Translations under genes and position numbers: made by a program
Assembly (NCBI RefSeq): GCF_029945535.1
Contig: NZ_JAQSCU010000010.1
Coordinates: 753,290 to 817,289 of the forward strand
Origin: Methylotenera sp.
Lineage (GTDB): Bacteria; Pseudomonadota; Gammaproteobacteria; Burkholderiales; Methylophilaceae
Reading direction: 5' to 3'
DNA length: 64,000 bases
Notes under the pieces: model-generated
What the model was told of the DNA's origin: nothing
Seen by the model: the letters and a program-made list of their open reading frames with translations, nothing else
Databases searched by the model: none
In this document: one piece after another, positions 1 through 64,000 of the stretch
How positions within the stretch are numbered: the stretch's first letter is position 1
Layout: each line of letters starts with the position of its first letter

Positions 1-67
1 GAATAAGCTGCTGCCATCTGAATGTTAAAGCAGTTTTTATCTTAGTAGCGATTAAGTAGGAGGCCGT

Positions 68-985
68 ATGTTTGGATATTCGATGGCAGATATAGGCAAT
101 ATCATGGTAATGCAGGGATTTTCTGGCCTGAGTATGTTTACGGTATTGCTGCTGATGGCACTTGGCCTAGCCATTATTTTTGGGCAAATGGGTGTAATCA
201 ATATGGCACACGGTGAGTTTATGACCATCGGAGCTTACACCACAGTCATGCTTTCTAAAGTCGCAACGACGTATGGTTTCGTTAATTATTACTTTGTTTT
301 TGCCATTATTTTGGCATTTATTCTGGCCTTTGCGCTGGGATATTTCATTGAATTTATTATGATTCGGCATCTCTACAAGCGCCCACTAGACACGCTATTA
401 GCGACATGGGGTTTGAGTCTAGTCATGCAGCAATCATTTCGTTCGACCTTTGGCGCAAAAGAAGTCAGTGCTGAATTACCTGAATGGATGTTGGGTTCAT
501 TTAAGCCTACACCTGATATTGACATACCGATTAACGGAGTTTTTGTAATGGTGCTTGCACTGTTTGTGACTGCTGGCGTTTACCTGTTTATGTACCGTTC
601 TCGCTGGGGCCTTAGAGTCCGTGCAACGGTTCAAAACCGTGTAATGGCTGGCGCAGTGGGTATCAATACGCAAAAAGTAGATCGCGTGACGTTTGCCTTA
701 GGTTGCGGAATCGCTGGTGTTGCAGGTGCTGCATTTACCACGATTGCCTCTACCGGACCAACAACAGGTACGCTTTATATTGTAGATAGCTTCATGGTGG
801 TGGTGTTTGGTGGCGCAGCTAGCTTGATGGGTACGATTGCCTCAGCATTTGGTATCGCGCAAGCACAATCTATATTGCAATTTTTTATGACCAGCTCTAT
901 GGGTAAGGTCTCTACCTTATTAGTGATTGTTGGCATATTAATGATGAAACCAGAAGGCTTGTTTGCTTCTAAGCTTCGTAAGTAA
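68..985 (+). CDS. urtB: Urea ABC transporter permease UrtB
   Basis: Branched-chain/urea-type permease sequence; first gene of urtBCDE order next to urease genes. Confidence 0.93.
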   Translation: MFGYSMADIGNIMVMQGFSGLSMFTVLLLMALGLAIIFGQMGVINMAHGEFMTIGAYTTVMLSKVATTYGFVNYYFVFAIILAFILAFALGYFIEFIMIRHLYKRPLDTLLATWGLSLVMQQSFRSTFGAKEVSAELPEWMLGSFKPTPDIDIPINGVFVMVLALFVTAGVYLFMYRSRWGLRVRATVQNRVMAGAVGINTQKVDRVTFALGCGIAGVAGAAFTTIASTGPTTGTLYIVDSFMVVVFGGAASLMGTIASAFGIAQAQSILQFFMTSSMGKVSTLLVIVGILMMKPEGLFASKLRK

Positions 986-1003
986 ACAGACAGGAGAATC
1001 CAC

Positions 1004-2194
1004 ATGAACGCATCCTTAAGTAAATTAGTTGGTGGCAAAGAAGGGCTGGTTGGCTTAGCTGTACTTGCCGCAATTATCTTTGTAGTGTTGCCGCTAGGCG
1101 TAGATATCTTTAGGTTAAATTTGGTTGGCAAATACCTCACTTACGCTTTTGTAGCAGTGAGCTTGGTATTGCTATGGGGTAATGGCGGTATTTTAAGCTT
1201 AGGGCAAGGCATATTTTTTGGTTTAGGCGGGTATGGCATGGCGATGTTTATGAAGCTTGAGGCATCAGACCCTATTACTACCAAAATACAAACAACCCCT
1301 GGTATTCCTGACTTTATGGATTGGAATCAAATCACATCTCTCCCTTGGTTCTGGGAGCCGTTCAAGAGCTTGCCATTAACGATACTGATCATACTGACAA
1401 TCCCCGCTTTATTTGCTTATTTAATCGGATTTGCGATGTTTAAACGTCGTGTAGGCGGTGTTTACTTCGCGATTATCACGCAAGCTATTGCCCTTATATT
1501 AAGTATTTTGATTGTAGGTCAACAAGGTTTTACTGGTGGTGTGAATGGCATTACTGATCTTAAAACTGTTTGGGGATGGGATACACGTAACGATAGCGCG
1601 AAATACATTTTGTATTACCTCAATGGCTTTCTGTTGTTTGGTGCAATCTTGCTTTCAAAATATGTGTTGAACAGTAAATTCGGTATGTTGTTATTAGCTA
1701 TGCGTGATAAAGAAGAGCGTGTACGTTTCTCTGGTTACGACGTATCAAACTTTAAAATATTCATTTTCTGTCTAGCCGCGATGATTTCAGCAGTTGGTGG
1801 AGCCATGTTTACCCTACAAGTTGGCTTTATGTCGCCATCTTTTGTAGGTATTGTGCCGTCCATTGAAATGGTTATTTTCTGTGCGGTGGGTGGTCGGGCA
1901 TCTTTAATTGGTGCGGTTTACGGTACGTTATTTGTGAATTTTGGTAAAACATTCTTTTCAGAAAGTTACCCAGAGCTATGGCTTTTCATCATGGGTGGAT
2001 TGTTTATCGCTGTAGTGATGTTTTTTCCTGACGGTTTAGCTGGAGTTTGGGCTAAATATAGCCATAAACTTAACTTCTTTAAAAAAAAGTCTAGGTTGAC
2101 TACTGCAGCAGTCACCGATTCAACAAAAATTGATGCCGGTAAAAAAACAGTGAAAGAGATTGATGTGACTAACATTAAGGGAGCGAAAGCATGA
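1004..2194 (+). CDS. urtC: Urea ABC transporter permease UrtC
   Basis: LivM/UrtC-like permease, downstream of urtB. Confidence 0.93.
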   Translation: MNASLSKLVGGKEGLVGLAVLAAIIFVVLPLGVDIFRLNLVGKYLTYAFVAVSLVLLWGNGGILSLGQGIFFGLGGYGMAMFMKLEASDPITTKIQTTPGIPDFMDWNQITSLPWFWEPFKSLPLTILIILTIPALFAYLIGFAMFKRRVGGVYFAIITQAIALILSILIVGQQGFTGGVNGITDLKTVWGWDTRNDSAKYILYYLNGFLLFGAILLSKYVLNSKFGMLLLAMRDKEERVRFSGYDVSNFKIFIFCLAAMISAVGGAMFTLQVGFMSPSFVGIVPSIEMVIFCAVGGRASLIGAVYGTLFVNFGKTFFSESYPELWLFIMGGLFIAVVMFFPDGLAGVWAKYSHKLNFFKKKSRLTTAAVTDSTKIDAGKKTVKEIDVTNIKGAKA

Positions 2195-2934
2195 GTAATA
2201 CAGACTTTGTGTTAGCCATTGAAGATTTAACGGTATCGTTTGATGGCTTTAAGGCGGTCGATAATCTGACAATGTACATAGATAAAAATGAGCTTCGTGT
2301 CGTGATTGGGCCAAATGGTGCAGGCAAAACGACGGTATTAGATTTAATCTGTGGTAAAACTAAATCGACTAACGGCTCTATCAAATTTATGAATAAAGAG
2401 CTAACTAAGCTTTCAGAGCATGAAATTGTTCGCGAAGGGGTTGGGCGTAAATTTCAAACACCGTCAATTTATGAAAACCTTTCGGTGTATCAAAATTTAG
2501 AGGTGTCCTATCCTAAAGGTCGTAGCGTTTGGGGTAGCTTATTCTTTAAACGTACGGCAGAGGTGAAAGAGCAAGTATTTAAAATTGCAGAAGAAATCAT
2601 GCTCACTAATTTTTTAGATATGGAGGCTGCCTTATTGAGCCATGGTCAAAAGCAATGGTTAGAGATAGGTATGCTGTTGATGCAGGATCCTCAGTTGTTA
2701 ATGTTAGATGAGCCTGTCGCTGGAATGAGTGCTAAAGAGCGTGATCAAACGGCTGAGTTGCTTAATAAAATCAGCAATAACCGTTCAGTATTGGTGATTG
2801 AGCATGACATGGAGTTCGTAAAGAAAATCGCTCATAAAGTCACTGTGCTGCATCAAGGAAAGATCTTGGCTGAAGGTCCTATGGACCAAGTACAAGAAGA
2901 TGAAAAAGTGATTGAAGTTTATCTTGGACATTAA
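2191..2934 (+). CDS. urtD: Urea ABC transporter ATP-binding protein UrtD
   Basis: Walker A GPNGAGKTT, LSHGQKQWLEIGMLL signature typical of UrtD. Confidence 0.93.
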   Translation: MSNTDFVLAIEDLTVSFDGFKAVDNLTMYIDKNELRVVIGPNGAGKTTVLDLICGKTKSTNGSIKFMNKELTKLSEHEIVREGVGRKFQTPSIYENLSVYQNLEVSYPKGRSVWGSLFFKRTAEVKEQVFKIAEEIMLTNFLDMEAALLSHGQKQWLEIGMLLMQDPQLLMLDEPVAGMSAKERDQTAELLNKISNNRSVLVIEHDMEFVKKIAHKVTVLHQGKILAEGPMDQVQEDEKVIEVYLGH

Positions 2935-2985
2935 GTCCAGTTTATTAATACAAGCCAGTAATCCAGCCCATTAAGGAAACTTGAT

Positions 2986-3675
2986 ATGTTTGAAATTGAA
3001 AATCTGCAAGTAAGCTATGGTCAAAGCCAAGTGATACATGGACTTAACTTTACCGCTAATAAAAATGAAACGCTTGCTATTATGGGTCGTAACGGCATGG
3101 GTAAAACTACGCTGTTTAAATCACTGATGGGTATTTTGCCAAGCAAAACAACAAAAGCTGTTGTCGACGGTGTTAGCTTAGAAGGGAATGATAGCTACCA
3201 GCGAGTTGCCAAAGGTTTAGCTTATGTACCACAGGGACGTATGATTTTCCCTAATATGACAGTGCAAGAAAACATTGAAACAGGGTTAGAAAAGTCTAAA
3301 ACGCGTGAGATTCCAGAAGATATTTATGCGCTCTTTCCTGTGTTATACGACATGCGTAAACGCAAGGGCGGTAATCTATCTGGGGGACAGCAGCAGCAAC
3401 TCGCGATTGCTCGGGCGCTGGTGACTAATCCTAAAGTATTGTTGCTAGATGAACCAACTGAAGGAATCCAGCCGTCTATCATTAAAGACATCGCTAAAGT
3501 CTTGAACGAGATTCGTAAAATGCGAGAAATTACCATTATCGTTTCCGAGCAAGTATTGAGCTTTACCATGGAAATTGCAGATCGCATTATTGTGATAGAC
3601 AAAGGTAAGTTCATTCATGAAGATACTCGCGATAATGTAGATGCTGCTAAAATTAAAGGTTATTTGTCAGTTTAA
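2986..3675 (+). CDS. urtE: Urea ABC transporter ATP-binding protein UrtE
   Basis: Walker A GRNGMGKTT, LSGGQQQQLAIARAL; LivF/UrtE-like. Confidence 0.93.
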   Translation: MFEIENLQVSYGQSQVIHGLNFTANKNETLAIMGRNGMGKTTLFKSLMGILPSKTTKAVVDGVSLEGNDSYQRVAKGLAYVPQGRMIFPNMTVQENIETGLEKSKTREIPEDIYALFPVLYDMRKRKGGNLSGGQQQQLAIARALVTNPKVLLLDEPTEGIQPSIIKDIAKVLNEIRKMREITIIVSEQVLSFTMEIADRIIVIDKGKFIHEDTRDNVDAAKIKGYLSV

Positions 3676-3712
3676 AATATTTTATGCAAAAAATTTATGG
3701 CATCATGGAGTG

Positions 3713-4603
3713 ATGGATGACGCAACAATATTACAAAGCACTAGCCCATTAGCTCAAGAGCAGCCTGCACTCAAGTGCTGGGAAGCAAGCTTAAGTTTAG
3801 ATTTTTCTAAACGACATGATCGCAGTTATTTAGCTAAAAACTTGCACGTAGGCCCACTGGTTTTGCAAAAATCTTTGCACCCAGAAGGTGATGCGGTGTG
3901 TCATGGTGTGGTGGTGCACCCGCCAGGTGGCGTAGCTGGCGGAGACTCACTCACACTTAATGTGAGTCTTAATCAGGGCGCATATGCTTTACTCACTACG
4001 CCTGGCGCAGGTAAATGGTATAAAGCCAATGGGCAACAAGCTTGCCAGTATTTGAAGTTCAATCTAGGAAAAAACACCTGTTTTGAATGGTTACCACAAG
4101 AGAATATTTTGTTTGATGGTGCTCAAGTTAAGTTTAACTCTGAGGTTAGTTTAGATGCTGAAGCTAAGTATGCTGGTTGGGAAGTATTGTGTTTTGGTCG
4201 CCAGGCACAAAAAGAAGTATGGCAAACGGGTCACTTGCATCAAAATTTGAGTATTCGTAGAAATGGTAAATTGATTTGGAATGAGCTTAGCTTTTTGGAG
4301 CCAGAACAAAAAGTCATGCAGTCGATAGTGGGTTTACACGGTAATGCAGTGTCAGCAAGTTTTGTGATTGCGGCAGGTAAAGTTCCAGATGGAGTGTTAG
4401 CGGCATGTAGAGAAATACAGCCTAAATTAGCCTTAGATATGCAGGCCAGATATGGTGTGACTACGATGCCAGAAATTTTTTCTGCAAGATATATCGGTCA
4501 GTCAGCACAATGTGCAAGGCAATATTTTGAGTCGTTATGGCAGATTTTACGCCCTTGGTATGCAGGTCTAGAAGCGACAAGACCGCGAATTTGGAACACC
4601 TAA
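3713..4603 (+). CDS. ureD: Urease accessory protein UreD
   Basis: UreD-like sequence (HPPGGVAGGDSL, TTPGAGKWYKA); start set to internal ATG at 3713 rather than the longer ORF start. Confidence 0.92.
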   Translation: MDDATILQSTSPLAQEQPALKCWEASLSLDFSKRHDRSYLAKNLHVGPLVLQKSLHPEGDAVCHGVVVHPPGGVAGGDSLTLNVSLNQGAYALLTTPGAGKWYKANGQQACQYLKFNLGKNTCFEWLPQENILFDGAQVKFNSEVSLDAEAKYAGWEVLCFGRQAQKEVWQTGHLHQNLSIRRNGKLIWNELSFLEPEQKVMQSIVGLHGNAVSASFVIAAGKVPDGVLAACREIQPKLALDMQARYGVTTMPEIFSARYIGQSAQCARQYFESLWQILRPWYAGLEATRPRIWNT

Positions 4604-4667
4604 ATTTTTTTAAAAAGTAACTTGTGCCCTCACAATAATAGACTAATGCCGATTAAAAAGAGAGTTT

Positions 4668-4988
4668 TTGCATGGAATTGAATGTATGGAATTAACCCCT
4701 AGAGAGAAAGATAAACTTCTCATCTTTACTGCTGGCTTACTTGCAGAACGTCGCAAGGCGCGAGGCTTAAAGCTTAATTATCCAGAATCGATTGCCCTTA
4801 TTTCAGCCGCCATTATGGAAGGTGCGCGCGACGGCAGAACCGTCGCAGAGTTGATGAGCTACGGCACAACTTTGCTGACACGTGATGATGTGATGGAAGG
4901 AATTGCTGAGATGATTCCGGACATTCAGATCGAGGCAACTTTTCCAGATGGCACTAAGCTTGTCACCGTTCACCATCCAATTCCGTAA
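4668..4988 (+). CDS. ureA: Urease subunit gamma
   Basis: [34 protein letters not shown] signature; native start probably 4686. Confidence 0.96.
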
Positions 4989-4999
4989 AGGCTGCTCAA

Positions 5000-5308
5000 A
5001 TGATTCCAGGTGAAATGAAAATCGCTAACGGTGACATCACAATAAATGCTGGCAGAGCCACTGTGACAATTGACGTATCTAATATGGGTGACCGACCAAT
5101 ACAAATCGGTTCGCATTATCACTTTTTTGAAACTAACGAAGCTTTGAGTTTTGATAGACAAGCGGCTTATGGTTTTAGGTTAAATATTGCATCAGGTACG
5201 GCTGTCCGTTTTGAGTCGGGTCAAACGCGTACGGTAGTGTTAGTGGCGCTGGCTGGCGAAAGAAAAGTATATGGCTTCGCAGGTAAAGTGATGGGGTCAC
5301 TCAAATGA
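5000..5308 (+). CDS. ureB: Urease subunit beta
   Basis: [13 protein letters not shown]...[15 protein letters not shown]. Confidence 0.96.
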
Positions 5309-5318
5309 GCGTAAAACC

Positions 5319-7022
5319 ATGAGTATAAACATAGACAAGCGTGCCTATGCCGAGATGTTTGGTCCGACTGTGGGCGATAAAGTGCGCCTAGCCGATACCG
5401 AACTCTGGATAGAAGTAGAGAAAGATTACACGCTCTATGGCGAAGAAGTTAAATTCGGCGGTGGTAAAGTCATTCGTGATGGTATGGGTCAAGGTCAGTT
5501 GTGTGCTAAAGACGTTGCTGATACGGTCATTACTAACGCATTGATTATTGACTACTGGGGTATTGTTAAAGCCGACATCGGCATTAAAAATGGACGAATC
5601 TCTGCCATTGGTAAAGCGGGTAACCCTGATATTCAGTCAGCTGTGACGATTCCTATGGGCGCAGGCACAGAGATTATTGCGGGCGAAGGCATGATAGTGA
5701 CTGCAGGCGGGGTGGATACACATATTCACTTTATCTGTCCGCAACAAATCGAAGAAGCTTTGATGTCTGGCGTGACAACCATGTTGGGCGGTGGCACAGG
5801 CCCAGCCACTGGGACTTTTGCAACCACTTGTACACCAGGCCCTTGGCATATTCACCGTATGTTGCAATCGGCAGATGCATTTCCGATGAACTTGGGCTTT
5901 TTAGGTAAAGGTAATGTGAGCTTGCCAGAGCCGTTGCGTGAACAAGTTGAAGCTGGTGCCATTGGATTAAAGCTGCATGAAGACTGGGGTACTACACCTG
6001 CTGCGATTGATAACTGCTTGAATGTGGCGGAGGAAATGGACATTCAAGTGGCGATTCACTCGGATACTTTGAATGAATCTGGCTTTGTAGAAACGACGAT
6101 TGCAGCCTTTAAAGACCGCACCATACATACCTTTCATACCGAAGGCGCGGGCGGCGGTCATGCACCAGACATTATTAAAGCGGCTGGTTACGCTAATGTG
6201 CTGCCGTCATCCACTAACCCTACGCGTCCATTTACGGTCAACACTATCGATGAGCACTTGGATATGCTCATGGTCTGCCATCATCTAGACCCAGCCATTG
6301 CAGAAGACATTGCTTTTGCCGAAAGTCGTATTCGTCGCGAGACTATTGCCGCAGAAGATATTTTGCATGATTTAGGCGCATTTTCTATGATGTCATCTGA
6401 CTCGCAAGCCATGGGGCGCGTGGGGGAGGTGATTATTCGTACTTGGCAAACTGCACATAAAATGAAAATACAGCGTGGCGCCCTAGCTGAAGATTCAGCT
6501 AGCAATGATAATTTTCGTGTGAAACGCTATATTGCCAAATATACGATTAATCCTGCGCTCACGCATGGTATTGCCGATACCGTAGGCTCAATAGAAGTTG
6601 GAAAGTTAGCAGATTTGGTTCTGTGGCGACCAGCGTTTTTTGGGGTGAAACCTTCCACTATTCTAAAAGGTGGAATGATAGCTGCTGCTGCGATGGGTGA
6701 CCCGAATGCATCTATTCCTACGCCACAACCAGTGCATTATCGCCATATGTTCGGCGCCTATGGTGGAGGGCTTAAAACCTCCGTCACTTTTGTATCGCAA
6801 GCGGCTTTGCACAATCCGGCTTTGGCTGCGCTTAATTTAAATAAGACGCTAGTACCGGTCCGAGGCACGCGCACTGTCAGAAAAGTAGACATGATACATA
6901 ACGGCTATATGCCAAAAATTGATGTAGACCCTGAAACCTATATTGTTCGAGCTGATGGTATTTTACTTGCTTGTGAACCAGCAAGTATCTTGCCTATGGC
7001 ACAGCGCTATTTCTTATTCTAG
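5319..7022 (+). CDS. ureC: Urease subunit alpha
   Basis: Full-length 567 aa urease alpha with [31 protein letters not shown] motifs. Confidence 0.98.
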
Positions 7023-7062
7023 GTCTATTCTGGTTTTATTCTAGGTCTATTTCTGGGTTTAT

Positions 7063-7563
7063 TTGATGATTAATATTAACAAACGTCTTGCTCATTTTCA
7101 GCAAAGCAAAGTCGATGATCAATTGGTGCTACCTTTTGATTTACGCCAAAGAAGTCGCTTACGTGTGACTTTATCATCAGGTCGTGAAGCCGCATTATTG
7201 CTTGATCGTGGAACTATCATGCGTGGCGGTGATTTACTTGAAACCGAAGATGGCTATGTTGTAGAAATTGTTGCTGCACCACAAGCCGTTACCGATGTCA
7301 CCGCCAAAACGCCGCAAGCCTTAATGTGCGCCGCTTATCATTTAGGCAATCGGCATGTACCCTTGCAAGTGGGTGACGGCTGGCTGCGATTGGAGCAAGA
7401 TCACGTGTTAAATGAAATGTTAGTGGGTTTGGGCATGATCACTACAGATCAAACTGCTCCATTTGAGCCTGAAGCTGGCGCCTACGGTGGCGGTCACAGA
7501 CATGGTGGGGATGATGACAATTATCAGCGTTTGCCCTCTAAACGGTTGAAACCAAATGCTTAA
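7063..7563 (+). CDS. ureE: Urease accessory protein UreE
   Basis: UreE-like sequence with His-rich C-terminus (GGGHRHGGDDD). Confidence 0.93.
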   Translation: MMININKRLAHFQQSKVDDQLVLPFDLRQRSRLRVTLSSGREAALLLDRGTIMRGGDLLETEDGYVVEIVAAPQAVTDVTAKTPQALMCAAYHLGNRHVPLQVGDGWLRLEQDHVLNEMLVGLGMITTDQTAPFEPEAGAYGGGHRHGGDDDNYQRLPSKRLKPNA

Positions 7564-8269
7564 GCAACCGAATATCGCGACTCATATTGCACCCAATATT
7601 GCGTTAAGCCGTTTGCTGCAACTTGCCAGCCCCATGCTGCCAGTCGGAGCTTACAGCTATTCACAAGGCTTAGAATGGGCCATTGAGTGTGGTGATGTAA
7701 CCCATCAAGCAAGCGCTAAAACTTGGATAGCCGATGTGCTAGATATCTATCAACAGCGTTATGAACTGCCAATTTTATATCGCATATATCAAGCTTGGCA
7801 GGCTGATGATATGGCTGCCATTAGTGACTGGGATGCAAAATTTCAAGCTGGCCGTGATACCGCTGAAGCGCTAGCAGAGAGCCGTCAAATGGGCTATTCA
7901 CTGCGTCGCTTATTAAATGATGTTGGGTCGTTACCATTAGAGTTTCTAGAAAAAATCAATGCGCTCGAAACCCCAGCTTTTCCTACAATATATGCAGGCA
8001 TTGCCTATCATTGGCATATTTCTGCACAAGATTTGTTACATGCCTACGCTTGGTCTTGGGTGGAAAATCAAGTCAGTGCAGCCATGAAAGCTGTGCCGCT
8101 TGGGCAGGTGGCTGGCCAAAGAATCCTGCTGGAAGTAGGGGAGTCTCTACCAGAATGTGTCGCACAAGCGATGTGCTTAGAAGATTTTGCAATTAGTAAC
8201 TTTGTTCCCGGCCTCAGCGTTGCTGGGTGTCGCCATGAAACCCAATATAGTCGATTATTCAGATCATGA
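7556..8269 (+). CDS. ureF: Urease accessory protein UreF
   Basis: [25 protein letters not shown] motif. Confidence 0.94.
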
Positions 8270-8901
8270 CCCCTACGAAAATAAAACCCAATACTCAATC
8301 AGAACCCTTACGTGTAGGCATAGGTGGGCCAGTAGGCTCTGGCAAAACGGCTTTAACATTGGCACTGTGTCAGCGTTTACGTGATGTTTATAACATTGCC
8401 GTGGTCACTAACGATATTTACACCAAAGAAGATGCCGAGTTTCTAACACGTAATGAAGCGCTCACGCCAGATCGCATTATTGGCGTAGAAACTGGTGGTT
8501 GCCCACATACCGCGATTCGCGAAGATGCTTCTATGAACCTAGAGGCGGTATCGCAATTGTGCGAACGTTTTGAGGCGCTAGATATTGTGTTTATTGAAAG
8601 TGGTGGTGATAATCTTGCGGCAACATTTAGCCCAGAACTTTCAGACTTAACTATTTATGTGATTGATGTTGCCGCGGGTGAAAAAATTCCACGCAAAGGT
8701 GGCCCGGGCATTACTAAGTCTGACTTACTTATTATCAATAAAATTGATTTAGCGCCTATGGTTGGCGCTTCTTTAGAAGTGATGGACAGAGATGCAAAGC
8801 GTATGAGAGGTGAGCGCCCGTTTATTTTTACTAACTTAAAAATTGGGCAAGGTTTAGAAGAAATCGTTAAATTTATTGAAAAGCAAGGCTTAATGCTTTA
8901 G
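8266..8901 (+). CDS. ureG: Urease accessory GTPase UreG
   Basis: [14 protein letters not shown]-loop, [31 protein letters not shown]. Confidence 0.97.
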
Positions 8902-8911
8902 GAGTAATGAT

Positions 8912-9493
8912 ATGAAAAAACAAATCACAATAGCGGCTTTATTTTCACTGTTTTCTGGAATCGCTAGCGCGCACCCTGGGCATGGTTTAGCAGGACATGG
9001 TTTAGACAGTGCATATGCAGGCTTTATGCACCCATTCACAGGTTGGGATCATTTACTGGTGATGCTGGCAATTGGTGTATGGGCCGCTAAGTTGGGTGGC
9101 AAAGCACGCTGGCAGCTGCCACTGACGTTTGTCGCCATCATGGCGACGGGTGCTGTATTGGGTTTATCAGGTTTAAATTTCGCCTTCGCAGAAACCGCGA
9201 TTGCCGCCAGTGTCATGGCGATGGGCGTACTTTTGATGATGAGCTTGCCAATAAACAAGATGATGCAATTGAGTATTACAGCTCTATTTGCCTTATTTCA
9301 TGGGTTGGCGCATGGTATAGAGCTTCAATCACAATCAAGTTTAGCTGCGTTAGGTGGAATGTTAGTCGCAACGGCTATGCTACATAGCCTAGGCCTTTTG
9401 ATGGCATCTCAGCGCGTTAAGATGGCTCATGTGCTTAACAACTCTTTTGCTTGGTTATTGCTGTTGGTAGGTGGCTACTTATTATTAGGTTAG
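8912..9493 (+). CDS. HupE/UreJ family protein (putative nickel permease)
   Basis: HPGHGLAG...HPFTGWDHLLVMLAIGVWA; follows ureG. Confidence 0.88.
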   Translation: MKKQITIAALFSLFSGIASAHPGHGLAGHGLDSAYAGFMHPFTGWDHLLVMLAIGVWAAKLGGKARWQLPLTFVAIMATGAVLGLSGLNFAFAETAIAASVMAMGVLLMMSLPINKMMQLSITALFALFHGLAHGIELQSQSSLAALGGMLVATAMLHSLGLLMASQRVKMAHVLNNSFAWLLLLVGGYLLLG

Positions 9494-9614
9494 TCGGGTA
9501 TTTATCTGCCTTAGGTTCTAAGCATCTAGGTTTTAAATATCTAGGTTTTAAATATATGAGGGAGATATCATCCCAAGGTATGTTTGTTGCTTACAACAAT
9601 ATACTTTATGAATA

Positions 9615-12600
9615 TTGATGCAATCGGATGTTGAATTGAACCCTAATAATTTGTCATTGGCGCCGCCAGAAAATGCCAAGCCAACGCAGCGCATCATTAA
9701 AATACGCCGGGACTACAACACATGGGTGGCGAATGAATCGATAGAGGATTTTGCCCTTCGCTTTACACCTCGATCATTTCGTAAGTGGTCAATTTTTCGC
9801 GTTTCAAATACCGCTTTAAGCGCCATTTCTTTTCTGGTCTTAGAGGCCGTTGGTGGCACTATCGCGGTTAATTACGGCGCAGTAAATGCGCTGTGGGCGA
9901 TTTTAGCTGTGGGTGTCATTATATTTTTGACCGCGCTACCTATTAGCTTTTATGCGGCTAAATATGGCCTAGACATGGATTTACTCACCCGTGGCGCTAG
10001 TTTTGGCTACATTGGCTCCACCATTTCATCTTTTATTTACGCCTCTTTCACGTTTATTTTATTTGCATTAGAAGCCGCCATTATGGCTTATGCACTAGAG
10101 CTATATTTTCATTTACCTCTTTACCTCGGATACTTAGTTAGCGCACTGGTCGTCATTCCTTTTGTGATTCACGGCGTTACATTAATCAATCGAATTCAGA
10201 TGTTCACACAGCCTATTTGGCTGATACTCATGTGCATGCCTTTTATTGCAATCCTTTATCAAGATCCAGAAGTAATCTCTCGCATGATGCTCTTTGCAGG
10301 TGCATCTGGCGAGCGCGGTGAGTTTAATCTGCTTCTTTTTGGTGCTGCAACTGCGGTAGGGGTGGCCTTAATTCCCCAAATTGGTGAGCAGGTAGACTTT
10401 CTTCGCTTTATGCCTGAAAAAACACCTGAAAATCGTTGGCGATGGAATTTAGGCGTGCTGACGGCTGGACCTGGTTGGGTATTTGTAGGCATGATAAAAA
10501 TGTCAGCAGGTGTTTTACTGGCTTATCTGGTGATTCAAAGTGACATGTCATTTTTACAGGCAACTAATCCTACACAAATGTATTTAGTGGGTTATCAGTA
10601 TTTATTTAGCTCAAAAGAATTAGCTTTAGGTATGACTGCGTTATTTGTTGTGATTTCCCAAGTCAAAATAAATATGACCAATGCTTATGCAGGTTCACTT
10701 GCATGGTCTAATTTTTTTGCTCGGTTAACACATAGCCATCCAGGGCGCGTGGTTTGGGTGGTTTTTAATGCCAGTATCGCAATCGTATTAATGGAGTTAG
10801 ATGTATTTAAAGCATTAGAGCAGGTATTGGCTTTATATTCAAACATCGCTATTGCATGGATTGCTGCTGTCGTGGCTGATTTAGTCATCAATAAGCCACT
10901 TGGCTTAAGCCCGAAGGGCATTGAATTTAGACGCGCTTATTTATACGACATTAACCCTGTGGGCGTGGGTGCTATGTTGCTGGCTTCGTTGTTTTCTATC
11001 ACTGCGTTTTCAGGTGTTTTTGGCGTTGTACCTCAAGCATTCTCTGCTTTTATCGCATTATTTACCGCCTTGATTGCGTCTCCAATAATTGCTTGGCTTA
11101 CCAAGGGTAAATACTATATTGCGCGCAAACCAATTGTCTTTAGCCCAACGACGCGTATCGCTAAATGCACCGTTTGTGAGCGCGAATATGAAACGCCAGA
11201 TATGGCGCATTGCCCAGCATATCAAGGCTATATTTGTTCACTATGCTGTTGCCTAGATGCACGTTGTAATGATGCTTGCAAGCCTGATGCCAAATTTTCT
11301 ACCCAATGGGAAGCTACCCTAAAGAAAGTATTACCTAAAACGCTTTGGACCTATCTGAACTCTGGTTTAAGTGCCTACTTACTTTTGATGAGTATTACCT
11401 TAACTTTTTTAGCTACCTTGCTATGGCTAATTTATTACCATGAAAGCCAAGTGCTGGCGCAAACCGCTGCTAGCTTATTGCCACAATTACGTTCTGGCTA
11501 TCTGAAGATATTTTCCGCACTTGTGTTTGCAAGCGCCATTATTGCTTGGTGGTTGGTATTGACTGGTCAAAGCAGACGAGTAGCACAAGAAGAATCTAAC
11601 CGTCAGACAGGTTTATTGCAACGTGAAATAGAGCTGCACCAAAAAACCGATGCTGAGCTTCAACTTGCACGACAGGTTGCAGATCAAGCTAACCAAGCTA
11701 AAAGTCGCTACATTACCGGTATTAGCCACGAACTTCGTACGCCACTCAATAGCATTTTAGGCTATGCGCAATTGTTAGATAACGATACGTCTATTCCAGA
11801 TAGTCGTTTACAAGCGATACGTGTGATACGTCGTAGCGGCGAACATTTGCTATCACTCATTGAAGGTACATTAGATATTGCCCGTATTGAAGGCGGCAAA
11901 CTCACTTTTGATATCAAACCGTTAAGATTTCCAGAGTTTATTAAGCAAATAGTCAGTATGTTTGAATTGCAAGCGCGTAACAAAGGTATTAATTTTGCCT
12001 ATGAAGTGACAAGCGAGCTGCCAAAAATGGTGCGTGCTGACCAAAAACGCTTAAGCCAAATACTCATTAATATTTTGGGTAACGCCGTCAAGTTTACTCA
12101 ACATGGCGGCGTGGTATTTCGGGTGCAATATGCACGTGAACTTGTGCAAATTGAGATTGAAGATACTGGCCCTGGCATACAAACCGATGAAATTGATACT
12201 GTATTTGAACCGTTCGCAAGAGGTAGCGCAGCTGCCAACGATAGAATAGGCGGCACGGGTTTAGGCCTCACTATCAGTAAGTTGTTAACGCAATTAATGG
12301 GCGGTGAAATCAGTGTGAACAGCGTGGTAGGGAAAGGTACCATATTTAAAATTAAGTTATTTTTACCACAAATACACCAAACTCAAGAAATAGAAGCAGT
12401 ATTAGCCGCCCAACGTATTGGCTATGTTGGCGCAAGAAAGAAAATACTGGTGGTAGATAATGAGTATATTGATAGAGAAATGTTAGTTACTCTGCTCCAG
12501 CCGCTAGGGTTTGAAATGGCCGAAGCCGCCAACGGACTAGAGTGCCTTGAACAACACACAACATTTAACCCTGATCTGATTTTAATGGATCTTGCAATGC

Positions 12601-13064
12601 CTATGATGGATGGCTGGGAAGCAAGTTATGTCATACGTAAAGTACGGCAGTCTGATGTGCCAATTGGTATTGTATCGGCCAATGCTTTCGATAAAGGTTT
12701 AGAGAATACTGCAGGCATAGGTGCCGAAGACTTTATATTAAAACCTGTAGAGCTATCTGAGTTGTTAGATTGGCTAGGTAAACAACTTAATTTAGAATGG
12801 ATTACCGCGTCAGAAAATCAGCTATTGCCTGTCGAAGAGCCAAACTCTACGCCTGTATTGGTTGCACCACCTAAAATCTATCTAGATGAGTTGTTAGCGT
12901 TAATGAAAATAGGGTATGTTCGGGGTATTTCTAAAAAAATAGATGAAATAGAGAGTTTAGATGTCGAATATAAAGTATTTGCTATTGCGATGAGAAAGTT
13001 TGCGCAACAGTTCCAGTTAGCTGCCATGAAGAAATTTGTGGAAGAGATTAACACTTATGAGTAA
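9615..13064 (+). CDS. NCS1-family transporter/hybrid sensor histidine kinase fusion
   Basis: N-terminal ~500 aa multi-TM NCS1-like permease; Cys-rich linker; TMs; HisKA (ISHELRTPLNSILGYAQLL); HATPase (DTGPGIQTDEIDTVFEPF, GGTGLGLTISK); REC (DLILMDLAMPMMDGWEA). Confidence 0.88.
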   Translation: MMQSDVELNPNNLSLAPPENAKPTQRIIKIRRDYNTWVANESIEDFALRFTPRSFRKWSIFRVSNTALSAISFLVLEAVGGTIAVNYGAVNALWAILAVGVIIFLTALPISFYAAKYGLDMDLLTRGASFGYIGSTISSFIYASFTFILFALEAAIMAYALELYFHLPLYLGYLVSALVVIPFVIHGVTLINRIQMFTQPIWLILMCMPFIAILYQDPEVISRMMLFAGASGERGEFNLLLFGAATAVGVALIPQIGEQVDFLRFMPEKTPENRWRWNLGVLTAGPGWVFVGMIKMSAGVLLAYLVIQSDMSFLQATNPTQMYLVGYQYLFSSKELALGMTALFVVISQVKINMTNAYAGSLAWSNFFARLTHSHPGRVVWVVFNASIAIVLMELDVFKALEQVLALYSNIAIAWIAAVVADLVINKPLGLSPKGIEFRRAYLYDINPVGVGAMLLASLFSITAFSGVFGVVPQAFSAFIALFTALIASPIIAWLTKGKYYIARKPIVFSPTTRIAKCTVCEREYETPDMAHCPAYQGYICSLCCCLDARCNDACKPDAKFSTQWEATLKKVLPKTLWTYLNSGLSAYLLLMSITLTFLATLLWLIYYHESQVLAQTAASLLPQLRSGYLKIFSALVFASAIIAWWLVLTGQSRRVAQEESNRQTGLLQREIELHQKTDAELQLARQVADQANQAKSRYITGISHELRTPLNSILGYAQLLDNDTSIPDSRLQAIRVIRRSGEHLLSLIEGTLDIARIEGGKLTFDIKPLRFPEFIKQIVSMFELQARNKGINFAYEVTSELPKMVRADQKRLSQILINILGNAVKFTQHGGVVFRVQYARELVQIEIEDTGPGIQTDEIDTVFEPFARGSAAANDRIGGTGLGLTISKLLTQLMGGEISVNSVVGKGTIFKIKLFLPQIHQTQEIEAVLAAQRIGYVGARKKILVVDNEYIDREMLVTLLQPLGFEMAEAANGLECLEQHTTFNPDLILMDLAMPMMDGWEASYVIRKVRQSDVPIGIVSANAFDKGLENTAGIGAEDFILKPVELSELLDWLGKQLNLEWITASENQLLPVEEPNSTPVLVAPPKIYLDELLALMKIGYVRGISKKIDEIESLDVEYKVFAIAMRKFAQQFQLAAMKKFVEEINTYE

Positions 13065-13065
13065 C

Positions 13066-14004
13066 CTTAAGCCAAGCAGAGACGGTGCGCCTATTGTGCT
13101 CATCGTCGATGATGTGCCCGATAACTTAGCGGTGTTACACGATGCATTAGATGAATCAGGGTTTACTGTATTAGTCGCTAATAACGGCGAAGCCGCCCTA
13201 GTGGCAGCGATAGAAGCGCAACCTGGCATTATATTGCTCGATGCTATCATGCCTGGCATGGATGGTTTTGAGGTCTGCAGAAAGCTAAAAGCAGATATTA
13301 ATACTCGTCATATTCCAATCATTTTTATGACCGGGCTCACTGAGTCTGAGCATGTGGTTGCAGCGTTTCAGGCGGGGGGGACGGATTATATTACGAAGCC
13401 TATACGTGCAATAGAGGTACTCGCAAGAATTGATGCACACATGCAAACTTCGCGATTAATGAGTCAGGCGCGTGGGGCCTTAGATGCATTTGGTCAGGCT
13501 GCTATTGCCATTACGCCAAGTAATGGCAAGGTTGTATGGCAAACGCCGCTAGCAAGAGAGTGGATGCAGCGATATTTTCCAGAGCACTATGCGCATTTTC
13601 AATCCAAAACGCCGCCACAAGTATTATCTTGGATTGAAAAAGTATCACTCGCTCGAGAAACGCAAGCTGACATACCACTCTTGACGATTGTTTTACCAAG
13701 AGGGCGTTTGAACTTTGTTCCAGCAGAACTTAACGATAGTGAACAGTGGGTAATTTTGCTGCGAGAAGAGTCTGATGCTGCTCAGATAGAGGCATTGATG
13801 ACAATATTTAAGTTAACCAGCCGAGAGTCAGAAGTTTTGTACTGGGCCACCAAAGGTAAAACCAGCCGCGATATTGGTGACATTCTTGGCTCCAGCCCAC
13901 GCACCGTCAATAAACACTTAGAGCATGTGTTTGTTAAGTTAGGCGTAGAAACAAGAACTGCGGCGGCGGCATTAGCCTCTAGCAAAATTCGTACTATAAA
14001 GTAA
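13066..14004 (+). CDS. Response regulator, REC + LuxR-type HTH
   Basis: REC domain (VLIVDDVPDNLAVL, ILLDAIMPGMDGFEV); C-terminal LuxR HTH (FKLTSRESEVLYWATKGKTSRDIGDILGSSPRTVNKHLEHVFVKLGVETRTAA); probable start about 13057-13066, track ORF starts 13036. Confidence 0.85.
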   Translation, partial: LKPSRDGAPIVLIVDDVPDNLAVLHDALDESGFTVLVANNGEAALVAAIEAQPGIILLDAIMPGMDGFEVCRKLKADINTRHIPIIFMTGLTESEHVVAAFQAGGTDYITKPIRAIEVLARIDAHMQTSRLMSQARGALDAFGQAAIAITPSNGKVVWQTPLAREWMQRYFPEHYAHFQSKTPPQVLSWIEKVSLARETQADIPLLTIVLPRGRLNFVPAELNDSEQWVILLREESDAAQIEALMTIFKLTSRESEVLYWATKGKTSRDIGDILGSSPRTVNKHLEHVFVKLGVETRTAAAALASSKIRTIK

Positions 14005-14022
14005 TCAAAATCAAACCATAGA

Positions 14023-16242
14023 TTATCGCCGCCGTGCTGCGATAACATTTGGCACCTGCTGTATCAAGCCCAGTAGGCGGCTTAGTTGTTCCAAATCAGA
14101 GATCTCGATCGAAAACTGCATTAACGCCAGATGATTCCTACTCATTGTGTTGGCCTTGGTGGCGTTGATTTTTTCACGAGCAAATAGGTCGCTGATGTCT
14201 CGAAGCAGGCCTTGACGGTCATGTGCTTCCACTTCGATATCCACGTCCGAGCGGACACTCTGAGAGTTACCCCACTGGGCATTGAGCACGCGATCGTGCC
14301 GTTCCTCTGGTAATCGTGCGATAAATGTACATGCCTTACGATGAATCGTTACCCCATGGTCGCGCGTGAGGTAGCCAACAATGACATCCTGAGGCATAGG
14401 TTTGCAGCATTTGGCTGTGCTGGTTTGCAAGTTACCAATACCTTCAATCACGACCTCAGTCTGAGATTTTACATTTGAAATGCGTCTGGGAGCGATTGGT
14501 GTGTCCGTTTGCTCAGGTTTTGGAGCCGCCTCACCCTGAATAGCGAGGGCAATTTGATGCTCGCTGATATTTCCGCGCCCAATGGCAGCCAGAAAATCTT
14601 CAAGTTTCTGAAATTGTAGTTTCTGCGCTATTTTTTCTTGATTGATGGCTCCTACGCCGGCACGGTGCAACTCGCGATCCAACTTGGCACGACCCTGCGC
14701 TATATTTTCTTCGAAATGCTGATATTTGAACCAGTGCCTAACCTTGGCGCGAGCGCCCGGACTTTGCAAGAAACCAAGCGTAGCATTGAGCCAATCGCGG
14801 CTAGGTGAACCATGTTTTGACGTTAGAATCTCTACGCGCTGACCGTTTTGTAGCTTCGTGTTGAGAGGCACGATGCTTCCATCTACCTTCGCGCCGCGCG
14901 TCCGATGGCCTAAATCAGTATGCAATGTATAAGCGAAATCAATAGGGGTGGCGCCTGTGGGTAAATCAATCACCTTGCCTTGTGGCGTTATTACGTAGAC
15001 TTTGTCTTGGAACAGTTCGCTCTTGAATTGTTCTAATAAGTCGCCGCTGTCGGCAACTTCGTCTTTCCATGCCAATATCTGGCGCAACCAAGCGACTTTC
15101 TCGTCGAATTTAGCGTCTGATTTACCGCCTTCCTTATAACGCCAGTGGGCTGCAACGCCCAGTTCGGAATGCTGATGCATCTCAACAGTGCGAATCTGAA
15201 CTTCCAGCGCCAATCCGCGTGGTCCGCTAACGGCAGTATGCAAAGAACGGTAGTTGTTGCTCTTAGGGCGCGCGATATAATCGTCAAACTCACCAGGGAT
15301 AGGCTGCCATAGGTTATGAATCAGACCAAGCACGGTGTAACAGTCTTTAATATCGTCGACCAGAATCCGCACCGCACGCACATCATAAAGCTCGTTGAAA
15401 TCAAGGCGCTTACTTTTCATCTTATTGATGATGCTATAAATGTGCTTGGGGCGCCCAGTCACTTCCCCTTTGATTTCTGCATGGCTCAGTTCATATTTTA
15501 GTTGGTTCACAACATCAATGATGTATTGCTCTCGGTCGACGCGTCGCTCATCCAACATTTTCGCCACTTCTTTGTAGAGTTGAGGCTCTAGATAACGTAG
15601 CGAGAGGTCTTCCAACTCCCATTTAATCTGCCACACACCAAGACGGTTGGCCAGCGGCGCAAAAATTCCCTTGCTCTCCTGTGCAATTCGCTTCTGCTGG
15701 CTAGGGCTAGCTCCAGATAAGCAGCGCAAAGTATGCGTGCGTTCAGCCAGTTTAATCAGTACGACGCGGATGTCTTGCACCATTGCCAACAACATTTTGC
15801 GCAAGCTCTCTACCTGCTGCGCGTGGTCACCATTTTTCAAGTCAGGGTCATGCAGGCCTTCAATCTCGCTGAATGCTTGAATTTGCTCCATACGTGAAAT
15901 ACCTTCAACCAAGCCAACAATATTGGCACCGAATTGAGTTTCCAGCGCTCTATGCCAATCAACGAGGCTCTCTGGCACAGCATGTAGTATCGTTGCGGCA
16001 ATGGTTTCCACATCCATGTTCATGTCGATGAGGATGGTCGCCGCTCCCAGAGCATGCTGCAATAGTGGCGTACCTGTCAGCTCAGTACAACCAGCATAGA
16101 GCGGGGTAACTAGATCGCAGGCAAGACGAATTAACTCAACATCAGTGGTCGAGAAACGCTTCGATAAAGACTCAATCCAAGAAGAAACATCGCTCTCCTT
16201 TGATGCTAGTAAAACAGAATTTGTGTTGTGAATAGAAACCAT
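14023..16242 (-). CDS. relA: RelA/SpoT family (p)ppGpp synthetase, RelA-type
   Basis: Synthetase domain, TGS (VYVITPQGKVIDLPTGATPIDFAYTLHTDLGHRTRGAKVDG), ACT domain; HD region lacks the canonical HD pair (TILHAVPES), as in RelA. Confidence 0.9.
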   Translation of the reverse strand: MVSIHNTNSVLLASKESDVSSWIESLSKRFSTTDVELIRLACDLVTPLYAGCTELTGTPLLQHALGAATILIDMNMDVETIAATILHAVPESLVDWHRALETQFGANIVGLVEGISRMEQIQAFSEIEGLHDPDLKNGDHAQQVESLRKMLLAMVQDIRVVLIKLAERTHTLRCLSGASPSQQKRIAQESKGIFAPLANRLGVWQIKWELEDLSLRYLEPQLYKEVAKMLDERRVDREQYIIDVVNQLKYELSHAEIKGEVTGRPKHIYSIINKMKSKRLDFNELYDVRAVRILVDDIKDCYTVLGLIHNLWQPIPGEFDDYIARPKSNNYRSLHTAVSGPRGLALEVQIRTVEMHQHSELGVAAHWRYKEGGKSDAKFDEKVAWLRQILAWKDEVADSGDLLEQFKSELFQDKVYVITPQGKVIDLPTGATPIDFAYTLHTDLGHRTRGAKVDGSIVPLNTKLQNGQRVEILTSKHGSPSRDWLNATLGFLQSPGARAKVRHWFKYQHFEENIAQGRAKLDRELHRAGVGAINQEKIAQKLQFQKLEDFLAAIGRGNISEHQIALAIQGEAAPKPEQTDTPIAPRRISNVKSQTEVVIEGIGNLQTSTAKCCKPMPQDVIVGYLTRDHGVTIHRKACTFIARLPEERHDRVLNAQWGNSQSVRSDVDIEVEAHDRQGLLRDISDLFAREKINATKANTMSRNHLALMQFSIEISDLEQLSRLLGLIQQVPNVIAARRR

Positions 16243-16453
16243 GAAATATTATCGCATCAAGGTGCCAGCATATACAGCTTAAATGTTAGACAGATTACTA
16301 AAGTCTGCGCAAACTTATAACAAGTCAGCATCACTAAGTTTTGTTAAGTCCTCACCATTTATGGATTAATTATTTACGCATTTCAAAATAAATGGAAAAT
16401 GCTGCGTGGAGAGTAGCTAATACGCAGGACTATTCCGAAGTGATTATATCTTT

Positions 16454-16481
16454 ACTTCGTATAATGTATAGAACGGACTGG
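16454..16481 (+). other. Partial dif-like site: XerC arm + central hexamer, degenerate XerD arm (candidate attL)
   Basis: ACTTCGTATAA-TGTATA followed by GAACGGACTGG, which does not match a XerD arm; shares ~42 bp with the right-hand site. Confidence 0.75.
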
Positions 16482-16626
16482 GCAAGGGCGCGGGTTCCCA
16501 CCATATTTACGTTATGTAAAAAATAAATATGTTATTTAACGGTTAGGAAAGATTTTCCGAACCGTTGAGGGTAAGATACCGAAACTATTCCGAAGAATCA
16601 ATAAAAATATATATAGGGAGAAATTT

Positions 16627-17625
16627 TTGGCTAGCTCTGAAGATAATAACTTTCTTACTGAAACATTCACATCCGCAAAAGAACTAATTACAGAAAGGTT
16701 CTCAAGTCCGTTTATATTTTCATTTTTTGTTTCATGGATTATATTCAATTACAAAGTTGCGATAATTACTTTCACAGATGTTTCTGATAGTTTTTCAATA
16801 GAAAACAAATTAAGCTTAATAAATTCAACATTAGTAAAATCAAGCTTAAGTGTTCCCTATGTGGACGTAGTGATTTTATTAAATGCTTTTGCATTACCTT
16901 TCATGGCAGCATGTTTCTATACCTTTATTTATCCATTTGCAGATTATTACATCACTAGATTTACTTTAGACCGCAAGGTAAAGATTAGAAACGCGCGAGT
17001 ATTATCTGAAGGGAAAATTGTATACAGCCAAAAAGACGTTCAAAAAATCTACCTTCAATACTCTGTGGCAGAAAAGGATTTAACCTCACGCATTGAAAGA
17101 GCTGAAGTAACAGAAAACCAACTAAGAACTCAATTAGAAAGCCTAGAAAAGCTTATAGCGTCTCAAAAATTAGCGGAAGATGAACGTATAAAATCAGAAT
17201 CAGAAAAGTCTCAAAACGAATCTAATAAACCATTAGCTAAAAGTGAAACAATAGAAATGGAAAAGCTAGCTAAAGATATTCAAACGTTTAAAGAGGTATC
17301 AATAGATGATTCACCTAAGATCAGGCGAATAACAATAACTAAAAAACAAATTTCCGAGCTAATTAATAACCTATCAAACGAGGAGCTAAAAGGAATTTCA
17401 TTAATCGGTGAGGTCACCGCTGTCAAAAGCTCAGTCACTGTAAAAGATTTTTCAATGATTTCCTCTCGAAATACATTAGATTCCTTAGTAGAAAGTGGTC
17501 TTGCTAGAATTACAACTGACTTATCTACATTGGAAAAAATTGTTAACCTTACAGGTTTAGGTAATCAAATATATAAACAATTCAAAAATACAGCCCTAAA
17601 GCAGAGAGACTCTAGTTCAATTTAG
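16627..17625 (+). CDS. Hypothetical membrane protein with two predicted TM segments and coiled-coil C-terminal region (element cargo)
   Basis: TM-like segments FSFFVSWIIFNYKVAII and VVILLNAFALPFMAACFYTFIYPF, then Glu/Lys-rich coiled coil; TTG start preceded by AGGGAG. Confidence 0.7.
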   Translation: MASSEDNNFLTETFTSAKELITERFSSPFIFSFFVSWIIFNYKVAIITFTDVSDSFSIENKLSLINSTLVKSSLSVPYVDVVILLNAFALPFMAACFYTFIYPFADYYITRFTLDRKVKIRNARVLSEGKIVYSQKDVQKIYLQYSVAEKDLTSRIERAEVTENQLRTQLESLEKLIASQKLAEDERIKSESEKSQNESNKPLAKSETIEMEKLAKDIQTFKEVSIDDSPKIRRITITKKQISELINNLSNEELKGISLIGEVTAVKSSVTVKDFSMISSRNTLDSLVESGLARITTDLSTLEKIVNLTGLGNQIYKQFKNTALKQRDSSSI

Positions 17626-17799
17626 TTGGAAATTTCAGCATACCCGGTCCACGCTTTCTAGAAGTAATTTGTAGCGGCCAATTAATCAACCAACGACCAT
17701 TCTCAAGTTTTTTTCCAGACATGCGCCCATTAGTTAGCAGCTGGCGAACTCTACGTTAATAGATAAGCGTTTTGCCACTTGTGCAGGTGTAACTTGCAT
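17612..17799 (-). pseudogene. Frameshifted small helix-turn-helix (excisionase-like) protein
   Basis: Reads MQVTPAQVAKRLSIN then, after a 1-nt shift, RRVRQLLTNGRMSGKKLENGRWLINWPLQITSRKRGPGMLKFPTKLN. Confidence 0.5.
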
Positions 17800-17801
17800 A
17801 A

Positions 17802-17999
17802 TCATTTAGCATTCAAACGACGCTGTAATTCGACCTCTTGCCTAAGTAAAAATGCTTCGTATTGCTCACAACGTAGCTTCATATCCCTACGCAATGCAAC
17901 TGACAAATGAAAACCTTCAGATTGCGCATATTTTTGATAACGCTCAATCAACTCTGGTTCAATACGAATTTGTATTATCGAAGTTTTAGATTTAGTCAT
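17802..17999 (-). CDS. Small protein, possible ribbon-helix-helix DNA-binding
   Basis: MTKSKTSIIQIRIEPELIERYQKYAQSEGF... resembles RHH N-terminus; internal ATG at 17999 preferred over track start 18032. Confidence 0.5.
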   Translation of the reverse strand: MTKSKTSIIQIRIEPELIERYQKYAQSEGFHLSVALRRDMKLRCEQYEAFLLRQEVELQRRLNAK

Positions 18000-18142
18000 A
18001 AAAACCCTTAAAAATGTAGTTTGTAATGACAATGTATGTACAGTGTCATTACATTTAGCTGTTGAATAGTGTCCGTAACCCGCATGGTTGCTTGTTCGTT
18101 TACAATGTGTCCGTAATATAAATTAAGGGACACACCTTCAGC

Positions 18143-18179
18143 CAAACCGCTTGAGGCGCTGGCGCGCCTCTGCGGTTTG
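18143..18179. repeat. Strong imperfect hairpin within the element
   Basis: CAAACCGC-TT-GAGGCGC-TGGC-GCGCCTC-T-GCGGTTTG. Confidence 0.8.
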
Positions 18180-18366
18180 TCTTAAGGTAGCCCATGAGTT
18201 AATAAAAAAGTCCTATTGGCGACTCTTGTAAATTCACAAATGCAGTCTACAGAGGAGGGCGCACAAACAAATATATTAATGAGTGTGATTGCTTCGCAAG
18301 GCAACAGCATGGCTACGCCATGTTGCCAACGCTGGAGCGTTTCACAGAGAAAGTAGGGAGCTAACA

Positions 18367-18801
18367 TCAACGCATACCCCCTTGAATGACTCTCAAATGC
18401 AGACGCTCGATAGGCACCCTTTTTACTTGCTTTGCCAACTCACGAGCTTTTTCTCTTTCTGCAATCCATATACGCGCCATTTGGAACATGTTTTGAATAT
18501 AGAGCAACTCATGTGCTCTGAATTGACGACCAGTAGGGTTGTAGATTGAGCCGCCCCGAATAGACCAACCTTCCCATTCTTTACCAGGCAATTCGTAATT
18601 AGTTAAAACACGTAGTAACTTAAAAGACGCATAAGGAATGGTAGTTTTACCAGCTTCCCAATTATCAACAGTTTTTGGGCTGACATGTAGAAGCTCTGCG
18701 ACGTTTTTTTGGCTTAAGCAAGCCATACGCCTTGCTAAAATAAAATCTTCAGCCAGAGGTGGGTAAAATCGCTTCGGTTTGTATTTAGGCATAATAAGCA
18801 C
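18367..18801 (-). CDS. XafT/VC1465-like Xer recombination activation factor (XRE-type HTH phage protein)
   Basis: PPLAEDFILARRMACLSQKNVAELLHVSPKTVDNWEAGKTTIPYASFKLLRVLTNYELPGKEWEGW, recalled as the style of the TLC-phage VC1465/DUF3653 family; adjacent to dif sites. Confidence 0.72.
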   Translation of the reverse strand: MLIMPKYKPKRFYPPLAEDFILARRMACLSQKNVAELLHVSPKTVDNWEAGKTTIPYASFKLLRVLTNYELPGKEWEGWSIRGGSIYNPTGRQFRAHELLYIQNMFQMARIWIAEREKARELAKQVKRVPIERLHLRVIQGGMR

Positions 18802-19086
18802 CTAATGCAATGATTCTAGTGATTCAAGTTCTTCATATTTCTCAAAGAGCTTGTCACAAGTCAGTCCAATACAAACATCTGAAAACTTACTTAGATCAGA
18901 TATCGCAGCGTGAGTATCGAAAGAAAAGCCAAAGAATTTTTCCGCGTGTTGAATAGAATTAATTAAAGGGGCTTGTAAAACTGGATTATTTATAAGACCA
19001 TTGAAGACATCAATCGCAATCAAACATAGTTTGAGCTGCTCCTGTGTCAAATCTAGTTGCACCAAATCTTGTGACAAGTTCACCAT
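18802..19086 (-). CDS. Hypothetical protein, apparently co-transcribed with the XafT-like gene
   Basis: 94 aa ORF abutting the XafT-like ORF, same strand. Confidence 0.5.
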   Translation of the reverse strand: MVNLSQDLVQLDLTQEQLKLCLIAIDVFNGLINNPVLQAPLINSIQHAEKFFGFSFDTHAAISDLSKFSDVCIGLTCDKLFEKYEELESLESLH

Positions 19087-19169
19087 TTGTATATCTCCTG
19101 ATAAATGGTGAAAACCCGCGAGGGGACTTGCTAATCCGCCGATTACTATTCCGAAGCGATTATATCTTT

Positions 19170-19197
19170 ACTTCGTATAATGTATATTATGTAAAAT
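19170..19197 (+). other. Complete dif-like XerC/XerD site
   Basis: ACTTCGTATAA TGTATA TTATGTAAAAT; central hexamer identical to E. coli dif and XerD arm one mismatch from it. Confidence 0.85.
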
Positions 19198-19265
19198 TAA
19201 ATGTAATAATAGATTATCTAATTTAAGTATCAGTCACCACTATTCTGATAACTGATACTTAAAGT

Positions 19266-19784
19266 CTAATTAAATTTATTCTTAATTAGATGATCTACAC
19301 TCAACTTACCTGCGCCACCAAACAGCAATGGTAAAAACATCATTAGGTAAATAAGTGGTAATTTGTAGTTACCAAATCCGTCGCCATCTTCGTCAACGAT
19401 TCTGTAACCTTTGAGTAGCTCGCTTAAGTTGCTTACATGTTCAGGCCAATGCACGGCTGAGATTGCAACTATGGTGAGAATCATTAACGATATTGAGAAA
19501 AATCTTGTGGCAAAACCAAATGCTAGCGCAAACGCGCCAGTAATCTCAAAAAATGTTGAGATGCCCCAACTAATATCCGGTGGTAATAAATTGAATGGAA
19601 ATGGAAAAGCTAAATCTGCAAACCAATTGGTACCGTGTAGTTTTTCAAAGCCAGACTCACCAAATTCCCATGCCAGTAGCAATCTTAAAAATAGTTGAGG
19701 TACACTTTCTGCTAGATTATTTAGTTGGTTGATACCAGCTTTATATAAATTTAAACCGCTGGAGATTAAGTTTGTTGTACTCAT
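19266..19784 (-). CDS. DoxX family protein, HvfX-like
   Basis: DoxX-type membrane protein with DEDGDGFGNYKLPLIYLMMFLPLLFGGAGKLSVDHL. Confidence 0.7.
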   Translation of the reverse strand: MSTTNLISSGLNLYKAGINQLNNLAESVPQLFLRLLLAWEFGESGFEKLHGTNWFADLAFPFPFNLLPPDISWGISTFFEITGAFALAFGFATRFFSISLMILTIVAISAVHWPEHVSNLSELLKGYRIVDEDGDGFGNYKLPLIYLMMFLPLLFGGAGKLSVDHLIKNKFN

Positions 19785-19863
19785 TTTAAGTCCCTTGTTA
19801 ATGTTTATTTGTTTCTATAATCATTAGTCGCGGAAAATTAAAATGACTTACAAAAAATTAAAA

Positions 19864-20511
19864 CTAAAGACTGTTTGTCTGAACTTTACTAGTTACTTTG
19901 GCTACTTTTATATATTTATAATAGATTCTAATGCCAAATAAAACCATTAATATACATGCATATAGAAGAGGTTCTCGAATATCTTTCTTAACTAGCCACC
20001 AAAAATGTACTATGGCTAAAATAGCTATTAAATAGACCAATTGATGTAGTTGTTTCCAGCGTTCACGTAAGCGTTTCATCATGCTATTAGTAGATGTTAA
20101 GGCTAATGGAACACTTAATACGAACGCTGCAAAACCAACAAGAATGCGAGGATGTTTGGCGATGTCTTTAGTGATGTCTAGCCAATCGAATGCAAAGTCT
20201 AGCCACAAGTAAGTAATAATGTGTAAGCACACGTAAAAGAACATAAATAAGCCTAGCATACGCCTCATTTGTATTTGCCATGCTCGTCCTGTGAGTAAGC
20301 GAATGGGCGTTAATGTGAGTGTTGCCAGTAACATAAATAGTGCCCAGAAGCCAGTTGAACGTTCGATAAACTCGATTGGATTGGCACTTAAGTTATCTGC
20401 AACGCCTAGCCAAATTAAGCGCACTAATGGAATAAGGCATACGGTAAATACAAAGGCCTTAATCCATGTGATTTGTTTCTTTGTTGGATTGTTTTTTAAA
20501 AAAGCTAACAT
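19864..20511 (-). CDS. msrQ: Protein-methionine-sulfoxide reductase heme-binding subunit MsrQ
   Basis: YedZ-like 5-6 TM protein (ALTLTPIRLLTGRAWQIQMRRMLGLFMFFYVCLHIITYLWLD), next to msrP. Confidence 0.92.
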   Translation of the reverse strand: MLAFLKNNPTKKQITWIKAFVFTVCLIPLVRLIWLGVADNLSANPIEFIERSTGFWALFMLLATLTLTPIRLLTGRAWQIQMRRMLGLFMFFYVCLHIITYLWLDFAFDWLDITKDIAKHPRILVGFAAFVLSVPLALTSTNSMMKRLRERWKQLHQLVYLIAILAIVHFWWLVKKDIREPLLYACILMVLFGIRIYYKYIKVAKVTSKVQTNSL

Positions 20512-20530
20512 GGTGATTACCTTAAGTACC

Positions 20531-21589
20531 TTAAAAGTTTTTACGTAAATCCATACCAGCGTACATCTGCCCTACTTGATCTGCATAACCATTAAACATC
20601 TGTGTTTTAATGCGTCCAGCAAACAAGCCGCCACCAATGCGCTTTTCAGAAGACTGAGTCCAGCGTGGGTGCTCAACATTCGGGTTCACATTGGCATAAA
20701 AACCATATTCGTTTGGTCCTGCTTTCATCCAGCTTGAAACTGGCATTTTTTCAACGAAGCGAATCTTAACAATCGCTTTGGCGCCTTTAAAGCCGTATTT
20801 CCATGGGGTCACTAAGCGCATAGGTGCACCATTTTGATTAGGTAATTGTTCACCATATAAACCAACTGCCATAATTGTCAGTGGATTCATCGCTTCATCC
20901 ATACGCAAGCCTTCTACATAAGGCCAATCAAGCACTTGAAGGTTCTGACCAGGCATTTGCTGTTTATCGGCTAAAGAGATAAATTCCACATATTTTGCAT
21001 TAGAATTAGGCTCAGCCCATTTAATCAATTGCGCTAAAGGCAATCCTATCCAAGGAATCACCATGGACCAGCCCTCTACGCAGCGCATGCGGTAGATGCG
21101 CTCTTCTAGCGGTGCTAGTTTATAAATATCTTCAATACTTATCGTTTTATTCTTTTTAACTTCACCTTCGATACTGACTGTCCAAGGATACGGTTTGAAT
21201 AGTTTTGAGTTGATCGCAGGTTCGTTTTTATCTGTACCAAATTCATAATAGTTATTGTAGGTCGTGACATCTTCATAAGCGGTGAGCTTTTCGCCCGCGC
21301 CATAAGTAGTTTTAGCATAGTTGGCGATTTTTTGATGAGCCCCAAAGGATGGCGCTTTAATAATAGCTGGGGCATTTGCACGCCCTATTAATCGACCTGC
21401 GCCCTCAGTGGTGCCAGAACTTACGGTGGCGGCTTTAAGTGGATTACTTAATAAGCCTGCAGCCGCACCAGCAATTAAGCCAAATCCCGCTTTTTGAATG
21501 AACTCACGGCGATTGTCAAAAACAGTTTTAGGGGTAATTTCAGACGGTATGATGTCAGATTTTCTTTGAATAATCATGGCGGCTCTCAA
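20531..21589 (-). CDS. msrP: Protein-methionine-sulfoxide reductase catalytic subunit MsrP
   Basis: YedY-like molybdoenzyme (YRMRCVEGWSMVIPWIGLPL), signal region present; downstream start possible. Confidence 0.94.
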   Translation of the reverse strand: MRAAMIIQRKSDIIPSEITPKTVFDNRREFIQKAGFGLIAGAAAGLLSNPLKAATVSSGTTEGAGRLIGRANAPAIIKAPSFGAHQKIANYAKTTYGAGEKLTAYEDVTTYNNYYEFGTDKNEPAINSKLFKPYPWTVSIEGEVKKNKTISIEDIYKLAPLEERIYRMRCVEGWSMVIPWIGLPLAQLIKWAEPNSNAKYVEFISLADKQQMPGQNLQVLDWPYVEGLRMDEAMNPLTIMAVGLYGEQLPNQNGAPMRLVTPWKYGFKGAKAIVKIRFVEKMPVSSWMKAGPNEYGFYANVNPNVEHPRWTQSSEKRIGGGLFAGRIKTQMFNGYADQVGQMYAGMDLRKNF

Positions 21590-21700
21590 TTAAATGTGCA
21601 ATTAAAAAATACTGATGAGATGTTACTGTTGCCTCTTAGTCTCCCCTGAATAGATTTCCTTACAATATATTCAACTAATTTTTTGTTTTTTACTTTGAAA

Positions 21701-22603
21701 TTAAAACAAACCTTTGGTTTCCTGATCTATCTCCGCATCCAAGGCCTTGTCATTAGTATTTTTAGCAATCAGTTTTGCGTTCTCAATCAGGCTTTTAGCT
21801 GTTGCAATATCACCTTTTGCAACTTTAACTTGCGCCAACACATAACTGCCCTGTGCTTCATAGTAGGCGCCGCCCTGCTCTTTGGCGAACTTGATGATTT
21901 TATTCAGTATATTTTCAGCGCTGGTGTAACTCTTGGTAATCACGTAATAACGGCCTAGCTCAACGCTAGAGTGGGCATATTGATCTAAAGTTCCAGCGGT
22001 ATCGTGCATTAAATAGGCTTTAAGTTGGTATTCAACAGCCAAATCATTTTGATTCAATTTGTGATGGGTTGATGCAACTTTTTCGTAGCTTTCGCCACGT
22101 TCATTGTCGTTGGCGGCAAGCTTGGTACCCGCCATATACTCAGATAAAGCTTGAGCATACTGATTGCTTTCAAAATAAACATCACCCATTGAATTATGCG
22201 CAACACGTTCAAACGCTTGATTGCTGGCAGCTTTAGCATTTACCAGTGATTGCTGAAAACTTGCTATCGCCGAATCATCTTGTTTGAGTGCGTGATAAGT
22301 GCGGCCTATCAGCAAAGTGGCGATGGTCTTGTCAAAAACGTCGGTTGATAAGTTATTTGCTTGTTTAAAAGACGATAACGCTAAGTCAAATTTTGTCGTT
22401 GCAGTCAAGGCGCGCCCCTGACAAATGAAAGCCTCAACCTCTTTATTATTGTTGCTTAATGCTTTCTCAGCTTGCTTCAAGGCAGTGACAGCATCGCCTT
22501 TATTCAGAGCTGATTTGCAAGCAGAAACTTCCGAACTTTCTGCATAAACATTATTTAAAAACAATGTGATAAAAATTGAACTTAAAGTAATTTGTAACTT
22601 CAT
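21701..22603 (-). CDS. Secreted tetratricopeptide-repeat protein
   Basis: Signal peptide and repeated TPR-like helices. Confidence 0.75.
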   Translation of the reverse strand: MKLQITLSSIFITLFLNNVYAESSEVSACKSALNKGDAVTALKQAEKALSNNNKEVEAFICQGRALTATTKFDLALSSFKQANNLSTDVFDKTIATLLIGRTYHALKQDDSAIASFQQSLVNAKAASNQAFERVAHNSMGDVYFESNQYAQALSEYMAGTKLAANDNERGESYEKVASTHHKLNQNDLAVEYQLKAYLMHDTAGTLDQYAHSSVELGRYYVITKSYTSAENILNKIIKFAKEQGGAYYEAQGSYVLAQVKVAKGDIATAKSLIENAKLIAKNTNDKALDAEIDQETKGLF

Positions 22604-22670
22604 TTGTTGTTTATCTTTCTAGTTAATTCGCGCTAATTAATTCAGGTTTTATTTGACTGATTTACAGAAG

Positions 22671-23483
22671 TTATAAATAAACTGACCAGTCATGAACGCC
22701 ATCACCTTTAGCAAAAAAGCTAGGATTCAATAAAGAATCTTTGGTGTTATAAAGCAATGAATGATTAGAAATATCCACTATATCGCCTCCCGCTTCCAGC
22801 AATACGCAATGTGCCGCTGCTGTGTCCCATTCTGAGGTAGGTCCTAACCTTGGATACACGTCCGCCAAACCTTCAGCCACTAAACAGATTTTTAGAGAGC
22901 TGCCCATGCTAATTAGTTCAGGCGCTACACCTGCGACGCTTTCTAAATTGCGCATGAATTGCTGCATTTTTTCATTGGAGTGCGAACGACTAACTGCGAC
23001 AGTTGGCTGTTTTAGATTTAATAATCGAGTATGGATACTTTGAGTGTGATTTGTTTCTAACTGCTTATAAGCACCATGGCCGTGGCTGGCGTAATACAAC
23101 AAGCCAGTCACTGGGGCGTACACGACGCCAAGCACAGGCTGATGGCGATCTATAAAGGCAATATTAACGGTAAATTCACCATTTCTTTTGACGAACTCCC
23201 GCGTGCCATCCAAAGGGTCTATCAGCCAGTATTGTTGCCACTGGCGTCGCGTTTCAAAACCTATGGTGTCTGATTCTTCAGAAAGAATAGCAATATCTGG
23301 CGTGAGCTTGCTTAAAGCCTGAACAATCACTTGATGCGCGGCTAAATCAGCCTGAGTAAGCGGTGAGTTGTCATCTTTTTTAACGACATTAAAATCTGTT
23401 GAATATACCTGCATGATGGCGTCACCGGCGGCTTTCGCGATATCAATGACTTGCTCAAGATATTGATGGTAGCTCATTAACAA
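22671..23483 (-). CDS. cysQ: 3'(2'),5'-bisphosphate nucleotidase CysQ
   Basis: Inositol monophosphatase-type motifs (ILSEESD, YWLIDPLDGTREFVKRNGEFTVNIA). Confidence 0.92.
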   Translation of the reverse strand: MLMSYHQYLEQVIDIAKAAGDAIMQVYSTDFNVVKKDDNSPLTQADLAAHQVIVQALSKLTPDIAILSEESDTIGFETRRQWQQYWLIDPLDGTREFVKRNGEFTVNIAFIDRHQPVLGVVYAPVTGLLYYASHGHGAYKQLETNHTQSIHTRLLNLKQPTVAVSRSHSNEKMQQFMRNLESVAGVAPELISMGSSLKICLVAEGLADVYPRLGPTSEWDTAAAHCVLLEAGGDIVDISNHSLLYNTKDSLLNPSFFAKGDGVHDWSVYL

Positions 23484-23485
23484 TC

Positions 23486-25555
<2,070 letters not shown>

Positions 25556-25598
25556 CTAGCAATGAGATTACCAACATACTGATTAATTACGTAGTACG

Positions 25599-27101
25599 TT
25601 AAGAGAATAGTCTATGTGCGCTATCTGAGCCAGGGACGATGCCACGTACTAGCATGGTGGCTTGCAACACCTTAATTTGCTGACGAATTTTCTCGACTTG
25701 AATATCACCCAACACTTTATTGTTGCTATCCACCAATGTTGCGTTTAGCCCTATTTCCATTTGTCTTGCTACTTGTATCATCTGATTAAAGGTTTCAGCG
25801 GACTGTTTAACATGTGGAATATCTAGTTGGAACGTAATCCCTTTTACCACCGAGGTTCTGAGCATTTCTGGGCTAAATGGATGATCGTCACGATTGAACA
25901 TCACAAAGGATGGATGTTGCTTACTAGCTATATCATCTAGTGATTGATCAAAGTATTTAAAAGCGCCATCTGATGTAAGTGTTAAGCCCTGAGCCTCTGC
26001 TAAGCCGCGTAATTTGGTGCCAGTAAAAGCACCGCTGTCACCATGCATTAAATGAAAACCGATAGTTTTATCCACTTCAATACAAAATAAATCTAAAGAG
26101 TTGGCTGTATTCAGTGCATCGCCCGCATTTTGCCATTCCACATGACCATTAATATCTAACCCTAAAGTTTCAACCGCTAATTGAAAGCGGTTTAATGTGC
26201 TACGCTCCACTGCCCCACCGCGGTCTGCCAACTGCATACTGCAAGCCACTTTTGAAATAAGTCTATTCAAAGCTTCTTGATTAGTTTGCATCTCTTTTAA
26301 CAAATGCCATTGTTTGTTGGAGTCTAAAACATGCACGAAAATTGGTTTATCAAAGTTATCAAACAATGAAGTTAAGGCATGATTTAATGCGCTAACAGGC
26401 GTGTCCGTAGATAAATATAACAATGCCGTTAAATCCATTTGCCCATGCAGCATCTCAGGCAAGCTCACTGCAACCTCTATAGGTGCATTATTCTTTATTT
26501 GTGAATTTGGCTCTACTGGGTCTTGATGAGTTAAAGCTTGGTCGAACACTACTTTGAAGTCATTAGATTGAGTATGTACAGCATCTTGCACTGGCGCTTG
26601 TTGATGCTGATCTTGTTTATCATTATCAGAAACTAATCTGTCCAATTTTGAATTGATGAGTTCGCTGTAGGTGTCATCAATAGACTCTTCTTTTTGCATT
26701 AGCAATTCTGCAGCATTTTCATTCGGTAAGGCTACAAACCTATCATCAGATTCTTCATATTTTGTGTTTAATGGCTGCTTGCTAACTGTCGCTATTTCAT
26801 CAATTGAGAAGTGATTGCTAGCCCTGTTATCTGCAGCGCTATCAAATTGATTGGTATGAAATTTTGGTTCATTTAAGTTGCGCGCTTCAAAGCTTGGCTC
26901 ACCAGTACCGAGCTCATCTAGACTATCTTCTAAGTCAGCATTGTCTAAATTATTGTCATCCAGTAAAGCATCTCTTTGCAAAGGTGAAAAGCTCTTTTCC
27001 ACTTGATTGTGGAATCGTCTTTCCTGCCACCAATTAATAACAAGCACCGCCAGTATAATCAGCGCGCCTATGGCGATTAAGGCTATTTGTAATTCACTCA
27101 T
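25599..27101 (-). CDS. zipA: Cell division protein ZipA-like
   Basis: N-terminal TM, acidic linker, C-terminal ZipA-like domain; position between ligA and smc. Confidence 0.75.
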   Translation of the reverse strand: MSELQIALIAIGALIILAVLVINWWQERRFHNQVEKSFSPLQRDALLDDNNLDNADLEDSLDELGTGEPSFEARNLNEPKFHTNQFDSAADNRASNHFSIDEIATVSKQPLNTKYEESDDRFVALPNENAAELLMQKEESIDDTYSELINSKLDRLVSDNDKQDQHQQAPVQDAVHTQSNDFKVVFDQALTHQDPVEPNSQIKNNAPIEVAVSLPEMLHGQMDLTALLYLSTDTPVSALNHALTSLFDNFDKPIFVHVLDSNKQWHLLKEMQTNQEALNRLISKVACSMQLADRGGAVERSTLNRFQLAVETLGLDINGHVEWQNAGDALNTANSLDLFCIEVDKTIGFHLMHGDSGAFTGTKLRGLAEAQGLTLTSDGAFKYFDQSLDDIASKQHPSFVMFNRDDHPFSPEMLRTSVVKGITFQLDIPHVKQSAETFNQMIQVARQMEIGLNATLVDSNNKVLGDIQVEKIRQQIKVLQATMLVRGIVPGSDSAHRLFS

Positions 27102-27188
27102 TTACATTTAACTTTCAAAATTGCTCTCATCATTATTGCTTTCAGTATTACTTTAAATCGTTGCTATATTGCTAATGCATGCTGCCAA

Positions 27189-30100
27189 TTAAACCGCTAC
27201 TTCTTCCATCATTCGCACTGCTGCTTCCATATCGACATCCACAATACGTGAAACGCCAGACTCTTGCATAGTAACACCTATCAATTGCTGCGCCATTTCC
27301 ATGGTTATTTTATTATGACTTACATATAAAAACTGCGTTTTCTCAGACATTTTTTTCACCATTGTGCAAAAACGCTCGGTATTACTGTCATCCAAGGGCG
27401 CATCAACCTCATCCATCAAGCAAAATGGTGCTGGATTCAACCTAAATAAAGCAAATACCAAGGCTAAAGCGGTGAGTGCCTTTTCACCGCCAGATAATAA
27501 ATGTATCGTGCTGTTTTTCTTGCCTGGCGGTTGCGCAAAAACTTGCATACCCGTATCTAATATCTCTTCACCCAGAAGCTCTAATCTTGCTTGTCCGCCG
27601 CCAAATAACGTAGTGAATAGTTCCATAAAGTGACGATTAGCCTCATCAAATGTCACTTGCAAACGCCCTCTTGTTTCTTTATCGATCTTACGTATAGCAT
27701 CTTCTAACGTTTCGCTGGCATCCGTTAAGTCTTTACATTGACTATCCAAATATTGTTTGCGAGTTTGCTCGCTTTCCAGCTCTTGAATAGCCGCCAAGTT
27801 GACCGCGCCTAACTCTTCTATATCCAGAACAAGCTTGTCACGTTTATTTTCTAAATCAGTCACTTTAAGCTTATTCTCGCCACCATTAGCCGTTAGATGC
27901 TCAGTAAGTTCAGCCTCACTCAATTGCGAAGCTGATAACTCAGCCTGACATTGCTCAAAATACAAGCGCGCTTCTTGCTCACTTAGCCGACTAGCTTCCA
28001 ACTTATCTCGCAAGGGGTGCAATAACTGCTCGTTCTGCATGCGCATGCGCTCTTGCTGTTGCAAAGCCTGCTCGCAATCGCTCATTTGGTTGCGTGCGTT
28101 TACCAAAGTAAGCTCTTGCTGTTGTTTATTATTAATAGCTGCTTCTAAATTAGCTTTTAACGCTTCCATTTTGGTGGCGGCTAATGTGGTTTCTACTTCA
28201 TTGCAGCGTAATTTAAGGCTAGTATTTTCTTCAAGTAAATAGTTAATTTTATTATTTAAATCATTGATATTATTGTTATTTAACTTAATATTAAAAGACT
28301 TTTCTTGATACGCACGCTCTAATGATTGCAGTTGGCTTCTGGCATAATTAAACGCCAGTTCAGCTTGTCGTCTGTTTTTATCTGCTTCGTCTTTTTCATT
28401 CTGTAACTGTCGAAAGCCTTGTGAAATCTCAGCCACAGATTGCTCTTTTAACGCTGTTTCAGCTTTGAGATTAACTAACTTTTCACTCACCAATGAGCTA
28501 TCCGCTTGTAAGGTTTTTTCTCGCTGCAAAGCATTTAATTGTTGCTGTTTGAGCTGTTGCAGCGCCATACTTAATTGATGCGCCTGCTGCGTCACTGTCT
28601 TTAATTGTAGGCTGCGCGTTTGATGCTCGTGGCGCAAGGTTTGCAATTGCTGCTCTAACTCATTAACTTGATTGCCCGCTAGCACTAAATTTTCCTGCAA
28701 ACCAGGTAGTTTCTTTACCAGTGCATCAAGTTGAGCCTGTCTTTCTAGTACGCCATGTAATATAGATTGCGCGCCAAAATAGGTCACACTTTGTGCTGTG
28801 TATATATCACCTTGCTTGTTCACCAAATACTCACCGTAAGCTAAGCCTTTGCGCGCAGCATTTGCATCTACGCCTTCCTCAAGCACATACGCGCCTGCCA
28901 GCCAATCTTGTAGAACAGCTTGTAAGTCTGGGGTTATCTTTTCTACAAATGAATAAAGTGAAGCTTGGGGCAACCTCGCCGCAACATTGCGCGTTGTGGT
29001 TAAATCAGACGTTATAGCTAAACTTAACGCGCTGGGCGGTCTAGTGGCTGGCAAGCCTTTAACTGCCGTGATTTCAGAAGTTGCAAGTGCATTTAACCTT
29101 CCGCCCAAAGCCGATTCCAATGCGGTTTCCCAGCCAGACTTAATGCTAATCTTTTGCCAAATACGCGCGTTGTTATCTAAGCCAGCAGCCTTCAACCAAC
29201 TTGTTAGCGCTGCTTCATTGTTGCCATTGCGCATGGTTTGCTGAATTTTATTTAAAGACCCTATCTCAGCTTCCAACAGATTTAACTCTCGCTGTTGGGC
29301 TAAATGTGCATCTCGACTGGCTTTGAGTGACAAGTTAAGCGATTGCTCATTTTGCAATACTTCAGCAGCGCGTTTTTCTAAACTAGCAATCTCAGCCTCA
29401 GCCGCCGCTAGCTGTATTTCTTTCTCTGTCAGCACTTCATCCGCGGGGAATTGAATGCTACTCAAATTTTGTTGCAGACGCTGCAACTGCTCGTTCGTTT
29501 CAGCGATGGTGCGGGCTATATGACCAATATTTGCTTGCTCTAACTTTAAACGCTGATCCGCATGCGTAAGCGCAGCTTGGCTAGTGTTAAAGATTGCCAA
29601 TGCTTGTTGATATTCAGTAGATAAGGTTGGAACTGCCTCACGAGCCTCTTTTATTATTAATTCAGCTGCTGAAAAATCTGTATTTGCTAAATGCAATTCA
29701 TTTTGTGCATTTGATAAACTCGCCTGAAAATTACTTTGTTGCGTGATGTTTTTCTCTAACTGAGTATTGATCTGTTGCAACTGTAACTGCATGCGCTCAC
29801 GTGCATCTGCAGTATTTTTTACTTGATTCTCAAGATTTGAAACCTCTGCGTTTGCTTCATAATACTTAGCTTGCGCCTGATTCACTGCCTCAGTCGCGGA
29901 AAAATTCTTCTGCCTAGCCACTTCTAGCGCACTTTCATTACTTCTCAAGCTCGCCATTTGCGCTTCAAGTTCATTCACTAGCTTTTCTACCTGACGCTGC
30001 GCTTTCTCCCATTGCGCGCTGGCATCACGTTTCTTTAGCAGCCAAACTTGACCTTTAGTAATGGTTAAAGCCGCCTGTAAACGATGATATTCTCCTGCAA

Positions 30101-30740
30101 CAACAGCTTGAGACTGTAAGCGTGCAATTTGCTTATCCAGCTCACGCAGAATATCTTCTACTCTAGTGAGATTCTCACGCGTATCTCGCAAACGTAGCTC
30201 GGTTTCGCGACGGCGTTCCTTATATTTACTAATACCAGCCGCTTCTTCTAAGAAAATACGCAATTCCTCTGGCTTAGCTTCAACAATCCGATTAATCGTA
30301 TTTTGACCAATAATGGCGTAAGCGCGACCACCCAACCCCGTACCTAAAAACAAATCAGCCACATCGCGACGACGCACCACAGTGTTATTAATATAGTAGG
30401 TTGAGCCTTTATCACGCTCAATCACGCGTTTAACGGAAATTTCAGCGTATTGACTCCACTCCCCTGACGCGCCACCTAAACTGTTATCAAACACCAATTC
30501 GACACTGGCGCGCGAAATAGGCTTACGATTGCCAGACCCGTTAAAAATAACGGCATCCATACTATCGCCACGCATTTCTTTTGCCGACGACTCACCCAAT
30601 ACCCAGCGCACAGACTCCATGACGTTGGACTTACCACAACCATTAGGTCCAACCACACCCACACGTTGACCATGGATATGCAACGTTGTCGGATCAACAA
30701 ACGATTTAAAGCCTGCAAGTTTTAAGTGAGTTAAACGCAA
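27189..30740 (-). CDS. smc: Chromosome segregation protein SMC
   Basis: GPNGCGKSNVMESVRWVLGE, long coiled coils, LLSGGEKALTALALVFALF, DEVDAPLDDSN. Confidence 0.97.
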   Translation of the reverse strand: MRLTHLKLAGFKSFVDPTTLHIHGQRVGVVGPNGCGKSNVMESVRWVLGESSAKEMRGDSMDAVIFNGSGNRKPISRASVELVFDNSLGGASGEWSQYAEISVKRVIERDKGSTYYINNTVVRRRDVADLFLGTGLGGRAYAIIGQNTINRIVEAKPEELRIFLEEAAGISKYKERRRETELRLRDTRENLTRVEDILRELDKQIARLQSQAVVAGEYHRLQAALTITKGQVWLLKKRDASAQWEKAQRQVEKLVNELEAQMASLRSNESALEVARQKNFSATEAVNQAQAKYYEANAEVSNLENQVKNTADARERMQLQLQQINTQLEKNITQQSNFQASLSNAQNELHLANTDFSAAELIIKEAREAVPTLSTEYQQALAIFNTSQAALTHADQRLKLEQANIGHIARTIAETNEQLQRLQQNLSSIQFPADEVLTEKEIQLAAAEAEIASLEKRAAEVLQNEQSLNLSLKASRDAHLAQQRELNLLEAEIGSLNKIQQTMRNGNNEAALTSWLKAAGLDNNARIWQKISIKSGWETALESALGGRLNALATSEITAVKGLPATRPPSALSLAITSDLTTTRNVAARLPQASLYSFVEKITPDLQAVLQDWLAGAYVLEEGVDANAARKGLAYGEYLVNKQGDIYTAQSVTYFGAQSILHGVLERQAQLDALVKKLPGLQENLVLAGNQVNELEQQLQTLRHEHQTRSLQLKTVTQQAHQLSMALQQLKQQQLNALQREKTLQADSSLVSEKLVNLKAETALKEQSVAEISQGFRQLQNEKDEADKNRRQAELAFNYARSQLQSLERAYQEKSFNIKLNNNNINDLNNKINYLLEENTSLKLRCNEVETTLAATKMEALKANLEAAINNKQQQELTLVNARNQMSDCEQALQQQERMRMQNEQLLHPLRDKLEASRLSEQEARLYFEQCQAELSASQLSEAELTEHLTANGGENKLKVTDLENKRDKLVLDIEELGAVNLAAIQELESEQTRKQYLDSQCKDLTDASETLEDAIRKIDKETRGRLQVTFDEANRHFMELFTTLFGGGQARLELLGEEILDTGMQVFAQPPGKKNSTIHLLSGGEKALTALALVFALFRLNPAPFCLMDEVDAPLDDSNTERFCTMVKKMSEKTQFLYVSHNKITMEMAQQLIGVTMQESGVSRIVDVDMEAAVRMMEEVAV

Positions 30741-30821
30741 ATTGAATAGAAATTATTTAAGCTAAATTTTTGTAGAATTTTATAAGCTAGTATAATAACT
30801 TTTTTTAAGCAAAAACACCCT

Positions 30822-31268
30822 ATGACTACACAATCAATCGGCGGCAAACCAACCGCACAACCCACTAAAACACTAGAAACGTTTGAAAATCCAAATCAAG
30901 CGCGTGATTTCCACATTCATATGGAAATTCCTGAGTTCACCTGCCTTTGTCCAAAAACAGGTCAACCAGATTTTGCCGTCATTTATCTAGACTACATTCC
31001 AGACCAAACCTGCGTTGAGCTAAAAAGCTTAAAACTATATATGTGGTCTTTCCGTGATGAAGGTTGCTTCCACGAAGCCGTGACTAATATGATATTAGAT
31101 GACCTAGTTGCTGCCACTCAACCAAAATTCATGCGCGTAACTGCCAAGTTCTACGTGCGTGGCGGAGTATTTACTAATGTAGTCGCTGAACATCGTAAAG
31201 CAGGTTGGCAACCACTACCGCGTGTTGAACTCACCCAATTCGAGAACCAATCGAATATTCGAGGCTAG
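30822..31268 (+). CDS. queF: NADPH-dependent 7-cyano-7-deazaguanine reductase QueF
   Basis: [43 protein letters not shown]. Confidence 0.96.
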
Positions 31269-31405
31269 TTTTAAAGTAATTTTGAAATAAATTCGCCACA
31301 ATTCAAAAATGCTGGTGAAAATCATTGACAATAGTTCGCACCATCATTAATATGGCGCCTCGCTGATGACGCAAGTAAATCACCAGCGAAATTTGATGTA
31401 GATTT

Positions 31406-31481
<76 letters not shown>

Positions 31482-31569
31482 AAAAGGAAAAAATTACTAA
31501 ATTCTGCTTAGATAATTAAGTGTTTTGTAGTATGATGTTGCACTTGTAATACGGTACAGAAATTCTTAG

Positions 31570-31645
31570 GTCCCCATCGTCTAGAGGCCTAGGACACCTC
31601 CCTTTCACGGAGGCGACCGGGGTTCGAATCCCCGTGGGGACGCCA
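31570..31645 (+). tRNA. tRNA-Glu(UUC)
   Basis: GTCCCCA...CCTCC-CTTTCAC-GGAGG...GGGGTTCGAATCCCC-TGGGGAC GCCA. Confidence 0.96.
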
Positions 31646-33098
31646 GCTCAACCCCGCTTTTTAACTTGTAAGTTATTGATATGGTTAAAGATGCGGTATC
31701 TAAAATAATAGTTTCTACTATTGTTTTGAGCATGGCCTTAATATCTTCGGCTGCTTTGTCTTCAAAGCTATCGACGATATTGTTAAGCATAACTTTAATA
31801 TCCTTTAAAGTTAGCTTTTTGTAATCACGACTTAATTCCGCTTCACCCTTCAAGGCGTTCAATCTTTCTGTTAGCGCAATTCTCTCAATCTCATTTGTTT
31901 CAATAGCTCGCAACAATGCATCTGGAGCTGAAGTTTTTGTTAATAGATCAGACAGTCTTAAATTGTTGGAATCAATCTCACTTACTTTTTTAGCAATATA
32001 TTTAATTTCAGCATCAGAATCTTTTACACCTGCCAGCTGTTTTTTGTAATGTTCAAGAATTGCAGCTGCATAATCGTCACCTTGCAAATCTGCAAATACT
32101 TTACGAAGCACAGCCTTCTCCACAGCTTCAGCGTTCATCCTTTTACCTTTTCCAGCTCGATATGCACCATCACCGTCTGAAACAAACATTATTCCGTCTG
32201 TGTTTTGGAGAAGTCCTGACAATATGTATGGTCTTTTTGCTACACGATCCGGCGCATATTTCCTAGAATCCAACTGTTTGAGTATTAAATCAGCCTCTTC
32301 TTCAGTAATTAAAGCGTCGTGAGTGCCTTTTGTTATAACCCATTCTGACTCATCTCTAAACTTTGTTCCGCTGCCCGCTTCTGCATGACGGTTCCAAACT
32401 GTGTGGCCAGCATAAACTAAGGCATTGCGTTCAATATCAATAAGCGTTGTAACTGGGGAAATTAATCCGGCTACTTCTATCGACCTGGCACGCGATGATC
32501 CTTTTGCCCGTTTCTTTAAGTATGTGGCCATGGCTGCAGCATCATCAGATTTTATTAGCTTAGATTTCATGACTGGAGATCCATCACGAATTGCACCAGT
32601 CGGCGTATGCTCTAACTGATAACCCCTTGGCGCGCGACCTCCTGCCCGAAAACCTTGCTTCACATTTTCATTCATCCCAGCTAAGCCCTTAGCTTTACTA
32701 GTAAGTGAATGCCACTCATCCATGGCCTGCAAGATAGATTTTAGAATCATCTCAGTTGCTGGGTCGGCGTCTGGTAAGCTTTTATAAATTACACGAACGC
32801 CCTGCTTCTTGCATTCCTGCTCTTCAAAGATAATGGAGATCATACGTCTGCGCGAGATTCGTGAAGTGTCCAGTGCTAAAACTATGGACCATTCTTTCTT
32901 ACCCAGCCGCATCTCAGCGATCATTGCTTGAAAGCCTGGACGGTCATCATCCTTACCTGACTCAACCGCGTCCTCAAACTCTTTTACAATTAGGTAATTT
33001 TTTGTTTGCGCAAGTTCACACAGCTGTCTGCGTTGTGCGTCGAGTGAGACTTCAGAACGGTCTTTGGAAGACCTTAGATATAGAACACATTTTTCCAT
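31605..33098 (-). CDS. Large serine recombinase (resolvase/invertase family)
   Basis: MEKCVLYLRSSKDRSEVSLDAQRRQL catalytic N-terminus, ALDTSRISRR, recombinase domain and Zn-ribbon-like region; track ORF starts 33110. Confidence 0.88.
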   Translation of the reverse strand: MEKCVLYLRSSKDRSEVSLDAQRRQLCELAQTKNYLIVKEFEDAVESGKDDDRPGFQAMIAEMRLGKKEWSIVLALDTSRISRRRMISIIFEEQECKKQGVRVIYKSLPDADPATEMILKSILQAMDEWHSLTSKAKGLAGMNENVKQGFRAGGRAPRGYQLEHTPTGAIRDGSPVMKSKLIKSDDAAAMATYLKKRAKGSSRARSIEVAGLISPVTTLIDIERNALVYAGHTVWNRHAEAGSGTKFRDESEWVITKGTHDALITEEEADLILKQLDSRKYAPDRVAKRPYILSGLLQNTDGIMFVSDGDGAYRAGKGKRMNAEAVEKAVLRKVFADLQGDDYAAAILEHYKKQLAGVKDSDAEIKYIAKKVSEIDSNNLRLSDLLTKTSAPDALLRAIETNEIERIALTERLNALKGEAELSRDYKKLTLKDIKVMLNNIVDSFEDKAAEDIKAMLKTIVETIILDTASLTISITYKLKSGVELASPRGFEPRSPP

Positions 33099-33373
33099 GA
33101 AAAAGCCCACCGTATAGATGGGCTAATTATATATGAGTTAAATTAATCGGGTATTTGTAAAGCTGTGTGTATGAACTAAATCTAAGAAACTTTGCGCTAT
33201 AGTCTAAATTGGTAAAAGAGTGTTGATTTTACTTTTTGAAAGTCTGCTTTGAGGCAAGCTAATTTGGAGGTCAAAGGGCAAAAACCGACCCAAAGCGGAC
33301 TGTCACATATATTGAAAAAATGTGAAATCAATTTTGAATCAATGATGTATAAGTCATCTTAACTTATATATCG

Positions 33374-34312
33374 TCAACTTATAGCTTTAATGAATTGTTT
33401 TCTCAACCATACATTTGATGCGTCCTCGTGCACACGTGGGTGCCATGCCATAGCCAGTTCAAAAGCGGGGATCTCGAATGGGACATCAATTAAGTCAAGT
33501 GAGCTTTCATATCTATTTAACAGTTGGCTTGGTAGTGTGGTAACACAATCACTATTTGAAAGAACCAGGGCTACTTGGTTATAGCTAGAGACAGAAACAA
33601 CAACATTTCTTTGGCAGGTAAGTGATGCAAGTATATGATCAATAGAAGTTACAAAGTCTGCTTTTTGAGAAACAACTACATGTGAAAGCTTACAATAATC
33701 TGCCAGTGATGGTTTTGATATCCCACGAGGGTGCTCTTTTCTTTGAGCCATTAAAAACCTGTCTTTCATAAGGTATCTCATTTTTAAGCTCTCTGGCATC
33801 TTATTCATATCGCCGATATAGAGATCAATTTCACCTTGTGCCATTCGTTCATTTAAATATTGCTCATATGGAGGAATAACTGACATCTGAAGATTATAGT
33901 TGTTTTGATTTAGAACCTCTGCCATTACAGTTAACCCTAAAATAGTGAATACACTATCATTGGCGGCGATAACAAATTTTCGTTTTGATGTCTTTGGATC
34001 AAAGTAATTTTGATGTTGTAGCGCGTCCTTTAACCCATCTAACGAAACTCTTAGCCTCTCTTGAATTTCCAAGCCACGTTCGGTGGGTACCATGCCTCTT
34101 CCGTTATCTGATGGAACTAGCAAACGATCATCAAAAATATCCCTTAGCTTTGATAATTGTGTTGAAAGAGCTGGCTGGCTTACATTAAGTCGTTTAGCTG
34201 CTTTAGTAACATTTCGTTCTTCAAGCAAAATATCCAATGACACCAAAAGAGGAAAGTCTGATCTATTTATATTCATATTAGTTATATCTGAGATAATAAA
34301 TAACAATTTCAC
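33374..34312 (-). CDS. LysR family transcriptional regulator
   Basis: N-terminal HTH (LLEERNVTKAAKRLNVSQPALSTQLSKLRDIFDDRLLV). Confidence 0.92.
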   Translation of the reverse strand: MKLLFIISDITNMNINRSDFPLLVSLDILLEERNVTKAAKRLNVSQPALSTQLSKLRDIFDDRLLVPSDNGRGMVPTERGLEIQERLRVSLDGLKDALQHQNYFDPKTSKRKFVIAANDSVFTILGLTVMAEVLNQNNYNLQMSVIPPYEQYLNERMAQGEIDLYIGDMNKMPESLKMRYLMKDRFLMAQRKEHPRGISKPSLADYCKLSHVVVSQKADFVTSIDHILASLTCQRNVVVSVSSYNQVALVLSNSDCVTTLPSQLLNRYESSLDLIDVPFEIPAFELAMAWHPRVHEDASNVWLRKQFIKAIS

Positions 34313-34416
34313 ATAATTTAATATTATGGCTATTCTAGCACAGTGCTTTTATGACCTCTTAAGCACATGCTGGAAATATTTAGAGGCAATATTTATTGAC
34401 ATTAAAAGGAATCGTT

Positions 34417-35418
34417 ATGAAACTTAAAAATAATTATCAATCCAAACTGGCTATCTTAATATCCACGTTGTTTTTACAAATCATCACCCCAAGCTTTGCT
34501 ATTGCTGAGCCTGTAGTTGAGAAAGAGACGTTAGTTAAGTATCAAACACAGCCAGGGTTTTATAGGTATAAGCTGGGCAATTACGAAATCACTTCACTTT
34601 CAGATGGTTCTGTCCCTCAAGATTTACATGCATTACTTAAAGGAGGTAGCCAAAGTGAAGTGGATCAATTATTGACAAAAGCGCACTTACAAAGCCCAGT
34701 TGAGGCTTCCATTAATGCATTTTTAATCAATACAGGTACAAAAATAATCCTAGTTGATACTGGGGCTGGGGGCTTTTTTGGTCCAGGCTATGGCGGTAAG
34801 CTAATTGAAAGACTAAAAAATATCGGCTATGTTGCGGACCAAGTTACAGACATTCTAATCACACATGTACACACCGACCATACTGGTGGTTTAGTGAAAG
34901 ACGGGCAGGCTGCATTTCCTAACGCGACTATATATGTTGGCAAAGCTGATTTAGATTTTTTCTTGAATGTAAAAAATCAGAATGGAGTAAATGGATATGA
35001 CAAAGCTTACTTTCAACAAGCCACTGCTGCATTAACACCCTACGTAAAACTTGGACACATCAGCCCAATTAGTGGAAGTAAGCTTTTGTTCCCAGGCGTT
35101 AATGCAATGCCAACACCGGGCCACACACCAGGCCATTATTTTTACAAGGTTGAGAGTGCAGGGAAAAGCATCACATTTATCGGAGATTCTATCCATGTTG
35201 AGTCTGTTCAATTTCCAAAGCCAGAAATTACGATTACTTATGATGTTGACCAACCTGCTGCTGCCAAACAAAGAGCCATTCAATTTGAAAGAATAGCAAA
35301 AGAAGGTAGCCTGATTGCTGCGCCACATTTGCCATACCCAGGTATTGGTTATATTAACCAAGCGACAGTAGGATATAAGTTTATTCGTACTGAATATCAC
35401 GATCGTGAAGGAATTTAA
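34417..35418 (+). CDS. Secreted MBL-fold metallo-hydrolase
   Basis: Signal peptide; ITHVHTDHTGG motif; TPGHTPGHYFY. Confidence 0.9.
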   Translation: MKLKNNYQSKLAILISTLFLQIITPSFAIAEPVVEKETLVKYQTQPGFYRYKLGNYEITSLSDGSVPQDLHALLKGGSQSEVDQLLTKAHLQSPVEASINAFLINTGTKIILVDTGAGGFFGPGYGGKLIERLKNIGYVADQVTDILITHVHTDHTGGLVKDGQAAFPNATIYVGKADLDFFLNVKNQNGVNGYDKAYFQQATAALTPYVKLGHISPISGSKLLFPGVNAMPTPGHTPGHYFYKVESAGKSITFIGDSIHVESVQFPKPEITITYDVDQPAAAKQRAIQFERIAKEGSLIAAPHLPYPGIGYINQATVGYKFIRTEYHDREGI

Positions 35419-35493
35419 AAAGAGGTGGATGGCAATGTTTGCCATCCAACTAATCTATGACAGCACTAGAGCAATTAAATACTAAGAAAAGGG

Positions 35494-35910
35494 TTGGTAA
35501 TGTACACAAAAATATTTTCTGTCAAAGTAACCAAACTGTTAGTGGTATTAAGTTTAATCTCATTGAGCTCAGTAGTTCAAGCAGATATTTTGGATAAAAA
35601 TAGAATAGAAAAAGATAGGGGAGATATAGTTTGCAATAGTCCAATGGAGGCTATCTCTTCAATTTCTACTTTTAAAGCAGGAGACAAAATACCATTACAT
35701 TTTCATTATGGCATTGAGACTGCATATACTATAAAAGGTGCAACTTTAATTAATGATGAAGGGAGGCAAGTTATTATGAAAACCGGAGATACTCTGATTG
35801 CTATGCGAAAAAAAATTCACGGAGGAGTAACTATTGCACCACAAAATGAATTAAAGCTATTTACCGTTCATATAGTTGATAAAAATAAGCCTTTATATAA
35901 CTTAAAATAG
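35494..35910 (+). CDS. Exported cupin-domain protein
   Basis: Signal peptide and cupin-like FKAGDKIPLHFHYGIETAYTIKGATLINDEG. Confidence 0.75.
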   Translation: MVMYTKIFSVKVTKLLVVLSLISLSSVVQADILDKNRIEKDRGDIVCNSPMEAISSISTFKAGDKIPLHFHYGIETAYTIKGATLINDEGRQVIMKTGDTLIAMRKKIHGGVTIAPQNELKLFTVHIVDKNKPLYNLK

Positions 35911-36161
35911 AGGGTAAGCATTTCTTTAAATTTTGAGTGCTAATATTAATAAAAAATATTAGCACTTTCCTTTCTTTCACCATATTTTCAACGGCAGCTT
36001 TGTCCCACGTTGCAGAAGGTCACATCTAGCTGACGAAAGTCTCAAAAGGGCCCTGAGTGAAGTTTATGATTGGCTGGTATTTGGCCTGATGAACGTATTT
36101 CTTCAAAGCTGACACTGATAATCTTCAATGCCGACCCTTAGCCGACATTGATATTCTCAAT

Positions 36162-38741
36162 TCAGATTACTGAGGTTCTAAGACATTTTTTATAGAGTTC
36201 AAACCAAATAACACTTGATAAACCCGCTAAAAAACACAAAACAAACTCTTGAGCGGTGATAGGTGCAAAATGAAAAACATCGTGCAGTATTGGCAGCAAT
36301 AGCGCCAGCACTAGAAAGACAAATGCGCCAATAATGACCCACCACAATGCGGGGTTTCGTATATTCAAAGTACGTATGACTGAATGCCGCCATGAGCGAT
36401 TAACTAGTATTAAACCCAAATTGCCAGTGACCAGCGTGGTAAAAGTCATGGCTCTGGCAGCCTCTGCGGTTGCTCCATTATTTAAGGCATAGCTCATCAC
36501 TAATAGTGACGCTAATAAAAGAGAAATTCCTTGTAGCAAGCTAATGAAAAAAACATGTTTGCCAAATAGCAACTCTTTAGGCGGACGAGGTGGGCGTTGC
36601 ATGATATTTGATTCTGCGGGTTCTGCCTCAAAGGCGATTGAACAGGCGGGATTTATTATCATTTCTAAAAAAACAATGTGAACTGGCGCAAACATTGCTG
36701 GCCAGCCGAGCAACAAGGGCACAAGCGATAAACCAATAATAGGAAAATGTACAGCGAATATATAGGCCATACCTTTGCGCAGATTATCGAATATGCCTCG
36801 GCCTAAACGCACAGCGTGCACGATAGAGGCAAAATCATCATCAAGTAACACCAACGCCGCTGCTTCACGCGCGACATCTGTACCCCGTCCGCCCATGGCG
36901 ATACCAATGTGTGCAGCTTTAAGCGCTGGCGCATCATTCACGCCATCACCGGTCATTGCAACGATTTCGCCATTCGCTTTTAACGCATTGACTAAACGCA
37001 GTTTTTGTTCTGGCACCATCCGTGCAAAGATATTGCTGTGAAGAATCCGTTCACGCAGGGTCGATTCATCCATCTGGATGAGCTCAGTCCCTGTGATGAT
37101 GCCGGCACTTCCAATAGGTAGCCCTATTTGATCGGCAATTGCAGCAGCAGTGGCTGGGTAATCACCTGTAATCATCACCACTCGAATACCTGCGGCATGA
37201 CACTCTTTAAGCGCTGGTGCCACGTTAGGACGTACCGGATCAGCCAACCCAATCAAACCAAGAAACTCAAAATCAAAATCATGCTGAATATCTGGCCACT
37301 CGCGTCCAGAATGTTTGGCCTTTGCCACACCCAATACGCGCATGCCTTGTTCTGCTAGGTTATTTATTTGCTTAGATAATGCATCAAGCTGCTGTTGATC
37401 AAGGTGGCACAAATCAGCAATGGCCTCTGGTGCGCCTTTTGCGGCTACCACATATTCATCGCGGTCTAACGCTTTCCAGACATTTGATAAAGCAAGCAAC
37501 TCTGGAGACAAAGAATATTCATGCGCTAACTGCCAATCACCATGCAGATGCTCGGTATCGGTCAAATACTGTTGGCCGATTTCATGAATCGCTTTTTCCA
37601 TCGGATCAAATGGAGTTGCCTCACTAGCAAGAATGGCAAATTCAAGAACTTCATGAAAATTTTCAGGTAATAAATCATTGACGGACTCATGCTTAGATTT
37701 GCTGGGATAGGCTACTGTGAACTTAAGGTTATTTGCCACTAGCTGTTGCACAGCCATACGGTTAAAAGTGAGTGTCCCCGTTTTATCCACACACATCACA
37801 GTGGCTGAACCAAGCGCTTCAACAGTATGCGCACGTCTTGTCAGCACTCGATGTTTGGAAATTCGCCACGCACCCATTGCCATAAATACCGTCAAAACTA
37901 CGGGATACTCTTCTGGCAGAATCGACATTGCTAATGTGATGCCAGACAATAAGCCATGTAACCAATCACCACGCGTCAGGCCATAAATCACAAATAACAA
38001 TAAGCTTAAAAGCACGCCGATAATTGCTAGAGTACGCACCAGCAATCGAATTTCTTGCTGCAAGGGTGTAATCTCGACATCTAAGCTCTGCAAAGCTTTA
38101 CCGATTTTTCCGATCTCGCTCCGCGGGCCAGTTGCCAGCACCTGCGCCATTGCGCGGCCTTGCACAGCCAATGACCCAGCGTAGACGAATGGCAAACCAT
38201 CACCGCCAGGAGGCGAAATTTCAATGTTAAGTTGTGCTTCAGACTCAGCTTGTGCAGTCTTACGCACCGCAACGGACTCACCGGTAAGCAGTGATTCATC
38301 AACCGCAAAATGACTGCACGAAATCAGCACCGCATCTGCTGCTACGCGATCACCTTCTGACAAGATGAGCAAGTCACCTCGCACCACTTCTCGCCCTGCA
38401 ATACGCTGCTCTATGCCATCACGAATCACTAAAGCACGTGGACTAGTTAAATCGCGCAGCGCTTCGAGTACGCGCTCAGTTTTATTTTCCTGATAGATGG
38501 TGATTGCCATCACCACGCAGACAAATCCTAGCAACATCAGCGCATCGCTCACATCACCTAGTAGTATGTATATTGCACCTGCCGCAACTAAAAGAAGAAA
38601 CATCGGCTCGCGTATAACCTCTAGTGCTATACTAAATAAATCCCGCTGACCTGCAGCTGGTAGTTCGTTAATACCATCAGATTCAAGCCGCAGTTGTGCT
38701 TCAGCATGAGTCAAGCCAAATGGAGTTTTAACATCAGTCAC
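36162..38741 (-). CDS. Cation-transporting P-type ATPase
   Basis: CVDKTGTLTFN, TGES, MTGDGVNDAPALK motifs. Confidence 0.93.
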   Translation of the reverse strand: MTDVKTPFGLTHAEAQLRLESDGINELPAAGQRDLFSIALEVIREPMFLLLVAAGAIYILLGDVSDALMLLGFVCVVMAITIYQENKTERVLEALRDLTSPRALVIRDGIEQRIAGREVVRGDLLILSEGDRVAADAVLISCSHFAVDESLLTGESVAVRKTAQAESEAQLNIEISPPGGDGLPFVYAGSLAVQGRAMAQVLATGPRSEIGKIGKALQSLDVEITPLQQEIRLLVRTLAIIGVLLSLLLFVIYGLTRGDWLHGLLSGITLAMSILPEEYPVVLTVFMAMGAWRISKHRVLTRRAHTVEALGSATVMCVDKTGTLTFNRMAVQQLVANNLKFTVAYPSKSKHESVNDLLPENFHEVLEFAILASEATPFDPMEKAIHEIGQQYLTDTEHLHGDWQLAHEYSLSPELLALSNVWKALDRDEYVVAAKGAPEAIADLCHLDQQQLDALSKQINNLAEQGMRVLGVAKAKHSGREWPDIQHDFDFEFLGLIGLADPVRPNVAPALKECHAAGIRVVMITGDYPATAAAIADQIGLPIGSAGIITGTELIQMDESTLRERILHSNIFARMVPEQKLRLVNALKANGEIVAMTGDGVNDAPALKAAHIGIAMGGRGTDVAREAAALVLLDDDFASIVHAVRLGRGIFDNLRKGMAYIFAVHFPIIGLSLVPLLLGWPAMFAPVHIVFLEMIINPACSIAFEAEPAESNIMQRPPRPPKELLFGKHVFFISLLQGISLLLASLLVMSYALNNGATAEAARAMTFTTLVTGNLGLILVNRSWRHSVIRTLNIRNPALWWVIIGAFVFLVLALLLPILHDVFHFAPITAQEFVLCFLAGLSSVIWFELYKKCLRTSVI

Positions 38742-40231
38742 AAAAGCTACCGTGGTTAAATCTCTGTAAGCATACGTCCAATATCATTGGATATCGTTCC
38801 ATTTTTAGGTAATGAGCCAAATTGCTTGCACACAAAATCCTTTTGCTATCATTGTCACTAACGAGTGCTAAATTTTATTTATTATCCATAAATTGTCAGA
38901 GCGGCTTTGTTTGATAAGTATCTCATAAATTAATAATCGTATGCTACTCAATAAATAATATGTCTGAACTGAATCCTTAACAGCAAGATTCATAGTCCGT
39001 AGCTAATCGAAGATTAGGTTTATGAATGCCTGCAAAGAGTAAGTCAAATTTTTTAATTTATAGTAAGCCGTGCTTCAAAATAAATAAGGGTCAATTGACA
39101 AACGAATTTCTAGTTAAGATAATTAATAGGTGTTGGTAAACTAGAGCAAAATACTCATCTCATCGATTTCATACATAAATACAACTTACATTAACCACAA
39201 GGGTTAAATTGCTATTGTGATTTAATATTGTAAATTAAATGCAAGTAAACCACTTGTTGTAGGTGAAATCCTTAAAAACTCCCCCTCTACATACCCATGA
39301 AATATTTGCTCTTCTTGATTACAAGCAGTGAAAAATAAAAGTATTGCCACTATATAAAAGCGTCTTAAACGATACATGTAGTTGGCCTAAACATTTAAAG
39401 TGAACAATAACTTAATTATTAATGTTTTGAGACGCTTATAAATTTATTACTATCGATGAGAGGTGGCCTGGAAATTGATTGAAAGCCATTGTCATTTCTC
39501 AGCTTTATTGTTTCTTAGCATATCTATTTATATCATAATACACGGTGGCAGAATAACTTTATTAATAGTTCAAACAGCAAATATTCAACGATATTGACCT
39601 CCTATTTTCTTTTTTAGAGGCAATATATTCGAGATGTTGCGGAACAACTTGATATGATTTACCCAAAACCAACCCATTTTACTTTTACGTCTATGAGAGA
39701 CTAAGGCAACATTTTCTTATTTACTCTACTTACTTTTCTGCTGAATTAACATTAGTGATGAGCTTTGGCGGTAAAGCAATTGGAATAAACATCCCATAAA
39801 CAATCCCTGTGATGATTTAGCAATTCGCACCTTGCCAATACCTATTTCGTATAACAGTTTAATCTTAAAAAGTTTCAGCTAATTGGGCACTTAAAAGCTC
39901 ATTAAGAATTATTTATATATTATGACGATACTGACTACCTAAAATTCCAACTTATCAAAATCGACCATAGCTGCATACTTAGCAAAATGCAGGTTTCTGT
40001 TCGGGTGCATTAATGCGGATAAATATTTTGCCCATAAAGTTGAGGCTTGACCAATAGGAATATTAAATACTTAGGAGTAGGGCTAATAAAGTTATTAGTC
40101 TTGATATTGCACTTACTCTTTAATACAAGCCATCTATAGTAAACAGAATAAAAAACTCTCACAAGATAGTACATCCATTGTTCGGTTTAGTATGTCTCGT
40201 ATATTTAATTAAATTATGCGAACATTTCAGT

Positions 40232-40269
40232 TTGGGCAGATGATCTCAAATTGGGCTGATGATCTCAAA
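40232..40269. repeat. Two tandem 19-bp units
   Basis: TTGGGCAGATGATCTCAAA / TTGGGCTGATGATCTCAAA. Confidence 0.9.
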
Positions 40270-40307
40270 AATTGTTTCTAATACTATTAGATCTACTTCC
40301 GCGACAA

Positions 40308-41198
40308 TTAAAATGTACTATTTTGTGGCATCGTCTTTAAACTTTGTAATGCAGCAAAAGTACTGCTAATACCCGTGTTGGCAGACACATTCAACCCAAT
40401 ATGCATCGTGATAGCATTATGAATTTGGTTTAAATCACCACCGATACGTGCGGATTGAAACATACCTTGATTTTTAATTTGCTGCAGTATCTGACCCTGC
40501 CCTGGAACGGTCACATTCACCCCGATACTATTGTTAGCAAGAGTCACAGTTGCCACTGTGCCATCAGCACCAGTTTTAGAAACAGTCCCAGCCTGCTGAC
40601 CCTGAACCGCACTCGCTAATGAGCCCCCCTGCCCAGTGGAGCTTAAATCAACTTGCATATCAATGCCATTATGAATATCATTGGATTGGCCAGCAACCTG
40701 TATGCTTTGTGATACGCCGCTTACATTTGCTAAGCCTGCACCGCCACTCACGGTATTATTGCCATTAGCCACTACTGGTGCTGGGCCGGGAGTTAGTTGC
40801 TCAATACTCACTGTGGGCGAATATTGTACAGTTGGATTACCATTTGAACTGCCACGAAAATCAATATTAAGGTTGGCGCCGGCAGTCACAATGCTACCTG
40901 TTGAAGTTTGCCACTGACTTAGCATTTCAACACCGAAATATAGCACTTGATTATTACTCGCAAATTTACCGCGCATGTGACCTAAATCACTATCTGAAAC
41001 TTCCTGCATGTTATTAAAGACCTCTAAACCTTGCGGTAAAGTAGCATTAGCGGTTGGAGAAAAACTTAAAATCCCTGCAATCGCTAATGCAAGTTTTTTA
41101 TGATTATGTATAGTAGTTTTAGACGTACACCTTAAAACTGTACTAAACTCACGTTGATAGTGAGCATGTTGAACTGAATTCATTTGTGATATTTTCAT
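40308..41198 (-). CDS. Exported Fap-locus-associated protein (FapE-like position)
   Basis: Secretion signal, VSDSDLGHMRGKF motif, Gly/Asn/Gln-rich; downstream of C39 peptidase. Confidence 0.6.
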   Translation of the reverse strand: MKISQMNSVQHAHYQREFSTVLRCTSKTTIHNHKKLALAIAGILSFSPTANATLPQGLEVFNNMQEVSDSDLGHMRGKFASNNQVLYFGVEMLSQWQTSTGSIVTAGANLNIDFRGSSNGNPTVQYSPTVSIEQLTPGPAPVVANGNNTVSGGAGLANVSGVSQSIQVAGQSNDIHNGIDMQVDLSSTGQGGSLASAVQGQQAGTVSKTGADGTVATVTLANNSIGVNVTVPGQGQILQQIKNQGMFQSARIGGDLNQIHNAITMHIGLNVSANTGISSTFAALQSLKTMPQNSTF

Positions 41199-41237
41199 TG
41201 CAATCTCCTTTAAAACGCTCGACTAAATAAACTGCAC

Positions 41238-41954
41238 TTAAAGTCCAAGCATATCTGAACGAACAAATCCGTAATCAAATAACTCTGCATCTGAAAGTGG
41301 GTGATAGTTATCTACCAAAGCGCGAGCCGATAATGCCTCTTTCGGTTTTAACAATATAGACTCTCGGTCAAATCCTTGCCCTACTACTGCAAAAACTATT
41401 CCGTTCCAATCTGCATCAAATTCTTTTCTTGTCATGATGCGATTGCCCAATGCCGGGTCCGCAATGTAAGCTTTGTCCTCAGTCGCTTTTTTAAGCACAA
41501 CGAAGTGTTTGTAACCCTTGTAATTTAACAAGACTATTGTTGGGATGTGGATTTTTTCTAAGGTATCTGGATTAACGTTATAGCCACGCCCACGCATTCC
41601 GATGCTTTGTGTGTAATTCTTGATATCCAATAACGAAAAACCTTTTTGACGAACCAATTCAATGTCGCTGACTTTCATTAAGCCATCAATAACATCATTT
41701 TCAGTAATCGCCTGATTGTATGAATATTTCAATATGGTTGCTAATGCAGCAGCACCGCAACTAAAATCAGTTTTCTGTTGCACCATATCCACAAACTTTA
41801 AATCTCGCATACTAGCGATATTTTTGCGAATATTACCTCCGCCTGGAAGCGTTCCGCCAAACTGAATATCAGCAGCTACAACTGATGTGCATTCAAGTCC
41901 CGCAATCAAAGTTGCAGCAATTAAAATGTATTTGTTAATTTGATGGTGTTGCAT
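41238..41954 (-). CDS. Periplasmic C39 family peptidase (FapD-like)
   Basis: Signal peptide; QKTDFSCGAAALATILKY (catalytic Cys), GYKHFVVLKK (His), YIADPALG (Asp). Confidence 0.85.
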   Translation of the reverse strand: MQHHQINKYILIAATLIAGLECTSVVAADIQFGGTLPGGGNIRKNIASMRDLKFVDMVQQKTDFSCGAAALATILKYSYNQAITENDVIDGLMKVSDIELVRQKGFSLLDIKNYTQSIGMRGRGYNVNPDTLEKIHIPTIVLLNYKGYKHFVVLKKATEDKAYIADPALGNRIMTRKEFDADWNGIVFAVVGQGFDRESILLKPKEALSARALVDNYHPLSDAELFDYGFVRSDMLGL

Positions 41955-42071
41955 GGCAACTCCCTGTTAGCAATCATAGTAATCAGTTAAGTCCCAGCCA
42001 AGTTTCTTTAGCTGGGACTCGAAAGATAGCCTTTTGAACTATCTATACATGATAGTTGTTACTATCATGGA

Positions 42072-43307
42072 TTACTCACCACCAGAACCACCACCTGTAC
42101 CAGTACCTGCTTGAGTTGCAGACATTGCTAAACCATTAAACTGTTGGTTATTAGTACCAGAAGCAATATTTACACCGATATTGCCAGAGGCATTTTGTAA
42201 TGCATTGTCACCCAAAAATGAAGTGTTAGTTGTAGCAACATTCACAGCGACAACCACAGGAACCATTCCAGTTACAGTTCCAGATAATGATTGAACACCA
42301 GCCTCAACAAAACCTAAAGTACCATGCTCTGAACCACTATACGTACCTTTGTTACCAAAGGCTAATGCACCACCGTCATTATTCAAGTCGCTACCACCTT
42401 GAGTTTGTGTATCTAGATCGAAGTGACCAACGGCTACACCACCAGGATGCACTACATGATCACCAGGGCCTGTATTTTGTGGTGTTCCACTCCAAATATC
42501 AGGATAAACATTGCCGATTTGATCTGAAGTACCAGCTGATGTACCAGATGCGCTTCCATAATATCCACCCACACCACCACCGATATAGCCGCCAGTTGCA
42601 TTTAATGCTAAGCTAACTTGGCGATACTCTGTAGTTTCAGTTTGAACTGGGCTATTGCTTGTGGTGTTATAACCATTTGACTGATTAGCTTGTACGGTTG
42701 CTGTCGCCATACGAGCAACAGCAACAGAGGCAGCTAAGTCATTTTTCTGTTGATTGCTATTACCAGCAGAAATGTTAACGCCGATATTGCCGCTTGCATT
42801 AGCCAATGCATTGCCACCAAGTGTCGCTGCATTAGTGTTTGCTAAGTTAGTAGTATGATTGCCACTTGCAGATTGATTAGCAAAAACTTCTGCATCTGAT
42901 GAGCCAAATACGAAACTTGCGTCAGCTGCTGAAAGTGCTGCAGCATTAGCTTGTTGATTATTATCGCCAGAAGAAACGTTTACGCCGATGTTACCTTTTG
43001 CTGCATTAAGTGCGTTACCGTTTACTTTAGCATCATTGGTCACCAAATTATTATCTACTTGGTTATGTGTTGTTACCTGTGCGTCATTCACTACAGCCAT
43101 TGAACTAGAGTCTATATAGATTTGACCAGTTACGTTCACACGACCTTTTTGCTCTACTTCTTGTTTAACACTAATATCTTTTTTGATGCTGACTGGGTCA
43201 CGATCACGATCGCGACCATCATTGTTATTATCTGCAAAAGCTACAGGCGAGAGGAATAAAGCGGCCACTGCCAACGCAATTGGGGTATTTTTAAATTGTG
43301 ATTTCAT
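42072..43307 (-). CDS. FapC-like amyloid-type repeat protein
   Basis: Signal peptide; three imperfect repeats of the form NAL-x(2-3)-SGNIGVN-x(2)-SG-x(2)-NQQ-x-N-x-LA separated by linkers. Confidence 0.75.
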   Translation of the reverse strand: MKSQFKNTPIALAVAALFLSPVAFADNNNDGRDRDRDPVSIKKDISVKQEVEQKGRVNVTGQIYIDSSSMAVVNDAQVTTHNQVDNNLVTNDAKVNGNALNAAKGNIGVNVSSGDNNQQANAAALSAADASFVFGSSDAEVFANQSASGNHTTNLANTNAATLGGNALANASGNIGVNISAGNSNQQKNDLAASVAVARMATATVQANQSNGYNTTSNSPVQTETTEYRQVSLALNATGGYIGGGVGGYYGSASGTSAGTSDQIGNVYPDIWSGTPQNTGPGDHVVHPGGVAVGHFDLDTQTQGGSDLNNDGGALAFGNKGTYSGSEHGTLGFVEAGVQSLSGTVTGMVPVVVAVNVATTNTSFLGDNALQNASGNIGVNIASGTNNQQFNGLAMSATQAGTGTGGGSGGE

Positions 43308-43344
43308 GATATTCTCCTGTTACGGTTGGTTTAAAGAACTAAAA

Positions 43345-44016
43345 CTACGGTTTCGCACTCAGTTGCACCTGAAGTGCGAAGTTATTGGCCGTACTATTAC
43401 CCGACCCTGCCGACTGATTAACCTGAACAAGTCCGCGTACACCGTCAAATGCAGTATCGTTGATTGATGCTGCTTGGTGACTCTTACTTGCACTGGGGTC
43501 AATCGGTGCTGCATTTGAAGTAGTGGCTGAGAGCACGCTCTCGGCTACCACTTCTTCAAAACCCATCGCGAACGCGGCACCATTAGCCTGTGCATTCCCC
43601 ACCCCACTCGCTTGGTTTACTGAGATTAGGCCTGAACTGTTCGCAAAGGCACGCTCCCCAATAGACGCAATCGCGAGGTCTGGCAAAGTTGCTTGCCGCG
43701 GATCAACCACTTGAATGCCACTCACTAAGCCGATAGTAGGCCCTCCTTGCGCACCCAAAGCCACTGCGGCCGTATTCGCTTGGATATTTGAATCCCCTGC
43801 CACCAGGTTGACGGCAAAACGACCGCGCACATGGCTTAAAACATCGCTATCAATGACACTTTGCGTTACATATCCAGGAATGTCCGGTAAAGGATCCTGA
43901 GCGATGGCCAAGTCAGTATTAAGTAACACTGGCATAGCTACGAACGCTGAAATCAAATACACTGAATCTTTCATAAGAATCTCCTCGTAAGCCGTGTATA
44001 TCTCTTTAATGCCCAC
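43345..44016 (-). CDS. FapB-like repeat protein
   Basis: Three repeats: VRGRFAVNLVAGDSNIQANTAA, SSGLISVNQASGVGNAQANGAA, VRGLVQVNQSAGSGNSTANNFA. Confidence 0.65.
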   Translation of the reverse strand: MGIKEIYTAYEEILMKDSVYLISAFVAMPVLLNTDLAIAQDPLPDIPGYVTQSVIDSDVLSHVRGRFAVNLVAGDSNIQANTAAVALGAQGGPTIGLVSGIQVVDPRQATLPDLAIASIGERAFANSSGLISVNQASGVGNAQANGAAFAMGFEEVVAESVLSATTSNAAPIDPSASKSHQAASINDTAFDGVRGLVQVNQSAGSGNSTANNFALQVQLSAKP

Positions 44017-44539
44017 TGCCGCTTAATATCGCACCAGTCATATTGGACAATGCACCTGAAACCCCAGAAGTTAAGCTATCGACACGTCCTACAGCCGCTC
44101 CAACTGCTCCTCCGACTGAGCCTGTTACCATTGCGCCGATAGACTGAGTTCCAACACCACCACTCAAGTTGTGACCAACTTCTTGAGGACTTGTTAAATT
44201 AGCTAAATTGGTTTGATTCACTAATGACGCAGACATCTGCGACGTATCGGTAGAAACAGTTGCAAAATCGGCATCACTTAACTCTACAGAATGAAGACCC
44301 GACTGCGATCCACTGACCACTTGTTTGACTTTGTCATCAGGAGAAACATCGATTGATGTTGCCCGACCTAACTCACCTTGTCGTACTGCCGGTCTTACAG
44401 GAACTTCACGCTGTAAAATAACAACTCCATCTCCTGCAATTACTGGTGCTGCATAAAGCCCTTCAATCGCGATGAATAGCGCTGCAGGTATTAGATTTTG
44501 TTTAAACATATCCGCATTCATCATATGCTCCTCTTTCAC
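44006..44539 (-). CDS. Exported protein of Fap-like locus, Gly-rich C-terminus
   Basis: Signal-like N-terminus, LSDADFATVSTDT, Gly/Ser/Val-rich tail; same-strand operon. Confidence 0.55.
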   Translation of the reverse strand: MKEEHMMNADMFKQNLIPAALFIAIEGLYAAPVIAGDGVVILQREVPVRPAVRQGELGRATSIDVSPDDKVKQVVSGSQSGLHSVELSDADFATVSTDTSQMSASLVNQTNLANLTSPQEVGHNLSGGVGTQSIGAMVTGSVGGAVGAAVGRVDSLTSGVSGALSNMTGAILSGSGH

Positions 44540-44546
44540 TAAGTCT

Positions 44547-44900
44547 TCATTTATGGTTAATCGTTAAATTAACTGCTTGGAAATTTTGTGCGCTGCTAGC
44601 CTCATGATTTGAAGGACGTCGATCTCCATTTCTTCCTTCATCCCAAAGGATGACTGCTAACTTCTCATTGTTTTCCTCAAAAGCACCTTTACCACTAATA
44701 ATGGACAAATCTTCATCCATCACAACTGTTGAGCCGTTTCCAATTAATGCAAATGGCTCTAAATTAATCTCTGTGTCAGAAAGCGGGTCAGCAAGCACTG
44801 AAACAGAACAACACATACCAATCACACCTAACAAATGTATAACGAACCTCCGTCCGTTTGAGCCGTTAAAAACGGATAAGTGTTTAGTTAAGAAGTCCAT
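44547..44900 (-). CDS. Small exported protein, first gene of Fap-like operon
   Basis: TM/signal segment, MDEDLSIISGKGAF motif; first gene after sigma-54-type promoter. Confidence 0.55.
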   Translation of the reverse strand: MDFLTKHLSVFNGSNGRRFVIHLLGVIGMCCSVSVLADPLSDTEINLEPFALIGNGSTVVMDEDLSIISGKGAFEENNEKLAVILWDEGRNGDRRPSNHEASSAQNFQAVNLTINHK

Positions 44901-44965
44901 ATCGCCTTTCTCCTTACCTACCGACCCTAAGCTATAAACAATTTTTGTATTCTTGCAATGATATT

Positions 44966-44982
44966 AGCAACGAGTGTGCCAA
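44966..44982 (-). promoter_or_regulatory. Sigma-54 (-24/-12) promoter
   Basis: Minus strand TTGGCACACTCGTTGCT matches yTGGCACGrNNNTTGCw with correct spacing, ~65 nt upstream of the start codon. Confidence 0.8.
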
Positions 44983-45123
44983 CCGACGTAACCTATTGTT
45001 TTAATTTGTTTTATTTTAAAATTTCATTTATATAGATAGTCAAACATTCTCATTTCCAATACATTGAAATTTATCTACTTAACGTATGCTATTGAAATAT
45101 AAGGAAAAAATCAGATGCATAAA

Positions 45124-45141
45124 TGTTTCATTTTTGAGACA
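45124..45141. promoter_or_regulatory. Candidate enhancer-binding-protein site
   Basis: Inverted repeat TGTTTCA-TTTT-TGAGACA about 150 bp upstream of the sigma-54 promoter. Confidence 0.35.
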
Positions 45142-45331
45142 TGTTTATCAGAACGTTTGCAGCCAAGATGGCAGGTTTAGTGATCTGTTGAAAATGCAAG
45201 AGTATTGCAATAAAAAGAATGTTCGGGATCTGTGTCAACGCAATATTGACTGTGCATTGACATTGATAGGGTAGTTTTGAAAAAGATAGAACTACTAAAT
45301 GAATCTAAGGATTAAGGATAAACATTAAAAC

Positions 45332-46708
45332 TTACAAACTTCTATCCAGCAATTCTGGCTTAAAATTCAAACCATACTTTTGAATGAGCCTGTATAAAGT
45401 GGCACGTGAAACTCCGAGATTTTGTGATATCTCAGATAAATTGCTTTTACTTGTTTGTAACTCATTTTGAATAGCCTCTTTTTCTGCAGCACATCTAACG
45501 CCTTCCAACGTGACTATCGCGCGAGATTTTTTACGCCGATTAATATCTAAATCTTCTGGACCAATTAAGCGTTTTTCACACATCACCATGGCGCGTCTTA
45601 CATGGCTAATAAGCTCACGTACATTACCTGGCCAAGTGTAACGATTCATTAACTGCAGCGCAGCAGGAGAAAACCCCTTTACATTGCGACGTTTCTCATT
45701 TGAAAATTTCTCGAAGAAATATTTAGCTAATACTTCAACGTCTCCTTGCCTATCGCGCAGTGCTGGTGTTTTTATCTTAAGCACATTTAGCCGATAGTAT
45801 AGATCTTCGCGGAAACGTCCTTCAGCAACTGCAGCTTCCAAATCCACATGTGTTGCAGCAATCACACGAACATTCACGCTTATCTTCGCTGTACTACCAA
45901 CACGTTCAATTGTTTTTTCTTGCAAGAACCGTAAAAGATTGACTTGAAGTTCAAGAGGGAGATCGCCAATCTCGTCTAAAAAAATAGTGCCTCCAGCCGC
46001 CGCTTCTATTCGACCTATTTTGCATTGGCTAGCTCCAGTAAAAGCACCTTTCTCATGCCCAAACAATTCAGATTGAATTAACCCGTTTGGTAGTGCCCCA
46101 CAATTGACAGCGACAAATGGTCTGTCTTTTCGGTTGGATCTTTCATGCAACGCAAGCGCAGCAAGCTCTTTTCCAGTACCACTTTCACCTGTGATTAAAA
46201 CTGGAGCATCAACGCCAGCAACCTTGCGTATATTTCTAAATAACTCTAACATCTGAGGGCTCGCACCTACCATTTCGTCTTCTACAATATGGGGCATACC
46301 TCTAAGATCAACATCATCTAACCTCATTGCTGCCATACCATAAGCATGTCCAAGCGTAGTCAGTAATTTATCAGGTGCTGGTGGAAGTGTATGAAAGTCA
46401 AAAAAAGACTCACGAACTACTTGTTTTATATGACCACGATGAATGTCCTCCTTGGGGATAAGTGCAACCCACTCTAATGAATTTGCATTTCGGAAAAAAT
46501 CCTCATCAGGAGCTGTCAAAGATTTTTTTGAGCCGTCAAATTGCGCAATGGCAACCTGAGGTGAGTACTTGTCTATGATGTTGGCTGCACTGTCCAAATT
46601 AGATGCCAACCTCACATCCCAGCCTGCAGCACCCATCTCATTCAATAATACTGAAGGCGTGTCAGATGAGTTTAAATAAAGCAAATCACGACTTTCTTTG
46701 TTGAACAT
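45332..46708 (-). CDS. Sigma-54-dependent transcriptional regulator (enhancer-binding protein)
   Basis: AAA+ domain GESGTGKE, ELFGHEKGAFTGA, Fis-type HTH (NLSEISQNLGVSRATLYRLIQKYGL); receiver-like N-terminus. Confidence 0.93.
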   Translation of the reverse strand: MFNKESRDLLYLNSSDTPSVLLNEMGAAGWDVRLASNLDSAANIIDKYSPQVAIAQFDGSKKSLTAPDEDFFRNANSLEWVALIPKEDIHRGHIKQVVRESFFDFHTLPPAPDKLLTTLGHAYGMAAMRLDDVDLRGMPHIVEDEMVGASPQMLELFRNIRKVAGVDAPVLITGESGTGKELAALALHERSNRKDRPFVAVNCGALPNGLIQSELFGHEKGAFTGASQCKIGRIEAAAGGTIFLDEIGDLPLELQVNLLRFLQEKTIERVGSTAKISVNVRVIAATHVDLEAAVAEGRFREDLYYRLNVLKIKTPALRDRQGDVEVLAKYFFEKFSNEKRRNVKGFSPAALQLMNRYTWPGNVRELISHVRRAMVMCEKRLIGPEDLDINRRKKSRAIVTLEGVRCAAEKEAIQNELQTSKSNLSEISQNLGVSRATLYRLIQKYGLNFKPELLDRSL

Positions 46709-46798
46709 TTTAATAACCTCTAGCTCATCCTACATAAAAGCTAAGCTCCCCCCTAGCGACTTTTGTAATTTTATTAAAAACTATTATATAAACTATTC

Positions 46799-48304
46799 TT
46801 AAGCAATCATGTTGAACTCCTTAAAGAAACTCACTCTGTTTCTACCATCTGTTTTAGCTGAATACATTGCCATGTCTGCCTTCTTTTGAATTTTCTCCAT
46901 GGCCTCATCCTGACCACTAAAAAGGCTGACGCCTATGCTAGCAGTGGTATCACATTCAAACCCCGCTAATATAAAAGGCTGGTCAATCGCATGAAGAATC
47001 TTATTAGCTATCGTTTCAGCTAATAAACTTGCCTGATCATGGCTCTCATGTAAATTCACCAACATCACCATAAACTCATCTCCACCAATCCGCGCTACGG
47101 TGTCGCCTTCACGCACACTTAGCACCAAACGTTGAGATACCATCTTCAATATTAGGTCGCCTACGCCATGACCTAAGCTGTCATTTGAATATTTAAAGTG
47201 ATCTAAATCAACAAATAAGAGTGCACTATATAGCCCTGTCCTTGCACTGGAAGTCATGACAAGATGCAACCGATCTTCAAACAGCCGTCTATTTGGCAGC
47301 TTTGTGAGCGGGTCATAGAACGCTAATAGATGCAATTCATCTTCAGCCAGCTTCCGAGCTGTAATGTCAGTGATGGTTGCAACATAATTCGTAATGACCC
47401 CTTCGCTTGATTTGACGGCAGTGATATTAAGCCATTGCGGATATATCTCACCATTTTTTCGCCGATCCCATATCTCACCTTGCCACTGCCCAATCATATC
47501 TAATTCCGACCACATAGCAGAATAGAACTCAGCTCCATGACGACCAGAACTGAGTATTTTGGGCGTTTTTCCAATTGCATCAGCTTCGGTATAACCAGTA
47601 ATTTTAGTGAAAGCGTTATTCACTCTTAAGATGACATGTTTATCATCAGTTACCATCATCCCTTCCTGAGATTGAAATACAGTTGCTACAACTCGTAACT
47701 CTTGCTCAACTTGCTTTACTTCAGAAATATCTGTAATGACAACACTCATTTTTAAGGTATCAGTGTCAATTGAGTTGAGAGTATAAAGCGGTGAAATTTT
47801 ATAATTTAATAAAAGACAATCTAATCTGGCATAAAATTGAGAGCCGTCACCCCTTATTAGCTTAACTTCACAACTTCTATTTCGACTATTGTGCATCACA
47901 CCGTCAAAGAAGTTATTCCAACGACTTCTATCCTCAGGTGCGACAAAGTTTAAGAAGAAGTGCTTGAGTAGCTGCGTAAGATCTCGCCCTAATAAATCAG
48001 CACTCACCAAATTCGCTTCCTCAATGGTGCCGCTCTCAGTCAGGACTATGTAACTCACAGGGAAAGCCTCACAGAGACTGTCACACCTACTGAGTGACGC
48101 CTCTATCTTCTCCTGAGCCCGTTGAAGGGCTTCATTCTGTAACTCTAAATCAATTTGATGTTCAAGCAAATCCTGCAACAATTTATTGCTTGGTACACGG
48201 TACTTTTGCTCAGACCCTAGCTGCACCCGCCCATGTTGTGAATGTGCAAAGTCTTTTAATGTAAATATATTTGACTTATTATCCGTCATATTCATCATCT
48301 TCAA
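46799..48304 (-). CDS. PAS-domain diguanylate cyclase
   Basis: PAS domains and GGDEF (RIGGDEFMVMLV), LTKLPNRRLFEDRL. Confidence 0.92.
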   Translation of the reverse strand: MKMMNMTDNKSNIFTLKDFAHSQHGRVQLGSEQKYRVPSNKLLQDLLEHQIDLELQNEALQRAQEKIEASLSRCDSLCEAFPVSYIVLTESGTIEEANLVSADLLGRDLTQLLKHFFLNFVAPEDRSRWNNFFDGVMHNSRNRSCEVKLIRGDGSQFYARLDCLLLNYKISPLYTLNSIDTDTLKMSVVITDISEVKQVEQELRVVATVFQSQEGMMVTDDKHVILRVNNAFTKITGYTEADAIGKTPKILSSGRHGAEFYSAMWSELDMIGQWQGEIWDRRKNGEIYPQWLNITAVKSSEGVITNYVATITDITARKLAEDELHLLAFYDPLTKLPNRRLFEDRLHLVMTSSARTGLYSALLFVDLDHFKYSNDSLGHGVGDLILKMVSQRLVLSVREGDTVARIGGDEFMVMLVNLHESHDQASLLAETIANKILHAIDQPFILAGFECDTTASIGVSLFSGQDEAMEKIQKKADMAMYSAKTDGRNRVSFFKEFNMIA

Positions 48305-48389
48305 TGAAGTGCATTAAGTCAGCACGAACAACGCTTATAGAAGATTGAGATATTAGAAATGATAGGCATAGCTAGATAATGCATCGCTC

Positions 48390-48614
48390 TTAGCCTCGCT
48401 TTGCAACACTCAAGAATGATGGCAAATTCAAGCGCTCGCAGAAATTTTCATCTGCCTCTAATGATTTAAATACATCATCACTAGTAAAAAAACCGCGCTG
48501 TTTAGCAGTACGATAAGCCGAGTTTGCAAACCTATGCTCACGCCAATTCGGCTGAGAGTCCGCATTACGTAAACTATCCTTGGCCTTACCTTTTGAATCA
48601 AGTGCATGTCTCAT
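48390..48614 (-). CDS. Small hypothetical protein
   Basis: 74 aa ORF with upstream GGAG-like RBS (GAGGAGTTAC). Confidence 0.4.
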   Translation of the reverse strand: MRHALDSKGKAKDSLRNADSQPNWREHRFANSAYRTAKQRGFFTSDDVFKSLEADENFCERLNLPSFLSVAKRG

Positions 48615-48795
48615 TTTAGTAACTCCTCAACAGACAACTTTAGCAATTAATTAATTTACATTAATTTACAATCGATACTATGTGAAGTGAAGTGTGTAAG
48701 CAATTGAATAAAAGGTGAAATAAAGTAGTAGAGAATGGTTATAAGATATAACCATTTTATAGGAAAGGTTAAGTCAATTAGCGATTAAAATTAGG

Positions 48796-50625
48796 CTAAG
48801 AACTCAATCCTTCTTTTGAAATGAGATAACTACGTAGATTTTCAGTGCGACTATCTAAGCCTAGTTTTTTGCGAATATTTTTTCTGTGGATACTAACCGT
48901 TTCAGGTGAAAGTGATAGCGTAGATGCTATAACTTTGGTAGAGAAGCCCTCTCTCACCATTGTCGCGACTTGAATTTCTTTAGGAGTTAGGCATTTATAC
49001 GACGATGTAATGCTTGTTGGGCTGCCATAAGTTGAGATAAGTCTTTGTAAGTTAGCCTCAAGCGTATTGATTAAACGTAATTGCTTCGTATCTTTATTTC
49101 CACTTTTTAGTCTTTGTAGAAATGGCAACACTTCTTGCTTAAGCTCAATAGTGAGCAAATTTTTAGCATCTGAATTTTCAGACTGACGCATTTTAATCAT
49201 TACTTTTAATGCGGTATTCATTTCATCAGACTCACCTTTAATAGATGTAAGCTCTTTAGCTATCTTTTCAACCTGCCTTTCAAGAACTTTACGGGCCTCT
49301 ATTAATACTTTCTCAGCTTGTTTCTGCAAGGTAATATCTACTAGCGTTCCAACATAATTTTTGGAAAAGCCATCAAGATTTGTTACAGGAGTTATCGTCA
49401 TTAAACCAGGAAATACCTCACCACTTTTACGCTTACTCCATATTTCTCCTTGCCAAAAACCATCACTAAGTATGGTTTCAAACATAGACTTGAAAAACTC
49501 ATGGTCGTGTAGACCTGCGTTAAGAATAGATGCACGCTTTCCTATTAGCTCATCAACACTATAACCAGTCATCTTAGCAAAGGCATTATTGACTCGAATA
49601 ATCGTCGAGTTGACATCCGTTACCATGATTCCCTCTTGTGCTTGAAATGCAATGGCGGCAATACGTAAATCCTGCTCTGCCTGCTTACGTTCGGTCATAT
49701 CCTGACCTTGTGCAATGACGACTCGAACGTCTTTTCCATCTGAGTGGTACAGCGTTGCTGTATTCCATGAAATGATACGCAACTCACCTATTGCATTTTT
49801 AACTGTAAGCTCTAACGCTTCCCAACACTCTCCTAGAGTCGTGCGTTGAATCATATCTAAAACATATTCTGCACTCTCTTCACTAAACAACTGCTGAACT
49901 GGGCGTCCAATTAAATCTAAGGCTCTTAAACCAGTTAACTTAGTCACGGTCTGATTAGCCTTAACAATTCTGCAAGAAGAATCCCAAACTACAATTGGAC
50001 CATTAGCATGCTCAATTAAACTATCCAAGTAGTCTTTCGTTGCACGTAGCGACTCTTCTAAACGTTTATTTTCGGTAATATTTGTCAGAGTAATACGTAA
50101 AGTTAAGGTCTTGCCATCGGCCAAAACTCTCATTGCATCTACGTGAACGTAACATAAACTTGAGTCGGCGCGCTTGATTTGCATATCAAAGCTTTGCCTC
50201 ATATCGACAGTAACTAAGCTAGCAAGTCGCAAGTAAAACTGGTCACTGTTCTCAGGCGCCACAAATCGGGAAAATGGTAATGACAGTAATTTTTTCCGTT
50301 CAACGCCTAAAAGCTCTGCACCAACAAAGTTAACATCAGCAATCAAGCCTTTATCGGTTAAGGTGAAATATCCAATAGGTGCAAACTCAAAAAGATCTAG
50401 ATAGCGATCTCGTGAAACTTCTAATGCGACTTGCGCTTGCCGTAACTCTTCATTTTGCATTTCCAGTTCAATTTGATGGACTTGAAGTTCATGCAGTATT
50501 ACTTCGGCTGTAATGCCATCTGCTGGAGCCGCAATAGGATGTTGTTTCAGCTGTAGCTCAGCCTCAGGTCTATAGTCGTGAGCCTGGTATGGTTTCTTTT
50601 TGCCGTTTTCTGGAATGTCAGACAT
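48796..50625 (-). CDS. Multi-PAS protein with C-terminal LuxR-type HTH
   Basis: Three PAS regions; CLTPKEIQVATMVREGFSTKVIASTLSLSPETVSIHRKNIRKKLGL. Confidence 0.85.
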   Translation of the reverse strand: MSDIPENGKKKPYQAHDYRPEAELQLKQHPIAAPADGITAEVILHELQVHQIELEMQNEELRQAQVALEVSRDRYLDLFEFAPIGYFTLTDKGLIADVNFVGAELLGVERKKLLSLPFSRFVAPENSDQFYLRLASLVTVDMRQSFDMQIKRADSSLCYVHVDAMRVLADGKTLTLRITLTNITENKRLEESLRATKDYLDSLIEHANGPIVVWDSSCRIVKANQTVTKLTGLRALDLIGRPVQQLFSEESAEYVLDMIQRTTLGECWEALELTVKNAIGELRIISWNTATLYHSDGKDVRVVIAQGQDMTERKQAEQDLRIAAIAFQAQEGIMVTDVNSTIIRVNNAFAKMTGYSVDELIGKRASILNAGLHDHEFFKSMFETILSDGFWQGEIWSKRKSGEVFPGLMTITPVTNLDGFSKNYVGTLVDITLQKQAEKVLIEARKVLERQVEKIAKELTSIKGESDEMNTALKVMIKMRQSENSDAKNLLTIELKQEVLPFLQRLKSGNKDTKQLRLINTLEANLQRLISTYGSPTSITSSYKCLTPKEIQVATMVREGFSTKVIASTLSLSPETVSIHRKNIRKKLGLDSRTENLRSYLISKEGLSS

Positions 50626-53539
50626 TCACGACCTCAATCGCCAACAAAATTAATTGGGCATGCCCCAATTTACTTGATATGCGTCTAGCATTAAGCAGCA
50701 TCTTGCGGTGCCCAACAATTGGAAAATCATGTTCAACAATAAAGCTGTCAAATACATCATCATTCACTACTACGTTATCTAACAGTTTGCGTAACTCAGG
50801 GATATCCCACTGTTTATTACCTAATTCAAAAATTGAGTGATTGATAACTTCATCCGAATGCACTTTGAAAACACGATAAAACGAGTGACTAACTGAAACT
50901 ACACTCAATGTGCTATCAAGAACAATTAATGGCTCACGCACTGTATTTACAACACTTTCAGCCAGTTCTAATGCTTCATGCATTGCAACTGACTCAAGCC
51001 GTGAAGTGATGTCAGTGAAAGTCAGCACCACGCCATCAATCACATTATCCAAACTTCGATACGGCTGAATGCGTGCAAGACACCAAGCACCATTGATATC
51101 GCGCATTTCACATTCAAATGAAATTAAAGTTTCTAACACATTTTGCGCGTGAGTTAACAAATCATCATTGATCAGATTTGTTTTAATATCACTAAAGTGA
51201 CGTCCTACATCTGACTGCGCTAGTCGATATTCACGGGTAGCTTCACGTGTAAAACGACGAATATGCATATGACTATCAAGAAAAATAATGCCTACATTGA
51301 TGTTATCCAACAGATTCTTCATATCGTTCTGCATGTCAGATAACTGTTCTATTTTTGATTGCAACTCCACATTCACCGTAATCAACTCCTCATTGACTGA
51401 TTGCAGCTCTTCTTTTGATGTTTCGAGCTCTTCATTGGTGGATTGCATTTCTTCATTGGTAGATTGCATTTCCTCGTTACTGGAAAGCATCTCCTCAACT
51501 GCTACCTGCTGCGCCTCAATAATAAGCTGCAAAGTTTCCTTAGTATTGGCCAGCTCTTTCTCTAGCGCAATTATGCGAAGCTGAGCAGTAGTATCAGAGG
51601 TAAGTAAACGGGGCTTTTTCTTGTTTGGCTCTTCAGCAACATCCTGAAAACTAATCAGCAACACACCTTCAGTGATATCAGCACTTGCTTGCTTGCGCAG
51701 ACTAAAACTCACTACAGTGAAGCTGCCGTTTGTTTTAACAGATAACTCTTTGTTTAGTGTTGGAAGACTGTCCGTTGCCGCCAGAAAAATAGCAGCTCTT
51801 AACTCTGCCTGTAGCCCCTCACGAGCCATTTCAATGACGTTCAATGTAGCCTGTCCTGGAGCTGGTCGCAGATATTTTCCTGTGTCACCGTGGACATATA
51901 AAATATTGCCCTGCATATCAGTCACCACCGAAGCTGGCGCATAAGTTTGAAGTAAAATGCGCTTCGCAAGCTCACTAACATTCAGCTCTCGAGGCTTCTT
52001 GCTTATTGTCTCAGGTGTTCTATTTACACCGCTTGACGCCCATGACAAGCCGCTATGCAACAACTTTTTAACAGAAACATCGGTATGAATGGCACGATAT
52101 AACTTTAACTTACGACTTATTGGATCAAACAACTCTGCATGGTTACCTATACTCTCTGACGGAGAAACTATCAGCACTCCCCCAGATTTTAATGAATAAT
52201 GGAACGCAGGAATAAGCCTGTTTTGCAAAACAGGCTCCAGATAAATCATCAAATTACGGCAACTTAGTAAATCCAACTTAGTAAACGGCGGGTCTTTAAT
52301 CACGTTTTGAACGGCAAATACGACCATCTCACGAAGTTCTTTTTTTATTCGATATCCATTTTCTTCTTTGATAAAAAATCTGCGTAGTCTTTCTGGAGAA
52401 ATATCCTGAGCGATATTCGGCAAATATAAGCCGGCGCGCGCTATGGCAATAGCCTCATCATCAAGATCTGTTGCATATATCTGCGTTTTAAACTCTTTAT
52501 GAGCTTCTTCCATGATCTCACGCATCAATATGGCGATGGTATAAGCTTCCTCACCTGTTGCGCAGCCTGCGACCCAAACACGGAATACATAATCGTCAGG
52601 CTTACCCTCTAAAAGTTGAGGCAATACACTTCGTTTTAGCTCAATAAACACTTCTGGATCACGAAAAAAACTCGTCACATTAATCAGTAGCTCTTTAAAC
52701 AACAATTGCAATTCTGCAGGATGTTCTTTTAGATATCGTGCATACATGTCTGCACGTTCAATATTGTGAATAGACATTCTCCGCTCAATACGACGTGTAA
52801 TCGTCGTTTTTTTGTACTCTGAGAAATCATGTCCTAGAGCAGTACGCAGCATCATTAAAACATGACTAATACTGCTGCCCTCAACCTTGGTTTTGATGTC
52901 ATCATGTGCAAAGAGTCTAGGTAAATCCCCCATCAGCACTTTAGGCATCTCTTCTACTGGCAGAATATGCGTTGCATAGCCTGCTTGAATTGCACTGCTA
53001 GGCATACCCGTAAATTTAGCTGTATCTGGCGATTGCACTAAAGATACCCCGCCAGCGCCAAGGATGGCTCGTAACCCTAATGTGCCATCAGTGCCATTTC
53101 CGGAGAGCACAATGCCGATTGCATTTTCCCCTACATCTTCAGCCAAGGATCGCATAAAAATATCGATTGGTAAGCGCTGGCTACGAGACTCACTCGGAAC
53201 ATTCACTTGCAACTTACCATGAAAAATTGCCATATCACGGTTTGGTGGAATTACATAGATATGATTTGGGATAACGTCCATTTGATCTTGAGCTTCAACC
53301 ACGGACATATTGGTTGAACGTTGCAAAATTTGACTAAGAATACTGCTGTGAGTTGGATCAAGATGCTGAATTAAAACGAGAGCCATTCCACTGTCAATTG
53401 GCATATGTTTAAAGAACTGTTCGAATGCTTCGAGACCTCCAGCCGAGGCGCCTATGCAAACAACTGGAAAACTATTGTCATGCACAGCATTATCTGCTTT
53501 TTTAGCAACAGATTTCTTGGTTACCATACTAGTAGCCAT
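50618..53539 (-). CDS. CheB-CheR-PAS fusion protein
   Basis: CheB (VCIGASAGGLEAFEQFF, GNGTDGTLGLRAI), CheR (VTSFFRDPEVF, VWVAGCATGEEAYTIAIL), coiled coil, PAS. Confidence 0.92.
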   Translation of the reverse strand: MATSMVTKKSVAKKADNAVHDNSFPVVCIGASAGGLEAFEQFFKHMPIDSGMALVLIQHLDPTHSSILSQILQRSTNMSVVEAQDQMDVIPNHIYVIPPNRDMAIFHGKLQVNVPSESRSQRLPIDIFMRSLAEDVGENAIGIVLSGNGTDGTLGLRAILGAGGVSLVQSPDTAKFTGMPSSAIQAGYATHILPVEEMPKVLMGDLPRLFAHDDIKTKVEGSSISHVLMMLRTALGHDFSEYKKTTITRRIERRMSIHNIERADMYARYLKEHPAELQLLFKELLINVTSFFRDPEVFIELKRSVLPQLLEGKPDDYVFRVWVAGCATGEEAYTIAILMREIMEEAHKEFKTQIYATDLDDEAIAIARAGLYLPNIAQDISPERLRRFFIKEENGYRIKKELREMVVFAVQNVIKDPPFTKLDLLSCRNLMIYLEPVLQNRLIPAFHYSLKSGGVLIVSPSESIGNHAELFDPISRKLKLYRAIHTDVSVKKLLHSGLSWASSGVNRTPETISKKPRELNVSELAKRILLQTYAPASVVTDMQGNILYVHGDTGKYLRPAPGQATLNVIEMAREGLQAELRAAIFLAATDSLPTLNKELSVKTNGSFTVVSFSLRKQASADITEGVLLISFQDVAEEPNKKKPRLLTSDTTAQLRIIALEKELANTKETLQLIIEAQQVAVEEMLSSNEEMQSTNEEMQSTNEELETSKEELQSVNEELITVNVELQSKIEQLSDMQNDMKNLLDNINVGIIFLDSHMHIRRFTREATREYRLAQSDVGRHFSDIKTNLINDDLLTHAQNVLETLISFECEMRDINGAWCLARIQPYRSLDNVIDGVVLTFTDITSRLESVAMHEALELAESVVNTVREPLIVLDSTLSVVSVSHSFYRVFKVHSDEVINHSIFELGNKQWDIPELRKLLDNVVVNDDVFDSFIVEHDFPIVGHRKMLLNARRISSKLGHAQLILLAIEVVNV

Positions 53540-53824
53540 TGTGCCGCCCCTTTAGAGTAATACTTTTTTATCATCAACTGGTGACATGAACTGTCCAGTA
53601 GTATTTTATTATATAAGCATAAATATCATGCCACGATGCTAATCATATCATGCTGTTACTGCCTTAGCAGAGTACTTGATTATGCTACCGCAATAACCAT
53701 TTCAAATTGTCTAGCTTGAGTAAAAAAAACAACTATATTTTGAGGCATTTCAAAATATAGAGAGCTTATGCCGACCCTCTGAAACCCTCTTATCTCCTCG
53801 AAGGATGTGGTAACAAAGTATCAA

Positions 53825-55105
53825 TTAAAAATTATAAGGAAACTTAACCCCGACAGTCACATCTGGCGCATCTGGCGTTACGCCCATACCTACGCTGGTT
53901 ACCATAGAAAGCCTATCAGACATAGCGTAAGTCACGCCAAAGTTAAGTGAACCAGAACTTGAGTCACTTCCAACGATAGTCTGCCACGATTGACCTTTCT
54001 GTTTAATTCTAGACTTATCTGCGAAGCGATGCGCATATGACATACTCATACTCATACGGTCATTTAAAGCGAACGCTAAGCCACCACCTAGCTGATAAGA
54101 GTCACCTAAATCAACTTCACCTGCAATCTTATTAGTAGGTACACCACTAATATCATCAAAACCATGAGTAAAGTTGTGTGCATATCCAACGTTTGCAAAC
54201 AAAATTGCTGGATCTATGGTCTTCACGAATGTAAATCCTGTAGAAAGTGTCCATACTCCGTTACCGGTTGGCAATTCATCAGGGGCGGATAGGTTCCCAC
54301 CAGTCCCGGGTACAACCCTGAACTTAATTCCATATGGATCTTTACCAGTAGGCGCCTTGACTCGCACGTTCCAAACCACATCTGGACTTGAGGGTGTTTC
54401 TGGGAATAGTCGATAATATGCCCCCGCACTCACGTCACCTAAAGATGAGTTACTTACATCATGCTCAGCCAATACTGTGCTGGCATTATTCACACCACCA
54501 GACTCATAAGTTGAGGTCCGATATATGAATGGGGCGTTAAAGTCAAATTGCAAACGGTCCGTGATGCCATATCGTCCTGTCACATCAAATTGCACAACAT
54601 CTGATTTGATATGGTCAAGATTGATGTTGCCAAGAAAAATAGAGTCCAGCGCCAAGAACCCTTCTAAGGTCAACTGACGACGATCTGAATGGCTGTAAGT
54701 AAGCCCAGTTTCTAGCGTAAATGTTTTATTGAACAATGCATTTTGCTCGCGATAAACAGCTTCTGCACTACGAGATGCTGGCGCCTCTTTGATTACAGGT
54801 TCACCGCTGCCTTGCGTAGATTGCTTTTCTTCATCTGAACTTTGCGTATTGTCATCAGCAACAACGGTCTTATTCACTGCATGCATCGGCCTTGCTTGAA
54901 CTTGTTGAGGGTTTTCTAACTGTTGTAATCTTTTTGACAGTGCTTGCAAAGCTGCGCTTTGTGCTTCATATCTATTATTCAACTCGCCTAACTGCTGTTT
55001 AAGTTGCGCAACATCCTGCGTACCATCAGCCCAAACATTAGAGGTGAAGCAACCAGCTATCGCAAATGACATCAAACTCAAATTAAATAAATTATTTTTC
55101 ATCAA
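53825..55105 (-). CDS. FapF-like outer-membrane beta-barrel with N-terminal coiled coil
   Basis: Signal peptide, heptad-like region (QLKQQLGELNNRYEAQSAALQALSKRLQQLE), C-terminal barrel ending in F. Confidence 0.65.
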   Translation of the reverse strand: MMKNNLFNLSLMSFAIAGCFTSNVWADGTQDVAQLKQQLGELNNRYEAQSAALQALSKRLQQLENPQQVQARPMHAVNKTVVADDNTQSSDEEKQSTQGSGEPVIKEAPASRSAEAVYREQNALFNKTFTLETGLTYSHSDRRQLTLEGFLALDSIFLGNINLDHIKSDVVQFDVTGRYGITDRLQFDFNAPFIYRTSTYESGGVNNASTVLAEHDVSNSSLGDVSAGAYYRLFPETPSSPDVVWNVRVKAPTGKDPYGIKFRVVPGTGGNLSAPDELPTGNGVWTLSTGFTFVKTIDPAILFANVGYAHNFTHGFDDISGVPTNKIAGEVDLGDSYQLGGGLAFALNDRMSMSMSYAHRFADKSRIKQKGQSWQTIVGSDSSSGSLNFGVTYAMSDRLSMVTSVGMGVTPDAPDVTVGVKFPYNF

Positions 55106-55386
55106 TCACCCTTACCAAAAATTAATCAAGTTAGAGATCTGTCTATACCATGTGCGATTAAAAAAATTCATAACTAACCATTACATTCGTTAAATGCAAT
55201 GGGCACAAGCTATTCACAACCCTTGACTGCCACTTTATAAGTCTGGCTGACAAGGTGCAATGTATTATAAGGGGGGATTTATTAGGTAAATAATAGTTAG
55301 TTTATATAACCATTACAGCTTTAAAAAAAAATCTATTACTCATATCAATAATCATAAAAACTCAGGTACTAAGACTGCCGCCCCAT

Positions 55387-56343
55387 TCAGCCTCCCAGCT
55401 CTAAGATCAGATAACGCCTCGTTAGCTGACTAAGAGGGTAAACAACACTACTGATTTTTATTGGAAAATTGCTGACTAGTGCCATAAAAGCAAGCCCATC
55501 AGCATGAGTAAGATTTGCAACACTACGCAGTGTCCTCTCCCCCCATAATAATGAATATGGAATGCTTGGAATATCTGACATGTGAATACCTGCACAAACA
55601 ACTGTGGCACCTTTTGAGGTTGCTTTTAACGCCAAAGGCACCAAAGCACCTACAGGCGCAAAAATTATGGCAGCATCCAGCAATTGTGGTGGCATATCCT
55701 TTGAAGATCCAACCCAAAGAGCGCCTAATTGTCTGGCGAAATCTTGTGCTTGAATATCACCTTCTTGTGTAAAGGCGTACACCTCACTGCCATCATGAGT
55801 AGCAATTTGCGCAATAATGTGTGCGGCTGCACCAAACCCATAAATGCCAAGTCTTTCCCCGTCATCTGACAACATTAAAGCTCTATAGCCTATAAGTCCC
55901 GCACATAGCAAAGGTGCAGCTTCAATATCGGAGTAATGACTATCCATTAAAAAGCAGTAGCGTTCATCCGCCACCGCCATCTCCGCAAAACCTCCATCTA
56001 ATTGGTAACCAGTAAATAGTGCCTTATCACACAGGTTTTCACGATCAGTTTGGCAGTAATAACATTCTCCACATGTCCAACCTAACCAAGGCACGCCAAC
56101 GCGATCACCAATTGAAAATTGATTTGCATTTACGCCCAAACCAATAACTTCCCCAACGATTTCATGACCAGGTATTAATGATTTTTTTGGGCTTTTAAGA
56201 TCACCGTCAATAATATGCAGGTCAGTTCTACAAACGCCACAAGACAGAACGCGAAGCAACACTTGATTTTCTTTTGGCAAAGGGTCTGGCACATCTTTAT
56301 AAACCAAAGGTTGGCCTTGCTTCTTTAATAGCATCGCTTTCAT
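55387..56343 (-). CDS. Zinc-dependent alcohol dehydrogenase family protein
   Basis: GVCRTDLHIIDGDL, GHEIVGEV, CGECYYCQTDRENLC. Confidence 0.92.
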   Translation of the reverse strand: MKAMLLKKQGQPLVYKDVPDPLPKENQVLLRVLSCGVCRTDLHIIDGDLKSPKKSLIPGHEIVGEVIGLGVNANQFSIGDRVGVPWLGWTCGECYYCQTDRENLCDKALFTGYQLDGGFAEMAVADERYCFLMDSHYSDIEAAPLLCAGLIGYRALMLSDDGERLGIYGFGAAAHIIAQIATHDGSEVYAFTQEGDIQAQDFARQLGALWVGSSKDMPPQLLDAAIIFAPVGALVPLALKATSKGATVVCAGIHMSDIPSIPYSLLWGERTLRSVANLTHADGLAFMALVSNFPIKISSVVYPLSQLTRRYLILELGG

Positions 56344-56361
56344 GATGACTCTCCTTACATA

Positions 56362-58956
56362 TTAAAATTTAGACTTGTTATAAACTCGATAGAACCAACG
56401 CTTAACAAATTCAACCATCACAAGGTAGCCAATACCCATGGTTAACAAAATGGTGAAAAACTTTATTGGTAGAGGAGAAAAGCCAAAATATGCACCTATG
56501 CTTGTGAATGGCAGCGTAATAGCTACGCCGACAATTAATAAAGATGTATATACAAGCCAACTATTAGGCTTACTTTTGAAGATATTACGACGCGTACGAA
56601 TAATAAAGATGACTAACACTTGCGTCACAATTGACTCCACAAACCAGCCAGTTCGGAACAATCCTTCTTTTGCATTGAATACATTCAACATCACATAGAA
56701 TGTCAGAAAATCGAAGATTGAGCTGACGGGACCAACTAGCAACATAAAATTACGTATGAATTTCATGTCCCACTGCCTTGGCTTTTTAAGATACTCAGTG
56801 TCTACATTGTCAAAAGGAATGGTGATTTCTGAAAGATCATAAAGCAGGTTATTGAGCAATATTTGTATTGGCAACATTGGTAAAAATGGCAAGAATAATG
56901 CCGCACCAGCCATGCTGAACATATTACCGAAATTAGAACTGGTACCCATCATGACGTACTTCATAATGTTGCCAAAGGTACGACGCCCTTCAACCACGCC
57001 TTGATGCAATACGTTTAAATCATGCGTTAGCAGGATGAGGTCTGCTGCATCTTTTGCAACATCAACGGCAGTATCTACCGAAATACTAACATCAGCTAAA
57101 TGCAGCGCTGGCGCATCATTAATGCCATCACCCAAATATCCAACGACATGACCACGTTGCTTGAGCGCTGTTATCACACGACTTTTGAGTGCTGGCGTCA
57201 CACGGCAAAATAAATTGATGCTATTTACCTTTGCTCGTAGCGCCTCATCACTCATTTGCACTATCTCAGCTCCAGTTAGAACACCTTTGACGTTCAGTTC
57301 TAATTGCCTGCATACATACTGAGTAACCAGCTCGCTATCTCCAGTAACTATTTTGATAGTGATTCCACTTTTTTGTAATTTAGCAAGTGCACTGCTAGCG
57401 CTAATCTTTGGCGGGTCAAGAAATGCTGCAAATCCCGCGAAAACAAGTTCAGCCTCATCGCTAACATTGGCATGCATGTGCCCAGACTCCACCTTTCGCC
57501 AAGCAATACCTAGCACTCGAAATCCTTGTTGCGCCAATTCAACTGCACGTAAATTTAGCTTACTCAACTTATTTGCATCTAGCAATGAGATTTCCATTGA
57601 TGAAAGCTCATAGCGATTACACAAATGCAAAACATCTTCGCATGCGCCTTTTACTACCAGAAAACGATCATTTTGATTTGACAGCAGCACAGAAACTCGC
57701 CTTCGCTCAAAATCGAACGGTACTTCATCGAGTTTTTGCCAAGCGCTGACATTCAATGTCTCATGGCGCAAAATAGCCTCATCTAAAGGGCTTTTTAAGC
57801 CAGTTTCAAAAAAACTATTGAGATAAGCCCATAACAAAACACGTTCACTATCCATACCTGCGTAATCAAGATGACGCTCCAGACGTATCTTGGCCTCTGT
57901 AAGAGTGCCAGTTTTGTCGGTACAAAGTATGTCCATACTACCTAAGTTATGAATAGCCGAAAGACGCTTAACAATGACATGCTGGTGACTCATGCGTATT
58001 GCTCCACGAGAAAGCGTCACGGTAATAATCATAGGAAGAAGCTCAGGCGTGAGGCCTACTGCAAGCGCCAATGCAAACATGAACGATTCAAGCCATGGTC
58101 GGTGTTGTAGCAGAATAACCAACAACACAAACAATACTAAAAAAAATGTTAACCTAAGAATCAACATGCCGAAACGGTAAACACTTTGCTCGAAAGCCGT
58201 AGGAGGTGGAGTGATATTCAATGCGCTGGAAATATCACCCAGTGCAGTATGTGAGCCTGTTACACATACCAAAATTTTTGCGGAACCACTCACAACATGT
58301 GTGCCAGCAAAGACTACATTGATTGCAGCATCTAACTCAAGAGGCGCTTGATTAATTTCAGGTTCTATTTTATTAGTTGAATGCTTTTCTATAGGGTAAG
58401 GCTCACCCGTTAACAGTGCCTGATTTACAAAAAAATCATCCGCTTCAATAATTAGTCCATCAGCAGGTACAAGGTCACCAGCACTTAATAACACAACATC
58501 GCCTGGTACAATCAACTCGACATTAACCTCTGTAAGATTCTGATCTCTAAGCACAGTTGCTTTTACGGCCACCGAGCGCCGCAAAGCCTGCGCCGCATTT
58601 TCTGCACGATGCTCTTGAATAAAATCAAGCGTCACACTAAATACAACCATACAGACAATAATGACAAAGCTCACTAGGTCCGCTGTAAATGCAGAAACTG
58701 CACTTGCTACCAACAACAGAATGACTAGTGGATTTCTAAAGCGTGAAAGAAACTGCAAAACCAAACTACTTTTTTTAATGACGCTTATGATATTTTCACC
58801 GTACCTTGCTATACGAACATTCGCCTCCGCACTTGTTAGCCCCTCAGCGCCAGCAGACAGATGCTGTTGTTGGATTCCTATAGACTCTAGCCAATGTTGA
58901 TTATCTAAATTAAGCATCAAAAACTTAGCTTTCTTTTTAAAAATATTTGCTGCCAC
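56362..58956 (-). CDS. Mg2+-type P-type ATPase (MgtA/MgtB-like)
   Basis: CTDKTGTLTEAKI, LGDGINDAPALHLADV, SSNFGNMFSMAGA typical of MgtA; start uncertain. Confidence 0.88.
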   Translation of the reverse strand: MAANIFKKKAKFLMLNLDNQHWLESIGIQQQHLSAGAEGLTSAEANVRIARYGENIISVIKKSSLVLQFLSRFRNPLVILLLVASAVSAFTADLVSFVIIVCMVVFSVTLDFIQEHRAENAAQALRRSVAVKATVLRDQNLTEVNVELIVPGDVVLLSAGDLVPADGLIIEADDFFVNQALLTGEPYPIEKHSTNKIEPEINQAPLELDAAINVVFAGTHVVSGSAKILVCVTGSHTALGDISSALNITPPPTAFEQSVYRFGMLILRLTFFLVLFVLLVILLQHRPWLESFMFALALAVGLTPELLPMIITVTLSRGAIRMSHQHVIVKRLSAIHNLGSMDILCTDKTGTLTEAKIRLERHLDYAGMDSERVLLWAYLNSFFETGLKSPLDEAILRHETLNVSAWQKLDEVPFDFERRRVSVLLSNQNDRFLVVKGACEDVLHLCNRYELSSMEISLLDANKLSKLNLRAVELAQQGFRVLGIAWRKVESGHMHANVSDEAELVFAGFAAFLDPPKISASSALAKLQKSGITIKIVTGDSELVTQYVCRQLELNVKGVLTGAEIVQMSDEALRAKVNSINLFCRVTPALKSRVITALKQRGHVVGYLGDGINDAPALHLADVSISVDTAVDVAKDAADLILLTHDLNVLHQGVVEGRRTFGNIMKYVMMGTSSNFGNMFSMAGAALFLPFLPMLPIQILLNNLLYDLSEITIPFDNVDTEYLKKPRQWDMKFIRNFMLLVGPVSSIFDFLTFYVMLNVFNAKEGLFRTGWFVESIVTQVLVIFIIRTRRNIFKSKPNSWLVYTSLLIVGVAITLPFTSIGAYFGFSPLPIKFFTILLTMGIGYLVMVEFVKRWFYRVYNKSKF

Positions 58957-59137
58957 AGAAAATACATCAGAAAATCTAAAGATAAATAACCTCTAACTCT
59001 AATTTTGTGAATTTAATTGCAGAACCATTCAAGCAATTGATGAAAATCAAAAACTGTTTATAAGCCCAATTTAAAATTTGCATAAACTTGCTGTTTTTAC
59101 ATTCAACAAAAGTAAATATTAAAAGGGGTTGGTAAAA

Positions 59138-59563
59138 ATGCACTCAATACTTATTCCAGTGGATGGTTCCAGTCACTCTAAACATGCAATTAAGTATGCT
59201 ATATCTTCGATTAAAGAAGGCCTGCGGGCAGAAATTCATTTGATTAATGTTCAACCAGACATACTTCCAATGGGAGATTTACCGCTAATAGATTTGGATT
59301 TAGTTGAAAAATCGCAACATGAGCAATCAAAAAAAGTGATTAGATCCGCCAGTAGATTATTAAGGAACGCAGGCCTGAGTTACACCAAAAACATATCCAA
59401 AGGGTCCATAGCTAACAATATTGTTAGCTATGCCAAAGAACATGGCTGCAATAGCATCATTATGGGAACAAGGGGTATGGGGTTAATTGGCAATGTCATA
59501 TTGGGCTCAACATCAAATCAGGTCGTTCGTTTGGCGAAGATCCCAGTGACTCTGGTCAAATGA
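59138..59563 (+). CDS. Universal stress protein (UspA family)
   Basis: ILIPVDGSSHSKHAIKYA...GTRGMGLIGNVILGSTSNQVVRLAKIPVTLVK. Confidence 0.92.
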   Translation: MHSILIPVDGSSHSKHAIKYAISSIKEGLRAEIHLINVQPDILPMGDLPLIDLDLVEKSQHEQSKKVIRSASRLLRNAGLSYTKNISKGSIANNIVSYAKEHGCNSIIMGTRGMGLIGNVILGSTSNQVVRLAKIPVTLVK

Positions 59564-59635
59564 AGTATCTATTGCAATTAAGTCAGCTTTAATTTTGTTG
59601 TGACAAGGCAATCTATTACGAATGTAAATTAAACC

Positions 59636-60346
59636 TTGGATAGGCATAACTTTATGATTTTACATAACGAATCAAACTCAACATTAAAAAGGATTCTTAA
59701 AGCTGAGGTTAAGATAAGCGCTGGTAATGTAATATTAACAGGAGAGCTCTCTTTGCCGAACAACACGGAAGGCATCGTCTTATTTGCCCATGGTAGCGGC
59801 AGTAGCAGGCATAGTGCGAGAAACCGCTATGTTGCCTCAATATTGCAATCCACAGGAATTGGCACACTATTATTTGACCTACTGACTGAAGACGAAGAAG
59901 CAATCGATAAAGTTACGGCTCATTTACGATTTAATATTGGCCTATTAGCAGAACGCCTCATCCAAGTGTCCCATTGGGTGCAAAAAAATCCCAGTACGGC
60001 TAATTTAAAAATTGGCTATTTTGGCGCTAGCACTGGCGCAGCTGCAGCATTAGTTGCTGCGGCTGTATTAGGCAAACAGATTTTTACGGTGGTTTCACGC
60101 GGAGGCCGTCCTGACCTTGCTGAGGGCGCACTCAGCGCAGTGAAATCTCCCACGTTGTTCATCGTAGGTAGTTTTGATAATTTAGTCATAGAACTTAACG
60201 AACAAGCAGCAGAGTTAATGACGTGCGAAAAATCCATTAAAGTCGTGTATTCAGCTTCGCATCTTTTTGAGGAGCCTGGTAAGCTGGAAGAGGTTGCAAA
60301 AATATCTTCTGAATGGTTTGCGCAGAAATTAAAAGAATCAAAATAG
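59636..60346 (+). CDS. Alpha/beta hydrolase (dienelactone hydrolase-like)
   Basis: LFAHGSGSSRHSARNRYVA, GYFGASTGAAAAL. Confidence 0.82.
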   Translation: MDRHNFMILHNESNSTLKRILKAEVKISAGNVILTGELSLPNNTEGIVLFAHGSGSSRHSARNRYVASILQSTGIGTLLFDLLTEDEEAIDKVTAHLRFNIGLLAERLIQVSHWVQKNPSTANLKIGYFGASTGAAAALVAAAVLGKQIFTVVSRGGRPDLAEGALSAVKSPTLFIVGSFDNLVIELNEQAAELMTCEKSIKVVYSASHLFEEPGKLEEVAKISSEWFAQKLKESK

Positions 60347-60348
60347 TT

Positions 60349-62747
60349 TTATAAAAAAACACTTTGCGGGTTCACTCGCCCTTCGAGTGCATCAATTTCA
60401 TCAACTTCAAGCACCTCGTCCGGATTGATGTGCAAACTATGTGCTACCACACGAACAATATGCGCCCATGATAACCGATTCACAAATAGCATACCTGAGG
60501 TATCAAGCGTACCACCATGGTTGGTATAACCCTTAAATACTGTGTTGTCACCTGTATCAAGCGGTCTGAGTACGCCAGACATAACTTCTGGATGTGTATG
60601 GCATACGAAAACTCGAGTTGTAATATGCTTAGGATATAAACTGTGACGTAACTCTGTCGGCGCACAATGTAACAATTCGCGGCTACCTCGCGGCTGACGG
60701 AATCGACCAGGCTCAAGCAAATAGTTAACAGCGACTTTAACATCTCGATGCTCTAATCTTTCTGCAGCTTTAAGCGTTTCAATCATCTGGTAGGCACCGA
60801 TAGCAGTTAAAATCACTTCAGCATTAGCAAGCTTAGAGGCGTTAAATGTAATGCCGCCATTCTCAACCAGCTCCTGTGCTGAGCCCATTGAGAACAAATC
60901 AGGAATACTGTCGGACTTAGGGATAACATAACAGAATATTTTACCGTGCGTGCGATAACAAGCCTCTAGACTAGCCACAGCAGTATTAAAATCAGCAGGA
61001 AACATCACTCTAGAGACATCCGCGGGCTCATTGAGAAGCGCTTCACACAAAGCTGGGTCTTGGTGCGAGCGTTCATTTTTACCATTTTCATAAGTATTTG
61101 AGGTCAAAATAACAGGTACAGAAAGCCAACCAGCTTTTCTGCCACGTGAGGCAAGATGATCAGACCAAATGATTTCCTGGCGCAAGGCGCCAAGCATCTT
61201 AGGACCGAAGGCCTCATAGGTAACTGCTAGGTTAATACCACCTTTGTTACCAAGACATGCACAAATAACGGTTTCTTCGTTCAGCGCTGTAATCACAGCT
61301 CCATTAATAGACTCAGCAATTCCAGACTCAGCTTCTGTTACACGGTGCTTTAGCAAGTCTAATGTAGCGCTTAAGTGGTTTGAACGCATTTCATCTGGAT
61401 TACCTACACGAGGACGCAAATCTGCATTTGCTTCAACGAAGGCCAAAAAGGTATAGTCGATAGCAACCATTGGGCAACTTAATGCATAGTCAGCGATATC
61501 AAAAGTATTGCTATTAACTACCTTATATGACAACTTAGGGAAATGTTGAATATAGACATCTCTGTTCGCGATTGTGTTATCGCGCTCTAACAGCCTGTCA
61601 GTTAATGCGTGATTGCTCAGCATGCCACTTGCTTGCAAGATTTTTTCTAATGGCACAAACATCTTATGCGCATATTCATTGAAGTGTTCCGTCGCCAGAT
61701 TGTTGAATTTAGGATTTTTACCAAGCGGCAAACCATGTGCATCATTCGTACCTGCGCCATAAAACCCTGCACCTTTTTTAGCCACGGCAATACCATATGG
61801 CAACATTACAGGGTAACTTAACTCTAGCTGGGCAACACTCGCCCTCTCCGCTAGCCGACGTTCACCTTCAAGTATCATACAAGCAAACGCCGCAGGATCA
61901 GTACCATCAAACACGATGGGGTCAAACGAATATATGGTCAGATGTTTCTTGAACCATTCAAGACCTTTGCCCTGAGAAAGGGTAGCACGTTGATCAATTC
62001 GGCGACCGTTAAAGATCATGATTGGCACCACGGATCCACTATCCTCTGGGCGCCACCAGCGTGGAACCCAGTCTGATCCTCGCTGCTCTTCAAATGCACC
62101 ATCGGATAAAAACGTCACTAGTCGCTCACCCACAAGTGGCATATGCACGTATTGCAGATCGGCAAAACCTAGATACCCACCTTCTAATATTGCTCCAGCA
62201 GTATTGATATTGACATGACTACCTAAGGGAGAGTCTTGATTACCATGCTCGTCTAATTTGTAAGAATAAAAATCCTGCACAAATCTGGACAAACCAAACT
62301 CTGAAATAGAATATCGCTCAGCATGTTCGGGACGCATATTATCTAGTAACAAATTAACAGAATCTACCGCAGCTACTGCATGACCTTGCCCCATCAACCA
62401 AGCACGAGTTACCCCACTTATAGCATTTGCCAGCATATAGCCCACATAAGCTGGCACCATGTTTAAAGAGCCTCCTGTATGACCTTGCGGGTTATCTTTA
62501 AAATCCTCACGCGATAAAGCCTTACCGTCAAGCTTCACTTTCTCAGCATAGGTCATATGCACAACTAACCACATAGCAGCGTTTGCCAGCTTATCAGCCG
62601 CGCAGAGTAACTCTAAAAGATACTCAGGCTTTGCACCATGCACCTGCAACTCATTCAGAGTCTCATGTACTCATAATTCGGTTTCTCTTGAATGCTTGAT
62701 ATCGCCATATCCATTAGCCCAGTGCGCAAATGATCTTGAATCGTCAT
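60349..62747 (-). CDS. Phosphoketolase-family enzyme, apparent N-terminal frameshift
   Basis: QGHTGGSLNMVPAYVGYM, GQGHAVAA, FLSDGAFEEQRG; main frame 60349-62649, N-terminal 25 codons in another frame starting at ATG 62747. Confidence 0.8.
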
Positions 62748-62785
62748 GATGGTTCACCTGTTATTAATTTGCAATATCAGAATTT

Positions 62786-64000
62786 ATGATGTCTTTGGTT
62801 GATACTAAAATGGATTTGAAAGTGACTTTTGATGAAAGTCAAAAGTATTGCGCGCTAACTATTTATCATTCACTCAACATTCAACTTATAAGTATTCAAT
62901 GTCGTATTGAAAGGGCATCTGTGCTTGAAGAATTCATTCATTCTCCCCGTGTTGCTTATTTCTCAATGGAAATAGCTTTGTGCAATGAAATTCCAACATA
63001 TGCTGGCGGCTTAGGTGTTTTAGCTGGTGATATGGTAAGGTCGGCAGCCGATTTAATGTTGCCTATGGTTGCAGTAAGCCTCATCAGTCGTGCAGGATAT
63101 TTTCATCAAACAATTGATGACCAAGGACATCAAACAGAAGAGTCCGATAGCTGGAATCCTGAATTGTGGGTTAAACCACTTAACGCCAAAGTTGCCGTCA
63201 CGATAGAAGGTCATGTAGTTTGGATTGGCGCATGGCTGTATAAGGTAAAAGGTCTTAGCGGCGGTATTCAACCAGTAATTTTATTAGATACTGATCTTAA
63301 CGAAAATTCACCTGAGGACCGAGTACTGACTCATTATCTATACGGCGGCGATGCAACTTATCGCCTCAAGCAGGAAATTGTATTGGGCATAGGTGGCGCA
63401 AGAATACTTCCTGCATTGGGTTTTACTATTTTTCACTATCACATGAATGAGGGGCATTCTGCCCTGCTTGGCTTGGAGTTACTTCATCGCTATGCTTACT
63501 CACCTCAAGAAATCAGGCCCGGAGAAGCACTTTATGATATTCCACGTGTACGAGAAATGTGCAGTTTCACCACACATACTCCCGTCGAATCTGGGCATGA
63601 CCATTTTAACTATGACATGGTCACCACAACGTTTGATGGTAGCGTTGACCTTGCCACAATCAAGTATCTAGCTGGTGAAGATTGCTTAAACATGACACGC
63701 TTAGCCTTAAATTTAAGCGAATATGTAAATGGCGTTGCTAAAAGCCATGCTGATATTTCAAATAAAATGTTCCCCGGTTATCAAGTACACGCTATTACTA
63801 ACGGCGTACACCCCCTAACATGGGCATCTGATGGCTTTATAAAACTCTATAATAGTTATGTTTCAGGCTGGCATCATGAGCCAGAGCTGTTAATACGTGC
63901 TGAGTGCTGTATACCAGATAAGGAGATCTGGGATGCACACCAGCAAGCTAAAGCAGCGCTGATTAAGCAAGTGTTTGACATGACTGGCATTCATTTGGAT
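62786..64000 (+). CDS. Alpha-glucan (glycogen) phosphorylase, partial, runs off window
   Basis: VAYFSMEIALCNEIPTYAGGLGVLAGD, FHMNEGHSALLGLELL-type motif, CSFTTHTPVESGHD, ITNGVH; not in the ORF track because no stop is reached. Confidence 0.92.
   Translation, partial: MMSLVDTKMDLKVTFDESQKYCALTIYHSLNIQLISIQCRIERASVLEEFIHSPRVAYFSMEIALCNEIPTYAGGLGVLAGDMVRSAADLMLPMVAVSLISRAGYFHQTIDDQGHQTEESDSWNPELWVKPLNAKVAVTIEGHVVWIGAWLYKVKGLSGGIQPVILLDTDLNENSPEDRVLTHYLYGGDATYRLKQEIVLGIGGARILPALGFTIFHYHMNEGHSALLGLELLHRYAYSPQEIRPGEALYDIPRVREMCSFTTHTPVESGHDHFNYDMVTTTFDGSVDLATIKYLAGEDCLNMTRLALNLSEYVNGVAKSHADISNKMFPGYQVHAITNGVHPLTWASDGFIKLYNSYVSGWHHEPELLIRAECCIPDKEIWDAHQQAKAALIKQVFDMTGIHLD

Follow-up and report, generated by a model that had tools for sequence, protein, structure and literature searches.

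A small XafT element at dif in Methylotenera: a probable TLC-like, Rep-less satellite of inoviruses

The TLC phage (TLCphi) carries an attP that consists of a XerC arm and a central region followed by a degenerate XerD arm, and upon its insertion dif is restored on one side (PMC4246890). The phage has an autonomous replication module (PMC4246890), and its integration is described as XerD-first and FtsK-independent recombination (PMC4246890; for XafT via PMC9765430). The gonococcal genomic island and LME-1 (IMEX) are likewise inserted by Xer, which yields a modified site on one side and a wild-type dif on the other (PMC9765430).

We analyzed a window of 64,000 nucleotides from Methylotenera sp., in which an insert of ~2.7 kb is situated at dif (Table 1). 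A TLC-phage-type attachment architecture had been claimed for this insert in the initial annotation, and the claim was borne out by the sites themselves, by the empty sites of relatives and by the presence of XafT. As argued below, the window element is quite probably a TLC-like satellite of inoviruses that lacks a Rep of its own.

Table 1. Features of the window element and its flanks (window positions)
Feature	Position	Strand	Remarks
RelA/SpoT-family gene, left flank	14023..16242	-	
Left 42-bp direct repeat	16429..16470	+	scar motif ACTATTCCGAAG, host XerC arm and central hexamer; also at the empty site of G158
Left half-site	16454..16481	+	XerC arm ACTTCGTATAA, hexamer TGTATA, then non-XerD arm GAACGGACTGG
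Left-end copy of the conserved att-flanking motif ACTATTCCG	16584..16592	+	
332-aa cargo gene	16627..17625	+	membrane segment and predicted coiled coil
Broken HTH_17 (excisionase-like) gene	17618..17809	-	intact in sister elements
66-aa Arc/RHH-like DNA-binding protein	17802..18002	-	weak assignment
Noncoding intergenic region, candidate inovirus-type origin/packaging region	18033..18366	+	strong ssDNA hairpins, z = -4.0
GTGTCCGTAATATAAATTAAGGGACAC hairpin, candidate Rep nick site	18107..18133	+	core common to inoviruses of G056, G174, G175 and IMG/VR contig L264
GC-rich hairpin AAACCGC..GCGGTTT	18144..18178	+	3' of the nick-like hairpin
XafT, VC1465-family Xer recombination activation factor	18367..18801	-	ATG start 18792; NF040522
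94-aa protein	18802..19086	-	no named relative; small gene in the equivalent position of most sister elements
Right 42-bp direct repeat	19145..19186	+	XerC arm of the element and hexamer; motif ACTATTCCG 25 bp ahead of this arm
Intact dif	19170..19197	+	ACTTCGTATAA TGTATA TTATGTAAAAT; restored at the right side of the element
HvfX-family gene, right flank	19266..19784	-	

Attachment sites and empty sites

The complete dif-like site on the right, which had been recognized in the initial annotation, was confirmed by inspection of the sequence and by a search for its uniqueness: with two mismatches allowed, the 17-mer ACTTCGTATAATGTATA occurred at only two places in the 3.0-Mb genome, being this dif and the left half-site, and the reversed control gave one match. 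The left site (16454-16470) had been described as a XerC arm and hexamer without a XerD arm; indeed, the sequence 3' of the hexamer (GAACGGACTGG) agrees with the XerD consensus at 2 of the 9 scored positions, and the site does not qualify as an attP of the CTXphi/VGJphi type, which has a XerC as well as a XerD arm. The repetition of arm and hexamer at both ends also held, but the repeat is longer than had been stated, comprising 42 bp with 98% identity (16429-16470 versus 19145-19186). With regard to the concern that the real dif might lie elsewhere, the GC skew (in 2-kb windows), positive at first, became negative at about 14-16 kb and remained so up to 33 kb; the sign change implies a nearby terminus. 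The E. coli KOPS motif was too rare here for placing dif on basis of polarity.

Relatives were sought by a search with the left flank in 52 genomes of Methylotenera. The relative found, G158, was 96% identical over 1,254 bp of this flank and is represented by a single contig with dif at 1,525,652 of 3,059,871. Its locus (L118) aligned at 95.1% with window positions 6764-16470 and at 93.8% with the sequence past the right end of the element, with one intact dif between the aligned flanks and exactly 2,716 bp missing (window 16471-19186). The expectation that a close relative would lack ~2.7 kb and possess only one dif was thus met by a genome of 95% identity. The right-hand alignment overlaps into 19101-19186, which means that the empty site contains ~85 bp resembling the right end of the element. 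As the 25 bp by which the repeat is extended are found at this empty site too, they are taken as an older scar, and the ~85 bp as a whole, these 25 bp included, is by its similarity the scar of an earlier related element. The length of the repeat might also have been a sign of a different recombination mechanism, an explanation that was rejected because the extra 25 bp are older. A motif within these flanking sequences, ACT(A/G)TTCCG, starts exactly 25 bp before the XerC arm at every dif locus where it was found, and occupies the same position in the scars of genomes without a strong XafT match.

A second pair is formed by G068, which has an element (L045), and G063, which has an empty site (L124), with 95.6-95.9% identity on both sides. 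In G068 the XerC arm of the host (TATTCGCATAA) was kept in the left half-site and the arm of the element (ATTTCGTATAA) is found in the restored dif, and the pair, as judged from the alignment, shows strand exchange within the central hexamer of dif. In a further relative (G142), contig C18 contains relA adjoining a half-site and contig C60 contains XafT, dif and HvfX; this chromosomal place is probably taken by a different XafT element there. Integration of the element at dif is firmly supported by these comparisons, which are based on sequence.

Gene content and the family of XafT elements

A profile search of the ORFs, which had been suggested as a check, identified XafT (NCBIfam NF040522, 101.8 bits versus a cut-off of 70). 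The initial annotation had missed this gene, as well as the connection to inoviruses and the existence of a large family of such very small elements, to which this one belongs. XafT is predicted to consist of an HTH domain and a long C-terminal helix and is subject to purifying selection (dN about 0.01-0.29 versus dS 0.23-1.59), as is the small gene beside it. Weak homologs of the 332-aa protein occur in tailed prophages (G056 and G179), and a broken one is located beside Zot in an inovirus at the dif of G056; the protein looks like phage cargo, and PADLOC gave no defence assignment. The HTH gene could be recognized by tblastn with the homolog of L038 (53% identity over 64 aa), which revealed an in-frame stop and a stretch of ~17 aa at the start that is out of frame. 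Among the ORFs of the window element we could not recognize any Rep, Zot or coat gene, the genes by which an autonomous inovirus would be identified, and an autonomous replication module (Cri-type Rep) was absent from the ORFs of the element and its sisters. The earlier observation that the interval lacks a replication initiator therefore extends to every sister inspected.

XafT exceeded the curated cut-off in 18 of the 187 genomes of the Methylophilaceae and, where contigs were long enough, was nearly always flanked by a half-site and an intact dif. The family includes 13 complete elements, the window element and at least 12 more, which measure 1,433-2,716 bp, have the same ends and contain no Rep, coat or Zot gene according to an ORF survey. 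Their common design consists of a XerC arm and TGTATA without a XerD arm on the left, XafT, and an intact dif on the right. A cargo slot holds unrelated genes (332 aa in the window, a 212-aa ORF in L038). Tandem copies were found in L041 and L254, with one tandem pair among the complete elements of the family. A scan for half-sites in the 52 Methylotenera genomes gave 8 matches, all of them in genomes where XafT exceeds the cut-off (control: 0 matches). The same design recurs in other Betaproteobacteria and in Lysobacterales: beyond the Methylophilaceae, XafT was found near dif in Nitrosomonas, Rhodoferax, Comamonadaceae, Luteimonas and others, and elements of 1.3-1.5 kb were found in one Burkholderiales MAG and two Lysobacter/Lysobacterales MAGs, one of them in tandem.

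Several loci deviate from this pattern. In G134 (L072), G144 (L082/L129) and G158 (L118) dif has no strong XafT match, and a satellite right end is present (ACT(A/G)TTCCG at -25; in G144 ~113 bp at 98%); such right ends are putative scars of lost satellites. In G110 (Methylotenera mobilis 13), the exception to the regular layout, the XafT half-site and dif are in opposite orientation and 70 kb apart (L126, G110:C1:1648000-1664000, and L043). On its two sides dif has a 396-aa integrase-like ORF together with a related DNA-binding-like ORF, as inverted copies; candidate explanations are an inversion or another dif-targeting element. A contig filed as Candidatus Latescibacterota (L226) contains a XafT element of 1,527 bp with ends like those of the Methylophilaceae, probably a contamination of that MAG. 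Finally, a group of longer XafT-like proteins (L021-L025, from G135, G158, G072, G107 and G151; mostly 222-236 aa, 57-69 bits) was set aside, as no dif-like site was found in their 3.3-kb loci.

The family bears directly on the possibility that the window element is merely a relic without a life cycle, left by a TLC-like phage or IMEX after deletion of Rep and the phage genes. Such decay would fit with the broken HTH gene, with the scar of an older element beside the window copy and with the lack of a detectable helper in the genome (Zot and Rep_trans were sought), but it is unlikely given that the same compact Rep-less anatomy is shared by the other complete elements in several genera, that XafT is under purifying selection, that tandem copies exist, and that the insertions are recent enough for relatives of 95% identity to be without them.

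Hairpins and the link to inoviruses

The intergenic DNA past the 3' end of XafT folds as ssDNA with a z of -4.0 in the window versus -1.5 in the corresponding block of L041. A BLAST search with the origin block of L041 against phage and plasmid records returned nothing, and the link to inoviruses was seen only in local comparisons with inoviruses of the same family. In this way, the satellite hairpins were recovered in inoviruses, their positions being downstream of Zot, upstream of Rep or next to dif. Over the 187 genomes the hairpin patterns were almost confined to XafT elements and inoviruses. The sequence GTGTGCATGTTATAAGACA had three matches, two in satellites and a third upstream of the Phage_CRI Rep of a dif-integrated inovirus, and CAGTTACACGTAAAGT had nine, seven beside XafT and two in inoviruses (control: 0). 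The hairpin core of the window was found at 12 exact places: 2 XafT elements, 5 inoviruses, 1 integron of the same genome and 4 that remain unexplained.

The closest hairpin partners of the window element are inoviruses whose host is unknown or belongs to another genus. In IMG/VR contig L264 an inovirus that encodes Zot and a rolling-circle Rep adjoins a XafT satellite, the junction being a XerC-arm half-site, and downstream of its Zot we found both the hairpin core of the window and the GTCTACATGGGG..CCCCATACCCC hairpin of sister satellites. The block has the same order relative to the neighboring gene (Zot or XafT) and is inverted relative to the att sites; the match to the window hairpin is short (38 bp, 87%).

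Copies of the core away from any recognized inovirus or satellite (L212:8278, G175:C10:355931, G176:C7:1719787 and G111:C14:161489) are possibly scars or unrelated sites. The host genome contains a second copy of the hairpin block (L207:8760-8859, i.e. G000:C13:343759-343858; 92% over 100 bp) in an apparently gene-free cassette adjoined by an integron integrase (L207:9087-10109; TIGR02249, 468.6 bits), and this integron may have captured a phage-type origin. XafT was not found in the dif-integrated inoviruses inspected (e.g. L174, L175, L176, L209 and L264). Small genes of 97-122 aa separate the origin-like hairpin from the att side in these inoviruses (L264:30-335(-), L209:5228-5518(-) and L176:9769-10134(-)), two of which weakly match phrog_27692; they are candidates for a recombination factor of inoviruses without XafT.

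These hairpins also have to be weighed against a helper-independent, Xer-integrated cargo element whose DNA, linear or circular, is spread via natural transformation or conjugation and in which the hairpins are only regulatory. The small size of the element, the slot with unrelated genes, and the fact that XafT together with the XerCD of the host would suffice for integration are in line with this explanation. Nevertheless, we consider it very unlikely, as the hairpins match intergenic or rep-proximal sequences of inoviruses at several independent sites and an inovirus directly abuts a satellite in L264. The idea of a domesticated host locus in which XafT aids chromosome dimer resolution at dif can practically be discarded, for although XafT adjoins dif in many bacteria, its distribution in the family is patchy, most genomes have dif without XafT, and close relatives have precise empty sites.

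Proposed life cycle and comparison with known systems

As a satellite of inoviruses, the element would in its circular form present an attP in which the XerC arm and hexamer are good and a XerD arm is absent. XafT would activate XerD without FtsK, and XerCD would recombine this attP with chromosomal dif, which would leave the half-site at the left end and regenerate dif at the right end. The hairpins would be cis-acting candidate origin and packaging signals of the inovirus intergenic kind: a helper inovirus may nick the origin-like hairpin and replicate the satellite, and the co-resident phage would provide initiator and virion in trans, so that the satellite is exported as a miniature filamentous particle. 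Insertion at dif, the architecture of the sites, the crossover region, XafT, the lack of recognizable phage genes and the shared hairpins can be read from the DNA alone; helper dependence (replication and packaging by an inovirus) and XerD-first, FtsK-independent catalysis are inferred. Considering the fact that these very small elements carry inovirus origin-like signals and no replication or coat genes, they probably ride filamentous helper phages. The suggestion in the initial annotation that mobilization may need a helper is thereby supported, as no Rep was found in any of the sisters inspected and the origin-like hairpins are present. The shared hairpins could be partly regulatory. Neither Zot nor Rep_trans, the only two helper markers sought, had a match in the host assembly (G000); no helper is therefore visible in it and the window copy may be dormant for now. 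The copy may also be defective, because its HTH gene is broken.

More tentatively, and with considerable doubt, one may envisage an exchange in which the inovirus gives Rep and virion and the satellite gives XafT, by which helpers with an attP that lacks a XerD arm could integrate at dif. The inovirus of L264 has such an attP and, within the contig, lacks a XafT gene of its own.

XafT elements at dif are an already known kind, and XafT-encoding IMEXs were reportedly found to be widespread in beta- and gammaproteobacteria in a paper of 2019. For the Rep-less form of 1.3-2.7 kb with inovirus hairpins we found no description in the literature searched, which did not include that primary XafT paper. 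If our interpretation is correct, it adds prophage satellites far smaller than those of the usual catalogue, in which cis signals accompany one activator and one or two DNA-binding genes, and TLC-type dif integration would be common outside Vibrio. The elements would furthermore offer genetically simple systems, without pathogenicity, for the replacement of FtsK by XafT and for the parasitism of filamentous phages, and may account for the variety of DNA next to dif in many Betaproteobacteria.

With respect to the known systems, the gonococcal genomic island and LME-1 are much larger than the window element, and their modified site retains both arms with few changes, whereas the XerD arm is absent here. 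The RS1 satellite of CTXphi encodes its own Rep, RstA, and uses a CTX-type ssDNA attP, both of which the window element lacks; its packaging depends on a filamentous phage, as proposed here. The inoviruses at dif (L174, L175, L176, L209 and L264) share dif integration and hairpins with the satellites and in one case a cargo homolog, but possess Zot, Rep and coat genes as far as the contigs extend. TLCphi of V. cholerae differs from the satellite family, which lacks a recognizable Rep, measures 1.3-2.7 kb and has its hairpins in common with inoviruses. TLCphi and the window element are nevertheless alike in their att architecture, in a XafT-family activator (VC1465) and in the absence of virion genes, and, apart from the autonomous replication module, marks of the TLCphi type were recognized here: one end with a XerC arm and central region but no XerD arm and the other end with an intact dif, XafT, and an empty dif in relatives (G158 for the window element, G063 for that of G068).
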